DNA of 64,000 nucleotides. It comes from Gemmatimonas groenlandica. Its GTDB lineage: Bacteria; Gemmatimonadota; Gemmatimonadetes; Gemmatimonadales; Gemmatimonadaceae. The number at the start of each line of letters is the position of its first letter. Position 1 is the first letter of the stretch. Made by a program: the position numbers and the translations under genes. Where the stretch lies: the NCBI RefSeq assembly GCF_013004105.1, contig NZ_CP053085.1, positions 310,001 to 374,000 on the forward strand, written 5' to 3'. Positions 1 through 64,000 of the stretch are shown piece after piece. Below the pieces are notes generated by a model. The model worked only from the letters and a program-made list of their open reading frames with translations, was not told the DNA's origin and did not search any database.

Positions 1-1174
1 CGGTATCGAGTGCCGGCGGAATCGGCGCCGACATCGTCACGGCGGGCGGCGGCGTAGGGACGACCGCGCCGAGCGTGTCCTTCTTCAACGTGTCGCCGGG
101 CTGCGCGATCACGGGGGCGCCGGGCTGCGCAATCACCGGGGCGCCCTGCGGTGTGACCACGGGAGCCTGTGGGATGGTTGACACTACCGGTGCTTGCGCC
201 TTGGCTTTCTTGGGGAGGAAGAGCGACGGCAACGTCACACAGTAGAAGCGCGAGAGGCCTTCCTCTGGGGGCCGGTCACGCGGCGCCGTGAGCGTCTTGG
301 TGCCCGGTGCCACGAGGCGGCTGGCGTACATGATGTACTCCTGACGCACTCGCCGGAACTCCAGCGCATCGGCCGCGTACCGCCGGTGCATCTCGCACAC
401 CGTCATCTCGCGGTCGCTGCGGAAGTCGTCCTTGCTGGTGCTCTCGAAGCCACGGGTGATGCCGCGCACCTTCACCGTCTGATCTATGAAGAAGCTGCGC
501 TGCAGCCGCTTCGCATCACCACGGACAAACTCCTGCGTATATCCATCGAACAGCCGCAGCAGCAGATCCTGCCCGTTCGACGTCAGCGAGAACACGCCGC
601 TGTCGGCGTAGATCGTCTTGCGCTCCGGTCCCCTGGTGAGATCGTAGATCACGACGTCGTACATCTTGTTCGTGTTCGCATCGCTGCGGGCAATCCGCAT
701 GAAAAACTGGTCCGTGATCGCATTCATCGCCTGGTCCCTCAAGGCGAGCGTCGGCTTCGTCTTCGCGATATCGTTCTGCAGAATACGCAGTTCGTGGTTG
801 GCGCGCGGCAGCACCTGATCGTTGAACGCGACCATCGCGATCGACAACAGGAAGGCGCAGGTCAACACCGGCAGCATCAACGTGCGGACACGCACACCAC
901 TCGCCTTGAAAGCGGTGATCTCGTGTTCGGCGGCCATACGGCCGAAGGTGTACAAGGTCGCCACCAGCACGGCCATCGGCATCGTCATCGCGACGGTGAA
1001 TGGCAGCGACAGGACGAAGAATTTACCGATGGCCGACCAGGGGAGTCCCTTGCCGGCAAGGTTCGCAAGCTGGCGCGCGACGTACTGCAGCATGAGCAGC
1101 GACGTCAGCGCAGACAGCGCAAACAGGAGAGGTCCGACGTGCTCGCGCACGACATAGCGGGTAACAAGCTTCAC
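1..1174 (-). CDS. LptF/LptG (YjgP/YjgQ) family permease, 3' end outside the window
   Basis: Membrane subunit of the lipopolysaccharide exporter, which moves LPS from the inner membrane toward the outer membrane with LptB as ATPase (family knowledge). The reverse-strand reading opens with a GTG preceded by AAGGA at 9-nt spacing, starts VKLVTRYVVREHV, and runs unbroken to the window edge (about 391 residues visible). Visible marks are TM1, the IPFT-like SLPFTVAMTMPMAVLVATLY helix, the cytoplasmic coupling segment HEITAFKASGV, TM3, and the NDQVLPRANHEL motif that opens the periplasmic beta-jellyroll. After about residue 310 comes an Ala/Pro/Val-rich stretch with a tandem repeat, where an ordinary LptF/G would go straight to TM4. 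TM4-6 should lie outside the window. LptF versus LptG cannot be decided. It is divergent from sprA with a 61-bp gap. Confidence 0.9.
   Translation of the reverse strand, partial: MKLVTRYVVREHVGPLLFALSALTSLLMLQYVARQLANLAGKGLPWSAIGKFFVLSLPFTVAMTMPMAVLVATLYTFGRMAAEHEITAFKASGVRVRTLMLPVLTCAFLLSIAMVAFNDQVLPRANHELRILQNDIAKTKPTLALRDQAMNAITDQFFMRIARSDANTNKMYDVVIYDLTRGPERKTIYADSGVFSLTSNGQDLLLRLFDGYTQEFVRGDAKRLQRSFFIDQTVKVRGITRGFESTSKDDFRSDREMTVCEMHRRYAADALEFRRVRQEYIMYASRLVAPGTKTLTAPRDRPPEEGLSRFYCVTLPSLFLPKKAKAQAPVVSTIPQAPVVTPQGAPVIAQPGAPVIAQPGDTLKKDTLGAVVPTPPPAVTMSAPIPPALDT
95..142. repeat. 24-bp tandem repeat, two copies, inside the LptF/G gene
   Basis: Two adjacent 24-bp units (95-118 and 119-142) differ at two positions and encode APVIAQPG twice on the minus strand. 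They form part of a proline/alanine-rich linker in the LptF/G-like permease. Confidence 0.8.
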
Positions 1175-1235
1175 GACGTAAATTCCTTGGTGACCACCCG
1201 CATTATCAAGGGCGCGTCGGCCTAGAGTCGACAAT

Positions 1236-4200
1236 ATGCGCTCGCAGTTTTTGACCGTACCGCGGCGACATGGCTGGCCGCTGGTACCCCACGACCGGAG
1301 TTCGGTGCGCAGGCTGCTCCAAACATGGGCGCTCGCGGTAGTGCCCATGGCCTGGCCCATGGCGCTGCCGATCGCGTTGCTCCCGGCCGTTTCCCTTTTG
1401 GCGTCGCCGCTCGCGGCTCAACAGGTCGTCCCGAGGCCTGCGCCGCTGCCTCCAGGGGCGCGTCTGGCCGCGGACACGCTGCGGCTCAGGGTCCCCTCCA
1501 TACTCGGCCCTCTCGGGGTCGCTACGGCGCTGCGCCCGGATCCGGCCCGGGTCGCCGACCGTGCCGTGGCCATCGCCCGCCGGCTCCACGACGAGCGGAT
1601 TGTGGCCCGCTGGGGACAAACTGTGGTGCGCGGACTCTCCGCGCCCGGGCCGACGGTCGCGGTTGTCCGGTCGGACAGCGGTCCGACCCCGGGCGCCCTC
1701 GTCCCGCTCGTCCCGCAGCGCCGGGTGGGTGCCGACGCGGCCACCCAGCTGGCGACCGACCTGCTGGGCGACATCGGCGACCTCGGGATCGCGCTCCAGT
1801 CGCGCCTCGAGTCGAAGGTGCAGCGCAGTCGCAACGAGCGATGCACCACGGCGCAGCTGACCATCCTCGGCAACAATTGCTTCGGCATCTTCCAGCCCGC
1901 CTTCGACTTTCAGTTCAACGTGCGCACCGGCGGCGTCGTCGCCGATCGCATCTTTGTGAATGTCGACTACGACTCGCAGCGCGAGTTCGACGCGTCGAAC
2001 AACATCTCGGTGCGCTATCAGGGCAAGTCGGACGAAGCGCTGCAGACGCTGGAAGTCGGCAACGTCACCTTCCAACCGCCGGCCTCGCGCTTTCTCACCG
2101 CCGGTATTCCGTCGGGCAATTACGGCATCCAGGCCACCGGCCAGATTGGCCCCATGCGCTTCACGTCCATCGTGGCGCAGCAGAAAGGCAACGTCTCGAA
2201 GGACAACGTCTTCACCATCGGCGAACGCTCGCAACAGCAGGTCGACCGCGTCATCGAAGACATCCAGGTCGAAACGCGGCGGTTCTTCTTCACGGTCGAT
2301 CCACGTTTGCTCGGCGGATACCCGAACATCGATTTGCTGAACCGGCAGCAGATGCAGCAGCTGGCCGCATCACTGCCCGATTCGGTGCGACCGGCACGGC
2401 TGTACGTGTATCGCCAGCTCATCGGCGCCGCCAATCAGAATCCGCGCGGTCCACAGTTCTCGGTGCGCGGTGCGCGCAACCCGTCGCGCCAGATCTACGA
2501 GGTGTTGCGCGAGAACGTCGACTACTACGTCGATCCCTCGCAGCTCTGGATTGCGCTGGTCCGTCCGCTCAATCCCAACAACGAGCGCCTCGCCGTTGCG
2601 TACGAAGTGACCGTGAATGGCACGTCCGGGCGCAACGTGAACACCGGCGGTACGCCCGACATCGAGTTCACCGCCGATCCACAGTTCGCAAATCTGCTCT
2701 GGGAACCCGAGCTGCAGCCCACGAACACCGCCTACTTCCTGCGCGAACTGAAGTCGGTGTACCGCCTCGGCGGCGAAGATCTGCAGCGTCAGACGATCAA
2801 GCTCAAGCTCGTGACCGGCACGTCGGGCGATCAGGAAAAGCCGATCGATCCCTCGCGCGGCGAAACGTATCTGCAGCTGTTCGGCCTTTCGCAGGCGACC
2901 AACTCGGCGGCGTTCGACGTGGAGAATCGCGTGTGGCCGCGTCCCAATGATCCGAACACGCTGGCGTCATTCGCTGGCGGCAACGGCCAGCAGAAGCTGA
3001 TCCGCGACTACTTCGTGTTCTATCCGTCGCTGCAGCCGTTCGCGCGCGGAGGACTGGCGCAGCCTCTGGCCAATCCCGCCAACGATACGCTGTACCGCTA
3101 TCCCAACGAGTACCTGTATTCGGCGCAGCGCCCGCAGGCCATCTATCGCATGGTGGCCAGCTACCTGTCCGAGGGCGGCGGCAGCACCCAGTCGATCAAG
3201 CTGAGCACCATTCAGGTACGGCCCAACTCCGAGCGCGTGTCGCTGGACGGCCGCCTGCTGACCAAGACCACCGACTACGAGATCGACTACGACCTCGGCA
3301 TGATCACCTTCAACCGCCCTGACACGCTGTTCGCGACGCCGCGGCAGGTGTCGGTGCGCTACGAAGAGAACCCGCTGTTTGCGGCGGCGCCCACCACGAT
3401 TCTCGGCTTCGCGTCACAGTTCCCACTCGAAAACGGCCAGTTGGCGTTCACCGCCATCTCGCAGAGTCAGCGCTCGGGATACAACCGGCCGCCGCTGGGT
3501 TTCGAACCCGTGGGCTCGTTGGTGGCCGGCGTGACCGGCAACCTGGCGTGGGATGCGCCGCTCCTCACGCGAGCCCTTGGCAAGTTGCCGTTCAAGCAGA
3601 GCTCCACGCCGTCACGCGTGAGCCTGCAGGGCGAGTTCGCGATGAGCAAACCGCAGCCCAACGCGGCGGGGCAGGCGTACATCGAATCGTTCGAAGGGGA
3701 AGGCGCCATTCCCGGCATCTCGCTCTCCGAAGGATCGTGGTACTACAGCTCGCGTCCATCGCTCGGCAATACGTTGGCCGCGCGCTTCGGCAGCAGCACC
3801 TTCTCGGTGAACCGTGCCGCGACGATGGCCTTCCAGAACAACGGCGTCGATGTCGCCGGCAATTTCATTCAGTTCAACATCCAGCAGATCGATCCGTCGG
3901 TGCGCATCGTGGGTAGCGGTGTGCAGTCGCCCGAGCAGTTGTTCTGGATGACGCTGTATCCGCTCAAGACCGGCGGCATCTTCGATTTCGAACCGGGCAC
4001 GGCGAAACGCCGGTTTGCCTGGACGATCGGTGACAATACGCTGGTGGGCAATACGCCGTCCGGTCGTCGGTGGCGCTCGTTGCGCACGGTCATCAATCCC
4101 AGCGGGGCCGACCTGTCGCGCACGGAAAACATCGAGTTCTTCGCGCTCGTTCAGTCCGAACAGTTGAAGGTGAAGCGTAATCCCACGCTGGTCTTCGACT

Positions 4201-7200
4201 TCGGTGAGATCAGCGAAAACAGCGTAGCCTTCGCGCCCGAAACGCTTATCGTGAATTCGCCGGTACGTCAGGGGCTCCCGGCCGACACGACCTACAAAGG
4301 CAAGCGGCTCGTGGGCTTCGATCGTTTCGACTCCGAACGCGATCCGTTCTCGCGCGCCTTCAACGCGGCGGAGAACGACAAGGGTCTGCCGGGCGATGTA
4401 GCGGATACGATTGTCGTGGTGAACCGCACCGGCCCGACGCCGGTGACCACCACGCAGAACAAGGTGGCCATCTGCACGCAGGCCGTGCAGATCGTGCAGG
4501 TGCTCGGCGACAGCCGCGCGAATTGCGGCGCGCGTAACAACCGGCTCGATGAAGAAGACATCGATCTCGATGGCCAGTTGAACATCCCCAATGCCGCTAT
4601 CGATCAGGAGCAGTACAAGCGCTTCGTGGTCGATCTTGCCGACACGCGCAACTGGACGCGCGTGGGTAAGTGCTATCAGCAGCAGGATTCGACAGCAAAC
4701 GGCGTGGTCAGCGATTCGTTGTGCTGGGTACAGGTGCGCATCAACTGGCGCGCGCCGGCCGAAGAGCAGAACAATCCGAACGACCGGCGCATGCGCGCGC
4801 TTCGACTCACGATGGTATCGAGTGCCGAATCGGCCGATGATGCGTTCGTGCGCGTCGCGCTCACGCGCTTGAAGCTGGTCGGCGCGCCGTGGCTCAAGCG
4901 CAGCGTGGAGCCGTTGTCGGGCATGGCCGGCGACTCGGCCGGGGTGGTGGGCGGATATGTGATTGCCAGTGTGATCGGCACACTCGATTCCACCTCGTTG
5001 GTGCCGTACACACCGCCCCCTGGCGTGGTTGAAGCGCCCGAGAACAGACAGTCCGGCTACGAGAACACGCGTCTGCAGGTGAACGAGCGCGCACTGCGAC
5101 TGCAGGCAGGTATTCCTGGCCGTCAGTTCCGCGCGTTCGATCGCGCCGAGGCGTTCTTCCGGTTCCAGGAGGGTACCAAGACCTTCATGGGCTACAAGAC
5201 GCTGCGCTTGTGGATGCGCGGTCGCGGTAACGGCTGGGGGCAGAGTGGCGAGTTGAACGGCTACGTGAAGATCGGGCGTGACGAGAACAACTTCTACATG
5301 TATCGCACGCCCGTGAACGCCGGCCCGGGGCTCAGTGCCTGGGAGCCCGAAGTGCGGGTCGACCTGCAGAAGTTCCAGATCCTGCGCGCGCAGCTCGAGA
5401 ACAACTTCCTGAAGGGCTCCGCCGATTCGGTGTCCTGCTCCGGCGCGGATCTCGAGCTGATTCGTCGCTCCGGCTTGCCACGAGGTGTCGCCGTGCGTCG
5501 CTTTGCCGTCTGTCAGGATGGCTACATCGTCTACAGCGCCGATCCCACGGTCACGCCACCAAACCTCGCTGGCGTGCAGGAAATGGCGGTCGGCCTCGTG
5601 CGCGTGGATAGCGTGCCGCGCGGCGGCACCGGCATCATGAGCAACGATACGCTCGAACTGTGGATCAACGACATTCGCCTCACCGACGTGGTCGACGATA
5701 TCGGCTTCGCCGGCGAGCTTGGACTCGCCGTGAATGCCGGCGATCTGGCCGACTTCCGCATGAATGTGAGTCGTCGCGATCCGAACTTCCGTCAGCTCAA
5801 TGAAACGCCATCGTTCCTGACCACGAGCGGCGTGAGCGTGGGCACGACGCTGCACCTGGAGCGGATGCTGCCGTCGCGCCTTGGCATCGTCATGCCGTTC
5901 AGCGTCGACTACGCGGGCTCGGGGGTCAATCAGCTGTTCATCAATCGGACGGACGTGCGTGCCAGTGGCATCGAAGGATTGCGTAATCCGAGCGATCGGC
6001 GCGTGAACTACTCGTTGGCGCTGCGAAGGGCCACGCCGATGGGCGGTGGGTGGTATGCGCCCCTGTTGAACGGACTCGCACTCAACGGCACGTGGTCGAA
6101 CGCTGCGTCACAGAGCGCGTTCCAGAAGGCCACCAACAGCGCCTATGCGCTCGGCGCGTCGCTCAATCTCTCCGATGATCGTCGCGAGTCGAAGCTGCCG
6201 CGCGTGGTCGATGTGCTCTTCGGCATTCTGCCGCGTGGGCTCCGTGAAAGTGACGCGATTCGCAACTTCCGTGGACAGCGGTTCCGCTGGTCGCCGACCG
6301 CCTTGCGGCTGTCGAGCTCCATGGCGCGCCAGGCCAACTCGAGTACGTCGTTCACGAAGGCGGCCGAGTCGCCGACCGATACGGGTCAGGTCGCGAACGG
6401 ACTCACGCATTTCTGGCAGAACAGCGGTACGCTGGAGTTCCGTCCATCGGCCGGTCTCACGGCCTCCATGAACGCGCGTCAGCTGCTCGATCTGCGCGAC
6501 TACCGCACCACGTCGCTATTGCCGGACAGCACCGACCGTGGACAGGCGGCGGCCGCCGAGCGCTTGCAGGTACTGGGTACGACGCTCGGGCTCGAGCGCG
6601 AACGGTCGCTCACTTCGGCGATCCTGTTCCAGCCCACGCTGGCCGTGTGGTTGCGGCCGCGAATCGACTTCAACTCCACGTTCAACCTGAACAAGGATCC
6701 GAATGCACGCGCGCTCTTGCGTGAACAGGATTCCACGGGTGCGTATCGCTTGCCCAAGCGACTCGGTGCGGCGCAGACACTGAGCACCGGTACCACCTTC
6801 GACTTCGGTCGCTTGATTGCGACGCGCACGAAGGAGAAGACGCTGGTGAATCGACTGGGACGGATGTTCGCGCCCATCGATGTGTCGTGGCAACAGAGTC
6901 TCACGTCGAACTACGACAACACCGCCTTCATTCCCGGGTGGGGCTATCAGTTGGGGCTTGGGGGTATTCAATCGTTCCGCGGGCTCGATACCCGCCTGGC
7001 CACCACGGCCGGGCGCCTGCGGCGCGCCACCGCCACCGGCTCGCTCAATCTGCCCTTCTCGCTCACAGTGCAGTCACGCGTCGAGAACGGCACTACCGAA
7101 ACGTGGACGCGTCGCACTTTCGACGGCTTTCAGGCCGTCATCACCAGTACGCAGCTGGTAAAGCCCGACTATTCCGTGCGCTGGAGCTGGCGCCCCGTGC

Positions 7201-7796
7201 GGCTGCGGAAGGTGATCACGATGTTGAACGTGAACGGGCGCTATCTCGTGAGTGAGCAGGAAACGACCATCCCCAACGAAACCGGCGGGTTGGCCGATCG
7301 CAGCCGCACCACGGCCCGCAGTCAGCCGCTATCGGGCGCGATCACCTGGGCCTTCCTCGGTGGACTGACCACCAACGCGTCACTCGACCGCACGCACCGC
7401 GAAGACAGTCGCCCCGGTTCGCTCACCAACGGCGACACGCGGCGCGTCTCGTTCGATGTGGCCCGGCGGTTCAAAGTGCCGAAGCGATTCACCACGCGGA
7501 ACGCCACGGTGCGCACCTCGCTGTCGTACCAGAGCGAGGAGTCGCAGTCGATCGTGCAGGGATCGTCGTCCACCAACGCGGCCGGCGAGGTCATCACGAT
7601 CCCGCCGTCAGTGCTCACCGACAACGGCCGTCGGGCGTTCAACTTCAACGCGGATACCGATCTGTCGGAACTGCTCACCTTCAGTCTGACCGGGTCGCGG
7701 GTCGTGAACTTCGACCGCAATTTCAACCGGCAGACGTCGAACCTGATCTTCAGTGCGGTGCTGCAGCTCCGCTTCTTTGCGGGTGATCTGAAGTAG
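1236..7796 (+). CDS. sprA: SprA-like giant outer-membrane protein (type IX secretion translocon family)
   Basis: 2186 residues, close to the ~2400 of Bacteroidota SprA, the 36-strand outer-membrane channel of the type IX secretion system (family knowledge). A hydrophobic signal segment at about residues 31-61 ends ASPLAAQ; the long basic lead-in suggests the true start could be an internal codon, so the start is tentative. Family-like marks include ENVDYYVDPSQLWIAL, DYEIDYDLGMITF, GAIPGISLSEGSWYYSSRP, RRWRSLRTVINPSGADL and GFDRFDSERDPFSRAFN, with a long strand-rich C-terminal half. It lies alone just upstream of the comEA/pil genes. No other T9SS component (PorV, PorK-N, GldK-N) is in the window, so whether it secretes proteins or has another role is open. 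Confidence 0.85.
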   Translation: MRSQFLTVPRRHGWPLVPHDRSSVRRLLQTWALAVVPMAWPMALPIALLPAVSLLASPLAAQQVVPRPAPLPPGARLAADTLRLRVPSILGPLGVATALRPDPARVADRAVAIARRLHDERIVARWGQTVVRGLSAPGPTVAVVRSDSGPTPGALVPLVPQRRVGADAATQLATDLLGDIGDLGIALQSRLESKVQRSRNERCTTAQLTILGNNCFGIFQPAFDFQFNVRTGGVVADRIFVNVDYDSQREFDASNNISVRYQGKSDEALQTLEVGNVTFQPPASRFLTAGIPSGNYGIQATGQIGPMRFTSIVAQQKGNVSKDNVFTIGERSQQQVDRVIEDIQVETRRFFFTVDPRLLGGYPNIDLLNRQQMQQLAASLPDSVRPARLYVYRQLIGAANQNPRGPQFSVRGARNPSRQIYEVLRENVDYYVDPSQLWIALVRPLNPNNERLAVAYEVTVNGTSGRNVNTGGTPDIEFTADPQFANLLWEPELQPTNTAYFLRELKSVYRLGGEDLQRQTIKLKLVTGTSGDQEKPIDPSRGETYLQLFGLSQATNSAAFDVENRVWPRPNDPNTLASFAGGNGQQKLIRDYFVFYPSLQPFARGGLAQPLANPANDTLYRYPNEYLYSAQRPQAIYRMVASYLSEGGGSTQSIKLSTIQVRPNSERVSLDGRLLTKTTDYEIDYDLGMITFNRPDTLFATPRQVSVRYEENPLFAAAPTTILGFASQFPLENGQLAFTAISQSQRSGYNRPPLGFEPVGSLVAGVTGNLAWDAPLLTRALGKLPFKQSSTPSRVSLQGEFAMSKPQPNAAGQAYIESFEGEGAIPGISLSEGSWYYSSRPSLGNTLAARFGSSTFSVNRAATMAFQNNGVDVAGNFIQFNIQQIDPSVRIVGSGVQSPEQLFWMTLYPLKTGGIFDFEPGTAKRRFAWTIGDNTLVGNTPSGRRWRSLRTVINPSGADLSRTENIEFFALVQSEQLKVKRNPTLVFDFGEISENSVAFAPETLIVNSPVRQGLPADTTYKGKRLVGFDRFDSERDPFSRAFNAAENDKGLPGDVADTIVVVNRTGPTPVTTTQNKVAICTQAVQIVQVLGDSRANCGARNNRLDEEDIDLDGQLNIPNAAIDQEQYKRFVVDLADTRNWTRVGKCYQQQDSTANGVVSDSLCWVQVRINWRAPAEEQNNPNDRRMRALRLTMVSSAESADDAFVRVALTRLKLVGAPWLKRSVEPLSGMAGDSAGVVGGYVIASVIGTLDSTSLVPYTPPPGVVEAPENRQSGYENTRLQVNERALRLQAGIPGRQFRAFDRAEAFFRFQEGTKTFMGYKTLRLWMRGRGNGWGQSGELNGYVKIGRDENNFYMYRTPVNAGPGLSAWEPEVRVDLQKFQILRAQLENNFLKGSADSVSCSGADLELIRRSGLPRGVAVRRFAVCQDGYIVYSADPTVTPPNLAGVQEMAVGLVRVDSVPRGGTGIMSNDTLELWINDIRLTDVVDDIGFAGELGLAVNAGDLADFRMNVSRRDPNFRQLNETPSFLTTSGVSVGTTLHLERMLPSRLGIVMPFSVDYAGSGVNQLFINRTDVRASGIEGLRNPSDRRVNYSLALRRATPMGGGWYAPLLNGLALNGTWSNAASQSAFQKATNSAYALGASLNLSDDRRESKLPRVVDVLFGILPRGLRESDAIRNFRGQRFRWSPTALRLSSSMARQANSSTSFTKAAESPTDTGQVANGLTHFWQNSGTLEFRPSAGLTASMNARQLLDLRDYRTTSLLPDSTDRGQAAAAERLQVLGTTLGLERERSLTSAILFQPTLAVWLRPRIDFNSTFNLNKDPNARALLREQDSTGAYRLPKRLGAAQTLSTGTTFDFGRLIATRTKEKTLVNRLGRMFAPIDVSWQQSLTSNYDNTAFIPGWGYQLGLGGIQSFRGLDTRLATTAGRLRRATATGSLNLPFSLTVQSRVENGTTETWTRRTFDGFQAVITSTQLVKPDYSVRWSWRPVRLRKVITMLNVNGRYLVSEQETTIPNETGGLADRSRTTARSQPLSGAITWAFLGGLTTNASLDRTHREDSRPGSLTNGDTRRVSFDVARRFKVPKRFTTRNATVRTSLSYQSEESQSIVQGSSSTNAAGEVITIPPSVLTDNGRRAFNFNADTDLSELLTFSLTGSRVVNFDRNFNRQTSNLIFSAVLQLRFFAGDLK

Positions 7797-7880
7797 CTCC
7801 GGCGTTCCGGCGCGTGATAAAGATGATACTGGCGTCGTGCGGGTTACCACCGCGGCGCCGACTGTCACTACCGTGGCATC

Positions 7881-8588
7881 ATGCCCACGCCCGCGGAACG
7901 TCAGGCCCTCCTGTTTCTCGCGGCCGTCGCGGTGATCGGCGGCGGCGCACGAGTGCTGAGTACACGCCAGCTCTCCCGCGACGTCGCGGAGGCAGAGCAG
8001 GGGCCCGCTCCGAACACCGATCTCGCCACGCGCGCCCTCGACGCGCAGATCGCCGCGGTCGACTCCGCCCGTCGGAGCGGCAAGACGAAGAAATCCGCTA
8101 CGCGAGCAACATCAAGCCGCCGCGCCCGGCAGTCGACACTCGACAGCGCACGGGTGCCGGAGCCGGTCCTTTCGATCGATGTGAATGAGGCGACGGCCGC
8201 AGAGCTGGAGCGTCTGCCACGTGTCGGACCCGCGCTAGCCGCCCGCATCGTGGCGTGGCGCGTGAAGAACGGTCCGTTCGAATCTTTGGAAAGCCTCCGT
8301 CACGTGCGTGGCATCGGGCCGGCCACGGCACGGCTGCTCGCCCCTCTGGTGACGTTTTCGGGGCGGCACAGTCCATCCCAAAGTGAGGCACCTGCCTCGC
8401 CAGCCCCCGCGCCCCGTACGTGTCCTAGCCGAAATCAGTACTCATGGCTGCTACTGTTTCCCCGCTCTCTGGTCGAGCCACCGAACGGCTCGGCGATCTC
8501 CTCGTCAAAGAGGGGCTACTTACTCGCGAACAGCTGGCAAAGGCGCTGCAGGAGCAGTCCAATACGCCCGGCCAACGCATCGGGCTGA
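7881..8588 (+). CDS. comEA: ComEA-like helix-hairpin-helix DNA-binding protein
   Basis: Residues 1-30 hold an N-terminal membrane anchor (ALLFLAAVAVIGGGARVL). A low-complexity Ala/Arg/Ser linker follows. Residues about 98-158 form a tandem helix-hairpin-helix domain: IDVNEATAAELERLPRVG, then LRHVRGIGPATARLL. ComEA proteins bind incoming DNA at the membrane during transformation. The position directly ahead of type IV pilus ATPases fits that role. After the domain the frame stays open for about 75 residues; the last 145 nt overlap the 5' end of pilB in another frame, and that tail resembles no domain. Either the overlap is real or a stop was lost by an indel near 8340-8440. Confidence 0.75.
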   Translation: MPTPAERQALLFLAAVAVIGGGARVLSTRQLSRDVAEAEQGPAPNTDLATRALDAQIAAVDSARRSGKTKKSATRATSSRRARQSTLDSARVPEPVLSIDVNEATAAELERLPRVGPALAARIVAWRVKNGPFESLESLRHVRGIGPATARLLAPLVTFSGRHSPSQSEAPASPAPAPRTCPSRNQYSWLLLFPRSLVEPPNGSAISSSKRGYLLANSWQRRCRSSPIRPANASG

Positions 8589-10288
8589 CCGTCGTCAAGA
8601 TGGGCATGGTGCCGGAAACGGAAGTCGTGCGCATGCTCGCACGACAGTACCGGATGCCGGCCGTCGATCTGGCACGCTTCGAGGTCGACACGCGCCTGCT
8701 GAAGCTGATCCCGGCGGAGCTGGCGTCAAAGCACACCGTGCTGCCGCTCAAGCGCGACGGACGTCAGCTGACCGTGGCCATCGCCGATCCGACCGCCATG
8801 TCGGTGATCGACGATCTCAAGTTCATTACGCGCTACGACATCGTCCCCGTGCTGGCAGGCGAGTACTCGATGCGCGCGGCGATCGAGAAGCACTACGAAG
8901 CGAACGAAGTGCACATGCAGTCGCTGCTGCAGGACATCGCGGCGGCTGAGGAAGACGACGTCGAAGTCCTGGAGGCCCAGGAAGACGCCCAGGACGCCAG
9001 TGTGCTGGCGGCGCAGGTTGATGAAGCGCCCGTCGTCAAGCTCATCAACGCTATCCTCGTCGATGCCGTGCACAAGGGCGCGTCGGACATCCACTTCGAG
9101 TGCTTCGAACACGAACTGCGTGTGCGCTATCGCATCGACGGCGCGCTCGCCGAAGTGATGAAGCCGCCCCTGAAGATGCGTGCGGCGCTGATCTCGCGTT
9201 TCAAGATCATGGCGTCGCTGAATATCGCCGAACGCCGAGTGCCGCAGGACGGTCGCATCAAGCTGAAGGTTGGCAAGAAGGTCATCGACTTCCGCGTCAG
9301 CGTGCTGCCCACGCTGTTCGGCGAAAAGGTCGTGCTTCGAATCCTCGACAAGGGAAACCTCACCCTCGATCTCGAGAAGTTCGGTATCGAGCCGCGCGCC
9401 GAGCGCGAGCTGATGGAAGCGATCTCGAATCCGTACGGCATGGTGTTGGTTACGGGCCCGACCGGTTCGGGCAAGACCACGACACTGTACTCGGCGCTGT
9501 CGAAGATCAACAACGGCGACACGAACATCATGACCGCCGAAGATCCCGTCGAGTACAACCTCTTCGGCATCAATCAGGTACAGGTGCGCACCGAGATCGG
9601 CATGACCTTCGCGGCCGCCCTGAAGGCGTTCCTGCGTCAGGACCCGAACGTCATCATGGTCGGCGAAATCCGAGACCTGGAGACGGGCGGCATCGCCATC
9701 AAGGCCGCGCTCACCGGCCACATGGTCATGAGCACGCTGCACACGAACTCCGCGCCCGAAACGATCACACGATTGCTGGACATGGGTCTCGAGCCCTTCA
9801 ACGTGGCTTCGGCGCTCAACCTGATTCTGGCGCAGCGACTCGTGCGCCGGATCTGCAGCAAGTGCAAGGTGAAGTACGAGCCCGACGCCGCGGAATTCGC
9901 CGGCGCCAAGGTGAAGTCAACCACCACGATGCGCGAACTCAAGTTCACCGACGAAGCGCTCGACAACGCCAAGTCGCGCGCCACGCCGGAAGCCGTTCCG
10001 TTCCTGACGAACCTGTCGCTCGATACCACGATCGGCGAGCTCCCGTACTTCAAGGGACATGGCTGTGACGCGTGTGGCGGGACCGGACTGAAAGGTCGAC
10101 AGGGCTTGTACGAAGTGATGTTCCTGACGCAGACGCTCAAGAAGCTGGTGATGCAGAACGCGGACGTGCAGGTGCTGCGCAACGCCGCGATCGATGAGGG
10201 CATGCTGTCGCTCCGCATGGACGGCTGGCTCAAGGTGCTCAAAGGAGTGACCACGCTCGATCAGGTCATCCGTGAAACAGCAAGTTGA
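8444..10288 (+). CDS. pilB: Type IV pilus assembly ATPase PilB (GspE/PulE family)
   Basis: Cytoplasmic hexameric ATPase that drives pilin polymerisation. 614 residues, normal for the family. The N-terminal MshEN-like domain begins RLGDLLVKEGLLTREQL. Walker A is GPTGSGKT at 338-345 (Lys344). The Asp box is AEDPVEYNL, Walker B lies in NVIMVGEIRD, and the His box is MVMSTLHTNSAPETITRLL. The zinc-binding tetracysteine is CSKC near 470 and CDAC near 541. The family-typical N-terminus supports the ATG at 8444 although no strong ribosome site is visible. It is followed by pilT and pilC in the same direction, so it is likely one transcription unit. Confidence 0.95.
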   Translation: MAATVSPLSGRATERLGDLLVKEGLLTREQLAKALQEQSNTPGQRIGLTVVKMGMVPETEVVRMLARQYRMPAVDLARFEVDTRLLKLIPAELASKHTVLPLKRDGRQLTVAIADPTAMSVIDDLKFITRYDIVPVLAGEYSMRAAIEKHYEANEVHMQSLLQDIAAAEEDDVEVLEAQEDAQDASVLAAQVDEAPVVKLINAILVDAVHKGASDIHFECFEHELRVRYRIDGALAEVMKPPLKMRAALISRFKIMASLNIAERRVPQDGRIKLKVGKKVIDFRVSVLPTLFGEKVVLRILDKGNLTLDLEKFGIEPRAERELMEAISNPYGMVLVTGPTGSGKTTTLYSALSKINNGDTNIMTAEDPVEYNLFGINQVQVRTEIGMTFAAALKAFLRQDPNVIMVGEIRDLETGGIAIKAALTGHMVMSTLHTNSAPETITRLLDMGLEPFNVASALNLILAQRLVRRICSKCKVKYEPDAAEFAGAKVKSTTTMRELKFTDEALDNAKSRATPEAVPFLTNLSLDTTIGELPYFKGHGCDACGGTGLKGRQGLYEVMFLTQTLKKLVMQNADVQVLRNAAIDEGMLSLRMDGWLKVLKGVTTLDQVIRETAS

Positions 10289-10376
10289 GTTTGTGTGACG
10301 GTGGGGTTTCCTCCCGCCGAAACGCTCGTCCACATCCGGGACGCCGATTGACGCCCCGTTCACGACTGCCCGCGCG

Positions 10377-11543
10377 ATGACAGCTCCCGCCCAGACACCC
10401 GTATCACTGCGCACCCTGCTCGATGAAATGATCGAGCGGGATGCCTCCGACTTGCACGTTTCCGCCGGTGACCGGCCGAAGCTGCGGGTCGATGGTGATA
10501 TCGTGAACTCCAGCATCGAACATGTGCTCACGCCCCGGGACACGCTGCAGCTGGCGTATTCGGTGCTTACCGAGAATCAGAAGAAGCGATTCGAAATGGA
10601 GGACGAGCTCGACTTCTCGTTCGGCATCGCGAATCTCTCCCGGTTCCGCGGCAACGTGTTCAAGCAGCGCGGCTGCGTGAGCATGGTGATTCGTTGCATT
10701 CCGTTCCACATCAAGACGTTCAACGATCTCAATCTCCCGCCGGTGATTGCCGGCTTCGCCGACCGTCCGCGCGGCCTCGTGCTCGTGACCGGCCCGACCG
10801 GCTCTGGCAAGAGCACCACGCTCGCGGCGATGATCGACAAGATCAACACCGAGCGTCGCGGGCACATCATCACGGTCGAAGATCCGATCGAATTCATTCA
10901 TCGGCATCGCAACTGCATCATCAATCAGCGCGAGGTCGGCGCCGACACCAAGAGCTTTGCGTCGGCCCTCAAGTACGCGCTCCGTGAAGATCCCGACGTC
11001 ATCCTGATCGGCGAAATGCGCGACCTTGAAACGATCCAGGCCGCGCTCACCATCGCCGAAACGGGTCACCTCGTGTTCGCCACGCTGCACACCAACAGTG
11101 CGGCCGAAGCGATCAACCGCATCATCGACGTGTTTCCGGCGCACCAGCAGAGTCAGGTCCGCGCGCAGTTGGCGTTCACCCTCGAGGGCATCATCACGCA
11201 AGTCCTGATGCCCAAGATCAGTGGTCGTGGCCGGGCGATGGCCGCGGAAATTCTGGTGATGACGCCAGCCATGCGCGCGCTGATTCGTGACGACAAGGTG
11301 CACCAGATCTACTCGCTCATGCAGGCCGGTAAGAAGTTCGGCATGCAGACGATGAACGATGCGCTGTACCAGCTGTACGTGTCGCGCCAGGTGAGCGCCG
11401 ACGAGTGCATTCGCGCGTCGGGCGATCCGAACGAGTTCCTGCGCATGATCGGCAAGGGGCCGACCGACGACAATCTCTCGGCCCCGCCGCAGGCCAACCG
11501 TAACGGCGATCGCGCCGTGGTCGGCGGCCTCGGGAAACGGTAG
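10377..11543 (+). CDS. pilT: Type IV pilus retraction ATPase PilT
   Basis: 388 residues. Opens with LLDEMIERDASDLHVSAGD, the PilT N-terminal signature. Walker A is GPTGSGKS at 139-146, the Asp box VEDPIEFIH, Walker B VILIGEMRD, the His box HLVFATLHTNSAAEAINR, followed by DVFPAHQQ. PilT depolymerises pili and powers twitching motility and DNA uptake. It sits 88 bp after pilB and 62 bp before pilC. The C-terminal ~25 residues are a polar tail. Confidence 0.95.
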   Translation: MTAPAQTPVSLRTLLDEMIERDASDLHVSAGDRPKLRVDGDIVNSSIEHVLTPRDTLQLAYSVLTENQKKRFEMEDELDFSFGIANLSRFRGNVFKQRGCVSMVIRCIPFHIKTFNDLNLPPVIAGFADRPRGLVLVTGPTGSGKSTTLAAMIDKINTERRGHIITVEDPIEFIHRHRNCIINQREVGADTKSFASALKYALREDPDVILIGEMRDLETIQAALTIAETGHLVFATLHTNSAAEAINRIIDVFPAHQQSQVRAQLAFTLEGIITQVLMPKISGRGRAMAAEILVMTPAMRALIRDDKVHQIYSLMQAGKKFGMQTMNDALYQLYVSRQVSADECIRASGDPNEFLRMIGKGPTDDNLSAPPQANRNGDRAVVGGLGKR

Positions 11544-11605
11544 CTCCGCACCCGCTGTCTCTGAAGCTGTTGTAGTGGTTCTCCGCACTTTGACTATCTG
11601 ATACC

Positions 11606-12802
11606 ATGCCTACGTTCACCTATACCGCGCGCGGCACCAACGGCGAGCTCAAATCGGCCACGATCGACGCGCCCAGTCGCGACGACGCGGTCGCCCAGCT
11701 CCGCCGCCAGCGTCTCACGATCATCAAGGTCGACGAGTCGCGATCGACGCCGAAGAAGACCGGTGGGTCGATCGGCATGCGCGACATCGTGATCTTCACG
11801 CGTCAGTTCTCCACCATGATCAACGCCGGCCTGCCGCTCGTGCAGGCACTCGACATTCTGGCGCGCCAGAGCGAGAACAAGGCGCTGGCGGCGGTGGTGC
11901 GCGAAGTGGTGTTCGACGTGGAGTCGGGTAACACGGTCGCCGATGCCATGCGCAAGCATCCGAAGGCGTTCAGCGACCTGTACACCAACATGGTCGCGGC
12001 TGGCGAAGCGGGCGGTATCCTCGATACCATCCTGAACCGCCTCGCGATCTTCATGGAAAAGAACGACGCCCTCGTCCGCAAGGTGAAGGGCGCCATGATC
12101 TATCCCACGGTCATTCTCTGCGTGGCCGGCTTGTGCGTCGTCATTCTGCTCTGGAAGGTCATTCCGGTATTCAGCAGCATGTTCGACAGCGTGGGCATGG
12201 AACTGCCGCTCCCCACGAAGGTCGTGATCGGGTTGTCGCACTTCCTGACGACATACTGGTGGGGCATCCTGATCTCCGGCGCCGGCGCGGCGTTCTTCAC
12301 GAAGCGCTTCTACGCCACGCCCGGTGGTCAGCTGGTCATCGACAAGGCGCTCCTCAAGGTGCCCGTGCTCGGCGACGTGCTCCGCAAGTCGGCCGTGTCA
12401 CGCTTCACCCGTACGCTCGGTACGCTGATCTCGTCCGGCGTCAGCATTCTCGACGGCCTGGAAATCACTGCGCGCACGTCGGGCAACCGCGTGGTGCAGG
12501 ACGCCATCATGGGCAGCCGCGCCAGCATCGCCGGTGGTGACACGATCGCGGGCCCGCTGCAGAAGTCCGAAGTGTTTCCGCCCATGGTGATCAGCATGAT
12601 CGCCGTCGGCGAACAGACCGGCGGCCTGGACGAAATGCTCAGCAAGATCGCCGACTTCTACGATGACGAAGTCGACGCCGCGGTGAGTGCCCTGCTGTCG
12701 CTGCTAGAGCCGGTCATGATCGTGTTCCTCGGCGTCGTGGTGGGCGGTATGATCGTCGCGATGTACCTGCCGATCTTCGACATGGTGAATGCGGTGAAGT
12801 AA
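11606..12802 (+). CDS. pilC: Type IV pilus inner-membrane platform protein PilC (GspF family)
   Basis: 398 residues, standard length. Starts MPTFTYTARGTNGELKSATI, the usual GspF/PilC opening. Two GspF domains are visible: FTRQFSTMINAGLPLVQALDIL near 68-90 and FTRTLGTLISSGVSILDGLEI near 265-290, each followed by helices and a membrane span; the last span is EPVMIVFLGVVVGGMIVAMYLPIF. It forms the inner-membrane platform on which PilB and PilT act. It closes the pil cluster. The left end of the 12812-14009 element begins 10 bp after the stop. Confidence 0.95.
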   Translation: MPTFTYTARGTNGELKSATIDAPSRDDAVAQLRRQRLTIIKVDESRSTPKKTGGSIGMRDIVIFTRQFSTMINAGLPLVQALDILARQSENKALAAVVREVVFDVESGNTVADAMRKHPKAFSDLYTNMVAAGEAGGILDTILNRLAIFMEKNDALVRKVKGAMIYPTVILCVAGLCVVILLWKVIPVFSSMFDSVGMELPLPTKVVIGLSHFLTTYWWGILISGAGAAFFTKRFYATPGGQLVIDKALLKVPVLGDVLRKSAVSRFTRTLGTLISSGVSILDGLEITARTSGNRVVQDAIMGSRASIAGGDTIAGPLQKSEVFPPMVISMIAVGEQTGGLDEMLSKIADFYDDEVDAAVSALLSLLEPVMIVFLGVVVGGMIVAMYLPIFDMVNAVK

Positions 12803-12811
12803 GGGGGGACC

Positions 12812-12858
12812 TGTACGCTCTCACGCTCATCGATACGGTTTCTCACGCTCTATCGACA
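12812..12858 (+). repeat. Left end: 17-bp terminal inverted repeat plus inner CTCACGCT motif
   Basis: Outer copy 12812-12828, identical to the reverse complement of 13993-14009. An inner copy with CTCACGCTCTATCGACA follows at 12842-12858. Confidence 0.8.
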
Positions 12859-12934
12859 ATCTTTCAGGTTGCGTCGACAATCAGATCGAGGGTGAGCGGA
12901 AAGTGGTTGACGATATAGAGATGCTGGATGTGCC

Positions 12935-12963
12935 GAGGGCCTCGGGAAGTCTCCGGGGCCCTC
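12935..12963 (+). terminator. GC-rich hairpin downstream of pilC, inside the element
   Basis: GAGGGCC (12935-12941) pairs with GGCCCTC (12957-12963) around a 15-nt loop, followed by gttcgtttcc. It could stop readthrough from pilC or act as a leader for the 13110 gene. There is no proper U-tract. Confidence 0.45.
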
Positions 12964-13109
12964 GTTCGTTTCCGCAGTTCAGGCGTTTCGGCGCCCGCAA
13001 GGGTGTGCGTGCCACGACACTCCACTATTTCAGCCCCACGCAATTTGAAGAAGCAGTAGCTTGCAGCGCAGGACGCCTGTCTCAACTCGCAAGCTTAAGG
13101 AGGCATCCC

Positions 13110-13643
13110 ATGCCGGTTCGTTCGCGGTTGATGCGGTGCCTTTGCCTGGGAGCGGCCCTGACGACAGGTGCCCTTAACGCGCAGGCCCCCACGCAATCGC
13201 CTAATGAGATTGGCCAGATCATTGATGAGGCCTTACGCACGGTGACTCCGCCCGAGAACCGCCTCACGAGCTACACGGTTGAGGAACGAGGAATCCGCTT
13301 CGATTACGGCCGCACGTTGGCGACGTTCAAGAGGGCGGATAGTCCGGAGGCGCGCGAACAGCTTCGTTTGACTCGCGCCGTCGCCGAGGGGTCAAGAGCG
13401 CTCCTTGAGGATTGCGATCAGATGGGGAGTCAGGCGTGTTCGCGACTGGGACGGTCGGCATATGTCGCTGTCGAGCTCATCTCCGCCTCGGCGACCGAGA
13501 CTGCCGTGTGGGTGCACGTGGAGTGGGCAACTACGTTCCCGAAGCGATCTTACCTCTCCTCAGCTTCCACGGAAGTGTTCCTCACTCGTAGCGGCTCGGG
13601 CCCATGGCGGTTTGCTCGCGTGGGAAGACGCATCGTTTCCTAG
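13110..13643 (+). CDS. Small secreted protein of unknown function, cargo of the inverted-repeat element
   Basis: 177 residues from the ATG at 13110, which has a near-perfect AAGGAGG seven bases upstream. That decides the start over longer in-frame options. An N-terminal signal peptide (MPVRSRLMRC...GALNAQA) points to export. The mature part has two cysteines (EDCDQMGSQACSRLG) that could form a disulphide, and a C-terminal strand-like segment ending GPWRFARVGRRIVS. No family was recognised. It is the only convincing gene between the inverted repeats. Codon use looks less GC-biased than the pil genes. Confidence 0.65.
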   Translation: MPVRSRLMRCLCLGAALTTGALNAQAPTQSPNEIGQIIDEALRTVTPPENRLTSYTVEERGIRFDYGRTLATFKRADSPEAREQLRLTRAVAEGSRALLEDCDQMGSQACSRLGRSAYVAVELISASATETAVWVHVEWATTFPKRSYLSSASTEVFLTRSGSGPWRFARVGRRIVS

Positions 13644-13685
13644 ACGTACAACCGCCTCGCCCTCAGCGTAAATCTGCTGCGACGC

Positions 13686-13922
13686 GTGCGCGACGGGTTG
13701 ATTCGTTTCTGGCGCGACCACCACCTGCCGACTTGGATGCTGATCGCCGGGCTAGCCACGGTGGTGTTCGCGTTCCTTCTGGCATTCCATTCCTGTCCGC
13801 TCCGGGGCGGCGTCTACGGGTTGGGCAGGCCCACGTTCCGCCTCCCCGCGCGTGGTGCTCGAAGCGGGCCTCAACGCGTGGGTTCCGGTAGCGACAAAAT
13901 CTGCGCGAGAATGGCGCACTGA
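13686..13922 (+). CDS. Doubtful small ORF with one membrane segment
   Basis: 78 codons from a GTG. One clear hydrophobic span (WMLIAGLATVVFAFLLAFH) near residues 17-35, then a low-complexity tail. A second frame (13852-14037) continues with protein-like composition, so this may be a gene broken by a frameshift. No ribosome site is visible. It lies inside the inverted-repeat element. Confidence 0.25.
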   Translation: MRDGLIRFWRDHHLPTWMLIAGLATVVFAFLLAFHSCPLRGGVYGLGRPTFRLPARGARSGPQRVGSGSDKICARMAH

Positions 13923-13974
13923 AGTGCGCCGGGTATGGTACTTAGAACGACCTACGACGAAGCTGACGAAACAG

Positions 13975-14009
13975 CGTGAGAGCCTGTCGATAGAGCGTGA
14001 GAGCGTACA
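13975..14009 (-). repeat. Right end: 17-bp terminal inverted repeat plus inner motif
   Basis: Outer copy 13993-14009 is the exact reverse complement of 12812-12828. An inner CGTGAGAG lies at 13975-13982. Confidence 0.8.
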
Positions 14010-14106
14010 TCGCGCCGCAATTGATGTCCGGAACTAGCCGGAGTTGATGTCGCGGACCCGCCAGAAAACGTGTTGCACGGTAAGACGACTAAGAGAAAGT
14101 GATTAA

Positions 14107-14145
14107 CGAAAGCCCCGCCGCGAGAAATCCGCGCCGGGGCTTTCG
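14107..14145. terminator. Strong bidirectional terminator hairpin
   Basis: CGAAAGCCCCG (14107-14117) pairs perfectly with CGGGGCTTTCG (14135-14145). A/T flanks on both sides would serve either strand: the pil side from the left and the AraC gene (ends at 14240) from the right. It lies about 100 bp outside the right end of the element and may be the original pilC terminator. Confidence 0.75.
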
Positions 14146-14239
14146 TAATGACGTCTCACGGGGGATCGTTGGAGGCCTCGGGTACGCAGATGCCGGGCGA
14201 GGTACTCCGGTATCGATTTCCGATCCTCACCGACTCAGG

Positions 14240-15343
14240 TCACTGTCTCATCGACCGGTCAAGCTGCGCCTCACGTCGGAACGCATGCGGCGCCTTGCCT
14301 GTCCACCGCCGGAACGCGCGATGAAACGCACTCGGCTCCGAGAACCCGAGCAGGAACCCCACCTGCCCGGCCGAGGTATGGGGGTTCGCGAGGTGACTGA
14401 TGGCGAGGTCGCGGCGCAGGGCATCGACGAGCTGCTGGAACGTCGTGCCGTCGCTGCGCAGCACGCGCTGCAGGTTGCGCTCGCTCATCGCCAGTTCGCG
14501 CGCGACTTCGGTGAGCGTCGGCACCACGCCCTTCATCCGCGCGGCCACCACCTCCATCACGCGGCGGGATGGGGTTCCGTGGTGCTCGAGGCGTGCGAGC
14601 ACTTCGTCGGCGTGTCGCTCGAAGACGGCGAGCAGCGCCGGGTTCGCCGAGAGGAGCGGTTCGTCGACATCTGCCAGCGGGATCATGAATCGGTACTCGC
14701 TCATGCCGAAGTGCACGGGCGCGCCCAGCACGCGCTCGTAGTCCGCCAACTCCTCGGGTGGTGGCGCCGGTTGCCGGAACCAGACGGCCGATGCGGTGAG
14801 CGGCTTCGCCGTGAGGCGGCCGAGTTCGCGCGCGAGTCCGCCCCACATGGTGTCCATCGCTTCGCGGGGTCGGCGCAACAGGTAATTGTCGGTCCCTTCG
14901 ACGAAGGTGCAGCGGCAGTACGCCGTCGTCGCCTCGCGTACCACCTCGAGGCGCAGTCCGTCGTTGAGCACGCCTACGTAGCGCGAGAGGCGATCGAGGA
15001 CCTGACCCACTGTCGAGCAGCTGAGCACGACGTAGCCGAGGATGTCGAGGCTCCCGGGACTGTAGCGCTCGGCCATGTGGAGGCCGACGGCGGGATCGCC
15101 GGTTTCGCGCACGACGTGAGCCCAAAGGCGTTCGATTCTCGATCCCGCGACGCGCTCATCGCTACCGGGCGGCACGCTGATCTCGATGTCGCACGCCGTC
15201 GCGGCGTCCACGGACGATACGCCACGCGCGTCGAGGTACTGGTACATGTCGGCCACGATCGACGCGGCGATGGTCGTCTCGCGCAACGAGCCTCCAGATG
15301 GGTGATGGGCGCTTGCAGTCAATTTACTGTCGCGCCCGGTCAT
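14240..15343 (-). CDS. AraC-family transcriptional regulator
   Basis: 367 residues from the ATG at 15343 (codons up to 15448 are in frame but would overlap the divergent gene at 15402). The N-terminal half matches the arabinose-binding-like domain of OruR/ArgR-type AraC proteins (DPAVGLHMAERYSPGSLDIL, then YVVLSCSTVGQVLDRL). The C-terminal ~100 residues are a double helix-turn-helix: VARELAMSERNLQRVLRSDG, then VGFLLGFSEPSAFHRAFRRW. Its 5' end faces the outer-membrane gene at 15402 across 58 bp, a likely target promoter. Effector unknown. Confidence 0.9.
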   Translation of the reverse strand: MTGRDSKLTASAHHPSGGSLRETTIAASIVADMYQYLDARGVSSVDAATACDIEISVPPGSDERVAGSRIERLWAHVVRETGDPAVGLHMAERYSPGSLDILGYVVLSCSTVGQVLDRLSRYVGVLNDGLRLEVVREATTAYCRCTFVEGTDNYLLRRPREAMDTMWGGLARELGRLTAKPLTASAVWFRQPAPPPEELADYERVLGAPVHFGMSEYRFMIPLADVDEPLLSANPALLAVFERHADEVLARLEHHGTPSRRVMEVVAARMKGVVPTLTEVARELAMSERNLQRVLRSDGTTFQQLVDALRRDLAISHLANPHTSAGQVGFLLGFSEPSAFHRAFRRWTGKAPHAFRREAQLDRSMRQ

Positions 15344-15401
15344 CGGCGCCCCTGGCCGCGACCCGTACGCTTCGTCCATCACCTCAACGGAGTGTCTCAG
15401 A

Positions 15402-15997
15402 ATGCGTCTGCTGTCCGTGGCCCTGGCTCTCGCCATCGCGATCCCCACCGCAACGCCCCCTTTTTCGGCCCAGGCCGCCCCGACCCCCGCCGCATGTCCG
15501 TCGCGATCGAATCGGACGTGCTTTCGTACGGTCTCAAGGGCTACTCCGGGATCGTCAGCGCCTCTTTCGCCAGCGGACTCCAGATGGCCCTCGGCGCCGG
15601 TCGCTACGACGTGCCCACGTTCCTGCTCGAGGGCGACGCCAACTTCGACACCGCGCGCTGGAAAGCGACCGCCACGTCGATCCAGGTGCTACGCGCCATG
15701 TACCGTTTTCACGGACCAATGAAGAACGGGCTCGCCCTCGGAGCGATCGTTCTGAACCAGAACTGGCGCCTGCGCGGCGAGAAGCTGACCGGCGAGACGA
15801 AGTTCCAGCCGCTCAGCGTAGGCGTGACCGCCGGGTATTACATCCATCTGGGGAAGCACCTGTACCTGTATCCGACGACGGCCTTCACGTACAACACCGT
15901 CGCATCGGGATCGGCCAGTCTTCAGGGCCAGGCCTACCGTGTTGCCAAGTGGGCGCCGAACGGTTCGCTGCACATGGGCTGGGAATGGACGCGATGA
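15402..15997 (+). pseudogene. Small outer-membrane beta-barrel-like protein, apparently split by a -1 frameshift
   Basis: A clean signal peptide (MRLLSVALALAIAIPTATPP...SAQAA) is read from 15402. The protein-like continuation lies one frame back, starting around an ATG at 15494 (MSVAIESDVLSYGLKGYSG) and running to the TGA at 15995. The downstream part (about 167 residues) has alternating amphipathic strands (SASFASGLQMALGAG; SVGVTAGYYIHLGKHLYLY) and ends HMGWEWTR, as small barrels do. The junction falls in C-rich sequence near 15478-15493. Three readings remain: an inactivating indel, a sequencing error, or the 15494 ATG used alone without export. It is divergent from the AraC regulator. Confidence 0.55.
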
Positions 15998-16034
15998 ACC
16001 ACCTGCGGCGAGCCTGAACTCGACAACCCAAACG

Positions 16035-16700
16035 ATGCCAACCGCCGCACACTTTTTCTTCATTCCCATTGTGTTCTTCTTGGGACTGTTCTTCGGCGGG
16101 CTGCTACCGCGACGACGCTTCGGGGTGGCAGCCGGTCAACTGAGCCGTCGGGCGACTTCTGCCAAAGCGGTTGCACTGGCCTCTGCCGTGTTCGCACTGG
16201 TGTTTGTGTTTACGCATTTGCTATCGCACACCAGCGGAGCGCACAGTCTGTCCGTGCATTTGGGAGGGCAGGCCCTCTTTGATCAACGTCCATCGTTCTC
16301 TTCCTCCGAGGTCTACGTTCGTTTGACGGCGTTTGGGGAAGCAGGCCGAAGCATGTACCAGCGGTTCACCTACACCGATGATGTTGTCTTTCCACTGTCG
16401 CTGCTCGGCTTTGTCTATTTGCTGGGGCGGTTTGTGGGAGATCGCAGTGCCGTGGGTTCTGGCTTGCGCTTCATCCTGCAAGGGTTGCCGCTGGTTTGGT
16501 TCGGGTTTGACATGTTGGAGAATGCCATGGTCTACCACTTGATTGGCCAGTATCCGTTGACCAACGACACCCTCGGCAATGTCCTCGGGCTGGTCACCGT
16601 GACGAAATTTGCGCTGCTCCTGGCCAGTGTCGTCGTGTCTGCTACGACGAGTATCGTGTTTCGCAGACGGGATCATGAACCGCCCGGGAGGCTGGTTTAG
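16035..16700 (+). CDS. Multi-pass membrane protein of unknown function
   Basis: 221 residues from the ATG at 16035 (MPTAAHFFFIPIVFFLGLFF). Four hydrophobic spans: about 8-24, 45-65, 120-140 and 190-210. The second and third are separated by an external-type loop (HLGGQALFDQRPSFSSSEVYVRL in two parts). No catalytic motif or family was recognised. The last 4 nt overlap the 3' end of the convergent IS3 remnant. Confidence 0.6.
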   Translation: MPTAAHFFFIPIVFFLGLFFGGLLPRRRFGVAAGQLSRRATSAKAVALASAVFALVFVFTHLLSHTSGAHSLSVHLGGQALFDQRPSFSSSEVYVRLTAFGEAGRSMYQRFTYTDDVVFPLSLLGFVYLLGRFVGDRSAVGSGLRFILQGLPLVWFGFDMLENAMVYHLIGQYPLTNDTLGNVLGLVTVTKFALLLASVVVSATTSIVFRRRDHEPPGRLV

Positions 16701-17032
16701 CCGAGAAGATCCAGGGTAGTGTCCGTGTCGCTCGTACGGGTCGAGAACTCCACGTCGTCGACGCTCCGCCACTCCCCGTCGCGATGGATCACTTCGGTTG
16801 TGCACAGCCCAATTACGGCCCGCGGCGAGCCGGGCCGTTCGCCGACCTCCCGCTCCGCGTCACGGACCCACCGGCGCGACGTCTCCTGTACACCCCAGCA
16901 GGGGGGCAATCTGGGGGCAATCGCGCCGATGGTGGCCCACTGCGAGGTGTGGTGAGGCGTTTGCTCCCGTTCCAACCGCACGGCGCGCTCGCGGACGTGA
17001 GCACTAAATCGCTGTGCTCGGGATTTCGCCAT
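16697..17032 (-). pseudogene. Collapsed IS3-family transposase remnant (OrfA start joined to OrfB end)
   Basis: Residues 1-68 look like an IS3 OrfA N-terminus: RERAVRLEREQ, SQWATIGAIAPRL, ETSRRWVRDAEREVGERPG. From about residue 80 the reading changes to TEVIHRDGEWRSVDDVEFST, which resembles the C-terminal end of IS3-family OrfB (family pattern VIHRxGPWRSxxxVE). The ~350 residues between, including the DDE catalytic core, are gone, so it cannot be active. The fusion is in frame over 111 codons. Terminal inverted repeats were not found. It marks an old insertion in this accessory zone. Confidence 0.7.
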
Positions 17033-17219
17033 GACTCCAAGGCCGCCACCGTGGCGCTACGTATGGCCGTCCCTCACATCGTCGGTCTCGGCCCGCAAAA
17101 CCCGTCGCGATCGGCCATCGGGCTGGCGCATCCGGTCACTGTGGCGGTCACCGCAAACCGGCATCGTCCCGTTGTCGCTGCTCGCCTCAACGCACCAACC
17201 GACACCAGTCAATATCGCC

Positions 17220-17453
17220 ATGCGCATGCTTCTCACTGCCGCCCTGATCGCCAGCCTCCCCCCGTCGGCCAGCGCGCAGTCGCCCGCGCCACAGCCCACC
17301 TCAACCATAGCGTCCGGTGACTGGCGCGCCACCGTGACGCTGTTCCGCACGCCAGGCACCGGGCGGCAGAAATCCCGCGGCCACTTCGCCGCCTTCGTCG
17401 CACTCTCTACGACGGTGATCAACCGGTTGGTCGGCTTCGGAGTGCAGTTCTGA
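17220..17453 (+). CDS. Short secreted peptide, possibly a deletion remnant
   Basis: 77 residues from the ATG at 17220: signal peptide MRMLLTAALIASLPPSASAQ, then a polar stretch and a hydrophobic, strand-like end (INRLVGFGVQF). A signal peptide plus a barrel-like C-terminus with little between suggests an internally deleted outer-membrane protein. The stop overlaps the next start as TGATG, so the two are translationally coupled. Confidence 0.45.
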   Translation: MRMLLTAALIASLPPSASAQSPAPQPTSTIASGDWRATVTLFRTPGTGRQKSRGHFAAFVALSTTVINRLVGFGVQF

Positions 17454-18160
17454 TGGATACGATCAAGGCTTCCCCTGAATCGATCGCTCCTCGCCTGGCC
17501 GGAGCGACGTACGTGGCGGCGAGCGTCGGCTTCCTGATCGTCTTCTCGTGGCTGGCCAGTCGCTTCGGCTATCCTGACGTGCTCGACCTCCCCGCCGCCG
17601 AAGTGCTCCCGCGCCTGCTGTCACTCGGTGGTGCTGGTCGTGCCGTCTGGGCCATGTACGCCCTGCTGCCGTTGATGCTGATTCCTGCGGCGGCCGGTGC
17701 GGTTGGCGCACTGAAGCGCGCCGACGGTCGCAGTGACACCGCCGTGCGCATTGGTCTGCAACTGCAAGTGTTCGCCGCACTCTGCATGACGCTCGGCCTG
17801 GCGCGCTGGAGCACCGCGCAGTGGTCGCTCGCCACCAGTTGGCAGCTCGCCGATGCGGCACAGCGGGTCGGCCTGGCCGCAATGTTTGATGTCCTGAACG
17901 TGTTCCTCGGCAACGGCATCGGTGAGTTCGTGGGGGAGCTCACGCTCTACGGTTCATTCCTCGCGTTTGCGATCGCGCTCCATCACAACGGTGCAAAGAA
18001 GGTTGCCGCGCTGGGCGCTGTCACTGCGCTGGCTGGCTGGATCGGCATGTTCCGCAACATCACGCCCACTGTGCAACTCGCGGCCGATGTGACGAACGTG
18101 CTGCTGCCGCTCTTCCTGATTGCCTTCGGTATCTCCCTCCTACGTGGCAAAGCCTCATGA
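17453..18160 (+). CDS. DUF4386-like integral membrane protein
   Basis: 235 residues with about six hydrophobic spans (ATYVAASVGFLIVFSWL; AMYALLPLMLIPAAAGAVG; LQVFAALCMTLGLARW; the FLGNGIGEFVGELTLYGSFL region; VAALGAVTALAGWIGMF; LLPLFLIAFGISLL). Pattern and length resemble DUF4386 proteins, whose function is unknown. Start by TGATG overlap with the preceding peptide. No catalytic residues stand out. Confidence 0.6.
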   Translation: MDTIKASPESIAPRLAGATYVAASVGFLIVFSWLASRFGYPDVLDLPAAEVLPRLLSLGGAGRAVWAMYALLPLMLIPAAAGAVGALKRADGRSDTAVRIGLQLQVFAALCMTLGLARWSTAQWSLATSWQLADAAQRVGLAAMFDVLNVFLGNGIGEFVGELTLYGSFLAFAIALHHNGAKKVAALGAVTALAGWIGMFRNITPTVQLAADVTNVLLPLFLIAFGISLLRGKAS

Positions 18161-18258
18161 GCACCAAGTCACTCCATCCGCGACTGTTCGCCTCGGTGCT
18201 TGCGCTGGAACTATTCGAGTACAGCACTGGCGGTGATGCGAACGTGTGCCGCATCTAG
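18157..18258 (+). CDS. Very short ORF coupled to the DUF4386-like gene (probable fragment)
   Basis: 33 residues (begins MSTKSLHPRLFASVLALEL) starting at an ATGA overlap with the previous stop. The overlap is gene-like, but the frame ends abruptly where base composition changes before the amidase gene. It is probably the cut 5' end of a longer gene replaced by the incoming amidase segment. Confidence 0.3.
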   Translation: MSTKSLHPRLFASVLALELFEYSTGGDANVCRI

Positions 18259-18310
18259 CAGCGCTGCTTTCAGTGCAACCCACAATCCAGGCCGTCTCAA
18301 TGGAGAGACC

Positions 18311-19783
18311 ATGAAATCATCCCTCAATTTCCTTCCAGCCAGCACGCTCGCCGAAATGATCCGCGCTGGCGATACCACTTCTCGGCAAGTCGTTGAGGCT
18401 TGCTTCGCGCAAATAGGAAAGCAGAACCCCACGTACAACGCCATAGTTACTCTCCACGAGGCTGAGGCGCTTGCCCAGGCAGACCAGGCAGATCAAGCCA
18501 GGCGCGATGGCAAACCATGTGGTCCACTGCATGGAGTTCCGATTACGATCAAAGACACGTATCGCGTCAAGGGCTCGCGCACCACGGCGGGTTACCTCCC
18601 GCTGAAGGACCACATCCCCGATACCGATGCGGTGGCGGTCCAGCTGCTGAAAGAGGCCGGCGCAATCATTGTTGGCAGGACCAACACGCCGACCCTTGCC
18701 ATGGACATGCAAACCGACAATCCCGTCTTCGGCAAGACCAATAATCCATGGGACGTTACTCGTACATCAGCCGGCTCCAGCGGCGGATGCGCCACTGCGC
18801 TGGCAACAGGCATGACATCCCTTTCGCTGGGAAGTGATCTGGCGGGCTCGATTCGACTGCCTGCGAGCTTTTGCGGAGTCTATGGATTGAAGCCGACCCA
18901 CGGCGTCGTGTCGTTTGAAGGACACATTGTGCCGCTCCCTGGGGAGATCAATGGCTACCGTACGCTGGCCGTTGCTGGGCCGCTGGCGCGTTCGATTGAT
19001 GATCTGGCGCTCGCGTTGGACGTACTCACACAACCGACGTCTCAGGACAGAAATATCGCGCCGCTGCTTGCTGACATGGGCGGCAACGTCGACATCGCCA
19101 ACCTAAAAATTGCATGGACCGATGACTTTGGTGGGGTTCCGGTGAGTGCAGAGATCAAGGACAAACTGCACGCCTATGTGAAGACATTGGCTCAAGCGGG
19201 TGCCACCGTCCACAAGCTTGAACCGCAAGGACTGGACTACAACGAAATCTGGGAGACCTGGGGCAGTTTCGTGGGGGCACAAGGCAATTACGACATGTCG
19301 AACGTGAAGCGCGCCATCGGTCATCTGTTCTCAAAAGGCACACTGAAAAATCTTCCGATGCAGCGAAAGATTGTGGGCCCGACTTCTGTGAAGAAGCTGA
19401 TGCAGGCCTTTGAACTGCAAAGCCGGTACATCACGAAGATGGACAACTTTCTTTCGGATTACGACGCGTGGCTGTGCCCAGTCAGCGCGACCACCGCGTT
19501 CAAACACCACGCGCACAGCAAGATGCTTGGCGACTTCAAGATCTACGACACGCCGTTGCAAGTGGATGGTGCTGACGTCCACTATTACGTCGCCACTCAG
19601 TCGTACACGACCATCTTCTCGACCACCAACAGCCCCGTGGTCTCCATGCCAATCGGCTTGGGCCACTCCGGTCTTCCCGTGAACATCCAGGTCGCGGGCA
19701 AACGGTACAGTGACCGGCGATTGCTCAAGGTCGCCAAGGTGCTGGATTCTTACAGCGACAAGTTCCAGTACCCACTTCAGTAA
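18311..19783 (+). CDS. Amidase (amidase-signature family)
   Basis: 490 residues from the ATG at 18311, with GGAGAG upstream. Amidase-signature enzymes hydrolyse carbon-nitrogen bonds of amides with a Ser-cisSer-Lys triad. Here the triad reads Lys81 (ITIKDTYR), Ser156 (RTSAGSSGG) and Ser180 (GSDLAGSIRLPA), all present. PLHGVPITIKD and GVYGLKPTHGVVS are further family marks. There is no signal peptide, so it is cytoplasmic. The substrate cannot be told. Codon use is visibly richer in A/T at third positions than neighbouring genes. It abuts an IS91-like transposase tail 3' of its stop and a truncated ORF 5', all pointing to horizontal acquisition. Confidence 0.9.
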   Translation: MKSSLNFLPASTLAEMIRAGDTTSRQVVEACFAQIGKQNPTYNAIVTLHEAEALAQADQADQARRDGKPCGPLHGVPITIKDTYRVKGSRTTAGYLPLKDHIPDTDAVAVQLLKEAGAIIVGRTNTPTLAMDMQTDNPVFGKTNNPWDVTRTSAGSSGGCATALATGMTSLSLGSDLAGSIRLPASFCGVYGLKPTHGVVSFEGHIVPLPGEINGYRTLAVAGPLARSIDDLALALDVLTQPTSQDRNIAPLLADMGGNVDIANLKIAWTDDFGGVPVSAEIKDKLHAYVKTLAQAGATVHKLEPQGLDYNEIWETWGSFVGAQGNYDMSNVKRAIGHLFSKGTLKNLPMQRKIVGPTSVKKLMQAFELQSRYITKMDNFLSDYDAWLCPVSATTAFKHHAHSKMLGDFKIYDTPLQVDGADVHYYVATQSYTTIFSTTNSPVVSMPIGLGHSGLPVNIQVAGKRYSDRRLLKVAKVLDSYSDKFQYPLQ

Positions 19784-19800
19784 TCGTCGGGCATCGTCTC

Positions 19801-19977
19801 GGGTGGCAGGTCGTCGCGTTCATCACTCAGGCGTCGGCGATCGACCAGATTCTCGCGCACCTCCGGACCCACGCCCCCCGCGAGCCGGACGCTCACGCTT
19901 CGACTCGGAGGCCACGTCGCCTGGCGGGGCCAGAGACGGCCTGCCTGAGGTATGTCACGCCGCCTGGCCGGGGGTGA
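19801..19977 (+). pseudogene. IS91-like transposase C-terminal fragment
   Basis: Open reading to a TGA at 19975 gives VVAFITQASAIDQILAHLR followed by an Arg/Pro-rich tail. This resembles the extreme C-terminus of IS91/ISCR-type rolling-circle transposases (pattern VxAFITxxxxIxxILxHL then a basic, Pro-rich tail). The catalytic Y2 region is absent. The frame begins within about 20 bp of the amidase stop. Identification is by pattern only. Confidence 0.5.
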
Positions 19978-20413
19978 CATTGACTCCTGCGACGTCGTGC
20001 GCGGAGAACATCAGCATGCAGAACGCTCTCGTTTGACGACGAGACGCCGCGCGTGACTGTGGTTAGCGTTCAGTGGCGTTGGTGAGCACCACAGCCGCAT
20101 TCCGCCTGAGCCCCACCAGCTCCGCACGCAGCTCCGTCGCAAACGACACGTTCCCCGGACACACCTCTTGGGACATCTGTCGGCAAAACCGTTTTGAGTT
20201 GGCGCTCGGGACCGGGAGGCGAACTCTCATCTGGGAGCGGGCTCGGTCGCAGCATTTTGGCTATCAGGTCCGTTGCAAGGTGCATGGCTGCGGCGTTGCA
20301 TGCTCACCAGTGATGGTATTCTTCGCTCGTATTCGCGCGGCGGCGCATAATGAGCGCGCCGCACAGCGCGCCGCCTCGGACCATGCCTGACGGACCAGGT
20401 GAACCTGACCCTT
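19978..20413. other. Intergenic region without a supported gene
   Basis: About 435 bp between the IS91-like tail and the 3' end of the TetR gene. Short frames occur on both strands (for example 20073-20390 plus, 20070-20285 minus) but show no family resemblance, ribosome site or consistent codon use. It may be the rest of the IS91-like element and its end. Confidence 0.4.
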
Positions 20414-21169
20414 TCAGCGCGCAGGCGGCGCCGCCGCAATAACGCTGCGCATGACGAGCATGAGCATGGCACCTTCGTTTGCGTTCGGCGTGGGCGTGCG
20501 CGGCGATGTGGTGGGTCGCATCATGGCGAGGCCATGCGCGACGGCGACAAACAGGTTCGCCAGCGCATCCGCCGTCGCCGGTAGCTCGCGCCCCGCCTTG
20601 GCAAACAATGCCGCGACCACTTCGGCCAGTGCGGTGCGCTGCGCGACCTGCAGCGCATCGATCTGAGCAGCCAGTGCGGTGCTGCGCTCTGCCTGTCGAC
20701 GAATCTCTACACTGAGGCGCGGCCAGTCTGCGTTCGCGCGCGCGGACTGCAAGTCGTGGCCAATGGCATCGAGCACCGACGCGACATCTCCATCCCTCGC
20801 GAGGAAGGCCCGGAACGCTGCCTGTTCTCGCTGCTTGTGCTGTTCGAAGAGTTCGATGAACACCGCCTCCTTCGTTGGGAAATTTGCGTAGAACGCGCCC
20901 TTTGTATAGCCGGCGGCCGCTGCGATGCGGTCAATCGAAGCGCCAGCATAGCCCTCGGCGGCCAGCACGGCTCGCGCCGCGTCGAGGAGTCGCTCTCGGG
21001 TCTCAGCCTGACTCAGCGCCCGGGTGGAACGAGGACGTTTGTCTTGCGCGGACGCCGTGGACGGCTTGGCGAGCGCCCGGCGCTTTTTGCTGGTTTTTGG
21101 ACTCGCGGGCATGGATGTCGTCGGCAAAATGGTCAGGAACTGCGGTAGTTGAATATCGTGCCCTTGCAT
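20414..21169 (-). CDS. TetR-family transcriptional regulator
   Basis: Up to 251 residues. The N-terminal ~50 are basic and Ser/Thr-rich, so the start could instead be the ATG at 21112. The DNA-binding domain is at about 53-100: RERLLDAARAVLAAEGYAGA, then IAAAAGYTKGAFYANFPTKE, a canonical TetR helix-turn-helix. The C-terminal ligand domain carries an IRRQAERSTALAAQI segment. Two 18-bp palindromes lie just upstream of the first ATG, so it probably represses itself and the divergent rhodanese operon. Inducer unknown. Confidence 0.9.
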   Translation of the reverse strand: MQGHDIQLPQFLTILPTTSMPASPKTSKKRRALAKPSTASAQDKRPRSTRALSQAETRERLLDAARAVLAAEGYAGASIDRIAAAAGYTKGAFYANFPTKEAVFIELFEQHKQREQAAFRAFLARDGDVASVLDAIGHDLQSARANADWPRLSVEIRRQAERSTALAAQIDALQVAQRTALAEVVAALFAKAGRELPATADALANLFVAVAHGLAMMRPTTSPRTPTPNANEGAMLMLVMRSVIAAAPPAR

Positions 21170-21172
21170 TTC

Positions 21173-21212
21173 AGATACTAGTCAGTATCTATTCACATAC
21201 TGATCGGTATCT
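21173..21212. promoter_or_regulatory. Two tandem 18-bp palindromes, probable TetR operators
   Basis: AGATACTAGTCAGTATCT at 21173-21190 and ACATACTGATCGGTATCT at 21195-21212 are near-perfect inverted repeats sharing an ATACT(N4)AGTAT core, with centres 22 bp apart. They lie between the divergent TetR gene and the rhodanese operon in an AT-rich patch. Size and layout fit TetR dimer operators, possibly overlapping both promoters. Confidence 0.75.
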
Positions 21213-21340
21213 CAAAACCTTTCTCCTCGGCCAACGAGAGGTGCGCTGGTGGCAACAACTCGGATTTTCGTGACTGGCGACGTCTCCGAAACCCTACGCG
21301 ACAGCGCCGAGTGGTTTCGTTCTCCACTGAGGATTGCCGC

Positions 21341-21958
21341 ATGAACAACGCACTTCGAAACGCACCCATGCATCGCGGCGACGGTGTCCTGCGTTCGTTT
21401 GCCCGCCGTGGCTGGCGATTTGGCCTTGGATCGCTTGCGTTGTCGGCCACTCTCGTGGTTCCCGTCGGCGCCACCGGTTCGGGCAATTCGGCCGAGAGCT
21501 CGGGCTCTCTGCTCTGGTCGTCGATATTCAAAATGATTGCGCACAAGTGGCCGTCGGTGCAGCAGCTCTCCACCGCTGAACTTGCACAGCGGATAGAGGC
21601 TCACGAACCCGTGCTGCTCATCGATACACGTGCGAAAAGCGAGTACCTCGTCAGTCATCTTCCGGGCGCCGTTTGGGCGGAGAGCCCTGCGCAGTTGCGC
21701 GACGCCGTACTCAACGTTCCCGCCACGCAGCTGATCGTGCTGTACTGCTCGGTCGGGGTGCGTTCGTCAAAGGCGGCAGACCTGTTGATGCGTGATGGTG
21801 GCCATACGGTCGCCAACCTGCGCGGCTCGATCTTTCAGTGGGCCAACGAAGGCCGCGCGCTCGAAGCCGATGGCCGGCCCACTGCAGTGGTGCATCCGTA
21901 CAATCGGTTCTTCGGACAGCTCCTCGAACCTCGCCTGCGGGCACCGGGCGCGCCGTGA
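21341..21958 (+). CDS. Exported or membrane-anchored rhodanese-domain protein
   Basis: 205 residues from the ATG at 21341 (GAGG eight bases upstream). Residues about 25-45 form a signal or anchor segment. The rhodanese domain spans about 75-165: PVLLIDTRAKSEYLVSHLPGA, then the active-site loop YCSVGVRSSKAA with Cys136. The six-residue loop is typical of sulfurtransferase rhodaneses. First gene of a three-gene operon; its stop overlaps the next start (GTGA). Confidence 0.85.
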   Translation: MNNALRNAPMHRGDGVLRSFARRGWRFGLGSLALSATLVVPVGATGSGNSAESSGSLLWSSIFKMIAHKWPSVQQLSTAELAQRIEAHEPVLLIDTRAKSEYLVSHLPGAVWAESPAQLRDAVLNVPATQLIVLYCSVGVRSSKAADLLMRDGGHTVANLRGSIFQWANEGRALEADGRPTAVVHPYNRFFGQLLEPRLRAPGAP

Positions 21959-22731
21959 TTGACGCCGTCACACTGGCCTCGTGGCGCGCGCCGGCCTCGA
22001 TCGGCGTGATGTCGCTGCTCTTCGGGTGGGAAACGGCCCAGCCGTTCCTCGCGCTGTTCGCGCGCGCGCCGCATCCATGGCGAACGCGACTGCGTCACGC
22101 CGCCACCAACATCGGTATCGGCGTGCTCAACGGACTGGCGATCCGGTTCGGATTTCTGGCGCTCTGGATTGCGACGATGCAGTGGGCGGCGACCGCGGGC
22201 GTGGGCCTGCTCCAGTGGCTCTCCGTGGCGCCGGAATTTCGCTGGATCGTCGTGCTCTTTCTGCTCGACGCATGGACGTACGCCTGGCACCGGTTGAATC
22301 ACACCGTCTCATTCTTTTGGCGTTTTCATCGGCTGCACCATTCCGATCGCGCGATGGATGTGACGACAGCGAACCGCTTTCACTTCGGCGAGATCACGCT
22401 GTCGTCGCTGGCGCGTGTGCCAATCCTGGCGCTCATCGGCTGTGGGATGGAAGAACTTGCGCTGTACGAGGTGCTTCTGTTCGCGGTGGTGCAGTTTCAC
22501 CATGCCAACATTGGCCTGCCGGACTGGATCGATGGCGCGCTGCGCACCGTCATCGTCACGCCGCACTTGCACAAGGTGCATCACTCCGTGGTCATCGCTG
22601 AGCAGAATGCGAACTTCAGTTCGCTCTTTTCGTGGTGGGATCGGATTGCGCAGACCTTTCGACTCGCACCGGATCTGTCGCAGGTGGTGTTTGGTGTCGA
22701 CCACGATTCCGCCACGGAGCCCCATGCTTGA
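21955..22731 (+). CDS. Fatty acid hydroxylase / sterol desaturase family membrane protein
   Basis: 258 residues from a GTG overlapping the rhodanese stop. The membrane-bound di-iron histidine clusters are all present: HRLNH (His112, His116), HRLHH (His125, His128, His129), FHH (His182, His183) and HLHKVHH (His204-His210). Several hydrophobic spans surround them (about 60-80, 95-110, 150-180). This family hydroxylates or desaturates lipids, sterols or carotenoids using O2; the substrate is not apparent. It overlaps the next gene by 8 nt, so it is tightly coupled. Confidence 0.85.
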   Translation: MIDAVTLASWRAPASIGVMSLLFGWETAQPFLALFARAPHPWRTRLRHAATNIGIGVLNGLAIRFGFLALWIATMQWAATAGVGLLQWLSVAPEFRWIVVLFLLDAWTYAWHRLNHTVSFFWRFHRLHHSDRAMDVTTANRFHFGEITLSSLARVPILALIGCGMEELALYEVLLFAVVQFHHANIGLPDWIDGALRTVIVTPHLHKVHHSVVIAEQNANFSSLFSWWDRIAQTFRLAPDLSQVVFGVDHDSATEPHA

Positions 22732-23395
22732 AATTGCTGACGACGTCTTCCAAATCTCGGTTTTTCCGCGCAACGCGGTCAACGCGTATCTGATTGGTGC
22801 AATCATCGTGGACGCGGGGGTGCGCTCGTCCGCCGCCCAGCTGAAAAAGGCGTTGGGCAAGCGCGCATTGACCTCGCACATGCTGACCCATGCCCACGCC
22901 GACCACCAAGGTTCCAGCGCCTTTCTGTGTGACCAGTACCGCCTGCCACTGTGGTGTGGCGCGCCAGATGAATATGCCGCCCAAACCGGCCAAGTGACCG
23001 GCGAATACCCCAACCCGCGCCACCCGATTGCCCGACTCCAACAGCGCCTGTGGGCTGGGCCGGGGCACCCCGTCACCCGCACCCTGCGCGAAGGCGACAT
23101 GGTCGGCGACTTCCGCGTGCTCGAAACTCCGGGGCACGCGAGTGGTCATCTCGCCTTGTGGCGCGAACGCGACGGCGTGCTGATCGCGGGCGATGTGCTC
23201 GTGAACATGGACATGTTCACGACCCGGCCTGGCCTGCACGAACCGCCAGCCATGTTTACTCATGACGTCGCCCAGAACCGTCAATCCATTCACAAGATTG
23301 CGGCGCTCAACCCGCGGGTGATTGGCTTCGGGCACGGCCCAGTCTTGCGCGATTCCGATCAGTTGCTGGAACTGGCGTCGCGGTTCGGCAAATGA
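22724..23395 (+). CDS. Metallo-beta-lactamase-fold hydrolase
   Basis: 223 residues, complete. The metal-binding motif THAHADH (His56, His58, Asp60, His61) is followed by ETPGHASGHLAL and GDVLVN, then GFGHGPVL near the C-terminus, in the usual MBL order. No signal peptide, so it is cytoplasmic. Glyoxalase-II/persulfide-dioxygenase-like enzymes often accompany rhodaneses, but the sequence does not fix the substrate. Last gene of the operon. Confidence 0.88.
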   Translation: MLEIADDVFQISVFPRNAVNAYLIGAIIVDAGVRSSAAQLKKALGKRALTSHMLTHAHADHQGSSAFLCDQYRLPLWCGAPDEYAAQTGQVTGEYPNPRHPIARLQQRLWAGPGHPVTRTLREGDMVGDFRVLETPGHASGHLALWRERDGVLIAGDVLVNMDMFTTRPGLHEPPAMFTHDVAQNRQSIHKIAALNPRVIGFGHGPVLRDSDQLLELASRFGK

Positions 23396-23429
23396 ATGTG
23401 ACGCACGCGGCAGCGTTTCGGCGCCAGCC

Positions 23430-23817
23430 GTCATGCTGCGCGTGCGCGCTAGCTCAGACGAACCGACGGGAGTCAGCAGCGATACGGTTACGGCTGTGCC
23501 GAAGATCAGTGGAATTCCGTACATCGCCCAAGGCCACGTGTAGCCTCCGGCATCGCCCACCAGCACGAAGCGACCGATGCCCCACGCCCCCTCACCACTG
23601 CGGACGCCCACGCGCCGGCTGTCGTCGCGCGCGGCCAGTGAAACCCGGCCAAGTGCGTAAACGCCAACGCGGCCACCGGGATGTTGGCGAGAATCAGGCG
23701 GTTGAGAATACCATCGAGTAGCACGTTGGCGCCCAACCAGCAGAGCAGCGCCAACCGCGCCGTGGTGGCGCGCTGACCACGAACCGTCGATGCGAGATGC
23801 AAGTCGGCCTGCAGCAT
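23430..23817 (-). pseudogene. Decayed sodium:solute symporter (SSS) C-terminal fragment
   Basis: On the minus strand, one frame reads NRLILANIPVAALAFTHLAG then HWPRATTAGAWAS. After a frame change near 23595 another reads GAWGIGRFVLVGDAGGYTWP and WAMYGIPLIFGTAVTVSLLT. Together they resemble the last two or three membrane spans of an SSS transporter. No upstream part is present. Frameshift and truncation both argue for a dead fragment. Confidence 0.5.
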
Positions 23818-23831
23818 GGAAGCACAGCCAG

Positions 23832-23862
23832 GCGGTCACCCTCGTCACGCGAGGGTGGCCGC
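23832..23862. terminator. 13-bp-stem hairpin in the gap after the MBL operon
   Basis: GCGGTCACCCTCG (23832-23844) pairs with CGAGGGTGGCCGC (23850-23862) with one G-T pair and a 5-nt loop, followed by atatgttt. It could terminate transcription from the left. Confidence 0.5.
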
Positions 23863-24308
23863 ATATGTTTGGCCGACTGCACGGCCTCGATCCACCGGCG
23901 AGACATGGTAGATAGACGTCGGCGACGGCGTGCGCGTCGAATGAGAGATCGTGCACCAATGCAGCTTTTGGCGCCCTCGCATACCGCTATTGTTGCTTGC
24001 CGCGGACAGTTGACTCCGTCCGCATCAGACAGTTGCTTCGATCCGAAGCAGCGAACGTGTTGTCCGTATTGCAGGTCGGTCGACGTAGGCACGGGCGACG
24101 TAGTCCGAAATCGTCGTCGAAACTCCGAACAACACCCTGCCGCCTAGCTGCGAGCACGCGAGCGGCTGATTGGACGGCTGGGCAGCCGCCTGCGCGCGGC
24201 CATGGGACGAATGCTATTGCGACATTCTCTCCCTTTGGCAAAGCTTCCCTACGGGGCGACGGCCTCGGGTTGATCCCGCGTCAGACATTGCTTGGGGAGC
24301 GTTCATTG
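23863..24308. other. Non-coding leader region ahead of the TonB receptor
   Basis: About 445 bp with no convincing gene. A small perfect hairpin (TGCTTCG-atc-CGAAGCA, 24034-24050) lies in it. The in-frame extension of the TonB gene upstream to 23997 lacks protein-like composition. The receptor promoter is expected here, but no clear -35/-10 pair was assigned. Confidence 0.4.
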
Positions 24309-27203
24309 GTGACGAGAACGAACGACAGCCCATGGGCGTCTTCGACAAATCATTGCGCGCGTGCGACCGGACGGCGTGTGGCGTTCTGGCTCGCCTTTCT
24401 CGCCGCGCAGCTGGAACCAAATCGGCTGCCGGCGCAATCGTCGGCTGCCCGGATCGAGGGTAAGGTACGACTGCGCGGCAGCAATGCTGCCGTTGCGGAC
24501 GCAACGGTCGGTGTGGAAGGCACCGACATCACTGCCCGCACGGACTCACTCGGCCGTTATGCGCTGGTCCGTGTACCCGCGGGCCCGCAGGTCCTGATCG
24601 CCCGACGTCTCGGATACGCGTCGACACGTGTTCCGGTAACCGTTCCTGCGGCAGGGGCGCGCACCGTTGACATCGTCCTCGCCACGAGCGCGCTCCAACT
24701 CGACCAGCTCATCGTCACCGCCGACCGCACCGGGCGCGCCAAAGGCGAGCTTGGCACAGCCAGTGTGATCGATCGGGACGCCATCGCCAATCAGATCGCC
24801 TCCAGTCTGTCCGGAGTGCTCGAACTCATTCCCGGTGTTCCGCTGCAGCCGCCAGGGCTCGACGCTCCAGGGCAGTTTTCATTGCGCGCGCTCGCGGGCC
24901 TTGGCACGACCGGTGTGGGCGGCGTCTCCGGTCCTGGCGCCGCAGATATCGGAGCGGCCGGTACGTTGATTGTGCTGGACGGCATCCCACTTTCCAACAA
25001 CGCCAACCTGCAAACCGTCGGTGTTCGCGGCGAAATCGTGTCGCAATCGTCTGCCGCCGGCGGCGGCATCGATCTGCGCCGCATTCCCGCCACAACGCTT
25101 GAGCGTGTGGAGGTGATTCGCGGCATCCCGTCGGCGCGGTGGGGCGATCTCACGCAGGGCGCGATCATCGTGGATACGCGGGCCGCGGCAACCATGCCGG
25201 AATTCGCCGGGCGCTTCGATCCGCGTACCACCGAAGGCAACCTCGTGGGCGGCCGTGGTTTCGCGACCGAGCGTCAGGCGCTCACTATCACCACCAACCT
25301 CGCCGAAACCCGAAACGCACGCACCCTGAGCAGTGCCACGGCGCTTCGCGGAGCAGGGCAGGTCGCGCATCGGCTCAGCCTCGGCCAACGTGTAACGCTC
25401 GACGGTCGGCCGCTGAACGCACGCGTCACACTCGATACCCGCGTGGATTGGTGGCGTCTCAAGTTCGACAGTCCGGAGCGACCCGATCTCGAAGTCGGAC
25501 GCAATTCCTTTCAGGACGACTATGGCCTCAGGCTCGGTGAGCGTGCCCGCGCCGTCATCGGCGGTGGCCTGCTGGAGTGGACCGCGGCGTACGATCACCA
25601 GCGTCAGGAGACGCGCGAAACGCGCCGCATCTCACGCCCGACCACGCCCTTCACCAACAAGCTCGACAGTGGTTTCGCACTCGGCACCTACGTCGAGGGG
25701 ACGTACAACGGTGCCTATGAACTTCAGGGTGCCCCACGTCTGCTGTACTCGCGCCTCGAGTGGGATCGGAGTCGCACGACTGGCTCAGGTCTGCATCTCT
25801 CTCAGCTACGCATCGGCAGCGAAGTGCGGCGCGAGTGGAATGTGGGCGAAGGCTATCTGTTCGACGTCAGTCGTCCGCCACAGGCCAGTCAGTTCAATGG
25901 CACGGCGGGGTATGATCGCCCGCGGGACTTCCGCGATACGCCGCCGTCCGCCACGAGCGGCATCTACACCGACGCGCGACTGTCGGCCCGTAGCGGTACT
26001 CGCACCGTTGACCTGCAGGCAGGTATTCGACTTGAGACACTGCACGACGGGTCGTGGTGGACCAGCGGCGTACGCTCCTCGCAACTCCAGCCACGTCTGA
26101 CCGCGCAGGCCGCACCATGGCCTTGGCTGCGGTTCCGTGGGGGCGTGGGTGTCGTGAGCAAGTCGCCGACCATCGCACAGCTCAACCCGGCGAGGCAGTA
26201 CTATGATCTCGTCAACGTGAACCGGTTCACTCCAGCGCCAAGTGAGCGGTTGTCGGCGCTGACCACGTACATCCGCGATGTGGGCAATCCTGATTTGGGG
26301 CTGTCGCGCGCGCAGAAGCAGGAAGTGGGTTTTGAACTGGACGGTGGCGCACGGCGCGGCTCCATCTCGGTGACGTGGTTCGACGATCGTATCCGTGGCG
26401 CGGTGACACTGCGTCGCGATCCGGATTTTTTGCAACGCGCGCGTTACGCGCTGGCCGATACCGGCCGCGGCACCGGACAGCCGGGTCGCATTCTGCAGCC
26501 GCCGCTCTTTTATGAGCCGGTGCCGGTATTTCGTGACCGCTACGTGAACAGCGGTCGCTTGGACACGCGCGGCGTCGAATACGTCGTCACGCTGCCAGTC
26601 ATCCCGTCGCTGCGTACACGTCTCGAGATCAGCGGCGCACAACTGGAATCGAGTTTTGCCACCGACGATCGTGACTACGGGCCGGCGACGCGCGTGAACG
26701 ATTTCCAGGTGGACACGATCATCAAGCGCATCGCGTACTTTGGCCGAGCGAGCACCGTGAACAAGCGCGGCATTCTGACGTGGCGGCTCGTGCATCATCA
26801 GCCCGAGCTTGGCTTTGTGGTCACGGCCACCGTGCAGCAACGGCTGGGTGACGTTCGTCGTGTGCTGAGTCGGTTCGATTCGCTCGCCTTCGACGGGTAC
26901 ATCACGCGCACCGGCACGCTCGTGCCAGTGCCCGAGGCGGACAAGCTCAAGCCCGAATTCGCAGACCTGCGGCAACTGCGGCCGAGTACCGGTGCAGGCA
27001 CGTCACGCCTGGCGGATGATTGGCTCGCGTCGATTCAGGTCGCCAAGTCGCTACCAGGGAACGGCCGCCTCAGCTTCTACATCTTCAACGTGCTCGATAA
27101 GCTCGTCACCATCAGCGGCGGCTCGGCGCGCGCACTCCCGAGTACCCGCTTTGGCGCTGAGCTCACGGTACCGACCGCGTCGTGGATGCGAGGTGGGCCA
27201 TGA
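24309..27203 (+). CDS. TonB-dependent outer-membrane receptor
   Basis: 964 residues from a GTG at 24309 with GGGGAG upstream; the signal segment FWLAFLAAQ...LPAQ follows. A carboxypeptidase-regulatory-like domain spans about 40-120 (GKVRLRGSNAAVADATVGVE). The plug domain spans about 130-260 (GVLELIPGVPLQP; LERVEVIRGIPSARWGDLT). The barrel fills the rest. It takes up an unidentified ligand across the outer membrane, powered by TonB. First gene of a four-gene set: its stop overlaps the next start (ATGA), and two lipoproteins follow. Confidence 0.9.
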   Translation: MTRTNDSPWASSTNHCARATGRRVAFWLAFLAAQLEPNRLPAQSSAARIEGKVRLRGSNAAVADATVGVEGTDITARTDSLGRYALVRVPAGPQVLIARRLGYASTRVPVTVPAAGARTVDIVLATSALQLDQLIVTADRTGRAKGELGTASVIDRDAIANQIASSLSGVLELIPGVPLQPPGLDAPGQFSLRALAGLGTTGVGGVSGPGAADIGAAGTLIVLDGIPLSNNANLQTVGVRGEIVSQSSAAGGGIDLRRIPATTLERVEVIRGIPSARWGDLTQGAIIVDTRAAATMPEFAGRFDPRTTEGNLVGGRGFATERQALTITTNLAETRNARTLSSATALRGAGQVAHRLSLGQRVTLDGRPLNARVTLDTRVDWWRLKFDSPERPDLEVGRNSFQDDYGLRLGERARAVIGGGLLEWTAAYDHQRQETRETRRISRPTTPFTNKLDSGFALGTYVEGTYNGAYELQGAPRLLYSRLEWDRSRTTGSGLHLSQLRIGSEVRREWNVGEGYLFDVSRPPQASQFNGTAGYDRPRDFRDTPPSATSGIYTDARLSARSGTRTVDLQAGIRLETLHDGSWWTSGVRSSQLQPRLTAQAAPWPWLRFRGGVGVVSKSPTIAQLNPARQYYDLVNVNRFTPAPSERLSALTTYIRDVGNPDLGLSRAQKQEVGFELDGGARRGSISVTWFDDRIRGAVTLRRDPDFLQRARYALADTGRGTGQPGRILQPPLFYEPVPVFRDRYVNSGRLDTRGVEYVVTLPVIPSLRTRLEISGAQLESSFATDDRDYGPATRVNDFQVDTIIKRIAYFGRASTVNKRGILTWRLVHHQPELGFVVTATVQQRLGDVRRVLSRFDSLAFDGYITRTGTLVPVPEADKLKPEFADLRQLRPSTGAGTSRLADDWLASIQVAKSLPGNGRLSFYIFNVLDKLVTISGGSARALPSTRFGAELTVPTASWMRGGP

Positions 27204-28870
27204 TCGGGCGGCGCGTTACGGGAGTGCTGGTTACCGCATCGATTATAAGCCTCGCGCCCCTGTCGATCCATGCGCAAGACGTCCCCGCTTCCGGATGGGG
27301 GCGCGCGATCGACAGCAACAGTGCGTCGTCGGCGGCGAGCGCGGCATGGTTTGGCGCATGGTCCCCGCTGCGCCCCGTGCTCGATGTGCCTCGCGGGCTG
27401 CTGCGTGCCCCGCTCGCCCCCGGACTGCTCGACGCGCCTGCACCACTAACGGGCGCGTTCGTGCTGGCCGGCGCACCGGGGGCGATCGTCCGCGACTTCC
27501 GCCCGTGGCTTGCCGGTGACACGGCACACTGGAGCGAGCTGCGTATGCGTCAGAGCGGTGAGTCGGGCACATACAAACGTCCACTCGATGTCGCCGACGC
27601 GAACGTCACGCAGGCGATCGGGCAGGGGTGGGCGCCGATAGGGTCGCGCGGTGTCGCGGTGGGCCGGTTTATCCTGGACCGCGAACGACATGATGCCACT
27701 GGCTACTCGCAACGGGTCGCCCCGTACTGGTCGTCGCCGTTCATTGTGACCGACTCGGTCACCCCGCCCATGCAACGCACGCGCGTGCGCCTCGAGGGCG
27801 CGGTCGGCTGGCAGGTGGCGGGGTTCGGACTCGGCGTATCGGCCGGTGTCGAGTCGCGCGAGCACAACTCGGTCAACGTGCCGCTGCGTCGGTCAGGACG
27901 GGCGGCCACACCCGCGGTGGTGCTTGGCGCGGACCGTGCGCTGCCATGGCTGGGGCTGGTCGTCGGCGCGTATTACAAATGGTCCGAGCCCAACGAAACG
28001 AATGTGCTGAACGCCGTTCCGCTGCCGACCATCATGTACCAGCTCAAGGGCTACGACGAACCGTTCGGCTTCATCGTGACGGACGCCAATCCGGTCTTCG
28101 TTCGCAATGACCGACAGCTGCGGGCTACTGGCGGTACCGCACAGCTCACGGTCCTCGGGACCCGCCTCGTCGTCGCACACGAACAGGCCCAGCGCGCCGA
28201 AGACCAATATCAGAACTTTGTCTCCGGCAACACGCCCACCGATCGATGGCGCGCGACCGGTAGCACATCGCACCTGCAGCTATCGCGTGGCGTCGGCCGG
28301 TTGCTGCGCGCGACGGTCGTTGCATCACGTACAAAGTTGACGGGCGTTGGGACGCGCTCCGATCTCACGGGCGTCGCGATCGACGGCGGCGACGAGGCAT
28401 CGAGTGTCGAGGCAGACGTGCGCGCTTCCCGCGGGCACTGGATGGCCGCACTGCTCGGCGGGTTCGCGCAGCGCTCCCATGCACGTGTGGACTACGTGGC
28501 TGAGCGCCGGACCGCTCTCGACATCAGTACGCCATTCGTCGGTGGCGAAGTCGCGCGACAGCTGGGTCGCGGTGGCCTCGCGCTCGGCGCGTCCTTGGCA
28601 ACACGTGCGGCGACGGGTGGTATCCCGACCATTCCCGCCCCGCAAGTCGCTCCGACCTATCGACGGCTACTACAGCCCGAATTGGCGTACGAGGCCGCTC
28701 AGTCGCAGGCGGTGGCGGGGTGGGCATCGGTGCGGGTGCCGGTTTCCTCGCAGTTGCTGGTGATCTCGGCGCGGATGGAACGGGCGTCACCGAGCACCGC
28801 TTCACCCACGCGGTTGCAACCGGTTGGCGACAGGACGGCGTGGAGCCTTGGCGTGGGGTGGCAGCGGTGA
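27200..28870 (+). CDS. Outer-membrane barrel protein paired with the TonB receptor (DUF6850-like)
   Basis: 556 residues from the ATG overlapping the receptor stop. Signal peptide: VLVTASIISLAPLSIHAQ. The body is rich in alternating strands with aromatic girdles (GWQVAGFGLGVSAGVESRE; GLVVGAYYKWSEPNETNVL) and ends SLGVGWQR, as outer-membrane barrels do. In Bacteroidota, DUF6850-family barrel proteins are found beside TonB receptors and DUF4876 lipoproteins. The same order here is the reason for the name; the domain match was not verified. Role unknown, perhaps ligand capture or export. Confidence 0.65.
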   Translation: MIGRRVTGVLVTASIISLAPLSIHAQDVPASGWGRAIDSNSASSAASAAWFGAWSPLRPVLDVPRGLLRAPLAPGLLDAPAPLTGAFVLAGAPGAIVRDFRPWLAGDTAHWSELRMRQSGESGTYKRPLDVADANVTQAIGQGWAPIGSRGVAVGRFILDRERHDATGYSQRVAPYWSSPFIVTDSVTPPMQRTRVRLEGAVGWQVAGFGLGVSAGVESREHNSVNVPLRRSGRAATPAVVLGADRALPWLGLVVGAYYKWSEPNETNVLNAVPLPTIMYQLKGYDEPFGFIVTDANPVFVRNDRQLRATGGTAQLTVLGTRLVVAHEQAQRAEDQYQNFVSGNTPTDRWRATGSTSHLQLSRGVGRLLRATVVASRTKLTGVGTRSDLTGVAIDGGDEASSVEADVRASRGHWMAALLGGFAQRSHARVDYVAERRTALDISTPFVGGEVARQLGRGGLALGASLATRAATGGIPTIPAPQVAPTYRRLLQPELAYEAAQSQAVAGWASVRVPVSSQLLVISARMERASPSTASPTRLQPVGDRTAWSLGVGWQR

Positions 28871-28911
28871 ACGTGTCAACGAACGTGTCAACGAACGTGT
28901 CAACGAACGTG
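28870..28911 (+). repeat. 12-bp tandem repeat, 3.5 copies, at a cistron junction
   Basis: The unit AACGTGTCAACG is repeated perfectly at 28870, 28882 and 28894, plus a half copy, starting on the last base of the barrel gene's stop. It lies between that stop and the ribosome site of the next gene. Upstream in-frame GTGs make it look translatable, but the AGGAGGG site supports 28957 as the start. Confidence 0.9.
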
Positions 28912-28956
28912 CCGAGAGACATGCCTGATGCACGTCGCAAACGAGGAGGGCTGGCA

Positions 28957-30309
28957 ATGATGCGATGCATGCGGGACGCGCTCACCAACGCGGCGATTTG
29001 TCTTGCGTTTGGAGTGACAGCGTGTGGTGGCGGCACGGTAGTCGACACCGGCACCGGGCCTGGGGCAACGCCGACCGACACGACCCGCCAGCCGACGGTG
29101 CAACGGGCGTCGATCGCGGCGCGCGTGACCATCGATCCCGCGGACGCAGCCATTGCGCAACAAGCGGGCATCACCGTGGGTGGCTTGACCGCCAAGCTCA
29201 CCCGGTCCGCCGCAGGCTTTACTCCTGTCACCGCCGTGACGGCCGCCGATGGCACGGTGCGCTTCGACAACCTGTTCGAGGGGCGGTACCAGCTATCGAT
29301 CGAACGTACCCTGAGCAGCACGGAGCTGCAGCGACTTACGCCCGGCGATCGCGAGGCCTCGCTCTTCGCGGGTGGCGTTGATGCCGTCTTGAGTCCACCC
29401 GGGAATGCGTCAGTCGAAGTGCCCTTGGTGTCGGCGCGTCGCGGCTCGCTGATCATCTCCGAGCTCTGGCCTTTTCAGGCCCCCGCCAGCGCGAGCTTCG
29501 GCTACGGCTTCGGCACGTACATCGAGGTGTACAACAACAGCGATACGACTGTTTATCTGGATGGTGTCACGATCGCTAACACACCGTTGGCGCTGCACGG
29601 CGGGTGGCCCGAGTATCCATGCGCGCAAAACAATCTCGCGGCTCGCATGGACTCCGTGTATTTGCGGCTGAGCAATCTCGGGAATGAGTTCCCCGGCACA
29701 GGGCGCGACTTTCCCCTGCCTCCGGGCGAAGGGCGCGTAGTTGCCATGGACGCGATCGACCATAACGCGGCGGCTCCAGGCATGGAACAGCTCGACTTGT
29801 CGCGGGCTGATTTCGAGAACATCGGATCGGACGCGGACACCGATAATCCCTTTGCCGTAAACATGGTGAGACGCACCAGCAGCCTGGGCCCGTTCGGCCG
29901 TGGGACACTCTACAACACGTCGAACATTGCATACGTACTGCTCCGGGCAGGTGCCTCCGCGGTAATCGATACCGTCGTCATAACGCAGACGTACGGTACA
30001 CCTCCTGCCGTCGGCAGCCCGATGAAGGTGCCGCGGGTTCCGCGGGAGTATGTGCTCGATCTGGCGAGCTTCAACAGCGATCCGACCACTCCCGGATACG
30101 CGAATGTTTCCGGGATCACCTGCTCGCCGTTCATGGCGGCGTCATTCGATCGCGCGCCGGCGCCACTATTCAACACGAGCAAGAGTGTCGCGATTTCCCG
30201 CAGGTCTCTCGGGCGGACGGCTGCCGGCAAGGAAATCCTGCAGCGCACGCGCACGTCGGTGCGCGATTTCGAGCAGGGCCCGCCGCTATTGCGTACGCTT
30301 CGCAAGTGA
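28957..30309 (+). CDS. DUF4876-like surface lipoprotein A
   Basis: 450 residues from the ATG at 28957 with GAGGAGGG upstream. Lipoprotein signal: LAFGVTACGGG, with Cys27 as the acylation site. An N-terminal Ig-like or carboxypeptidase-regulatory-like domain follows (VTIDPADAAIAQQAGI; TAADGTVRFDNLFEGRYQL). Then comes a DUF4876-type domain: SLIISELWPFQ, IEVYNNSDTTVYLDGVTIAN. The end carries SRRSLGRTAAGKEILQRTR. It is probably anchored in the outer membrane next to the TonB receptor. DUF4876 has no assigned function. Confidence 0.75.
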   Translation: MMRCMRDALTNAAICLAFGVTACGGGTVVDTGTGPGATPTDTTRQPTVQRASIAARVTIDPADAAIAQQAGITVGGLTAKLTRSAAGFTPVTAVTAADGTVRFDNLFEGRYQLSIERTLSSTELQRLTPGDREASLFAGGVDAVLSPPGNASVEVPLVSARRGSLIISELWPFQAPASASFGYGFGTYIEVYNNSDTTVYLDGVTIANTPLALHGGWPEYPCAQNNLAARMDSVYLRLSNLGNEFPGTGRDFPLPPGEGRVVAMDAIDHNAAAPGMEQLDLSRADFENIGSDADTDNPFAVNMVRRTSSLGPFGRGTLYNTSNIAYVLLRAGASAVIDTVVITQTYGTPPAVGSPMKVPRVPREYVLDLASFNSDPTTPGYANVSGITCSPFMAASFDRAPAPLFNTSKSVAISRRSLGRTAAGKEILQRTRTSVRDFEQGPPLLRTLRK

Positions 30310-30316
30310 GGTTCGC

Positions 30317-31732
30317 ATGACACCCGCGTTTGCACTCGCCGGTTCACTCCGCGGTACCGAGATGCCCAATCGGGTCGGTCGCTTTAGGGCGTCGACCATG
30401 TACGCCGTCGTGCTGACCGCGGCTGCCGCCCTCGCGACTGCGTGCGGCGGCGGGGGCGTCGCCGACACCGGTGGAGGTCCAACCACACCGACCGACACGA
30501 CACGTCCACCAACAGTGCAACGGGCGTCGGTCACGGCGCGCGTCACGATCGACCCCGCCGACGCGAGTCTTGCGCAGCAGGCGGGAATCGGCGTCGACGG
30601 ACTCACCGTGCGTCTCACGTCATCGCGCGCGGGCGAACCCGTGCGCACTGCCGTCACCGGCGCCGATGGCACGGCACGTTTCGACAATCTGCTCGAGGGT
30701 ATCTACACCGCCAGCGTCGATCGGGCGCTCACTGCGGCCGAGTTGCAGCGACTTCCTGTGGGGCAACGCGAAGCAGCGGTATTTGCCGGCGGGGGACAGG
30801 TCGTGTTGACACCACCCGCATCGCGCGATGCATCGATCGCTCTCGTCGGCGCGCGTCGCGGGTCAGTGGTGATCTCCGAAATCTTTGGCAATTATGGCCC
30901 GCCCGGCAGCGGCACGAACAACTACGTGTACGGCAGTTATCTCGAGGTGTACAACAACGGCGACACGACGGCGTACCTCGACGGCATGTTGTTGCTGCAG
31001 GCGTCCGGGTTGCACAGTTCCGTCACCAGCATCGGCGGGCCTTCGTGCGACCAGTCGCCCAATTCCGCACGACTCGACAGCACGGCAGTGTACACCGGTA
31101 CCATCATCGCTTTCCCAGGATCAGGCCAGGACTACCCGATCAGACCCGGCGAGGCAAAGGTGATGGCGATGGATGCCGTCAATCACATGGTGGCCGCGCC
31201 CGAAAAGGAGCAGGTCGACCTGTCTCGCGCACAGTTCGAGCAATTCTGGACCGATGGCGACGTGGACAATCCGGAATCGGTCAACATGGTCCGCGTGTAC
31301 GGCACCACTGCCGGCGTGTTCGGACGTGGCCTCCCCTATTTCAGCGGGAGTTTGCAGCATGTACTGCTCTCGCGAGCGGCGCGGCCGTTCGTGACGCCTG
31401 TTGACGTCCCGTATTGCGGCGCTAGCGGTTGCACCCCTCGCACATCCGCGCGGGTGCCGAGTGAGTACATCCTGGATCTCATGGCGCTCGAGTACTCACC
31501 GCTGACACCGGGGTACGCGGTGTCAGAGGCGCAGTATCCGCGGTGTGTGCCGTGGACCAGCCCGTTCTACGATCGTGCACCGGCACCGCTGGTGTCCACG
31601 ATCCAGCGCAAGGCCATCGCGCGACGCTCACTCGGCCGCACCGCTGACGGACGTGAGATCCTGCAACGGACGCGGAATTCGGCGAGGGACCTGGAGTTGG
31701 CGGAGCCACTCAGGCGGTCGTTGAACAAGTAG
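30317..31732 (+). CDS. DUF4876-like surface lipoprotein B (paralogue of A)
   Basis: 471 residues from the ATG at 30317 (GAGG five bases upstream). A later ATG at 30362 or 30398 would give a more usual signal-peptide length. Lipobox: AAALATACGGGG. The order matches lipoprotein A: VTIDPADASLAQQAGIGV, TGADGTARFDNLLEGIY, SVVISEIFGNYGPP, LEVYNNGDTTAYLDGMLLL, and ARRSLGRTADGREILQRTR at the end. It follows A by 7 bp. The similarity along the whole length shows a tandem duplication that has since diverged, so the two copies may bind different ligands. Confidence 0.78.
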   Translation: MTPAFALAGSLRGTEMPNRVGRFRASTMYAVVLTAAAALATACGGGGVADTGGGPTTPTDTTRPPTVQRASVTARVTIDPADASLAQQAGIGVDGLTVRLTSSRAGEPVRTAVTGADGTARFDNLLEGIYTASVDRALTAAELQRLPVGQREAAVFAGGGQVVLTPPASRDASIALVGARRGSVVISEIFGNYGPPGSGTNNYVYGSYLEVYNNGDTTAYLDGMLLLQASGLHSSVTSIGGPSCDQSPNSARLDSTAVYTGTIIAFPGSGQDYPIRPGEAKVMAMDAVNHMVAAPEKEQVDLSRAQFEQFWTDGDVDNPESVNMVRVYGTTAGVFGRGLPYFSGSLQHVLLSRAARPFVTPVDVPYCGASGCTPRTSARVPSEYILDLMALEYSPLTPGYAVSEAQYPRCVPWTSPFYDRAPAPLVSTIQRKAIARRSLGRTADGREILQRTRNSARDLELAEPLRRSLNK

Positions 31733-32105
31733 CGCGTCGCTTCCGAGGCGATCCACGGTCGCAGGCGGTACCGTCGGCGACCCGACGTTTGGCGTAGGCG
31801 GGACCGATAAGAAGGCGAAATCGCTGGCGGCGTCGTCGCCGCGGCCGCGCCGTACTCGCGAACGCGAGCCTTACCACGCACTCCGCGCTGTCGTACGTTT
31901 TCAATACAAACACACTCGTGGCCGATCCTGGATGGCAGATTCGCGGTGTATTCCCTCAGGGTGACGCGGGCCAACAGGCGACTACGCGTGGGTACGTAGG
32001 TGTTCAGTCCCGGCGCAGTTGTTCCGGCGTTCCTAGGCGACTTCGCCGCGCAACCTACAGCGCGCGCGTTTCGCTCCCTAGCTTCTAGTCGGCGCCCAAG
32101 CCGGA
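31733..32105. other. Intergenic region without a supported gene
   Basis: About 370 bp. A stretch at 31885-32000 reads on the plus strand as LVADPGWQIRGVFPQGDAG, which looks protein-like but has no start, ribosome site or recognisable family. It may be a remnant. No terminator was identified after the lipoprotein genes. Confidence 0.35.
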
Positions 32106-35100
32106 GTGAGCGTGTCGCAGTCGCTTCCTAATGACCAGTCACTCCTCGCCGAGAATGCCGCGCTGCGCGTGCGCCTCGACAAGGCAGAGGCAATGCTCCG
32201 GGCTAGCGGCGTCCGCGAGACGGATGCGCTCGTGGCGGAGGGCGACGCCGACCCGCGGCATGAAGCGGAGGTGGCGCAACGTCGAAACGAAGCGCTGTTC
32301 TCCACGATCATCGAGCAGGCGCCGGGCGGCGTGTATGTGGTGGATGCGCAGTTTCGTGTGGCGGCGATGAACGCGGAGACGCGGCCGTACTTCGCGGCGG
32401 TGCAGCCGCTGATCGGGCACGATTTCGATGAAGCGCTGGAGATCGTGTGGGGACCGGAGGTCGGGCCGCAGATCGCGACCATCTTCCGACACACGCTGTC
32501 AACGGGCGAGCGCTATGTCTCGCCGCGCTTCTCGGAGCAGCGCCACGACATCGGCGTGGAGCAAGCGTTCCAATGGGAGACGCAGCGCATTACCCTGTCC
32601 GACGGGCAGCCCGGGGTGGTCTGCTATTTCCAGGAGATCACCGCGCGGGAGCGCGCCGAGGCGGCGCTGCGCGACAGTGAGGAGCGGCTGCGGCTGGCGA
32701 TTGTCGGGTCGGATCTGGGGACCTGGCATTGGGACCTGCGCACGGGAGCGCTGGAGTGGTCAGAGCGGTGCCTCACGATCTTCGGTATTCCGCTGGGTAC
32801 CGCCATGACCTACGAGACCTTTCTCGGCGCGCTGCATCCCGACGATCGCGCTCGCGCCGACGAGGCCGTGCGGAGCGCGCTGCAGGACGGCGCGGAATAC
32901 CGCATCGAGTGTCGTACCGTCTGGCCCGATGGCAGTGAGCACTGGGCAGTGTCGCTCGGCCGCGCCTACACCGACGCCGATGGCGCGGCAACCCGCTTGG
33001 AAGGCATCGCCTTTGACATCACCGAACGCAAACGCGTGGAGATGGCGCTGCTGGAAAGCGAGCGAAACTATCGCGCACTGGCAACCGCCACGTCCGAGGT
33101 GGCCTACCGCATGTCAGCGGATTGGTCCAAGATGCTGCCGCTGGACGGACGCGACGTGGTGGCCAGTTCGGATGCCTCGCTCGTCGAATGGGCGTGGCTG
33201 AACCAAAACATCCCGACCGACGAGCACCCGCGCGTGAGGCGGGCGATCAGCGAAGCCGTCGCCACACAGGCGCTTTTTGAGTTGGAGCATCGCGTCCGTG
33301 ATTCCAACGGCTCGGTCGGCTGGACGTTGTCTCGCGCCGTGCCAATTCTCGATGCGAACGGAACCGTGACCGCGTGGTTTGGCACCGCGAGCAACATCAC
33401 CGACAGACGGAACGCACAGGAGGCGCTCAGCGCGAGCGAGGCCCGCAACGCGTTTCTGGTGATGCTGGCCGACACCCTGCGCCCGCTGTCGGACCCCGTC
33501 ACGATCCAGGTCGAAGCGAGTCGCGTGTTGGGCGAGCGGCTCGGCGCCAACCGGGTCGCGTACTTCGAGGTGCACGGGGACGACTTCATCGTCCTGCGCG
33601 ACTACACGAGCGCGGTCCCGTCCATCGTCGGGTCACACCCCGTCGCGTCGTTTGCACCAGCGATCCTGGCCGTGTTACGGACCGGCCGCACTTCGGCCGA
33701 GCGGGACGTGCACGGTCAGCCTATAACGCCGGATGAGCAAGCGGTCTTTGCTCACCTGCAGGTTCGCGCTTACATCACGGTGCCGTTGATCAAGGATGGG
33801 CAGTTCGTGGCGGGCCTTTCTGTGCACACCGACACCGTGCGGACGTGGTCGGCCGCGGAGCTCGCGATGGCAGAGGACACCGCCGAGCGGACGTGGGCGG
33901 CGGTTGAACGGGCGCGCGCCGAGAGCGCGCTGCGCGAGAGCGAGGCCCGCCTGAGCGGCATTCTGCGCCACTCACCGGTGGGCATCGTCGAAACCGACGC
34001 TCACGGCGCCATGACGCTGGTCAACCCGTGCTGGTGTGAGATGTTGGGCCGCGCCGAGGCAGAACTACTGGGCCGCACCATCCTCGATTTCACCCACCCC
34101 GCGTGCGTCGATGCGACCGCGACGGCGTTCCGTGGTGTGGCCTCCGGTGGACCGGATATCGTGATCGAGCTCGATTACTGCCGCAAGGACGGTTCGGTGC
34201 TTCACGCGCAGAGCCACGTCACCGCCATCTTGTCTCCCGCCGGCGAGCTCGTCGGAATGATCGCGGTGGTGCTGGACGTCTCCGCACGCCTTCGCGCCGA
34301 AGCGGAATTGCGCCGGCTTGCTGCCAATCTGTCCGAGGTCGACCGCCGGAAGGACGTATTTCTGGCGACGCTCGCCCACGAATTGCGGAATCCGCTGGCC
34401 CCCATCCGCAACGGCTTGCAAATCATGGAGCTCGCCGAGGCCGATACCGGGATGGTGGAGAAAACACGCTCCATGATGGAGCGACAGGTTGAGCACATGA
34501 CTCGGCTGATTGACGATCTGATGGATGTGAGTCGCATCAGCTTGGGCAAAATCCAGTTGCGAACGGCGACGATGTCACTGGCGGATGCCGTGCAAAGTGC
34601 TGTGGAGAGTAGCCGCGCGCTGATTGAGGTGCAGGGCCATGAACTCGTCGTCGACGTTCCTCTCGAACCCATTTACGTCGAAGGCGACGTCGCCCGGCTG
34701 TCGCAGGTCTTTGCCAACCTGCTCAACAACGCGGCCAAGTACACCGGCCGGGGCGGACGCATTCGGCTGGCCGTCGAGCAGCAGGAGATCGACGCGGTGG
34801 TGAGCGTCGATGATAACGGAGACGGCATTGCGGCCGACAAGTTGTCTCATGTGTTCGACATGTTCACGCAGATCGACGGCTCGCTGGAGAAGTCGCACGG
34901 CGGGCTGGGCCTCGGCCTGTACATCGTGAAGCGGCTGGTAGAGCTGCACGATGGCAGCATTATCGTCGAAAGCGGCGGCTATGGAGCAGGGAGCCGGTTT
35001 GTCGTGCGCCTTCCAGCGGCACTGGCCCCAGGAACCAACGGTGCAGTCGACCACAAGCATGAGCCAAGAAGCACGCCGGTACGGCGCCGCATCCTGGTGG

Positions 35101-35453
35101 TCGATGACAACCACGACGTAGCGACCAGCTTAGCTGAGTTGTTGCACGTCATGGGGAACAACACCAAGACGGCCTTCGACGGCGAGCAGGCCTTGATCAT
35201 AGCCGAGGCATTCCGGCCGGACGTGATCGTGATGGACATCGGCATGCCGAAGCTGAACGGCTACGACGCGTGTCGCCGTATCCGGAGTGAGCCGTGGGGA
35301 CAGAACATCGTCATCATTGCCCAGTCTGGCTGGGGGCAGGAAGACCAAGTGCGGATGTCGCAGGAAGCCGGGTTCACGTCGCACCTGGTGAAGCCGGTCG
35401 ATCCCGTCGCCCTGAATACGCTACTCGCCGGTTTGCCCGCGCCGATGGTGTGA
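32106..35453 (+). CDS. Multi-PAS/GAF hybrid sensor histidine kinase with receiver domain
   Basis: 1115 residues from a GTG, no membrane spans, so cytoplasmic. Order: N-terminal coiled-coil-like region (about 5-60), PAS (60-190), PAS with PAC end (195-320, TEYRIECR-like, ITERKRVE), PAS (325-440), GAF (450-600), PAS (610-735). The HisKA domain has the phospho-acceptor His758 (LATLAHELRNPLAPI). The ATPase domain follows (ANLLNNAAKYT; SVDDNGDGIAADKL; GGLGLGLYIVKRL). The C-terminal receiver has Asp1044 (VIVMDIGMPKLNG). There is no output partner nearby, so the target is unknown. The signal is likely soluble (redox, small ligand or light through PAS/GAF). Confidence 0.93.
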   Translation: MSVSQSLPNDQSLLAENAALRVRLDKAEAMLRASGVRETDALVAEGDADPRHEAEVAQRRNEALFSTIIEQAPGGVYVVDAQFRVAAMNAETRPYFAAVQPLIGHDFDEALEIVWGPEVGPQIATIFRHTLSTGERYVSPRFSEQRHDIGVEQAFQWETQRITLSDGQPGVVCYFQEITARERAEAALRDSEERLRLAIVGSDLGTWHWDLRTGALEWSERCLTIFGIPLGTAMTYETFLGALHPDDRARADEAVRSALQDGAEYRIECRTVWPDGSEHWAVSLGRAYTDADGAATRLEGIAFDITERKRVEMALLESERNYRALATATSEVAYRMSADWSKMLPLDGRDVVASSDASLVEWAWLNQNIPTDEHPRVRRAISEAVATQALFELEHRVRDSNGSVGWTLSRAVPILDANGTVTAWFGTASNITDRRNAQEALSASEARNAFLVMLADTLRPLSDPVTIQVEASRVLGERLGANRVAYFEVHGDDFIVLRDYTSAVPSIVGSHPVASFAPAILAVLRTGRTSAERDVHGQPITPDEQAVFAHLQVRAYITVPLIKDGQFVAGLSVHTDTVRTWSAAELAMAEDTAERTWAAVERARAESALRESEARLSGILRHSPVGIVETDAHGAMTLVNPCWCEMLGRAEAELLGRTILDFTHPACVDATATAFRGVASGGPDIVIELDYCRKDGSVLHAQSHVTAILSPAGELVGMIAVVLDVSARLRAEAELRRLAANLSEVDRRKDVFLATLAHELRNPLAPIRNGLQIMELAEADTGMVEKTRSMMERQVEHMTRLIDDLMDVSRISLGKIQLRTATMSLADAVQSAVESSRALIEVQGHELVVDVPLEPIYVEGDVARLSQVFANLLNNAAKYTGRGGRIRLAVEQQEIDAVVSVDDNGDGIAADKLSHVFDMFTQIDGSLEKSHGGLGLGLYIVKRLVELHDGSIIVESGGYGAGSRFVVRLPAALAPGTNGAVDHKHEPRSTPVRRRILVVDDNHDVATSLAELLHVMGNNTKTAFDGEQALIIAEAFRPDVIVMDIGMPKLNGYDACRRIRSEPWGQNIVIIAQSGWGQEDQVRMSQEAGFTSHLVKPVDPVALNTLLAGLPAPMV

Positions 35454-35475
35454 CATCCCTGCGACCCGCTGCACC

Positions 35476-38400
35476 CTACATCTTCGGCCCGGTCGCAATC
35501 GGCGGCAGCCCAATGGCTCGCAGCGCATTGTTCAAGCGCGCCACATCGCGACGCAGGATGCCGTCGAGCTTGCTGAGGTGCGTGTCCAGCTCACGCGAGA
35601 GTTCCAGGTGCATGCGCACGTAGGCCGCCGTTGGTCGCGCATCGCCCTGCTCGAGATTCGCGCGCAGCCCGGTCAGCCTATCGTTCAGCCGGATGGGAAA
35701 CGCGATCTTGTCCTTCGGGCTCTGGTTCTTCACCTGATACAGCTGCTGCTCGACCGCACTCATCTCGCGATCAAGCGTCGTCGCCGCGCTGCGGAGACTG
35801 TCCATCATCGTGGCGGTCACCGCGCTCGTGGCCGTGGCCGCGAGTTGTGCCGCCTCACCGTTCCGCGATATCACTTCGCGGCGAATCGCCCGCACGCGTA
35901 TGACCGCCTCGTTGGCCGCGCTTTCCGCATCGCGAATGGCTCGCGCCAGAACGAACTGCGCGCGCAGGTCGGCATCGGTGACGTCGGTGAGGCGCGGATC
36001 CTTGACCAGCACGAGGTCTTGCAGCTCGGTGACCGTGCCAGGCGCGGTGCTCGTGCCGCCGAGAGTGGTGTCCTGCAGCGCGCCGCCAAAGGCGGTGAAC
36101 CGTACGCGATATCGTCCGGGTGGTGCCCACGGACCACGGCGCGGATCGCCGCCTTCCAGCACGATGCCGGGGAAACTGGTGGCGCCGGTATAACGCCCGT
36201 CCCACGTGACACGATGCAGGCCGCGCGTAAGGGCGTCGCGGCTCGAGATCGCCATGGTGCGCACAACCGCGCCGCTCGGCTCCAGCACGTCAAGGCGCAC
36301 GCTGTCGGCGGCGGCGTGGAGGAGATAGTCGAACTCTGCCGAGTAAACGCGGCGCACCGCCGTGGCCGGCTTGAGCAAGTGCGTACCCGTGACACGGCCG
36401 GCCAGCATCTCCGTGGTGAACTGCCGCAGCGGCTCGATGTTGTCCATCACGTAGAACGAGCGACCATGCGTGGCGATCACGACATCGCGCTGCTCCACCA
36501 CCAGATCGGAAACCTGGACGTCGGGCAGATTCTGCGACAGTGGTCGCCACGCCGCCCCATTGTTGAACGACACGTACACGCCGTGTTCCGTGCCGGCGAA
36601 GAGCAGCCCGGCGCGTACGCGATCTTCGCGCACCACGCGCACGAAGTCGTCGTCAGCAATGCCGTTGATGATTTTCGTCCACGTGGCGCCGTAATCCTCG
36701 GTGCGCCAGATATACGGCGCGCGATCATCCATCTGCTGTCGCTCGACGGCCACATACGCCGCGCCGGCGCGATGCGGTGATGCGTCGATGCGGCTGACGC
36801 GCGAGTTGGGCGCGAGGCCCGGCGGAGTCACGTTCTTCCAGTGCCCGCCGCCATCGCGTGTGAGGTGGACCAATCCATCGTCCGAACCGGTCCAGATGGT
36901 GCTCGCCTCGCGCCGCGACGGCGCGATGGTGAAAATGGTGGCGTAGATCTCAGGACCATCCTGATCGAGGATGATCGGGCCACCGCTGTTCCCCATCGTC
37001 GCGCTGTCGGCCCGCGTGAGATCCGGGCTGATCTTCCGCCAGGTGCGACCGTCGTCGAGGGACTTCCACAGATGCTGTGACCCCGCGTACAGCGCGACGG
37101 GCCCGGGCCGCGCGCCCAAGCGCGAGACCGCGATGGGATAGGTCCAGTTCCATCGTTCCGGCATGGCCGAGGCAGGCTCCCCCATGACAAGGCGCGGATT
37201 CGGCTGCACGTCACGCGCCTGTCCGGAGCGTCGATCGAATCGGGTGAGCGTGTTCGTCGCGCCGGCGAAGAGAATGTCCGGCGCACCCGGCTTGGGTGCG
37301 ATGTCCGCGCTCTCACCACCGCCGACCTCGTAGTACCAGTCGCCAGGTCGCGAACCCGGAGGCGCCATCGCACTCGCGGCATCACTCGGCACGCAGATGG
37401 TGGAGTTGTCCTGTTGTGCACCGCACACGTGATACGGCGTTTCGTCGGTGGTGGCCACCCGATAGATCTGCGCTGTGGGATAGCGTGTTCCGGTCCACGT
37501 GGCACCGCCCGTGACGGACACGATCGCGCCCGCGTCATTCGCTTCGATCATCCGTCGCGGGTCGCGTGGGTCGATCCACAAGTCGTGATGGTCCGCGTGA
37601 GGGGCATCGATGGTCGTAAACGTCTTGCCGCCGTCCACCGACTTCTCGATCAGAAAATTCAGCACGTACACGCCGTCGCGATTCGTGGGGTCGGCGGTCA
37701 GCCGCATGAAGTAGAATGCGCGCTGCCAGAGATTGCGACCGGCATTGACCAGCGCCCACGTCGCGCCCGCGTCGTCGGAGCGATACAGCCCACCGCGCTC
37801 TGCTTCGACATTCGCCCACACGCGACGACTGTCGGCCCCACTCACCGTCACAGTGATCTTCCCCAAGACGCCACCCGGGAGGCCGGCGTTGCGCGTGAGT
37901 TCTGTCCAGGTATCACCGCCGTCGACGGATTTAAAAAGGCCCGACCCCGCGCCGCCGCTCCAGAGCATCCACGGCCTGCGGTACACTTCCCACAGCGTCG
38001 CGTAGAGCACGCGCGGGTTGTTGGGGTCGATGATGAGATCGACGGCGCCGGTTCGATCGTTGCGAAACAGAATCCGCGTCCAGCTCTGGCCGCCGTTTGT
38101 CGTACGGAACACGCCGCGCTCGTCGTTCGGCGCGTACGGGTGGCCGAGTGCCGCGATGTAGACGCGGTCGGGATCACGTGGATCGATGCGGATGCGCGCG
38201 ATGGCCTGCGTGTTGGCGAGGCCGATGTGTGACCAGTGCGCGCCGGCATCGCTGCTGCGATAGACCCCGTCGCCCTGCATGATGTTGCCGCGCAGTTCGG
38301 CCTCGCCCATCCCCATGTACACGACATCCGGATTCGACTCGGCCACCGCCACGGCGCCCACCGACGAACTCTTGAGCTGACCGTCGGTCACGGGCGCCCA

Positions 38401-38661
38401 GCTCGTCCCGCCGTCACTGGTTTTCCAGAGGCCGCCACCGGTGGCGCCGAAGTAGTACTCGAGCGGTCGTTGCGCGGAGCCGGTGGCCGCGATCGAGCGG
38501 CCGCCGCGGTTGGGGCCGATATTGCGCCAGCGGAGCGGCGCGAAAAGGGCCGCGTCAGTGGGCGACTGGGCGTGCAGCTGCGCGTGCGCCGCACGAACAC
38601 GGCCAATCGAGAGCGCCAGTGCCGAGACAATGGCGACGAGAGCGATGAGAGGAGAGCGCAT
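35476..38661 (-). CDS. Secreted BNR-repeat / VPS10-type beta-propeller protein
   Basis: 1061 residues from the ATG at 38661 (signal peptide ALVAIVSALALSIG...AHAQ). Eight or more BNR repeats of the form S/T-x-D-G-G-x-x-W are visible (KTSDGGTSWAPV, RSSDAGAHWSHI, RTTNGGQSWTRI, KSVDGGDTWTEL, RTEDYGATWTKI). They form one or two propellers of the sortilin/VPS10 and glycosyl-hydrolase-annotated class. The C-terminal ~170 residues are helical (SAATTLDREMSAVEQQLYQ). No glycosidase catalytic residues are assignable, so an enzyme role is unproven. It is divergent from the kinase-propeller gene across 209 bp and convergent with the histidine kinase (22-bp gap). Confidence 0.85.
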   Translation of the reverse strand: MRSPLIALVAIVSALALSIGRVRAAHAQLHAQSPTDAALFAPLRWRNIGPNRGGRSIAATGSAQRPLEYYFGATGGGLWKTSDGGTSWAPVTDGQLKSSSVGAVAVAESNPDVVYMGMGEAELRGNIMQGDGVYRSSDAGAHWSHIGLANTQAIARIRIDPRDPDRVYIAALGHPYAPNDERGVFRTTNGGQSWTRILFRNDRTGAVDLIIDPNNPRVLYATLWEVYRRPWMLWSGGAGSGLFKSVDGGDTWTELTRNAGLPGGVLGKITVTVSGADSRRVWANVEAERGGLYRSDDAGATWALVNAGRNLWQRAFYFMRLTADPTNRDGVYVLNFLIEKSVDGGKTFTTIDAPHADHHDLWIDPRDPRRMIEANDAGAIVSVTGGATWTGTRYPTAQIYRVATTDETPYHVCGAQQDNSTICVPSDAASAMAPPGSRPGDWYYEVGGGESADIAPKPGAPDILFAGATNTLTRFDRRSGQARDVQPNPRLVMGEPASAMPERWNWTYPIAVSRLGARPGPVALYAGSQHLWKSLDDGRTWRKISPDLTRADSATMGNSGGPIILDQDGPEIYATIFTIAPSRREASTIWTGSDDGLVHLTRDGGGHWKNVTPPGLAPNSRVSRIDASPHRAGAAYVAVERQQMDDRAPYIWRTEDYGATWTKIINGIADDDFVRVVREDRVRAGLLFAGTEHGVYVSFNNGAAWRPLSQNLPDVQVSDLVVEQRDVVIATHGRSFYVMDNIEPLRQFTTEMLAGRVTGTHLLKPATAVRRVYSAEFDYLLHAAADSVRLDVLEPSGAVVRTMAISSRDALTRGLHRVTWDGRYTGATSFPGIVLEGGDPRRGPWAPPGRYRVRFTAFGGALQDTTLGGTSTAPGTVTELQDLVLVKDPRLTDVTDADLRAQFVLARAIRDAESAANEAVIRVRAIRREVISRNGEAAQLAATATSAVTATMMDSLRSAATTLDREMSAVEQQLYQVKNQSPKDKIAFPIRLNDRLTGLRANLEQGDARPTAAYVRMHLELSRELDTHLSKLDGILRRDVARLNNALRAIGLPPIATGPKM

Positions 38662-38870
38662 GCGGGAACGTACCGCGGTTGACGAGCGATGACGAGTTTG
38701 CGGGGTCGTTCTGCCGTGAACCGTCCGATGATTGGGGTACGGAGATAGGAGTGCGAAAGAAGGACCCCGGTGATGCCGCGCGGAGTGTGGTGGCGTATCC
38801 GGCAAGCGCGCGAAGACTCGCGTCGCAACGTCGGCTGGCGGCTCCCCGTCGCTCCACCCATCTTCTGCCT

Positions 38871-41504
38871 ATGCCACGCACCATTGCCGAACGACTCACT
38901 TCTGCGCTCGCTGGACGCTACGTCCTCGAGCGCGAGCTCGGTGCCGGTGGCATGGCCACGGTGTGGCTTGCGCGAGACCTTCGCCACGATCGTGCGGTGG
39001 CGCTCAAGGTGCTCCGCCCGGAACTCACGGCGGTCCTCGGTGCTGAGCGCTTTCTCGACGAAATCCGGCTCACCGCGCGGCTCGACCATCCCCATATCCT
39101 CACGCTGATTGACTCGGGTGAGGCCGACGGACTGCTGTTCTACGTGCTGCCGTACGTGCGTGGCGAAAGCCTCCGCGCCAGGCTCGATCACGAAAAGCAG
39201 CTTCCGCTCGACGACGCCGTGCGACTCGTGCGGCAGGTGGCGTCCGCCTTGGCATACGCCCACAGCCACGGCGTGGTGCACCGCGATATCAAACCCGAGA
39301 ATATCCTGCTGCACGAGGGCGAAGCCGTCGTCACCGACTTCGGGATTGCGCTCGCGCTGCGCGAAGCCGGCGGCACGCGCCTCACTGAATCGGGGCTCAG
39401 CCTTGGCACGCCCCAGTACATGAGCCCGGAGCAGGCGACTGGCGATCGAGAGCTCGACGCCCGATCCGATGTGTACAGTCTGGGTGCGGTGCTCTACGAA
39501 TTAATCACCGGCGATCCGCCGCATGCGGGCACCACAGTGCAGGCCGTCATCGCCAAGCTGCTGACGGAGAAGCCGACGTCACTGCGCACGCTTCGCAATA
39601 CGGTGCCGGACGCACTCGAAAAGGCTGTGTTCAAAGCGCTCTCCAAAGTGCCCGCCGACCGCTTCACCGGAGCCAACACGTTCGGCGATGCGATCGCGGC
39701 CGGGCTCACCCAACCGGAACGCGGCTCGGAGTCCCCACCATCGCAGCGGTCTCTGTGGAAGCCAATGATGCTTGGCGTTGGCATCGGGCTCGCCGTTGTC
39801 ACGGCAACGTGGCTGTTGCTCGGTACGCGCGGTGTTGCCGCGACGACGGCGAACATCCCGGAAGCTGGGGTGCCAGCCACGTACTTCGGCGACGTGCTGG
39901 ATTTCGCCCTCTCGCCCGATGCGCAGCGACTGGCGCTGGGTCGACTGGCCTGTCCGGAACGCGGCCGCTGTGAAACCGTGGTGGAGGTCCGGGACGTGCG
40001 TGGCGGCATCTCCCTGCCGTTGGCGCGATTCCTCGCCACGTACGACATGCGATGGAGTCGCGACGGCCGCTACGTCGACGTCACCGCAGCTGACTCCACT
40101 GGACGGTTTGGTCTCTTTCGCGTGTCGTCGCTCGGCGGCCCCGTGGCCTACCTCGGACTCTTCGGCTTTGCCCAATCGGTTGGCCGGACAGACTCACTCT
40201 TCGTTGGTGTTAGTGTTTCCAATTTCATTCGACTTGGTTTTTTGCTCCCCGGCGAGACGGCGCAGCGCGACACCGCCTCGTTTGTTGGCCTTGACGCGTG
40301 GGCGATCTCGCCAGATGCCGCACGCATCGCGTTGGTGCAACAGCGTGGCGGTCAGAACCAAATCCGGTTGGTAGACCGGCGTTGGCGCACACTCGACTCA
40401 CTGTCGGTCCCGGAGTACTACTCGCAGCCGCGCTGGTCGCCACCGGGCGACGCGCTGCTGTGGGTCGCCGACGCCAACAGCGATGTCGGCCTGCGGGTCG
40501 TGCGGGTGGAGGTCGATCGCGCTAGCGGCCGCTTCCGCGGATCACCAAGAGCGGTCACGGTGCCGTTCGACATGCCGCAGTCCTTTTCTGGCCGCCGCCT
40601 GGATATCGCCGACGATGGCACGATCGCGTACGTGAGCGGGGTGACGCCCCGTGTCTTGCAGCTGATGTCGAGAACGCGAGCCGGCACTGTTCCCTCGGTC
40701 GTTCGTCGCATTGTTGGACAGACCGGTCGATTGAGCGCGTTCATCTCGCCAAACGGCGGCACCATCGCGTTCACCAGACTGGCTGCCCATAAAGGTTCGG
40801 CGACCGACCAACTCATCGCCTTCGACGTGGCCGCGGGGCAGGAGCGCGAGATCTCTCCGCCGCTCCAGCATTTCGTCGACGCGGTGTGGACGAACGATGG
40901 CACGGCGCTTATCTACGCGTCGTACGAAGAGGGCGTCGGAACTCGCTTCACGCGCTGGGATCGCGCCACCGACCGTCGACAACTGGTCGGCACCTACCCG
41001 GGGCGTTCGCTGAATCTTATTTCGGTGATGCCTGACGAGTCATTGTTCACCATCGGTGAAGACGGCGCGAGTGTGGAGCACCTCGCCAGGGATACCGGCG
41101 AGCGGGTACGCCGCTTCCCGTTACCCGGAGGACAGGCGGTCACCGTGCTCGTTGCTGCCCCCGACGGCACAGACGCGGCGACGATGTCTTGGACCGCGAG
41201 CGGTGATTCGCTCGTGATCGGCAGCCTTGACCTACGGTCCGGTGCGTGGAAGGAGTTTACTCGATTGTTTGCCGAGGGCACCGGAACGATGCGTTGGCTA
41301 GCCGAAGGCAGTGTCGAGTTCACGATCACCAGCTCGGTGTCAGCCAGTGAGCTGTATCGGCTTGACCCGCGACGCGGAACCGTGACGCGGCTGGGAGAGC
41401 TCGCCGTACCGTTTGCGTCCTACAACTTTTCACGAGATGGTCGCTGGGCGACGGCCGTGGAACGGCGCGTCGTCTCCAACGTGTATCTGGTGCGTCCCCG
41501 CTAG
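38871..41504 (+). CDS. Membrane Ser/Thr protein kinase with extracytoplasmic beta-propeller
   Basis: 877 residues from the ATG at 38871. Kinase domain about 17-280: glycine loop GAGGMATVW, Lys46 (VALKVL), catalytic HRDIKPEN (Asp139), DFGIA, and SPEQA in the activation region. One membrane span at about 298-318 (MLGVGIGLAVVTATWLLLG). The outer ~550 residues carry WD40/TolB-like PD40 repeats (FALSPDAQRLALG; MRWSRDGRYVDVTA; FSRDGRWATAVE). PknB-type kinases with propeller sensors phosphorylate cytoplasmic targets on Ser/Thr; ligand and targets are unknown. It is divergent from a secreted propeller protein. Confidence 0.92.
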   Translation: MPRTIAERLTSALAGRYVLERELGAGGMATVWLARDLRHDRAVALKVLRPELTAVLGAERFLDEIRLTARLDHPHILTLIDSGEADGLLFYVLPYVRGESLRARLDHEKQLPLDDAVRLVRQVASALAYAHSHGVVHRDIKPENILLHEGEAVVTDFGIALALREAGGTRLTESGLSLGTPQYMSPEQATGDRELDARSDVYSLGAVLYELITGDPPHAGTTVQAVIAKLLTEKPTSLRTLRNTVPDALEKAVFKALSKVPADRFTGANTFGDAIAAGLTQPERGSESPPSQRSLWKPMMLGVGIGLAVVTATWLLLGTRGVAATTANIPEAGVPATYFGDVLDFALSPDAQRLALGRLACPERGRCETVVEVRDVRGGISLPLARFLATYDMRWSRDGRYVDVTAADSTGRFGLFRVSSLGGPVAYLGLFGFAQSVGRTDSLFVGVSVSNFIRLGFLLPGETAQRDTASFVGLDAWAISPDAARIALVQQRGGQNQIRLVDRRWRTLDSLSVPEYYSQPRWSPPGDALLWVADANSDVGLRVVRVEVDRASGRFRGSPRAVTVPFDMPQSFSGRRLDIADDGTIAYVSGVTPRVLQLMSRTRAGTVPSVVRRIVGQTGRLSAFISPNGGTIAFTRLAAHKGSATDQLIAFDVAAGQEREISPPLQHFVDAVWTNDGTALIYASYEEGVGTRFTRWDRATDRRQLVGTYPGRSLNLISVMPDESLFTIGEDGASVEHLARDTGERVRRFPLPGGQAVTVLVAAPDGTDAATMSWTASGDSLVIGSLDLRSGAWKEFTRLFAEGTGTMRWLAEGSVEFTITSSVSASELYRLDPRRGTVTRLGELAVPFASYNFSRDGRWATAVERRVVSNVYLVRPR

Positions 41505-41564
41505 CGAGCCGCGTCGGTATCGGGGTCTCGGCCTGCGTCGTCGGTAAGTGTGCGGAACCGTCCC

Positions 41565-43781
41565 CTACTTCCAGCGATACCGCACCGCCACGTTCGCCAT
41601 GAATCCCTCGAGCGGCGCCCACACGTCCGTCGTGCGCCGGCCGCCTAAACCCGGCGTCGGACGCACGAGGGGGTCGGTGTCGGTTTGTCGCACGTTGAGC
41701 AAATTCTCGAAGTTCGCGATGAGTTCGATCGGACCGAGCTGCCGGCCGACGATCGCCATCACGTACAGATAGGGCCTCGATGTGGTGCGGAAGGGGTTGT
41801 CGTCGAGCGGCTGCGCACCGAACCACGTGCCCTCGATGCCCCAGCGATACACGCCCGGGCGCTCGATCATGAGATCACCGCCAACACGGTGACGCGTGAG
41901 CAGCGGAAGTGCCTCGCGAACGCCTGACGCGACATCGGTCCGGCTTCCCTTCGAATAGCCATAGTTCGCGATGAACTTGCCGGCCGCGAATCGCCAGACG
42001 GCAAGCGCTTCGACGCCGCCGACACGCGTGGGTGCCAGCGCATTCCGCAACTCGGCCTGGCCAACCGCACCCGCGACCTCGCCCAGTTGCACGGCGTCGG
42101 CAATGCGCGAGCCGTAGGCCGTGAGCAGCACTTCCGCGCCGGCGAGCGAACCGTTCACGTCGACCATCGCGCCCAGGCTCCGCTCGGGATCGAGCGCGCG
42201 CGTGGCCCGCACCGCGCGAAGCCCGATCGCGTCCGTCTCCTCCGTTCGGCCAGTGGGTGCCGTGTAGCCCGTGCCGACGCTACCGCGTACCGACCACCCC
42301 GGTGACGGACTGACAAGCAGGGCCACTCGCTCCGTGAGTTGCGTGCCCGCGTCGGGATGCGCATCCGCGCGAACACTGCCAGACAGGGTGACCGGCCCGA
42401 GCTTCTGCTCGGTGGTGACGAACGCACCCGGCACGAGCCAACGGTGATCGAAGGCGCTGTTCAGCGCGTTCCGATACTGGTCGAGCTGCAGCACGCCGCC
42501 GACCACGAATACGCGCCTGGATCCCTCGAACGTACGCGTCGTTTCGAGGAAGCCCGTCGTCGTGCGGTCGTCCTCGCGCGCGCCGGTGCCAAAGGTGCGC
42601 GCACGCGCCGTATTCGCCACCGCGAAGCGCAACGACGCGCTGCCTCCGTTCTGTAGTGGAATCCGCGCGGTGCCTCCCACATCTGCGCGATCACTGCGCA
42701 GTGCCTCACGGAACGGCGCGCCATTCACCGTGAACGCGCTGCCGACCGAGCCCCCGGTGCGATCATCGTGGCCGGCGCCGGCGGTCAGGAACAGCGAACG
42801 GCCGTGCGAGTCCACCGCGCTCAATCGCGGGCGCACGCTCCACCGCGTGGCGCGCGCCTGGTCGGCCCAGCCGTCGTTGTCGACATCCTGCGCGGACTGC
42901 GTCGTGCCGGTGCCGAGCAGCGACACGCCCACGCCCTTGCTGAGGCGATGGCTGAGCCACGTCGCGGCATCGGTCACGCCCATCGTGCGGCGATTCAACA
43001 GCACTTCCTTGCTTCCCGTGGGCGGCTTCGACACGAGGTTGATTACGCCGCCCAGAGATTGCCCGCCGTACAGCGCCGACGCGGCGCCCTTGATGATCTC
43101 GACGCGCTGCAGGTCCACCGGCGAGACATCGAGCGGGCCGAGCGCACTTGAGCTCGCACCATAGAGCGGCAAGCCGTCAGCAAGCATGAGCGTGTATTCG
43201 CCTGGCAGTCCGAGAATGCGCACGCTGCCGGTGCCGAGGCCGGGTGCGGTGGCCTGCACGCGCAGTCCCGGCGTCTCGTTCAGCAGCATGCTGATTCCGC
43301 TCGGCGCCATCAGTGTCTTCTCATCGACCTCCATCTCGTCCACCACTTCCACACGGATGGGCGACTCGCCAGCCAATCGTTCGGTGCGCGTGGCGCTCAC
43401 GCGAACCTCGGGCATCGCCATCGTGCTCATGGCATCGGAGCCCGTCGCCGGCGCGCCCATCGACGCCGTGACATTCGCGGTCACGAGGCTGTCCCGCACC
43501 ACAAGCACGGCGAGGCGGAGTGGAAGGAAACCTGTGCGCGTCACCGTCACGAGCTGGCGTCCTGACGGGAGGGTGAGTCGCGCGATGCCGACGCTGTCGG
43601 TGGTGGCGCTGCGTCCCGCGGCCTGCACGAGAAAGCCGGAGCGCATACCCATCGACTCTTGGACGGTGATCTGCACGCGACCACTGTCGGCCGGTTGGGC
43701 GCGAAGGGGGGCGGCCAGGCCGACGAGCCACACCGCGGCAATAGAGAGCACGGCGAGCGCCGTGGATCGGGACAGAGGCAT
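41565..43781 (-). CDS. TonB-dependent outer-membrane receptor
   Basis: 738 residues with signal peptide AVLSIAAVWLVGLAAPLRAQ. An N-terminal regulatory-like domain (30-115), then a plug (about 120-245): VRVSATRTERLAGESPIRVE, ISMLLNETPGLRVQ, GLPLYGASSSALGPLD, VEIIKGAASALYGGQSLGG. The barrel ends VAVRYRWK with the usual aromatic terminus. Length and the strong NPxxRVQ-like/ALYG plug motifs resemble siderophore- or B12-type receptors more than the large SusC class. Ligand unknown. No iron or cobalamin operator was recognised in the 75-bp gap to the divergent gene at 43857. Confidence 0.92.
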   Translation of the reverse strand: MPLSRSTALAVLSIAAVWLVGLAAPLRAQPADSGRVQITVQESMGMRSGFLVQAAGRSATTDSVGIARLTLPSGRQLVTVTRTGFLPLRLAVLVVRDSLVTANVTASMGAPATGSDAMSTMAMPEVRVSATRTERLAGESPIRVEVVDEMEVDEKTLMAPSGISMLLNETPGLRVQATAPGLGTGSVRILGLPGEYTLMLADGLPLYGASSSALGPLDVSPVDLQRVEIIKGAASALYGGQSLGGVINLVSKPPTGSKEVLLNRRTMGVTDAATWLSHRLSKGVGVSLLGTGTTQSAQDVDNDGWADQARATRWSVRPRLSAVDSHGRSLFLTAGAGHDDRTGGSVGSAFTVNGAPFREALRSDRADVGGTARIPLQNGGSASLRFAVANTARARTFGTGAREDDRTTTGFLETTRTFEGSRRVFVVGGVLQLDQYRNALNSAFDHRWLVPGAFVTTEQKLGPVTLSGSVRADAHPDAGTQLTERVALLVSPSPGWSVRGSVGTGYTAPTGRTEETDAIGLRAVRATRALDPERSLGAMVDVNGSLAGAEVLLTAYGSRIADAVQLGEVAGAVGQAELRNALAPTRVGGVEALAVWRFAAGKFIANYGYSKGSRTDVASGVREALPLLTRHRVGGDLMIERPGVYRWGIEGTWFGAQPLDDNPFRTTSRPYLYVMAIVGRQLGPIELIANFENLLNVRQTDTDPLVRPTPGLGGRRTTDVWAPLEGFMANVAVRYRWK

Positions 43782-43856
43782 GGGAGAATCGTAAGGCCTG
43801 CGCCGCGGGTTTGCGTCGCTGTCTATGTTGTCCGGGTACCCCCACGAGGACTTCCA

Positions 43857-44489
43857 ATGCGCGTCCGCTCCCGCCGCCTGGCGATCAGCACCGCTGCCGT
43901 CTCCCTGGCCGTCTCGGCCGTCTCCGTTGCCCTGTCGGTGGCCGCGCCGGCCGCGCTGTCCGCCCAGCGCCGCCCCGGCGTGGCGATGGGCTTCTACACC
44001 ACCACCGGGTTGCTCACCGGTGAGGTCGAAGGAGGAGCGGTCAGCGCGAGCACCTCGCGGGCAGAGGCGCCGAATTTCGCGTTGTCGGCGCTGCTGACGG
44101 CCCCGCTCAAGCGCATGCCGAAGCGCGCCTGGGTTGTCGGGCTGCGGGCCACGCCGCTCAACCTGGGCAACAACGGGTCCTGCTACATCGTCCGCGGCAG
44201 CGCCGACTGCCAGAATCGCCGCTTCGAGGAGCAGGTGCAGCTCCTGACCGGCGGTGCCTTCGATATCCGCTCCACGGTCCTGCGCGTCATGGTCGGCCCG
44301 GCGCTTTTCGGCGTCGAAGGGCAGGGCGGGCGAGTCGGCACCGCGGTGCGCCTCGACTTGGCATCCCCACGACTGCGCGGCTCCACGCCCACGATCTTTT
44401 ATAGCGGTTCCTTTCTCGGGAGCCAGAGCGGCGAGTCACTTTCGATCGGCACGCTGGGCATCGGCTTCCGCTGGGTGCGCAAGAAGTAG
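43857..44489 (+). CDS. Small exported protein, probable outer-membrane barrel
   Basis: 210 residues from the ATG at 43857 (GAGG upstream). Long signal peptide ending AAPAALSAQ. The body has alternating strands (GVAMGFYTTTGLLTGEVEG; VLRVMVGPALFGVEG), two cysteines (NGSCYIVRGSADCQN) in a likely surface loop, and ends LGIGFRWVRKK. It is divergent from the TonB receptor at 43781 with a 75-bp gap. Function not recognised. Confidence 0.65.
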   Translation: MRVRSRRLAISTAAVSLAVSAVSVALSVAAPAALSAQRRPGVAMGFYTTTGLLTGEVEGGAVSASTSRAEAPNFALSALLTAPLKRMPKRAWVVGLRATPLNLGNNGSCYIVRGSADCQNRRFEEQVQLLTGGAFDIRSTVLRVMVGPALFGVEGQGGRVGTAVRLDLASPRLRGSTPTIFYSGSFLGSQSGESLSIGTLGIGFRWVRKK

Positions 44490-44506
44490 CACAACGCTTG
44501 GAACAT

Positions 44507-44539
44507 ATAGTATTGACGCATAGTATAAAATAATAGTAT
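44507..44539 (+). promoter_or_regulatory. Three ATAGTAT direct repeats phased at 13 bp ahead of the PadR gene
   Basis: ATAGTAT occurs at 44507-44513, 44520-44526 and 44533-44539, exactly 13 bp apart, in a markedly AT-rich stretch of an otherwise GC-rich window. A TTGACG (44513-44518) between the first two copies could be a -35, with the third copy (TAGTAT) as -10 at 15-bp spacing. The site ends 35 bp before the padR-like start, so it is probably its promoter and operator. Confidence 0.6.
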
Positions 44540-44574
44540 TCATGTGTAGTGCAATTTCCTCACCGCGAGGCTCG

Positions 44575-44901
44575 ATGAAGACCCATCTGTTTTTTATCCT
44601 GATTTCCCTGGCCGCCGAGCCACGATACGGCACGGCCATCCAGGATGACGTGCGCAGTCTCAGCGACGGCAGCGTGCGTCTGTGGCCGGCCACGCTGTAC
44701 GGATCCCTCGAAGAGCTGGTGCGCGTGGGTTGGATCGAGGAGGTGGCCGACGACGATCGTCCGGACGGCGGGTCGGGACGCGAGCGCTTCTATCGTCTCA
44801 CCGGTGGCGGGCGCACCGCCCTAGAGGCAGAGAGCGCTCGACTCGACTCGATGGTGCGGCTGGCGCGTGCGCGTCTCACACCGCAGGGGCTCAGCGTATG
44901 A
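44575..44901 (+). CDS. PadR-like transcriptional regulator
   Basis: 108 residues from the ATG at 44575 with GAGG six bases upstream. Winged-helix PadR pattern: THLFFILISLAAEPRYGTAI, then LWPATLYGSLEELVRVGWIE, then RFYRLTGGGRTAL (wing and recognition). Usual small-PadR length. PadR repressors commonly precede the membrane proteins they control. Here the stop overlaps the next start (ATGA) and a repeat array lies upstream, supporting an autoregulated two-gene unit. Confidence 0.9.
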   Translation: MKTHLFFILISLAAEPRYGTAIQDDVRSLSDGSVRLWPATLYGSLEELVRVGWIEEVADDDRPDGGSGRERFYRLTGGGRTALEAESARLDSMVRLARARLTPQGLSV

Positions 44902-45959
44902 GCGGTCACCACACGTCCGACTCGACGCATCGCGGCTGGCGTCGTGTGTACGGCGCCCTCTCGGTGTTGATGCCAAGCGCGATGCGCGACAAGCATGGCG
45001 CGGCCATGAGCGAGCTGTTCGTGCGTGAGCTCGAGCGCAGCGCAGGCTCCGGCCGTGCGGCCGTAATCTGGACCGCGGCCGTTGGCCTCGGCGACTTGGT
45101 ACAACGCGGACTCTACGAGCGCGTCGTCGAAGAACGCACGGCGATGACGGCACCGAACCGGCAACTGCTCCGACAGTTGAGCAAGGGGTACGTCGTGGCC
45201 TTCGTCGCATTAACGAGTGTGTTGCTCGCGACGTACGCGTGGCGGCAGGTCGAACGGTGGAGCGCGCACGCGATTTCGCCGACCACGTTGATCGAGCTCC
45301 TTGTATTTGCGATACCATTCACCGCCGCGCTCACGCTGCCCATGGCGATGTTCATCGCCGTACTCTCGACAGCGAGTCGTTCCGCGGCCACGAGTGACGG
45401 CGCCGCCGCACGGCTTCGACGAGCACCGTTGATTGGACTTGCCTCCGCCCTTGCGCTGTTCGCCTTTGCGTGGAATGCCGAGGTCGTCCCGCGCGCGAAC
45501 GCACGGCTCGCGGCGCTGCAGTCGAATCAACCGGTGGCGGCACCCAGCGATCGCACCATGACGTTGGGCGAGCTGCGCACCGCCGCACGACGCGCGGCGC
45601 AACGACCGGTGACCGCGGCGGGCACCACGAGGCTGGCGGAAGTGGCGAGCTACGGCATCGAGATTCACAAGAAACCCGCGATTGCGGCGGCGTGCGTGGT
45701 GCTCGCATTGTTGGCGCTCGCGATCTCGCAGCGCGCACCACGCGCCGGTGTGATCGTGCAGCTGCTCGCCAGCGGGGTGGTGTTCACGGTCTACTACGCG
45801 ATCATCATGGCCGGAGAAGCGCTTGCCGAGCGGCTCGTGCTGTCACCGATGCTGGCCATGTGGTCCGCGAACGGGGTGTTGCTGGGCATCGCGCTGCTCG
45901 CGATGCGACGACGACGGGACTCGACAGACTGGCGAGGCGTTGTATCCGAGCGTATATAA
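44898..45959 (+). CDS. Permease-prefix region fused to a jellyroll-less LptF/LptG-like permease
   Basis: 353 residues. Residues about 12-80 resemble the soluble prefix that precedes MacB-type permeases in PadR-linked systems (GWRRVYGALSVLMP, MSELFVRELE). Residues 95-208 follow the LptF/G plan also seen in the window's first gene: VFAIPFTAALTLPMAMFIAV against the LptF/G VLSLPFTVAMTMPMAVLVAT, and VVPRANARL against VLPRANHEL. Residues 252-335 match the LptF/G end (EIHKKPAI; VYYAIIMAGEALAER; LSPMLAMWSANGVLLG). The ~150-residue periplasmic jellyroll is reduced to about 45 residues, and the LptB-coupling segment is altered. It is coupled to the PadR gene. A transport role is inference. Confidence 0.7.
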   Translation: MSGHHTSDSTHRGWRRVYGALSVLMPSAMRDKHGAAMSELFVRELERSAGSGRAAVIWTAAVGLGDLVQRGLYERVVEERTAMTAPNRQLLRQLSKGYVVAFVALTSVLLATYAWRQVERWSAHAISPTTLIELLVFAIPFTAALTLPMAMFIAVLSTASRSAATSDGAAARLRRAPLIGLASALALFAFAWNAEVVPRANARLAALQSNQPVAAPSDRTMTLGELRTAARRAAQRPVTAAGTTRLAEVASYGIEIHKKPAIAAACVVLALLALAISQRAPRAGVIVQLLASGVVFTVYYAIIMAGEALAERLVLSPMLAMWSANGVLLGIALLAMRRRRDSTDWRGVVSERI

Positions 45960-45966
45960 CGCTCGG
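45946..45966. terminator. Hairpin between convergent genes
   Basis: CCGAGCG (45946-45952) pairs perfectly with CGCTCGG (45960-45966) around TATATAA. It spans the stop codon of the LptF/G-like gene and lies 13 bp from the end of the ModE-type gene. It suits a bidirectional terminator though it lacks a U-tract. Confidence 0.55.
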
Positions 45967-45978
45967 TACCCGCCCGTC

Positions 45979-46326
45979 CTATCCCGTCCGCTTCCGAAGA
46001 TGCCGTTCCAGAAACGCTACGTCCTGCACGGCCGCGCGTCGCAACGTCTCCTCGATCGAGCGGTAGCGTTCGACGATCTGATGGCCAAACGGCGTCAAGG
46101 AAGCGCCGCCGCCGTGCACGCCGCCGTGCGCTGCCTCGGTCACGGGCTCTGTGAACATGTCGTTCATCGTCTCGACCAGCAGCCAGGCCCGTCGATACGA
46201 CATCCCCATCATGCGCGCCGCGCCGCTGATGGAGCCCTCGGCTGCGATGGCCTCGAGGAGCGCGACTTTGCCAGGGCCGAGCCGTTCCGCGTCGTCGAAC
46301 AAGATGCGTAGGAAGAACGTGGTCAT
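45979..46326 (-). CDS. ModE-type N-terminal winged-helix regulator
   Basis: 115 residues, the DNA-binding half of ModE only. LGPGKVALLEAIAAEGSISG then AARMMGMSYRRAWLLVETMN and LTPFGHQIVERYR are close to the ModE/LysR-like family pattern. The molybdate-binding TOBE domains are absent, as in many stand-alone ModE-like proteins. The ATG (46324-46326) overlaps by two bases the ATG of the TonB receptor on the other strand, so the promoters must lie inside each other's coding DNA. It probably regulates that receptor. Confidence 0.88.
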   Translation of the reverse strand: MTTFFLRILFDDAERLGPGKVALLEAIAAEGSISGAARMMGMSYRRAWLLVETMNDMFTEPVTEAAHGGVHGGGASLTPFGHQIVERYRSIEETLRRAAVQDVAFLERHLRKRTG

Positions 46327-49300
46327 GGCGTGGGATCAGTGGATACGACGTGGAGTGGCGACGGCCATGCTGCTGCCCGTGGTAGTCGCCACGGCGCACA
46401 GTCAGAGCGCGGCAAGCGGCATCATCGGCACCGTACGTGACTCAGTGGGCCATCCGATCGATGCGGTGGTCGTGGAGGCGCGCGACGGTACCACCGGATA
46501 TGTACAACGTGCCGCGACGAACAGCACGGGGCGGTACATCCTGCTCGGATTGCCGCTGGGCGGCCCCTACGTTGTGAGCGCGCGACGCGTGGGCTATATC
46601 CGCAGCGACCGCCCCGGTATCACGCTGACCATTGGAGCGCGTGAGATCGTCGACCTCGTGCTCCGCGTAGTACCGGTGCGCCTGACCGAACTGAACGTGC
46701 GCGCGGATGCAGAGGCCGGCCGGGAATCGCGAATCGGCGGTAGCACACGTATCGCCCGGGAACAGATCGACGCGCTGCCGATTCCGGATCGCAATTTCTC
46801 CGGACTCGCGTCGCTGAGCCCGTTGGCCGGCAATCAGCTGTCGCTGGGCGGGCAGCGCTGGACCAGCACGGACCTGCGCATCGACGGGGCGCAGTCGCGC
46901 AATCTGTTGCGCGCCGGAGAAGCCAACGGCGGTCCGGCCGCGATTTCTCTCGAGGCGGTGCGCGAGTTCGAGGTGAACACCGCGGTGTTCGATGTGGGGC
47001 AGGGGAGGCAGGGCGGCGGACAGATCGCGGCAGTGACGCGTGCCGGCGCTAACAGCCCCGAAGCCCGCCTGTACACCGGCTTCCGCAACGAACACCTCGC
47101 CGCGAGCACCGACTTTCAGGGCCGCAGCCGAGCGGCACGCACCGCACAGACGCTCCAAACGGCGTTGTCGCTGGGAGGGCCCCTCGTGCGCGATCGCGCG
47201 CATTACTTTCTCGCCTACGAACGACAGGACGCCAGCGAGCCGCTCACCACGGGCGACGTCAGCACCGCCGAGGCACAGGTGGCGTCCGGCATCGCCCGCG
47301 ATTCACTGGTGAGACTGCTCGACGTGTTGACGCGGCAATACGGTACCGACCCGGCCGTTTCGCAGACCGGTCAGTTGGGTCGGCGGTCGGTCTCGCAAAC
47401 GCTGTTCGCGCGGGTGGATTGGCAGCTCGCGGCGGCCCATCGCGCGACGGTGCGACTGACGGCCAGCGATTGGGTCAGCCCACTCAGCGGCGGTGTGGAT
47501 CAAGCGATTGCCCTGCGCGAGGCGCGTTCGGGCTTTTCGTCGCGCGAGGCACAGCTGCTCTCGACGCTCACGTCGCACCTGGGTGAGCGCACGCTGAATG
47601 AAGTACAGATCGCTTTCGGCACCTCTCGTCGAGCGCTCATCCCCGAATCGCCCGGCGTGCCGCGCGGCTTCGTGCAGGTGCGCTCGCTGCTGCCCAACGG
47701 CACCACCGGGAACTCCACGATCCAGTTCGGCGGCAACCGGCTCGCACCCGATGAGAGTCGCGAGTGGCAGCTGCAACTCATGAATCGCCTCACCTCGCAG
47801 CGCGGGTCGGTGTTGTGGACGTTGGGCACCGACAACTCGTTGGTGGCTACGCGCACGCTCATCGCCGAAGCGCAGGGTGGCCTCTTCGTATTCCCCTCGT
47901 TGGCCGCGCTCGAGGCGCGACAGCCGAATCGGTTTACGCGCACCGTGCCGCTTTCCGGCGCGTCCCCGGTCACGCGACAGCGTGTGCTCGAACTCGGCGC
48001 GTATGGCCAGGTGGAGTGGCAGGTGACCGATCGCATCACCTGGACGAACGGCATGCGGTGGGACGCGACGGCATTTCTCGACGCACCGGCCGCGAATGCG
48101 GCGATCGATAGCGTCTTTCAGGTGCGTACGGCGCGCGCACCGCGTGATCTCGCCCAACTGCAACCCCGCACGCAGCTCGTATGGCGCCTGCAACACGACG
48201 CCCGCGACATCATTCGGGTAGGCGCCGGAGCATTCACCGCGCAGCTGCCGTACTACGCGGGGCACAATCAACTGCTCTACACGGGGAGCACGCTGGCCGA
48301 TATCGATCTACGTGGCACGGCGGTCCCCACACCCGACTTCGCGCGCTATCGCGCCGCGCCGCTCGCGGTACCAGGACTTCCTGCCGGGGCGGTTCTGTCG
48401 CCCGCCTACGTGAACGTGGCAGGCGCGGTGCGGGCACCGCGCACCTGGAAAGGGTCTGCGACATGGTGGCACCGCATCGGTGACGGCACGACGGTGACGC
48501 TTGGCGTGCAGGCGTCACGCATGCGCGATGGCTACGCCTACGTCGACCGCAATCTGCGCAACGTGCCGGCGTTTGTGCTCACGGCCGAGGGCAACCGTGC
48601 GGTGTGGGTGCCGGCGAACACCATCCCTGCAGCCACCGGCGTGACCGACGTGCGGAACGCGTCGCAGCATCCGGCCTACGCGCGTGTCCTCGCGCTCGAG
48701 TCGGGTGCGCGTGCGGAACAGGTCGCGGTGACCGGCGAGGTCGCCTTTCGCCTTGGTGATCGCGCGCAGGGCACGATGGGCTATGCCTGGTCGCGCGCCC
48801 GTGACAACTCCAGCTACGGCTGCTGTCTGGCGCGCACGACGACCACCTTCACCCCCGTGGTCGACGATCCGCGAGCACTCGGGCAAGCGTGGGGGGTGTC
48901 CGATTTCGACGCACGGCATCGACTGACGGGGGCGCTGAGTGTGCGTGCGCCGTTCAAGCTGGCGATCACCGCGCGCTACGTGGGCACCACCGGGCGCCCA
49001 TTCTCGCTGGTGGTTGACGGCGACATCAACGGCGATGAGGCGAACGGCAACGACCGTGCCTTTCTCTTCGACCCGGGGAATCCGACCACGCCGGCCGATG
49101 TCGCGGCCTCCATGCGTCGGGTGCTTGCCAACCCCAACAACCTGGCGCGGCGATACATCGCGTCACACTTGGGGCAGGTCTCGGGGCGTAACACGATCAC
49201 CACGCCATTCACCAACCGGGTCGATGCGCGCATCGCGCGCCAGTTCCGGGCACGTGGCAGTGGCGCGCTGCGAAGCGCCGAGCTGATCATCGATGTGTAC

Positions 49301-49522
49301 AATGTCGGCAACCTGCTGAATCGACGCTGGGGGGCGCAGTATCTGCTTCCGGTCGGGATTTCGTCGCAGAACCCGGTGGTGAACCGGGTGCCACTGTTGC
49401 GCGTGGTCGGGTTCGATCCGGCCACCCAGCGGTATCGCTACAGCGTGAACGAGTCGGCGGGCGTGTTGCCCAAGGGGGGAGATCCGTATCAGGTGCAGAT
49501 CGGCGTGCGGATCGCGCGCTGA
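46325..49522 (+). CDS. TonB-dependent receptor (Oar-like, with carboxypeptidase-regulatory domain)
   Basis: 1065 residues from the ATG at 46325: MAWDQWIRRG then a hydrophobic core ending ATAHSQ, a proper signal peptide. Regulatory-like domain about 28-110 (GTVRDSVGHPIDAVVVEARD). Plug about 125-240 (LPIPDRNFSGLASLSPLAGN; EFEVNTAVFDVGQGRQGGGQ), resembling the Oar/large TonB class that lacks a classic TonB box. Long barrel; the end aligns with the 58767 receptor (VVGFDPATQRYRYSVNE) and closes YQVQIGVRIAR. A ModE-type gene lies head-to-head, hinting at oxyanion or metal uptake, but the ligand is not shown. Confidence 0.9.
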   Translation: MAWDQWIRRGVATAMLLPVVVATAHSQSAASGIIGTVRDSVGHPIDAVVVEARDGTTGYVQRAATNSTGRYILLGLPLGGPYVVSARRVGYIRSDRPGITLTIGAREIVDLVLRVVPVRLTELNVRADAEAGRESRIGGSTRIAREQIDALPIPDRNFSGLASLSPLAGNQLSLGGQRWTSTDLRIDGAQSRNLLRAGEANGGPAAISLEAVREFEVNTAVFDVGQGRQGGGQIAAVTRAGANSPEARLYTGFRNEHLAASTDFQGRSRAARTAQTLQTALSLGGPLVRDRAHYFLAYERQDASEPLTTGDVSTAEAQVASGIARDSLVRLLDVLTRQYGTDPAVSQTGQLGRRSVSQTLFARVDWQLAAAHRATVRLTASDWVSPLSGGVDQAIALREARSGFSSREAQLLSTLTSHLGERTLNEVQIAFGTSRRALIPESPGVPRGFVQVRSLLPNGTTGNSTIQFGGNRLAPDESREWQLQLMNRLTSQRGSVLWTLGTDNSLVATRTLIAEAQGGLFVFPSLAALEARQPNRFTRTVPLSGASPVTRQRVLELGAYGQVEWQVTDRITWTNGMRWDATAFLDAPAANAAIDSVFQVRTARAPRDLAQLQPRTQLVWRLQHDARDIIRVGAGAFTAQLPYYAGHNQLLYTGSTLADIDLRGTAVPTPDFARYRAAPLAVPGLPAGAVLSPAYVNVAGAVRAPRTWKGSATWWHRIGDGTTVTLGVQASRMRDGYAYVDRNLRNVPAFVLTAEGNRAVWVPANTIPAATGVTDVRNASQHPAYARVLALESGARAEQVAVTGEVAFRLGDRAQGTMGYAWSRARDNSSYGCCLARTTTTFTPVVDDPRALGQAWGVSDFDARHRLTGALSVRAPFKLAITARYVGTTGRPFSLVVDGDINGDEANGNDRAFLFDPGNPTTPADVAASMRRVLANPNNLARRYIASHLGQVSGRNTITTPFTNRVDARIARQFRARGSGALRSAELIIDVYNVGNLLNRRWGAQYLLPVGISSQNPVVNRVPLLRVVGFDPATQRYRYSVNESAGVLPKGGDPYQVQIGVRIAR

Positions 49523-49559
49523 AGGCTGCGCTGAACGGCCGCGCGCTAGATTGCTCCAC

Positions 49560-50351
49560 ATGGATCGCAACGCACCCTGCCCCTGTGGCTCCGGCAAGAA
49601 GTTCAAGAAGTGTCACGGCGCCGCCGTGCCCCCCGAAGCGGCGGCGCTACCCGCCGAGGCGCGCGCGGAGTGGCTGCGCGGCGACGTCGTGCTGCAGCGC
49701 CAGAAGCGCGTGGGGCAGGAACTCCTCGACTGGGCCGAGAAGAAGATGGGCGCCGAGTGGATCGATGCGTCGCTTGACGCGTGGGGCGTGACGGAAGATG
49801 AAGACATCGACGAAGGGGTCGCCGATCTGTTCACCACTTGGTCGCTCTTCAACTACGAGCCCAACTCTCTCGGCAGGCCTATCGCCGCCGCCTGGCTTGA
49901 TGATGCGGCGGGCAAGCGCGCCGATGTCGACACGCGCGCCCTCGTCAGCGCCGCCTTGCGCGCACCGCTTGGCCTGTGGGAAGTCGAGACCGTCGAAGCT
50001 GGGGTCGGCGCGACGATCACGGATCGATTCAGCAATACCACCTGCTTCGTCCACGAGCCGGATCTCACGCACGACCTCGGCCCGAGCGAGTTTCTACTCG
50101 CCTATGTTGTCGAGGCCGATGGCGTGCGTGTGTTCTCGGGGTTGCACGCCGACACGCTGGTGATCGTCGACGGCAAGGAACTGCTGGCCGATGTGTGCGC
50201 CGATGCCGGGGTTGGCGCCGCGCCACTGCCCGCCGAGCTGCAGCGGGACGCGTCGTGGCAGATACGAGTCTCGCGTCGCTTCTCGGAGACGGCGGCCATC
50301 GCGTATGACGATGGGGCGCATGAACACGGTGAGGACGACGACATCCGCTGA
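49560..50351 (+). CDS. SEC-C zinc-motif protein of unknown function
   Basis: 263 residues from the ATG at 49560. The N-terminus is a SEC-C zinc knuckle (CPCGSGKKFKKCHG, residues 6-19), as at the end of SecA and in many small proteins. The rest is acidic and mainly soluble (DVVLQRQKRVGQELLDW; DEDIDEGVADLFTTWSLFNY), ending in a His/Asp/Glu-rich tail. No enzyme motif recognised. It stands alone 37 bp after the TonB receptor; it may be co-transcribed. Confidence 0.75.
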   Translation: MDRNAPCPCGSGKKFKKCHGAAVPPEAAALPAEARAEWLRGDVVLQRQKRVGQELLDWAEKKMGAEWIDASLDAWGVTEDEDIDEGVADLFTTWSLFNYEPNSLGRPIAAAWLDDAAGKRADVDTRALVSAALRAPLGLWEVETVEAGVGATITDRFSNTTCFVHEPDLTHDLGPSEFLLAYVVEADGVRVFSGLHADTLVIVDGKELLADVCADAGVGAAPLPAELQRDASWQIRVSRRFSETAAIAYDDGAHEHGEDDDIR

Positions 50352-50795
50352 CCGACGCCGCTGAGATCTATGCGGGCTGCATGGGCAGCTGGATCGCCTG
50401 GGCACGTGTCCGCGTGTCGTCGTCGGCATCTTCGAGGAGTCGACGGATCAGCGGGATCGCACTGCGCGGCTGACGCGGTGAACCAGGTCGCGTGCGGTCG
50501 CCGACGATTGACAATGCAGCGCACGCAGGTGGTGCGCCTCCTTGCTGAGTCGCAGCGCGGCGATCGCCTCGCTCGGCGGCGCCTCGCGATTGGCCAAAAG
50601 CACGCCGGCGTCCAGCTCGATGCGGACGGCGCCTTCGCCACGCTGCTCTTGCACTCGCGCAACTAGCGCCGAGAGGCCAGCACCGCGATCGTCGCCGGCG
50701 AGGCGACCGAGCAGATCCGACAAGCCGCACGCGAAGGCGATGCGCACGCCCTTCTCACGGCGCGAGCGGAGGCCGCCCTTTCGTGCTCACTGGCT
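50352..50795 (-). other. Possible degraded gene downstream of the hybrid kinase
   Basis: On the minus strand a 99-codon frame (50448-50747, GTG start, SDLLGRLAGDDRGAGLSALV) has protein-like composition. Near its end a different frame reads SAIPLIRRLLEDADDDTRTR, which looks like a HEAT-type repeat. The two could be one small HEAT-like gene broken by a frameshift, or chance. It lies directly after the kinase at 50796 in the same direction. Confidence 0.25.
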
Positions 50796-53225
50796 TCACG
50801 CGTGCGCCGTCTCATGCCGAACGGCCGCGCGGGCCAGTGACGTGAGCGCATCGAGCGCGATGACACACAGCGCGTGGTCGGCACGCTCACGAAGGCACCC
50901 TTCCAGTCGTCCGGCGGCAGCGCTAATCGTCGGAAAGCCGTACCCGCCCGCCGAGCCTCTGAGTTTGTGCGCTTCCACCAGCACGCGATCGAGCTCGCCG
51001 GCGTTCCAGCTGTTATGCATCGACTCCACCCGCTCGTCGAGACGGACCAGGAAATCCCCGATCAACTCGCGCATCTCCGGGTCGCCCTCGAACTGACTCG
51101 GTAGCGTGGCGGCCACGTCACGGTGCATGCCTGCGTTCGACAGCCAGCGATGGCACGTCCGTATCAGTACCGATCGATTGATCGGCTTTGTCGCATAGTC
51201 ATCGCACCCCGCTTCGATGCATCGCTCCCGGTCTTCGGACATCGCATGCGCGGTCAGGGCAACGACTGGAATGCTCCAGCCACGTTCCCGCACGGTCCGC
51301 GCTAAGCTGTAGCCGTCCAGTTCCGGCATCTGCATGTCGGTGATCAGCAGATCGAACGGCGACGGAGAGCCCTGCTGCGCGTCGAGGAGGTCGAGAGCAA
51401 TCCGTCCGTTGTCGGCGACGGTGACCTGTGCTCCCGCGTTACGGAGATGGTGCACGATCAGGCGCTGATTGTCTTCTCCGTCTTCCGCCAGCAGGATCCG
51501 ACCGGACAACGTCGGCGTCTCCGCCTCGGCACCGAGCGGCGCTTGGGTGACACTGCGCGCGATGCACGCCGCGAAGGTATCCAGTCGGATGCTGCCGGGC
51601 ACCTCATGCAACGGAATCTCGAATGCAAAGCACGATCCGACGCCCGGCGCGGTCCTCTCGAGGTGCACAGCACCGCCGAGGAGTACGGCCAGTCGTTGCG
51701 AGATCGTCAGGCCGAGGCCGGTGCCGCCGTGGCGACGGGTCACTGACGCATCGGCTTGCGAGAATGGCTGAAAGAGTCGTGCTGCCTGTTCCGGTGTCAT
51801 GCCTGGGCCGGTATCGGTCACGGCGAGTCGTAGTACTTCACGGCCGCCAGCAACCGCGACACTCGCGAGGATTTCGACCTGTCCCTGCTCGATGAACTTG
51901 ACGGCATTGCCGGCGAGATTGAGCAGAATCTGGCGCAGGCGCGTCGGGTCGGTGAGGATGCGCTCGGGAATCGGGGTCAGCACACGCGTCTGCAGCGACA
52001 CGCCCTTCGCGACGGCCCTTGCGCGCACGATGCTGTCCACGTCGCAGAGGATCTGTGCCACTGAGCTGTCGAGATGTTCGGACACGACCTTGCCGGATTC
52101 CAGCTTCGACAAGTCCAGAATGTCATTGATCACGGCCAGCAGGTGCTCGCCGGCGCGTTCGATCGTATCGACGGCCATCAATCGCGGTGAGAGTAGGTCG
52201 TCGTTGCGAGACTCCGATTTCACAATGCCGGCGTAGCCGAGAATCGCCGTGAGCGGCGTGCGGATCTCATGGCTCATGTTGGCCAGGAAGGCGCTCTTGG
52301 CGATCGTAGCCGCCTCGGCGCGCTCCGTCAGCGCCGTGGCGCGCTCGATCTCGGCGGCGAGTACCCGATTGGATTCGCGCAAACGATCGCTGGATTCATC
52401 CGCCTCGACACGCAGTGACTCCACGCATTCCGCCGCTCGCCGCATCTGGACCGCGACGTTCAGAAACGCGCCGTACAGCGCCTCCGACGGCGGCAGGTCG
52501 ATGGCCCGCTGCTCGATCACCGCCGACTCGAGCTCCGCGCTGCACTCTTCGAGCGCGCGGATGGCGTCCACGACAGTACGCTGCGCCGCCACCACGTCGT
52601 CGGTACTCGCATTCTGCCGCCCTTGCCACCCCAGTTCGCCGAGTGTCTTGAAGACAACCTGCGTCTGCTCGGCCTCCATCTCGAGGCGCCACGCCATCAA
52701 GGCGAGAATGGTCGACTCGACCAGCACGAATACGATGTGCACGGCGAGCATGTACAGTCCGGCCGTGCCGGACATCGCGTTCACCATGACGTGCACGCCC
52801 GGCATGATCTGCTGTGCGTAGAGGAACAGCGTGTGGTGTACGGCGATGGCCGCCGCGGCGATCAATGGCAGGCGCCAGTCTCGATAGACGAGCAAGAGAG
52901 CCAGCGCCGCGAACACGTGGAAATGCAGCTCGGTCAGACCATGCGCAAGCTGAATGAACAGCGCCGAGTATAACATGTACGCGACGCTGACCACGATGCG
53001 TGTCGACGACCGTCCGGGATGCTTTCTCGTCAAGGCGAAGGCGAGCGCCGAAGTCGGCGCGCCGAACGCGAGCGCGATCGGCCAATCGCCATAGATCGAC
53101 GCCAGCAGGCACGCGACCGGAAAATGCGCCAGCAGCAGGACGCCGTTCAGGTGATCGGCACCGGCTCGACCAACCCGAAGGAGGTCGGACGTCACGCTGG
53201 ACGGACGAAGTGTGGCGCTGAGCAT
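50796..53225 (-). CDS. Membrane hybrid histidine kinase with receiver and Hpt domains
   Basis: 809 residues. Residues about 25-180 hold five or six membrane spans with FHVFAALALLLVYRDWRLPL and AIAVHHTLF, an integral sensory module. A coiled-coil linker runs to about 300. HisKA has His near 320 (ANMSHEIRTPLTAILGY). The ATPase domain is complete (LNLAGNAVKFIEQG; DTGPGMTPEQAARLF; GGTGLGLTISQRL). The receiver has Asp near 627 (LLITDMQMPELDG). The C-terminal Hpt has His near 756 (EAHKLRGSAGGYGF). The His-Asp-His chain is complete on one protein, needing only a separate final response regulator, which is not in the window. Confidence 0.93.
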   Translation of the reverse strand: MLSATLRPSSVTSDLLRVGRAGADHLNGVLLLAHFPVACLLASIYGDWPIALAFGAPTSALAFALTRKHPGRSSTRIVVSVAYMLYSALFIQLAHGLTELHFHVFAALALLLVYRDWRLPLIAAAAIAVHHTLFLYAQQIMPGVHVMVNAMSGTAGLYMLAVHIVFVLVESTILALMAWRLEMEAEQTQVVFKTLGELGWQGRQNASTDDVVAAQRTVVDAIRALEECSAELESAVIEQRAIDLPPSEALYGAFLNVAVQMRRAAECVESLRVEADESSDRLRESNRVLAAEIERATALTERAEAATIAKSAFLANMSHEIRTPLTAILGYAGIVKSESRNDDLLSPRLMAVDTIERAGEHLLAVINDILDLSKLESGKVVSEHLDSSVAQILCDVDSIVRARAVAKGVSLQTRVLTPIPERILTDPTRLRQILLNLAGNAVKFIEQGQVEILASVAVAGGREVLRLAVTDTGPGMTPEQAARLFQPFSQADASVTRRHGGTGLGLTISQRLAVLLGGAVHLERTAPGVGSCFAFEIPLHEVPGSIRLDTFAACIARSVTQAPLGAEAETPTLSGRILLAEDGEDNQRLIVHHLRNAGAQVTVADNGRIALDLLDAQQGSPSPFDLLITDMQMPELDGYSLARTVRERGWSIPVVALTAHAMSEDRERCIEAGCDDYATKPINRSVLIRTCHRWLSNAGMHRDVAATLPSQFEGDPEMRELIGDFLVRLDERVESMHNSWNAGELDRVLVEAHKLRGSAGGYGFPTISAAAGRLEGCLRERADHALCVIALDALTSLARAAVRHETAHA

Positions 53226-53300
53226 GGGGCGGTCGGGATGCGGCTAGGGAGCAATGGAGGCCGCATCGCCCCAGAACCTTTCGGCGAGATAGAGGATCGG

Positions 53301-53338
53301 CGCGGGGACGCCGAAACCTGAGGCCGTTCGTCCCCGCG
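53301..53338 (-). terminator. Perfect 10-bp-stem hairpin after the PRC-barrel gene
   Basis: CGCGGGGACG (53301-53310) pairs with CGTCCCCGCG (53329-53338) across an 18-nt loop. It lies 15 bp beyond the PRC-barrel stop and before the divergent end of the kinase gene's upstream region; it likely ends the minus-strand PRC transcript. Confidence 0.65.
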
Positions 53339-53352
53339 ACTTCCCGTCCGCC

Positions 53353-53853
53353 CTACAGAAGCCGCTCGTCGGGGCGTTCCACCCGACGCGGGTCGCCGTC
53401 CGCGAGTGGAGCGATGTACGGCGACGCCTCCCGCCCGAAGCGACGTGCGCCGAAGAAGCTGCTGTCGTCGAATGCATACAGCTCGTCGACAGGCGCATCG
53501 GGAATGCGCTCGCCGTCATACGTCGGGAGTGCTCGAGTAGCGGCGGAGCTCAGTTCAATGATCACGTCATCTTCGTCTTCATCGAGACGCGCGGACTCGA
53601 TAGGAATCAGAACGCGCCGCTTGGTCTGCTGTGCGACATCGTGCAGCATGACCTCTCCGTCGATGTATCGCACGCGCATGAGACTCGTATCCACGACGAG
53701 ATCCTCGACCGTGCCGATCTTCTCTCCATCGAGTGTGCGCAAGTCCCACCCGCGGATATCCGGGTCGCCGTCGGCTACCTCGAGGTCCGACGCGTCCTTG
53801 AGATGAACGAGCCGAGGGCGAGGCGTCTCTTCGTTGTGCCTGGTGGAATCCAT
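53353..53853 (-). CDS. PRC-barrel domain protein
   Basis: 166 residues from the ATG at 53853 (GGAGA seven bases upstream; a longer frame to 53883 lacks a ribosome site). PRC-barrel at about 30-100: DPDIRGWDLRTLDGEKIGTV, EDLVVDTSLMRVRYIDGE, RVLIPIESARLDEDEDDVII. The C-terminal part is acidic and polar. PRC-barrel proteins occur in RNA metabolism, photosynthetic reaction centres and stress proteins; the specific role is not visible. A small membrane-protein gene lies upstream in the same direction. Confidence 0.85.
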   Translation of the reverse strand: MDSTRHNEETPRPRLVHLKDASDLEVADGDPDIRGWDLRTLDGEKIGTVEDLVVDTSLMRVRYIDGEVMLHDVAQQTKRRVLIPIESARLDEDEDDVIIELSSAATRALPTYDGERIPDAPVDELYAFDDSSFFGARRFGREASPYIAPLADGDPRRVERPDERLL

Positions 53854-53905
53854 GGTGCTATCTCCGTGCGGTAGGATGAGCAAATGGCGGCGATACGCCG
53901 TCGGG

Positions 53906-54136
53906 CTATCGCGCTGGCGGTACCTGCATCGTGTCGGTACGGATCACGGCGCTGTCGCGCGGTGAGGCGAGCGTGCCGGCGGCACTGTTGGTGTCGTAGG
54001 CACCCGTACGCTCTGCTGTAGAAGCGTCGGGCGTGCTTCTCATCGCCACGAACCAGATGAGTGCACCAAGCAGGAGCACACCAAACACCCACGGTAACCA
54101 CGAGCCGCGCTTCTCCGTGATGTTGATTTCGGCCAC
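53906..54136 (-). CDS. Small single-span membrane protein
   Basis: 76 residues from a GTG with AAAGGAG five bases upstream, an unusually good ribosome site. One membrane span at about 12-31 (SWLPWVFGVLLLGALIWFVA), a short cytoplasmic start and a Ser/Thr/Asp-rich outer tail. No family recognised. It is followed by the PRC-barrel gene and divergent from yihY. Confidence 0.7.
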   Translation of the reverse strand: MAEINITEKRGSWLPWVFGVLLLGALIWFVAMRSTPDASTAERTGAYDTNSAAGTLASPRDSAVIRTDTMQVPPAR

Positions 54137-54217
54137 TTGAACTCCTTTGTGAGGTGAGCCCGCACCGAAGTGCAGGAATCATGCGAGGCGGCACGTCCGT
54201 TGCACACGGGGTCACAC

Positions 54218-55090
54218 ATGCTGCCACTGCTCAAGCAAACCGTCGTCGACTTCTTCAGTGACAATGCGCCGCGCCACGGAGCCGCGATCGCGTATTACAC
54301 ACTCTTCGCGCTGGCTCCCGTGCTGCTGCTGGTGATCGCGGTCGCCGGATTTGTTGTTGGTGAAGACGTGGTCCGCAGTGAACTGCTTACGCAGATTGCC
54401 GGACTGATCGGACGCGACGGCGCCGTCGCGGTCGGCGCCATGCTCGAGCGCGCCGGAAAGCGCGAGGCTGGCGTATTGGCCACCGTGCTTGGAATTGGCG
54501 GGCTCGTCTTCGCTGCGACGGGTGCCTTCCTTGAACTGCAGGCGGCACTCAACATGATCTGGCGCGTGCGGACAACGGATTCAGGCGGCATCGACGTACC
54601 GCAGATTGTCCGGCGTCGACTGCGCTCGCTCGGTGTTGTCGTCTCGATTGGATTCCTGTTGCTGGTCTCGCTGTCCGTGAGCGCGGGGGTCCGACTCGCC
54701 ATCGCATACATGAGCCGCTTGGCGCCGGGTCTCGAAGCGTTTGTCGCAGTCATCGATCAGCTACTTTCGGTCGTAGTAAGCAGCGTCCTGTTCGGGCTGC
54801 TGTTTCGCGTGCTTCCCGATGTTCATCTGCGGTGGCGCGATGTGGCGGTGGGCTCTACGGTTACCGCCGTGTTGTTCGCGATCGGACAGTGGCTCATCGG
54901 GCTTTACCTGGGCAACAGCTCGCTGGCCTCGCCGTTCGGAGCCGCCGGCACCGTCGTCATCCTTCTGGTGTGGGTGTACTACTCGGCGCAGATCGTGCTG
55001 TTCGGTGCCGAGTTCACACGACTGTACGCTGAACGCGCCGGCAAGCGGGCCCCGCTTATGGCAGGGGCTGTGCGCACGGCGGCACCCTGA
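54218..55090 (+). CDS. YihY/BrkB family inner-membrane protein
   Basis: 290 residues from the ATG at 54218. Family marks: HGAAIAYYTLFALAPVLLLV near 20-40, FAATGAFLELQAALNMIWRV near 105-125, and GTVVILLVWVYYSAQIVLFG then AEFTRLYAER near the end. Six membrane spans. The family (once called ribonuclease BN or BrkB) has no established activity. It lies 58 bp upstream of ku in the same direction; a functional link is not evident. Confidence 0.9.
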   Translation: MLPLLKQTVVDFFSDNAPRHGAAIAYYTLFALAPVLLLVIAVAGFVVGEDVVRSELLTQIAGLIGRDGAVAVGAMLERAGKREAGVLATVLGIGGLVFAATGAFLELQAALNMIWRVRTTDSGGIDVPQIVRRRLRSLGVVVSIGFLLLVSLSVSAGVRLAIAYMSRLAPGLEAFVAVIDQLLSVVVSSVLFGLLFRVLPDVHLRWRDVAVGSTVTAVLFAIGQWLIGLYLGNSSLASPFGAAGTVVILLVWVYYSAQIVLFGAEFTRLYAERAGKRAPLMAGAVRTAAP

Positions 55091-55148
55091 GCTCGCCTGC
55101 GTCCTGCGGCGAGTGTACGCACACGCTCCCTTAGCCGAGACAGTCGAT

Positions 55149-55979
55149 ATGGCTCCGATCTGGAAGGGCAGTATCAGTTTCGGATTGGTCAACATTCCAG
55201 TGGAGCTCGCCGCCGCGGTGAGAGCGGACAATATCTCGTTTCGCATGCTCGACGCCGAAACAGGATCGCCGGTGAAGTACGAGCGAGTACGCGCCAGCGA
55301 CGGATCGCCGGTGCCTTGGGAAGAGATTGTGAAAGGGTTCGAGTACGCGAAGGGACAGTACATCGTGCTCACCGAGGAAGACTTCAAGAAGGCCGCGCTC
55401 GAGTCCTCCAAGACCATCGACATTTGCGACTTCGTCGACGCCAAGGAGATCGACCCGAGGTTTTTTGAAACGCCCTACTTCATGTTGCCGAGCAAGGGGG
55501 GTGAGCGGGGCTATGCCTTGCTGCGCGAAGCGATGCGGGAAGGCGACGTGGTGGGCATCGGCAAGATCATCATGCGTAAGAATCAGCATTTGGCGGGGAT
55601 TCATGTGGTCGGAGATGCGTTGGTACTCGAGCTCATGCGATTCTCCGCCGCGGTGGTGGATGCCTCCAAGTACACCTTCCCGCCGGCCACGGCCGCCCGT
55701 CCGCAAGAGCGCAAAATGGCCGTGCAGCTCGTGAAGAGCATGCAGGCGCACTTCGACGCGGAGAAGTACACCGATGACTATCGGGCCAACCTCATGCGCA
55801 TCATCAAGGCGCGTTCGAAGGGCAAGCCGATCAGCTTCGACGCTCCACCGCCTGATGCGGCAGATGGCAAGGTGCTCGACCTGATGAGCATGCTGAAGCA
55901 AAGCCTCACCAAGAAGTCCGGCGTCAAAAAGGTGGCCGCGCGAAAGGCCGCCACGAAGAAGGCCCGCAAGTCCGCATGA
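55149..55979 (+). CDS. ku: Ku, DNA double-strand-break end-binding protein
   Basis: 276 residues. Starts MAPIWKGSISFGLVNIPVEL, the bacterial Ku signature. The Ku bridge-region core spans about 10-190 (GQYIVLTEEDFKKA; IDICDFVDAKEIDPRFFETP; LLREAMREGDVVGIGKIIM). A lysine-rich C-terminal tail (KKVAARKAATKKARKSA) could bind DNA. Homodimeric Ku binds broken ends and recruits LigD for non-homologous end joining. Its stop overlaps the ligD start (ATGA), so the two are co-translated. Confidence 0.97.
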   Translation: MAPIWKGSISFGLVNIPVELAAAVRADNISFRMLDAETGSPVKYERVRASDGSPVPWEEIVKGFEYAKGQYIVLTEEDFKKAALESSKTIDICDFVDAKEIDPRFFETPYFMLPSKGGERGYALLREAMREGDVVGIGKIIMRKNQHLAGIHVVGDALVLELMRFSAAVVDASKYTFPPATAARPQERKMAVQLVKSMQAHFDAEKYTDDYRANLMRIIKARSKGKPISFDAPPPDAADGKVLDLMSMLKQSLTKKSGVKKVAARKAATKKARKSA

Positions 55980-57865
55980 GGGCGACGTTCGCACCGATGC
56001 TGGCCACGTCGGGAACCGTGCTCCCCGCGGCTGACGGTTGGGCGTTCGAACCCAAGTATGACGGGATACGGGTGATCGCCGTGGCGTCGAGCACGAACGT
56101 GCAGCTGCTATCGCGAAACGGGATCGACAAGTCCGCGCAATTCCCCGAGGTCGTGGAAGCGCTGCAGGCGTTCGTGGGGCGCCGGCGCAGCACCCTCGTG
56201 CTGGACGGTGAGCTGGTGGGAGTGGAAGGCGGCGCCCTCGGCCGTTTCCAGTCAATGCAGGCTCGCGTGCATGAACGCGACGCGCAGGTGATCGCCACGC
56301 GCCGGTCGGCCCAGCCGGTCGCGCTCATGGTGTTCGACCTGCTGCACGATGGCGCGCGATCACTCGTTGATGCGCCATGGCGTAAGCGGCGCGTCGCACT
56401 CGAGCGGCTATTCACGGTGCGTGCGGTGTCCGGCGGCCGCGCCCTCGGCGCGCTTCGACTGGGCGATGCCGTCTTGCACGACCATCACGCGCTGTTGGCC
56501 CGGGCGACGGCGGAAGGCTGGGAAGGCATCATGGCCAAGCGCGCGGATGCGCCGTATGCCGTCGGTGTGCGTTCACGCGACTGGCTCAAGCTCAAGCTGG
56601 AGCGTCAACAGGAGTTCGTGGTGGGCGGCTGGACGGAGCCGCGGAACAGCCGACCGTACCTCGGCGCACTCCTGCTGGGATACTATCGGGACGGGGCGCT
56701 GCACTACGCGGGCCATGTCGGCACAGGGTTTACGCACGACGAGCTGGCGTGGCTGCACGCTCACCTGAAGCGCCTTGAGCGCGGGTCAAGTCCATTTGTC
56801 ACGACGCCGGCGGCGAACGCCACCGCACACTGGGTCCGGCCGATACTGGTGGTCGAAGTCCGCTTCAACGAATGGACCAACGATGGTCACCTCCGACAGC
56901 CGGCCTATCTCGGCGTCCGAACCGACAAGCGTGCGCGCGATATCGTGCGGGAGGCGGTTATGCCACGAGCGACAGCGACACCAAGCGCCGACGCCGAGGT
57001 GCAGTTCACCAACCTCGACAAGATCTTCTATCCCAAAGCAAAGAAGACCAAAGGCGACATGGTGCGGTACTACACGACCATCGCGCCGCTATTGCTACCC
57101 TTCATCGCTGACCGGCCGCTGGTTTTGCGGCGCTATCCGAACGGCATCGGTCAGCCGGCATTCTTTCAGCAGCGTGTCGCCAAAGGGGTGCCGTCGACCG
57201 TGCGCACCGAGATGGTGCCGCAACCCGACGGCTCGAGCGAGCGACGCATCGTCGGTGGTGAGCTGACCACGCTGCTGTATTGTGCGCAGCTCGGTGCCAT
57301 CGACGTGAATCCGTGGCACTCCCGCGTCGCGACGCTGTCGGCTGCCGACTATTCGATCATCGACCTCGACCCCGGCGAAGGCGCCACCTTTCGTCGCGTG
57401 ATCGACGTGGCGCGCTGGACCAGGGAGGTGATGGACGAGCTCGGGATCGCCGGCGCACTCAAGACGTCGGGAGCGAGCGGCCTCCACATCTACCTGCCGC
57501 TCCCGCCGGGCACGAGCTACGACAGTGCGCTGCTGTTGGCAAAGGTGATCGCGACGCGGGTTGTGAAAGGGCACAGCAAGCAAGCGACCGTGACGCGCAC
57601 CGTGAGTAAGCGCGTACGAGGCAGCGTGTACGTCGACTACTTGCAGAATGTGCAGGGCAAGAGCGTCGCGTCGGTGTTCAGTCTGCGCGCGCAACCGGCG
57701 GCGTCGGTGTCGACGCCGCTCAGGTGGGATGAGCTCACCAATGATCTCGATCCCCGTGACTTTACGATCGACACCGTGCCGTCGCAGGCGGCTACGCGCG
57801 CGACGCTCTGGTCGCGCACGCTGGCGACGCCGAATGACCTAGAGTCGCTTCAATCGGCCTGGTGA
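55976..57865 (+). CDS. ligD: LigD, ATP-dependent DNA ligase with polymerase domain
   Basis: 629 residues. Ligase domain about 1-300: adenylated Lys27 in EPKYDGIR, LDGELVG, EGIMAKRAD, then the OB fold (FVVGGWTEP, GYYRDGALHYAGHVGTGF). Primase-polymerase domain about 335-620: VQFTNLDKIFYPKAKKTKGD, the metal-binding SIIDLDPGEG (Asp463, Asp465), and SGLHIYLPL. The 3'-phosphoesterase domain of Pseudomonas/Mycobacterium LigD is absent, so end processing must come from another protein or be limited. It works with Ku directly upstream. Confidence 0.95.
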   Translation: MRATFAPMLATSGTVLPAADGWAFEPKYDGIRVIAVASSTNVQLLSRNGIDKSAQFPEVVEALQAFVGRRRSTLVLDGELVGVEGGALGRFQSMQARVHERDAQVIATRRSAQPVALMVFDLLHDGARSLVDAPWRKRRVALERLFTVRAVSGGRALGALRLGDAVLHDHHALLARATAEGWEGIMAKRADAPYAVGVRSRDWLKLKLERQQEFVVGGWTEPRNSRPYLGALLLGYYRDGALHYAGHVGTGFTHDELAWLHAHLKRLERGSSPFVTTPAANATAHWVRPILVVEVRFNEWTNDGHLRQPAYLGVRTDKRARDIVREAVMPRATATPSADAEVQFTNLDKIFYPKAKKTKGDMVRYYTTIAPLLLPFIADRPLVLRRYPNGIGQPAFFQQRVAKGVPSTVRTEMVPQPDGSSERRIVGGELTTLLYCAQLGAIDVNPWHSRVATLSAADYSIIDLDPGEGATFRRVIDVARWTREVMDELGIAGALKTSGASGLHIYLPLPPGTSYDSALLLAKVIATRVVKGHSKQATVTRTVSKRVRGSVYVDYLQNVQGKSVASVFSLRAQPAASVSTPLRWDELTNDLDPRDFTIDTVPSQAATRATLWSRTLATPNDLESLQSAW

Positions 57866-57966
57866 ACCCGCGGCTCCAGCGCCCGCACGGCATCCCGAAT
57901 CGGGACGGCGGTCGCGTCAGCGACGAGGTGCAGCACGAGGAGCCCAAAGGCGGACACGAACGGCAT
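57850..57966 (-). CDS. Doubtful short ORF convergent with ligD
   Basis: 38 residues (MPFVSAFGLLVLHLVADATA then a polar end), with GC-rich third positions as in real genes of this window, overlapping the last 16 nt of ligD. No ribosome site was found. It could be chance or the 3' end of a lost gene. Confidence 0.25.
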   Translation of the reverse strand: MPFVSAFGLLVLHLVADATAVPIRDAVRALEPRVHQAD

Positions 57967-58035
57967 CTTGGGAATTTCGTGGGGAATGACGTGAATGGAT
58001 TGGAGAACGGCGGATGTGCGGGCGATACTCCCTGC

Positions 58036-58650
58036 ATGGCGTCGTTCGTTCTGCATACCCCGATGATTCATTCCGTGCGCCGGCTCAGCGCGCCCGGAAC
58101 TTTTCCCGTGTTTGCGCCCGGCGATGGTGTCCAGTTTCAGGTGGCGGGCGGACCCGTTCGCGGACGCGTGACCGGCATCGACGCGCAGGCCCGAAAAGAT
58201 CTGCCGCTCGGCACGCCCTATCGGCTCAACGTCATCGCAGCGCCGCCGCAGAGCGGCTACGCGGCGGGCACCGACTGCACCATTCGCGCGGCCTGCCTCG
58301 AGCTGGATCCGACCGCGCCGCGCTACGCCGAATCGCTGGCCGCCGCATCCACCGTGACGGTGGCGCCCGAGCTGGCACCCCTGATGGCGCCGGCGCGTCC
58401 CAGCGTACCCACCTTTCTGGTGGCCTTCATGCGCGAGGGGGGCAACTACCCGATTCAGGGCACCTTGCTCGTACAGGGCGCGACGCTCGACGCCGCCAAC
58501 GCGGCTGCCACGGCGTATCTGAACGACGAACTCGCGACGGACGTGGCGGAGGGCAGGGAGCTGCCCGACGCGATGGTAATGCTGCTCAACGCGTCGGAAG
58601 TGCCGACGGCGGCGGCCGATGTCGCCGTGGTCGCGTCGGTCAGTTGGTAG
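58036..58650 (+). CDS. Hypothetical soluble protein
   Basis: 204 residues from the ATG at 58036. The frame is open upstream to 57862, but that part has no protein-like composition. No signal peptide. Alternating strand-like segments (VQFQVAGGPVRGRVTGIDA; RLNVIAAPPQSGYAAG), two cysteines (TDCTIRAAC), and a helix-rich end (AANAAATAYLNDELATDVAE). No family recognised. It stands between ligD and a TonB receptor. Confidence 0.55.
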   Translation: MASFVLHTPMIHSVRRLSAPGTFPVFAPGDGVQFQVAGGPVRGRVTGIDAQARKDLPLGTPYRLNVIAAPPQSGYAAGTDCTIRAACLELDPTAPRYAESLAAASTVTVAPELAPLMAPARPSVPTFLVAFMREGGNYPIQGTLLVQGATLDAANAAATAYLNDELATDVAEGRELPDAMVMLLNASEVPTAAADVAVVASVSW

Positions 58651-58766
58651 CGGTTCGTCCCAGTTTTCTTCTGCCAGCCGACGGAGTGGCGGAACAAAGG
58701 GTGTGATCTGCGTTACAAGGCGAGGCAACCCAGTCCAGTCGACTCCCGCCTTTTATTGCCAGACCA

Positions 58767-61700
58767 ATGCCTCTCGCTCCGCGTACGCGTGTCCGTTCGC
58801 TATGGTTGTTGTCGCTGCAATGTGTCTCTGCGCTGTTTCTCCTCGTGGCTGTTCCCGCCACGCTGTGGGCCCAGCAAACGGCCGATGTCATTCGTGGTCG
58901 GGTCAGCGGCCCTGACAGTTTGCCCATCGTGGGTGCGCAAATCACGGCGGTGTCGTACTTCGGGGGCATCACCAAGACCGCCCGCACCGACAAGAACGGT
59001 CGATACTCCATCACCTATCCGAACGGCGAAGGCGACTACTGGCTGTCGTTCGCCGCGATCGGCTTCCAACCTCGCCGCTTCGAGATCAAGCGCGTGGCGG
59101 ATGAAGAGGTGCTGTTGGCCGACATTCGCCTCTCGAACACCCAAACGCTGGCCACCGTCCGCGTCGCCGCCTCTGGACCAGCGCAACCCCCTGGCCGATC
59201 CGACGCGGCCAACCAGTCCGACGTTTCCGGCGCCGACCGATTCATGGGGAGTGGACTGTTGTCCCCCGAACAGGCCGGCAATCTCGCCGCGATGGCCGCC
59301 ACGTCGCCGGGGATCCAGCTCATTCCGGGCATCGACGGCAATCCCGATCGCTTCTCGATCTTCGGCCTCGACGGCGCGCAAAATAATTCGGCGCTGAACG
59401 GGCAGCAGAACGGCATCAGCAACATTCCGCGCGATGCGGCCGTGTCGACGCAGATGCGCGCCGGCTACGATGTCGCGAACGGGGGATTCAGCGGCGCGCA
59501 GGTGAACGTCAGCACGCAGTCGGGCACCAACTATTTCGCCCGCTCCCTCAGCGGTCTGTTCAATGCCCCGCAGGCCCAGTGGAATGATCGCGTCGGACAG
59601 GCCTCGCAGTATTCCAACGTGTCGGTGGGCGGACGCTTCTCCGGTCCGATCGCCATGGACCGCAACTTCTACAATCTTTCGTTTCAGTTTGACCGACGGG
59701 CGCAGGAGCTTCCCACGCTGCTGTCGTCCACGCCGGTGGTCTTTCAAAGTGCGGGCATCGCCAGCGACTCGGCGGCACGGCTCACCGGCATTCTGTCGCG
59801 TCTCGGGGTGCCGCTCAGCGCCAGTGGACTCGGCCGCTCTTCGCCTCGCACCACGGCCTCGGTGCTGGGCAGTCTGGATTGGGCGTCGAAAGCGCCAACG
59901 AGTGGCAACGCCTTCAATCTCGCGTACAACCTGACGTACAACTCCGGCGGACCGCAGGGCACCGCACTCGCCTCGCAGACGCCGGCATCGCTGGCCTCGA
60001 GCACCACGGCCAGCGGCGGACTGCAGTTGCGGCATACCAATTACTTCGGCTCGGGCGTGCTCACCGAATCGATGTTCAGTGCCACGGCATCGCAGCTCAC
60101 CAGCGACCCGTATCTCGCACTGCCGGGCGGCACTGTTCTGGTCACGTCGACGCTCAATGACGGTACCGCGACCGCGCGCTCGCTTTCGTTCGGCGGAGGC
60201 GCGAACGCCACCAGCAATCGGTCAGCGTCGGTCTCCGCACGTAACATGCTGTCGTGGTTCAGCGACAACAGTAAGCATCGCATCAAGCTGATCACCGAAT
60301 TGCGACTGGATCAGAACAACACCGAGCAGGCCTTCAACCTGCTGGGACGTTATAGCTACCAGTCACTGGCTGATCTTGATGCGCAGCTCCCCTCGTCGTT
60401 CAGTCGCTCGCTCAATCCCGTACGGCGTAACGGTTCGGCGCTCGTCGGCGCGATCGCCGTGGGCGATGCCTGGCGGCCGAATCAGGATCTGCAGGTGCAG
60501 TATGGCGTGCGCATCGATGGCAACCGATTCCTCACCACGCCGAACGACAATCTGCTCGTACTCGACGCCTTCGATGTGTCGAACGCGCGCGTGCCGAACG
60601 GCGTCTATGTCAGTCCGCGGCTCGGCTTCTCCTGGTTGTACGGCAAGGCGCCGCAGATCGCCTACTCTGGCGGCTTCTTTCCTGGTCCCCGCGCCACGAT
60701 TCGCGGAGGCATTGGTGTCTTCCAGAACATGCGCGGCCCCGACCTGGTGAGTGGTGCCATCGCCAACACTGGGCTCGCGGGGTCGGCGCAGCAGCTCAGT
60801 TGCACCGGCAGTGCCACTCCATTCGTACCCTGGGATGCGCTCCAGTCAAACCCGGGAGCCATTCCCACCGCTTGTGCCGATGGCACGTCCGGCACGGTGT
60901 TCTCCAACGCCCTGCCCAGCGTCACGTTGTTCGGGCGCAACTACGCGCAGGAGCAGAGCGTGCGCTCTAATCTCAGCTGGTCCGGAGCGGTGCTGGACAA
61001 TCGCTTTTTTCTCACGGCGAACGGGACGTACTCGTTCAATCGTCATCAGGCCGACAACGTCGACCTGAACCTGCGGACGACGCCGCAGTTTACGCTCGTC
61101 AGCGAAGGGGGGCGGCCGGTGTTCGTCGCGCCCAGCAGCATCGATCCACGATCCGGCCTGCTGGCGGTGCGCGATGCCCGTGTCTCCTCGGCGTTCAATG
61201 CAGTCACGCAGCAGCGCTCTGATTTGCATTCGCACAGCCAACAGCTGTCGGTCAACTTCTCGCCGTACTATACCACGCCTCGCACGTTTCGCTGGTCGTT
61301 CGGCTACGCCTTCCTGCGGCTCAACGAGCAGTATCGCGGGTTCTCCAGCGCCATCGGGGATCCGCGGTCGATCTACGCCGGCCTTGGTGCGGCGCCGCAG
61401 CACGACATCTCGTACTCGTTGGTCTACACGCTCGCGAACTCGGTCACGTTCACGTGGGGAGGACGCGTCACCTCGGGGCAACAGTTTACGCCCGTCGTCG
61501 CGGGAGACGTGAACGGCGACGGCCGCAGCAATGATCGCGCGTTCGTGTTCGACCCGGCTACGGTCGGCGATCCCGTGCTCGCGTCGTCCATGCAGTCGTT
61601 GCTGAGTGGCGGATCGAGCGCAGCGCGCGAGTGCCTGTCGCGCCAGATTGGGCGCTTCGCGGGTCGCAACAGCTGCAGTGGCCCGTGGACCACTGGCAAC

Positions 61701-62474
61701 ACCACGCTGCGCATCGCGTTCAACCCGGCACGGATTCGATTGCCACAGCGCACCACGCTTTCGTTCACCGTGTCCAACCCCATCGGCGCGGCCGACTTGA
61801 TGCTGCACGGCGATCGCAAGTTGCGCGGGTGGGGGCAAGCGCCGTTCATCGACCAGTCGTTGCTCTTCGTGCGCGGGTTCGACCCTGGCACGCAGCGCTT
61901 CAAGTATGAAGTCAATCAGCGCTTCGGCTCCACCCGTGCCGCCCAGACTACTTCGCGAACGCCGGTGGTGCTGACGATGCAGATGGCCATCGATCTCGCC
62001 CCGTCGCGCGATTGGCAGAATCTTCGCCAGCAACTCGATCGCGGCCGCAATCGCGGGGGCGTGAAGATGTCGGAGGCCCAGGTGCGACAGATCTCGGGCA
62101 ACTTCTTCCCCAACGCGATGTCGATGCTGCTGCAGAACATGGAAGAGCTGCATCTCGACCGGCGTCAGGCGGACAGTCTCGCCACGATGAGTCGTCGCTT
62201 CACCAAGCTGGTGGATTCGGTGTGGACGCCAGCCGCGAAGTACATGGCGGCGCTGCCCAAGGACTACGATCACACCGAGGCCCGCCGGCGGCTGATCAAT
62301 GCGCGTGAAATCGCCGTGGGCTACCTGCTCGAGGCCGCTCCCAACGCCAAGAAGATGCTCACCAAGGGACAGTTGCGCATGCTGCCGCCGTACATCGCCA
62401 ACATCATCGAACCGCGCTATCTCGAGCTGCTCAAGTCTGGGCAGGCCGGCAGCGAATTCGCCTTCTTCTTCTAA
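58767..62474 (+). CDS. TonB-dependent receptor with C-terminal helical extension
   Basis: 1235 residues. Signal peptide ends PATLWAQ. Regulatory-like domain about 40-120 (GRVSGPDSLPIVGAQITAVS). Plug about 150-270 (GIQLIPGIDGNPDRFSIFGL; GYDVANGGFSGAQVNVSTQS), Oar-like. The barrel appears to end near residue 1077: FDPGTQRFKYEVNQ then VVLTMQMAIDL align with the end of the 46325 receptor. About 155 further residues follow, helical and charged (VKMSEAQVRQISGNFFPN, MEELHLDRRQADSLATMSR, LTKGQLRMLPPYIANI), finishing EFAFFF. The LTxxQ-like pieces recall Spy/CpxP helices, but no firm match is claimed. A secreted propeller gene follows after 13 bp. Confidence 0.88.
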   Translation: MPLAPRTRVRSLWLLSLQCVSALFLLVAVPATLWAQQTADVIRGRVSGPDSLPIVGAQITAVSYFGGITKTARTDKNGRYSITYPNGEGDYWLSFAAIGFQPRRFEIKRVADEEVLLADIRLSNTQTLATVRVAASGPAQPPGRSDAANQSDVSGADRFMGSGLLSPEQAGNLAAMAATSPGIQLIPGIDGNPDRFSIFGLDGAQNNSALNGQQNGISNIPRDAAVSTQMRAGYDVANGGFSGAQVNVSTQSGTNYFARSLSGLFNAPQAQWNDRVGQASQYSNVSVGGRFSGPIAMDRNFYNLSFQFDRRAQELPTLLSSTPVVFQSAGIASDSAARLTGILSRLGVPLSASGLGRSSPRTTASVLGSLDWASKAPTSGNAFNLAYNLTYNSGGPQGTALASQTPASLASSTTASGGLQLRHTNYFGSGVLTESMFSATASQLTSDPYLALPGGTVLVTSTLNDGTATARSLSFGGGANATSNRSASVSARNMLSWFSDNSKHRIKLITELRLDQNNTEQAFNLLGRYSYQSLADLDAQLPSSFSRSLNPVRRNGSALVGAIAVGDAWRPNQDLQVQYGVRIDGNRFLTTPNDNLLVLDAFDVSNARVPNGVYVSPRLGFSWLYGKAPQIAYSGGFFPGPRATIRGGIGVFQNMRGPDLVSGAIANTGLAGSAQQLSCTGSATPFVPWDALQSNPGAIPTACADGTSGTVFSNALPSVTLFGRNYAQEQSVRSNLSWSGAVLDNRFFLTANGTYSFNRHQADNVDLNLRTTPQFTLVSEGGRPVFVAPSSIDPRSGLLAVRDARVSSAFNAVTQQRSDLHSHSQQLSVNFSPYYTTPRTFRWSFGYAFLRLNEQYRGFSSAIGDPRSIYAGLGAAPQHDISYSLVYTLANSVTFTWGGRVTSGQQFTPVVAGDVNGDGRSNDRAFVFDPATVGDPVLASSMQSLLSGGSSAARECLSRQIGRFAGRNSCSGPWTTGNTTLRIAFNPARIRLPQRTTLSFTVSNPIGAADLMLHGDRKLRGWGQAPFIDQSLLFVRGFDPGTQRFKYEVNQRFGSTRAAQTTSRTPVVLTMQMAIDLAPSRDWQNLRQQLDRGRNRGGVKMSEAQVRQISGNFFPNAMSMLLQNMEELHLDRRQADSLATMSRRFTKLVDSVWTPAAKYMAALPKDYDHTEARRRLINAREIAVGYLLEAAPNAKKMLTKGQLRMLPPYIANIIEPRYLELLKSGQAGSEFAFFF

Positions 62475-62487
62475 CCGGAGTACTCCC

Positions 62488-63768
62488 ATGACGCCTGCTT
62501 TCTCGCGCGCGCTCGTCGGCGTGCTCCTCTCCACGACGTGTGCCACGCTGCTTGGCGCGCAGGGACCCGCTCCGTCATCGGGCGCCGCGCCTGCTTCGGC
62601 CATTCCGATCCGCGCACTCGGACGCGTGGTCAGCTCCGATAGTGCGATCCTGATGGGCGTCGCGTCGGTGCGTCATCTGCCCAACGGCGGCGTGATCGTG
62701 AACGACGCCACTCGTCGGCAGCTGGTGCTCTTCGACTCCACGCTGCGCACGCACAGGGTCATCGCCGATACCTCCACGAACTCGCCCAACAGCTACGGCC
62801 TGCGCGGCAGCATGGGCGGACTCATTCCGTACGTCGCCGACTCGTCGCTGTTCGTCGATACCGAGTCGAGCGCGTTCCTGGTGATCGATCCGACCGGTCG
62901 GTTCGTGCGCGTCATGGCACCAACACGCGCCAACGACCTCTTCTTCGTGGCCAGTGGCGGATTCGGTGCGGCCGGTTTCGATCCGAAGGGCCGCATGATC
63001 TATCGCACGCAGCGACGGTCGCCGAACAATGACTATTTCTCCCAGCGCGATCCCACCGGCAAGCCGCGCGTGGTGGAGATGCCGGACTCGGCGCCCGTGT
63101 TGCGCATGGACTTCGACAAGCGCACCGTGGATACCATCGCGCTGCTGAAGGCGCCAACGTCGAAAATGGTGATCGTCGCCACGCAGAACATGATGCTGAC
63201 GTACGAGGTCATCAATCCGTTGCCGCTCGGTGACGAGTGGGCCATGCTGCCCGACGGCACCATCGCTATTGTGCGAGGGCAGGACTACCACATCGATTGG
63301 CGGGCGCCCGACGGCAAATTGTCATCGTCACCGAAGATGCCATTCGACTGGCGACGATTGCCGATCGAGGAGAAGGAGGCGCTGATCGATTCCGTGAAGA
63401 AGGCGAACGCGGAGCGCGAAGCCAAGCTACCACCGCCTCCTCCGCCGACGCCTGGTCAGCCCGTGATGCCACGTCGACCGTTCATGACGCTGGAGCCCAA
63501 GGAGTTGCCGGACTTCTATCCAGCGGTTCGACAGGGACAGGTGCGTGCGGACGCGGAAGGCAATATCTGGATTCTCCCCAGCACGTCGGCGGCCGCCAAA
63601 GACGGCCTGCTGTATGACGTGGTGAACCGCGAAGGACGCATCGTCGAGCGCGTGCAGCTGCCCGCCGGCAGGACATTGGTGGGATTCGGCGCCAATCGCA
63701 CCGTCTATCTACAGAACGTCAAGGGGCCGGGCCGCGCCACGGTCGAACGCGCCGACGTCGTGCGCTGA
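62488..63768 (+). CDS. Secreted beta-propeller-like protein
   Basis: 426 residues from the ATG at 62488 with GGAG upstream. Signal peptide ALVGVLLSTTCATLLGAQ. Repeated short strand motifs with Asp/Gly turns (VRHLPNGGVIVNDATRRQLV; LFDSTLRTHRVIADT; FLVIDPTGRFVRVM; GFDPKGRMIYRTQR) suggest a six-bladed NHL-like propeller. A poly-proline segment (PPPPPPTPGQP) lies near residue 320. The 13-bp distance to the TonB receptor argues for one operon and a shared outer-envelope role; ligand unknown. Confidence 0.7.
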   Translation: MTPAFSRALVGVLLSTTCATLLGAQGPAPSSGAAPASAIPIRALGRVVSSDSAILMGVASVRHLPNGGVIVNDATRRQLVLFDSTLRTHRVIADTSTNSPNSYGLRGSMGGLIPYVADSSLFVDTESSAFLVIDPTGRFVRVMAPTRANDLFFVASGGFGAAGFDPKGRMIYRTQRRSPNNDYFSQRDPTGKPRVVEMPDSAPVLRMDFDKRTVDTIALLKAPTSKMVIVATQNMMLTYEVINPLPLGDEWAMLPDGTIAIVRGQDYHIDWRAPDGKLSSSPKMPFDWRRLPIEEKEALIDSVKKANAEREAKLPPPPPPTPGQPVMPRRPFMTLEPKELPDFYPAVRQGQVRADAEGNIWILPSTSAAAKDGLLYDVVNREGRIVERVQLPAGRTLVGFGANRTVYLQNVKGPGRATVERADVVR

Positions 63769-63821
63769 GCGCAGTGACGAGATGTGTCGTACCGTGAGAC
63801 AGCCCGACCCCGAAGCCGGCG

Positions 63822-64000
63822 TTACTTGACGACCAGATTGTTCACGACCGTGTACTCCGGCGCCTTTGTCTTGGCGACGACTTCCGCACGAGCCTTCTGT
63901 GCTTCGCTCTTCACGCTGCCGTTCAGCGTGACCGTCTTCGTGTCCTTGTTCGTGTCCACATTAATGTCACCGGCGTCTACAGTCGCATCGGCCATCAAGG
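63822..64000 (-). CDS. BON-domain protein, 5' end outside the window
   Basis: The last ~58 residues are visible: DATVDAGDINVDTNKDTKTV, TLNGSVKSEAQKARAEVVAK, then VVNNLVVK and a TAA at 63822. The G-x-V-x-(S/N)-x-x-x-(K/R)-x-x-A pattern is that of a BON domain, found in periplasmic lipid-binding or stress proteins such as OsmY. It converges on the propeller gene. Confidence 0.8.
   Translation of the reverse strand, partial: LMADATVDAGDINVDTNKDTKTVTLNGSVKSEAQKARAEVVAKTKAPEYTVVNNLVVK

Follow-up and report, generated by a model that had tools for sequence, protein, structure and literature searches.

What is the 1198-bp unit that lies directly downstream of pilC in this chromosome, and from what kind of element did its ends come? 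The window, that is, the whole stretch of DNA analysed here, comprises 64 kb (G000:C1:310001-374000) of a host genome that is a single contig of 5.18 Mb. An earlier note had described a perfect inverted repeat of 17 bp, whose tips are TGT/ACA and which spans exactly 1198 bp (12812-14009), and a second motif copy 21-22 bp inward at each end, and both observations are borne out. The arms, 12812-12828 and 13993-14009, are 100% identical, and two copies of TCTCACGCT lie in each end. This motif occurs four times in the 64 kb (12819+, 12841+, 13973-, 13994-), always within the element ends, against a mean of 0.74 in shuffled sequence. Order-1 Markov sequences of equal length contain 0.09 inverted repeats of at least 17 bp at a spacing of 100-2000 bp, and the window has none besides the set of the 1198-bp unit. 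The features to which we refer are the following.

11606..12802, + strand: pilC (T2SSF family), the left neighbour (Pfam T2SSF, 2e-66)
12812..12828, + strand: left 17-bp terminal inverted repeat, TGTACGCTCTCACGCTC (inverted-repeat search)
12812..12882, + strand: left end, R-type, with a TGT tip and repeats from 12819 and 12841 (inverted repeat and model R1, see below)
12841..12858, + strand: inner left repeat, TCTCACGCTCTATCGACA, the same sequence as in the outer right repeat (sequence comparison)
12932..12966, + strand: terminator-like hairpin within the unit (13-pair stem, -30.3 kcal/mol, z -3.7)
13097..13103, + strand: Shine-Dalgarno AAGGAGG, 6 nt upstream of the ATG (sequence)
13110..13643, + strand: cargo gene for a 177-aa protein with a signal peptide (the only ORF in the unit)
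13961..14009, - strand: right end, R-type, with a TGT tip and repeats at 13994-14002 and 13973-13981 (model R1)
13993..14009, - strand: right 17-bp terminal inverted repeat (inverted-repeat search)
14106..14146, + strand: second strong hairpin (-30.3 kcal/mol, z -6.2)

The repeats of the left end read TCTCACGCTC-ATCGATA and then TCTCACGCTCTATCGACA, followed at 12862-12882 by a degenerate third repeat seen in the sequence, while those of the right end read, in the inward direction, TCTCACGCTCTATCGACA and then TCTCACGCTGTTTCGTCA. A further inverted repeat of 79% (12841-12879 and 13964-14002) contains a stretch of 18 bp over which the inner left and the outer right repeat match perfectly in inverted orientation. 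As had been noted earlier, a target duplication is missing (none of 2-12 bp at the flanks GGGGGGACC and TCGCGCCG), and so is a transposase, no remnant of the three genes of the parent family introduced below being found inside the 1198 bp. A doubled TTGATGTC, 23 bp from start to start (window 14021-14051), adjoins the right edge of the unit; with that spacer it is unique within the genus, and other matches differ in the spacer.

Which transposons carry ends of this kind? Searching genomes of the host's family for Mu-transpos_C transposases turned up an element of 3276 bp in G408, a Gemmatimonadetes MAG (locus L119, the same as L138; L139 and L141 are further named members). Its ends were located by an inverted-repeat search in which our own unit was not used, and the end on the side that matches the unit reads TGTTAGCTCTCACGTTAATCCACTGACGGTTTCTCACGGTGTTACGAG. 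The element encodes a DUF6431-like protein (an assignment that falls under Pfam's cut-off), a DDE transposase of the rve/Mu-transpos_C type and an AAA_22 ATPase; the solved structures closest in sequence are TnsB for the transposase (2.8e-10) and MuB for the ATPase (7.2e-7). Alignment of two parent transposases yielded 80 loci in species genomes from many phyla. L and R ends are readable in 47 of these loci, and an exact 5-bp target duplication is present in 8 of the 34 parents with both flanks. Complete parents measure 3.3-3.7 kb and contain DUF6431-like, TnsB/IS481-like DDE and MuB/TnsC-like AAA genes. This three-gene family (L138-L217) is widespread, and no name for it was found in the searched literature.

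For a model, R1, the only input was the R end, on the AAA side, of each of 20 complete elements from other genomes. In the 64-kb window R1 has two matches only, both at the ends of the unit: 13966-14003 on the right (15.7 bits, E=0.0015 in the window, genome rank 1) and 12818-12856 on the left (13.3 bits, E=0.0083 in the window, genome rank 2). Across the whole 5.18-Mb genome the E-values are weak singly, 0.12 and 0.61, and the strength of the genome-wide result is the pair and not either value; as the two unit ends resemble each other, they are not two independent tests of R1. The nhmmer profiles made from 15 and from 42 family ends place the unit tips first and second in the window, a result that holds with the two closest elements removed, and the left end of the unit scores 20 against the R end of L138/L139, where the best of 200 shuffles against all ends reached 11. 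Profiles of L ends picked out neither tip in the window. Judged by sequence, both ends are R-type and related to the R ends of the DUF6431-like/DDE/AAA transposon family. The R-end majority consensus is TGTTGTCTCtCACaTTATTTCACCGccggtTTCTCACGcTgTTTCG; parents and unit have in common TGT/ACA tips, two repeated sites per R end and a similar second motif, TTCTCACGcTgTTTCG in the family consensus and TCTCACGCTCTATCG in the unit, but the repeats are 24 bp apart in the parents and 22/21 bp apart here. Each parent also carries three genes and has an L end that differs from its R end, and 5-bp target duplications are frequent among the parents; the unit matches family ends of R type on both sides, and has neither one L and one R end, nor the three proteins, nor a 5-bp duplication. 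The suggestion that the ends are of Tn7/Tn402 type is thus upheld by R1 and the end profiles as far as the TnsB/Tn7 superfamily is concerned, but not for Tn7 or Tn402 proper as the source.

What does the unit carry? The earlier description of a cargo with a perfect Shine-Dalgarno and without a known family was accurate: the protein has no fit in Pfam, PHROG or NCBIfam. Its signal peptide is typical, judged by eye, and the protein looks secreted. Among 395 genomes of the phylum, homologs are found only in G006 (41%) and G144 (32%); two cysteines are common to all three proteins, and no similar ends were noticed in the surroundings of the homologs. The AF2 model has a mean pLDDT of 74.6. Foldseek returned no match to it at E<=0.001 and only weak NTF2-like matches, which give a weak hint of a predicted NTF2-like fold, from which no function is inferred.

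Is there a second copy, or a helper? The earlier note had named several copies with different cargo as support, but the element is single-copy in its genome. In its own genome there is no homolog of the parent transposase at E<=1e-25 and no match to PF09299. With a model that included our own ends, strong scores in 179 genomes of the family were confined to the unit's own pair and the R end of the G408 element, all remaining matches lying at or below 20.5 bits; the other 178 genomes therefore hold no similar strong end pair, bar the G408 parent element itself. An exact end pattern gave two other matches in the 395 phylum genomes (L050, L052), both local repeats, and a stricter pattern gave none in 84,980 species genomes. 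In viral contigs, TGTACGCTCTCACGCT had eight chance matches that lack the second motif, and neither the parent transposase nor the cargo protein was found there; the entire unit had no match among plasmids and phages. A fragment of the family about 3 kb from a pilC gene (L217) has no family end and was set aside as a coincidence.

Our preferred interpretation, to which we give about an even chance, makes the unit a passenger cassette that lacks a transposase and resembles a mobile insertion cassette, with two outward-facing R ends of the TnsB/MuB-type family. Directly observed are the inverted repeat, the arrangement of the repeats, the relation to R ends and the absence of a transposase and of further copies; past mobility as one unit, and mobilisation in trans, we infer. 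Movement as one unit, as the earlier note had it, is not supported, given the single copy, the missing target duplication, the lack of an exact empty site, the missing parental transposase and the lack of a similar strong end pair in the other family genomes. Measured against the description of mobile insertion cassettes in PMC3913671, the unit has inverted repeats of a transposon family on both sides, a passenger gene, its one 177-aa ORF, and no transposase. MIC231 and mic-qnrD (PMC3913671) likewise have transposon inverted repeats round a passenger gene and no transposase nearby. However, a target duplication usually accompanies such cassettes, and a helper transposase is known for MIC231; neither was found for the unit. 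The Tn3-derived TIMEs (PMC4133298) are similar in being short end pairs able to mobilise other DNA; they are set apart, by description, by their Tn3 family ends. Several points count against the cassette: the missing target duplication, the single copy and the lack of an exact empty site, a possible pilC terminator inside the unit, which would fit host DNA between two relics, the 22/21-bp spacing against 24 bp in the parents, and the weak single genome-wide E-values.

The pilC neighbourhood bears on these points. The end of pilC aligns in 55 of 61 genomes (our own included), and in every relative the alignment halts at the unit, homology stopping at about 12802-12812; the aligned part reaches query position 202-212, which is window 12801-12811. 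Among relatives with sufficient sequence, the first strong hairpin follows the pilC stop by 13-91 nt in 14 and by 151 nt in one, so the 1.2 kb is absent there. An exact empty pilC junction, which the earlier note had hoped for, is absent from the 16 relatives read: in each of them synteny breaks off past pilC, and the genes beyond the unit are adjacent to pilC in none. The note had also placed the insertion between pilC and a terminator at 14107. The hairpin exists (14106-14146), but an insertion in front of it is doubtful as stated: the strong hairpin at 12932-12966 is nearer to pilC, so the outer one need not be pilC's terminator. The inner hairpin, about 130 nt past the pilC stop and within the range of the relatives' hairpins, may be the real terminator of pilC, and the outer one may serve pilC or the cargo gene. 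Past the second hairpin lies an AraC-type regulator (Arabinose_bd + HTH_18, window 14240-15448, minus strand), which is not adjacent to pilC in the relatives read. In six sister-species loci (L031, L032, L037, L039, L040, L041) the interval from the pilC stop to the terminator contains different end-like motifs, also repeated, several of which begin with TGT, for example a repeated TGTGGGGGCTCACGCCGATTGG; in G029 a further doubled copy lies at another place on that stretch (L263:8961). Insertions may have recurred just past the pilC stop.

Some of these observations feed the main rival, which we regard as a real though minority possibility: the ends are two solo relics around host DNA. Two TnsB/MuB-type copies would have inserted near each other and pointing opposite ways, intramolecular transposition being one possible route, leaving of each only an R end of about 70 bp, with the hairpin and the secreted-protein gene as host sequence between them. 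The pilC-type terminator just within the left end is its main support, joined by the R type of both ends, the lack of a shared target duplication and the other TGT-starting doubled-motif relics at the same spot in sister species. Yet no other family end in the 5.18 Mb has a comparable full-length match, which makes two independent outward-facing relics 1.06 kb apart unlikely, and the outer 17 bp and the 18-bp repeat remain identical.

Could the ends belong to another TGT/ACA group, that is, IS21, IS1202 or Tn7/Tn402 proper, with the likeness to the TnsB/MuB-type family reflecting shared ancestry only? We think this improbable. IS21, IS1202 (PMC10132070) and Tn7 do all have TGT tips, repeated binding sites and 5-bp duplications, and the unit's spacing of 21-22 bp departs from the 24 bp of the parents. 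IS21 has the same layout, with TGT tips and repeated sites about 23 bp apart, together with a 5-bp duplication, but its end sequences are unrelated: a profile of 17 Gemmatimonadota IS21 ends gave no match, pairwise scores are 1-5 against 20, and the genome's own IS21 copies start with TGTCATCACC.../TGTCAACACC..., unrelated to the unit's ends. The unit has neither IS21 end sequence nor istAB; three istB loci lie elsewhere in the genome. Two IS21-family copies of 2063 bp, 96% identical, with TGT ends and doubled motifs, are located at about 1597470-1599530 (L054) and 2887674-2889736 (L055) of G000:C1, the copy near 1.6 Mb having the 5-bp target duplication ACGTT. Tn7 and Tn402 proper, defined by a Mu-transpos_C transposase with tns/tni partners, were rejected, the unit having no transposase. 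The IS1202 family (PMC10132070) shares TGT/ACA and an extra transposase site near each end, and has a TnsB-like transposase and 5-bp target duplications; weighed by description alone, it is set apart as an IS of 1.5 kb with one gene, targeted to dif-like sites. An origin outside transposons, whether as a host regulatory or recombination feature or by chance, could claim the single copy and the unproven movement in its favour, but it is very improbable, as chance does not account for the inverted repeat (0.09 expected) and an independent transposon-end model ranks both ends as the top two in the genome.

How might a passenger cassette with two R ends move? TnsB and IstA bind repeats of about 20 bp at both ends, which are then paired. 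Tn7 derivatives with two right ends transpose, and those with two left ends are not known to. An IstA complex has been solved with two right ends (PMC10122671). The IstA structure and the Tn7 derivatives make two R-type ends compatible with mobility in trans. In a cell with the family's TnsB-like transposase, the protein would bind the repeats of about 21 bp, pair the two ends of the cassette and cut at TGT/ACA, and the cassette with its secreted-protein gene would be inserted by the transposase, with the AAA protein assisting. The form with two R ends may have arisen via recombination or internal loss, which would also account for the missing target duplication. That this is a natural two-right-end cargo cassette movable in trans by the family's proteins, two right ends sufficing for synapsis, is a tentative and somewhat unlikely proposition. 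As its own genome lacks the family's proteins, the cassette would now be stranded; with a secreted-protein gene but no transposase, it looks like a stranded passenger cassette and not an active element.

What are the implications? A transposase-less unit from one genome can be traced to a parent family via about 50 bp of its ends, and it leads to a broadly distributed three-gene transposon family for which the searched literature yielded no description. A cassette with two right ends would offer a natural test case for end pairing by such transposases.

Follow-up and report, generated by a model that had tools for sequence, protein, structure and literature searches.

A PadR-linked, LptF-derived membrane protein with an ADOP-type prefix and without the jellyroll and coupling helix of the LPS exporter

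Introduction

Permeases of the ADOP type are known as orphan permeases. In HAAS-PadR pairs, a PadR gene is coupled to an N-terminal domain that is fused to varied membrane cores, including FtsX/MacB (PMC11237479). The HAAS domain (PF22564) consists of three helices with a GxP motif. In the LPS exporter of Klebsiella and E. coli, a coupling helix (E84, V87, M88 and other residues) docks into LptB, and the start of TM1 lies within the LptB-contacting region (PMC5548808). Among open-access papers we found no relevant one that joins PadR with LptF.

Here we describe a locus that combines elements of these systems, located in a stretch of 64,000 nucleotides (the window). As established by sequence comparison, it is a two-gene cassette made up of a PadR gene and a gene in which an ADOP-type prefix is joined to an LptF-derived, predicted six-TM core lacking both the jellyroll and the coupling helix.

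Results

The second gene of the cassette (44898-45959, +) encodes 353 amino acids, and its ATG overlaps the stop of the upstream PadR open reading frame (ATGA). The LptF/G plan that an earlier note on this DNA had recognised in the protein, together with its proposal of an LptF_LptG HMM search, was borne out: the Pfam model (PF03739) matches with E = 7.9e-28 and 97.9 bits, well over the gathering cut-off of 27.9. Based on the whole-genome profile search, the match comprises two stretches, profile positions 1-132 and 233-353, so that the jellyroll part is skipped. The protein also matches TIGR04407 (LptF; 6.8e-22, 77.7 bits) and TIGR04408 (LptG; 8.6e-9, 34.5 bits), in both cases far below the equivalog cut-offs of 230 and 240. 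LptF chains were the sole matches in sequence searches of the PDB. Six hydrophobic segments follow one another in the order of LptF, the topology and fold resting on this hydropathy and on profile homology. An E1-E2_ATPase identity was rejected, since the Pfam match (7.5e-4) lies under its cut-off and occurs in one member only; defence-system models gave zero matches.

All parts of the protein lie on the + strand. An N-terminal prefix of about 75 amino acids (44925..45146), probably cytosolic, precedes the first LptF-like half (45159..45533), which contains TM1-TM3, corresponds to the first profile stretch and has lost the coupling helix and its motif between TM2 and TM3. A short periplasmic stretch (45534..45656) replaces the jellyroll and retains a DRxMTxxEL segment. 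The second half (45657..45911), with TM4-TM6, corresponds to the second profile stretch, matches the LptF chains of the PDB and carries the conserved IEIHKK, GEALAE and PMLAMWSAN.

The stretch between TM3 and TM4 measures 49 amino acids in the window protein and 42-75 in ten LptF-like proteins, as against 140-152 in LptG and 208-324 in LptF of related genomes, based on the alignment. The beta-jellyroll is absent from the LptF-like proteins wherever the sequence is readable. The coupling segment, which carries an E-x-T-A motif in canonical rows, occurs in all canonical LptF/LptG rows that extend over it and is lost in 10 out of 10 LptF-like proteins; none of the ten has the conserved coupling Glu or the conserved Tyr at the start of TM1. 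Thus, two further statements of the earlier note, a missing jellyroll replaced by about 45 residues and an unconserved LptB-coupling segment, agree with the measurements. Matches to LptF-conserved columns are few in the coupling helix (13%), at the TM1 start (17%), and at the TM4 end and TM4-5 loop (33-36%), and frequent in TM2 (72%), at the TM4 start (80%), in TM5 (79%) and in the TM5-6 loop (97%). This pattern indicates that decay has affected the side turned towards the ATPase and has spared the side turned towards the membrane and periplasm.

That LptF-specific residues are retained at the TM4 start, in TM5 and in the TM5-6 loop could also mean that the protein acts as a decoy, pairing with LptG (or LptF) and lowering or tuning LPS export under PadR control. 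Canonical LptF/LptG-type matches are present in the same genomes, and a complex that takes up an LptF lacking contact with LptB could be poisoned. However, conservation is low (30%) in TM1, which forms the other half of the lateral gate, and we regard such a role as unlikely.

The canonical lptF of the window itself (2-1168, -; L110 3020-4918, -) is unusually long, with an open frame of 632 amino acids. It has more than 100 amino acids, partly Pro-rich, between the DREMT segment and TM4. The periplasmic stretch of LptFs in the phylum generally measures 208-324 amino acids.

Within the reach of the survey, which relied on draft assemblies with many incomplete genomes and barely sampled phyla beyond the window's own, the LptF-like gene occurs in 12 species, all of one bacterial family, which by gene content probably belongs to the Gemmatimonadota. 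The relatives of the window copy (G001, G004, G006, G012, G013, G023, G244, G269, G302, G342 and G319, the last cut by a contig end) were found by searching 61 genomes at the protein level, 30 genomes of the genus and, with the prefix profile, 298 genomes of the phylum and 179 of the family. A 100/99 split separates LptF from LptG in a tree of the membrane parts, and the LptF-like proteins group on its LptF side as a single clade (100/99). Placement of this long-branched clade among the LptFs is less sure (82/99). By its phylogeny, the protein is a descendant of LptF and not of LptG. A repurposed LPS-exporter fold, as had been suggested earlier, is well supported by sequence; the accompanying idea of a regulator or a new transporter is conjecture.

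The distribution within the genus is patchy (7 of 30 genomes). The copy in G013 is frame-broken at a contig end and that in G006 internally deleted, which indicates that the module is dispensable. These two disruptions, the patchy distribution and the long branch would fit a decaying, functionless lptF duplicate kept by chance beside PadR. Against this, the same architecture recurs in 12 species, invariant residues are present across the orthologues and the predicted operator described below is conserved. dN/dS is well below 1, as expected under purifying selection: two close pairs give 0.27-0.36 for the LptF-like gene and 0.09-0.11 for PadR. Conservation of the gene, prefix and PadR in orthologues, together with these ratios, confirms that the gene is not a chance product, and we consider mere decay very improbable.

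Gene surroundings vary among the relatives except in close pairs, and no third neighbour gene beside the PadR/LptF-like pairs is common to the set. In the window, G012 and G004, one and the same conserved gene block linked to lptFG (window 1-12802; L040; L132/L045) is found upstream of the pair. The distance from lptF to the pair is about 43 kb in the window and about 22 kb in G004, and in G012 the pair follows the block directly. The sampled surroundings in G001 are unlike this block. Immediately beyond the cassette, the window encodes a free-standing ModE-type DNA-binding domain (45979-46326, -; TIGR00637, 1e-26, just under its cut-off) that has no molybdate-binding part and is divergent from a TonB-dependent-receptor-like gene.

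The first gene of the cassette (44575..44901, +) encodes a PadR-family regulator of 108 amino acids; its frame opens at 44542 and the start at 44575 was set from orthologous starts. It matches Pfam PadR (PF03551) with 5.3e-11 and 42.8 bits (cut-off 27), TIGR03433 padR_acidobact with a sub-cutoff 1.3e-11, and LmrR-like PadR structures (3f8b and others) with E of about 1e-3. The coupling to PadR that had been proposed for the window holds throughout, as a PadR gene is directly upstream of the LptF-like gene in the window and in every genuine relative.

Profile searches with the prefix (A2) gave about 90 locations, which are spread over 46 of 298 phylum genomes and fall mostly in open reading frames of 880-1100 amino acids. 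Five sampled long frames are ADOP permeases (TIGR03434, E down to 7.5e-244), and in all five the TIGR03434 model starts right after the prefix. This model does not match the window protein, which has the LptF core in place of the MacB-type duplicated core. The likeness of the first 80 or so residues to the prefix of PadR-linked MacB-type permeases, noted earlier, therefore stands as regards an ADOP-type prefix of about 75 amino acids. It does not extend to NCBI perm_prefix_1 (NF038403), which had zero matches in the own genome and a profile-comparison probability below 1%. Pfam HAAS (PF22564) was likewise rejected, with no match in the own genome and no GxP in A2. Neither Pfam, up to E 10, nor NCBIfam gave a match to the prefixes; the prefix is thus of a type without a model in these two libraries.

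PadR lies 0-73 bp upstream on the same strand in 32 of 33 prefix matches that were read. The exception, L088, is not a genuine gene. One-TM prefix proteins (L085-L097), considered as candidates for new cores, proved on reading to be mostly contig-cut, N-masked or frameshifted ADOPs. At L093 (3584-4531, -), PadR precedes a small protein that has a prefix-like N-terminus and six hydrophobic segments. Neither Pfam nor NCBIfam matches this protein, which may represent a third type of core behind the prefix. The only full-score ADOP of the own genome (L126; G000:C1:4769118-4771601) has no such prefix, and its fetched flank shows no recognisable PadR.

The PadR tree unites the LptF-type PadRs with those of L084 (ADOP-type) and L108 (core unread) in a clade (100/98) that is itself nested among the PadRs of ADOP loci. 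The prefix of L084 is 58% identical to that of L083. Judged by sequence, PadR goes with the prefix and not with the core. The nesting suggests that one PadR-prefix unit exchanged the core behind it, and a change from a MacB-type to an LptF-type core is apparently the simplest reading. As some PadR branches are weak, the direction of the swap is likely, not proven.

Upstream of PadR we predict an operator of three ATASTAT half-sites (44507-44513, 44520-44526 and 44533-44539), whose array overlaps a -35-like TTGACG (44513-44518). The half-sites are tandem and self-complementary (ATA-C/G-TAT), lie 13 bp apart (ATASTAT-N6-ATASTAT) next to or over a TTGAC box, and are conserved upstream of PadR. 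With at most one mismatch, the two-site pattern occurs in the 5.18-Mb genome upstream of the own PadR only, in a scan where the motif is AT-rich against a GC-rich genome and weaker sites fall below threshold; 0.01 occurrences are expected in the window by shuffling. Thirteen other genomes carry the LptF-type cassette or, in G147 and G199, a sister PadR. Matches are present in 11 of them, always upstream of the PadR that belongs to the cassette or, for G147, ahead of its two PadR-ADOP pairs. In G004 and G319, which have no match at this threshold, the best site has 2 mismatches. The pattern is absent from 5 out of 5 non-carrier genomes, and read backwards, as a chance control, it gives 0-3 matches per genome. 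In G012, G302 and G342 the sites fall between TTGAC and TATAAT-like boxes, which suits autorepression; an automatic promoter scan of the window found nothing. As the operator is found only upstream of the own PadR in the genome, the module appears to regulate only itself, that is, the predicted operator appears to confine PadR control to its own operon.

The second PadR-prefix pair of G147 (L130 3801-4142), with an ADOP-sized long frame, has the same ATASTAT-N6-ATASTAT operator. This implies that the operator predates the LptF core or is common to several PadRs.

A local switch of this kind also fits induction by a ligand. In such a system, PadR would bind a toxic compound, as in LmrR, and derepress an orphan, efflux-type permease for drugs or amphiphiles that uses an ATPase encoded elsewhere. 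The matches to LmrR-like structures point in this direction, as does the fact that the same PadR-prefix unit heads ADOP permeases. However, every member has lost the coupling helix and the LptB-contact positions, and with them the usual link to an ATPase, and with no third conserved gene nearby there is no conserved ATPase gene either. We therefore find this explanation rather doubtful.

Discussion

The reading that we tentatively favour, while allowing that it may well be wrong, is that of a PadR-prefix feedback switch over an ATPase-uncoupled LptF-type protein that senses or modulates the traffic of LPS or amphiphiles. PadR would repress the operon by binding the tandem ATASTAT half-sites over the promoter. 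The prefix would be the membrane partner of PadR, reporting to it the state or amount of the core, as proposed for HAAS-PadR pairs; we infer this contact from co-occurrence and co-inheritance. The LptF-derived core, without ATPase or bridge contact, would no longer export LPS. It might sense or hold a lipid of the inner membrane, LPS-like or otherwise amphiphilic, or, alternatively, pair with itself or with an Lpt subunit and so modulate export, its level being set by the PadR feedback loop. In support of this, the losses hit exactly the two partner-contact parts, LptB coupling and jellyroll, in all members. Against it, PadR could bind a small molecule directly, as LmrR does. The apparent confinement of the operator to its own promoter also speaks against signalling to a wider set of genes, as any sensor would then feed back on itself alone; it is probably the membrane protein that carries the outcome within the feedback loop.

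A broader version of this feedback switch, which we put forward as speculation that is unlikely to hold in full, would make PadR-prefix a general membrane-to-promoter relay with exchangeable cores. The LptF core, stripped of its contacts to ATPase and bridge, would then be a dedicated sensor or governor of the LPS or LPS-precursor load in the inner membrane, tied directly to an autoregulated repressor. If the prefix does signal to PadR, the relay would be a modular membrane-sensing system that is nameless in the profile libraries used, and its LptF version would offer a handle on how bacteria sense LPS traffic. An LPS-exporter subunit appears here cut down to its membrane core and placed under a PadR switch, which suggests that part of an essential transporter was rebuilt into a self-regulated membrane device. 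An LptF homologue that fails the defining features of a working exporter subunit should not carry that annotation, and an LptF_LptG label by itself does not imply LPS transport.

Compared with LmrR and other small PadR repressors, the window PadR is alike in size, in its PadR family membership by sequence and in an apparently autoregulated local operon, but its partner is an LptF-type protein and its operator sequence is its own. With LptF of the LptB2FG exporter, the membrane protein shares the P-A-T-P in TM2, VEIHKK, GExLAD, PxxAMWxAN and the DRxMT segment. It differs in having no jellyroll and no coupling helix, in its extra N-terminal prefix and PadR operon, and in not lying beside lptG. 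With PadR-linked ADOPs (acidobacterial duplicated orphan permease, TIGR03434), a subset of ADOPs distinguished by an upstream PadR and such a prefix, it has in common the prefix, the subgroup of the directly upstream PadR and, at the G147 ADOP loci, the operator, whereas its core is LptF-derived, not MacB/FtsX, in about 350 instead of about 890 amino acids. As in HAAS-PadR pairs, a PadR gene accompanies an N-terminal domain on a membrane core, but the window prefix has no Pfam HAAS match and no GxP motif, and LptF cores are absent from the cores described in the parts of that source used here (PMC11237479). The cassette may function as a HAAS-PadR pair does, although it is not detectably a member of that group.
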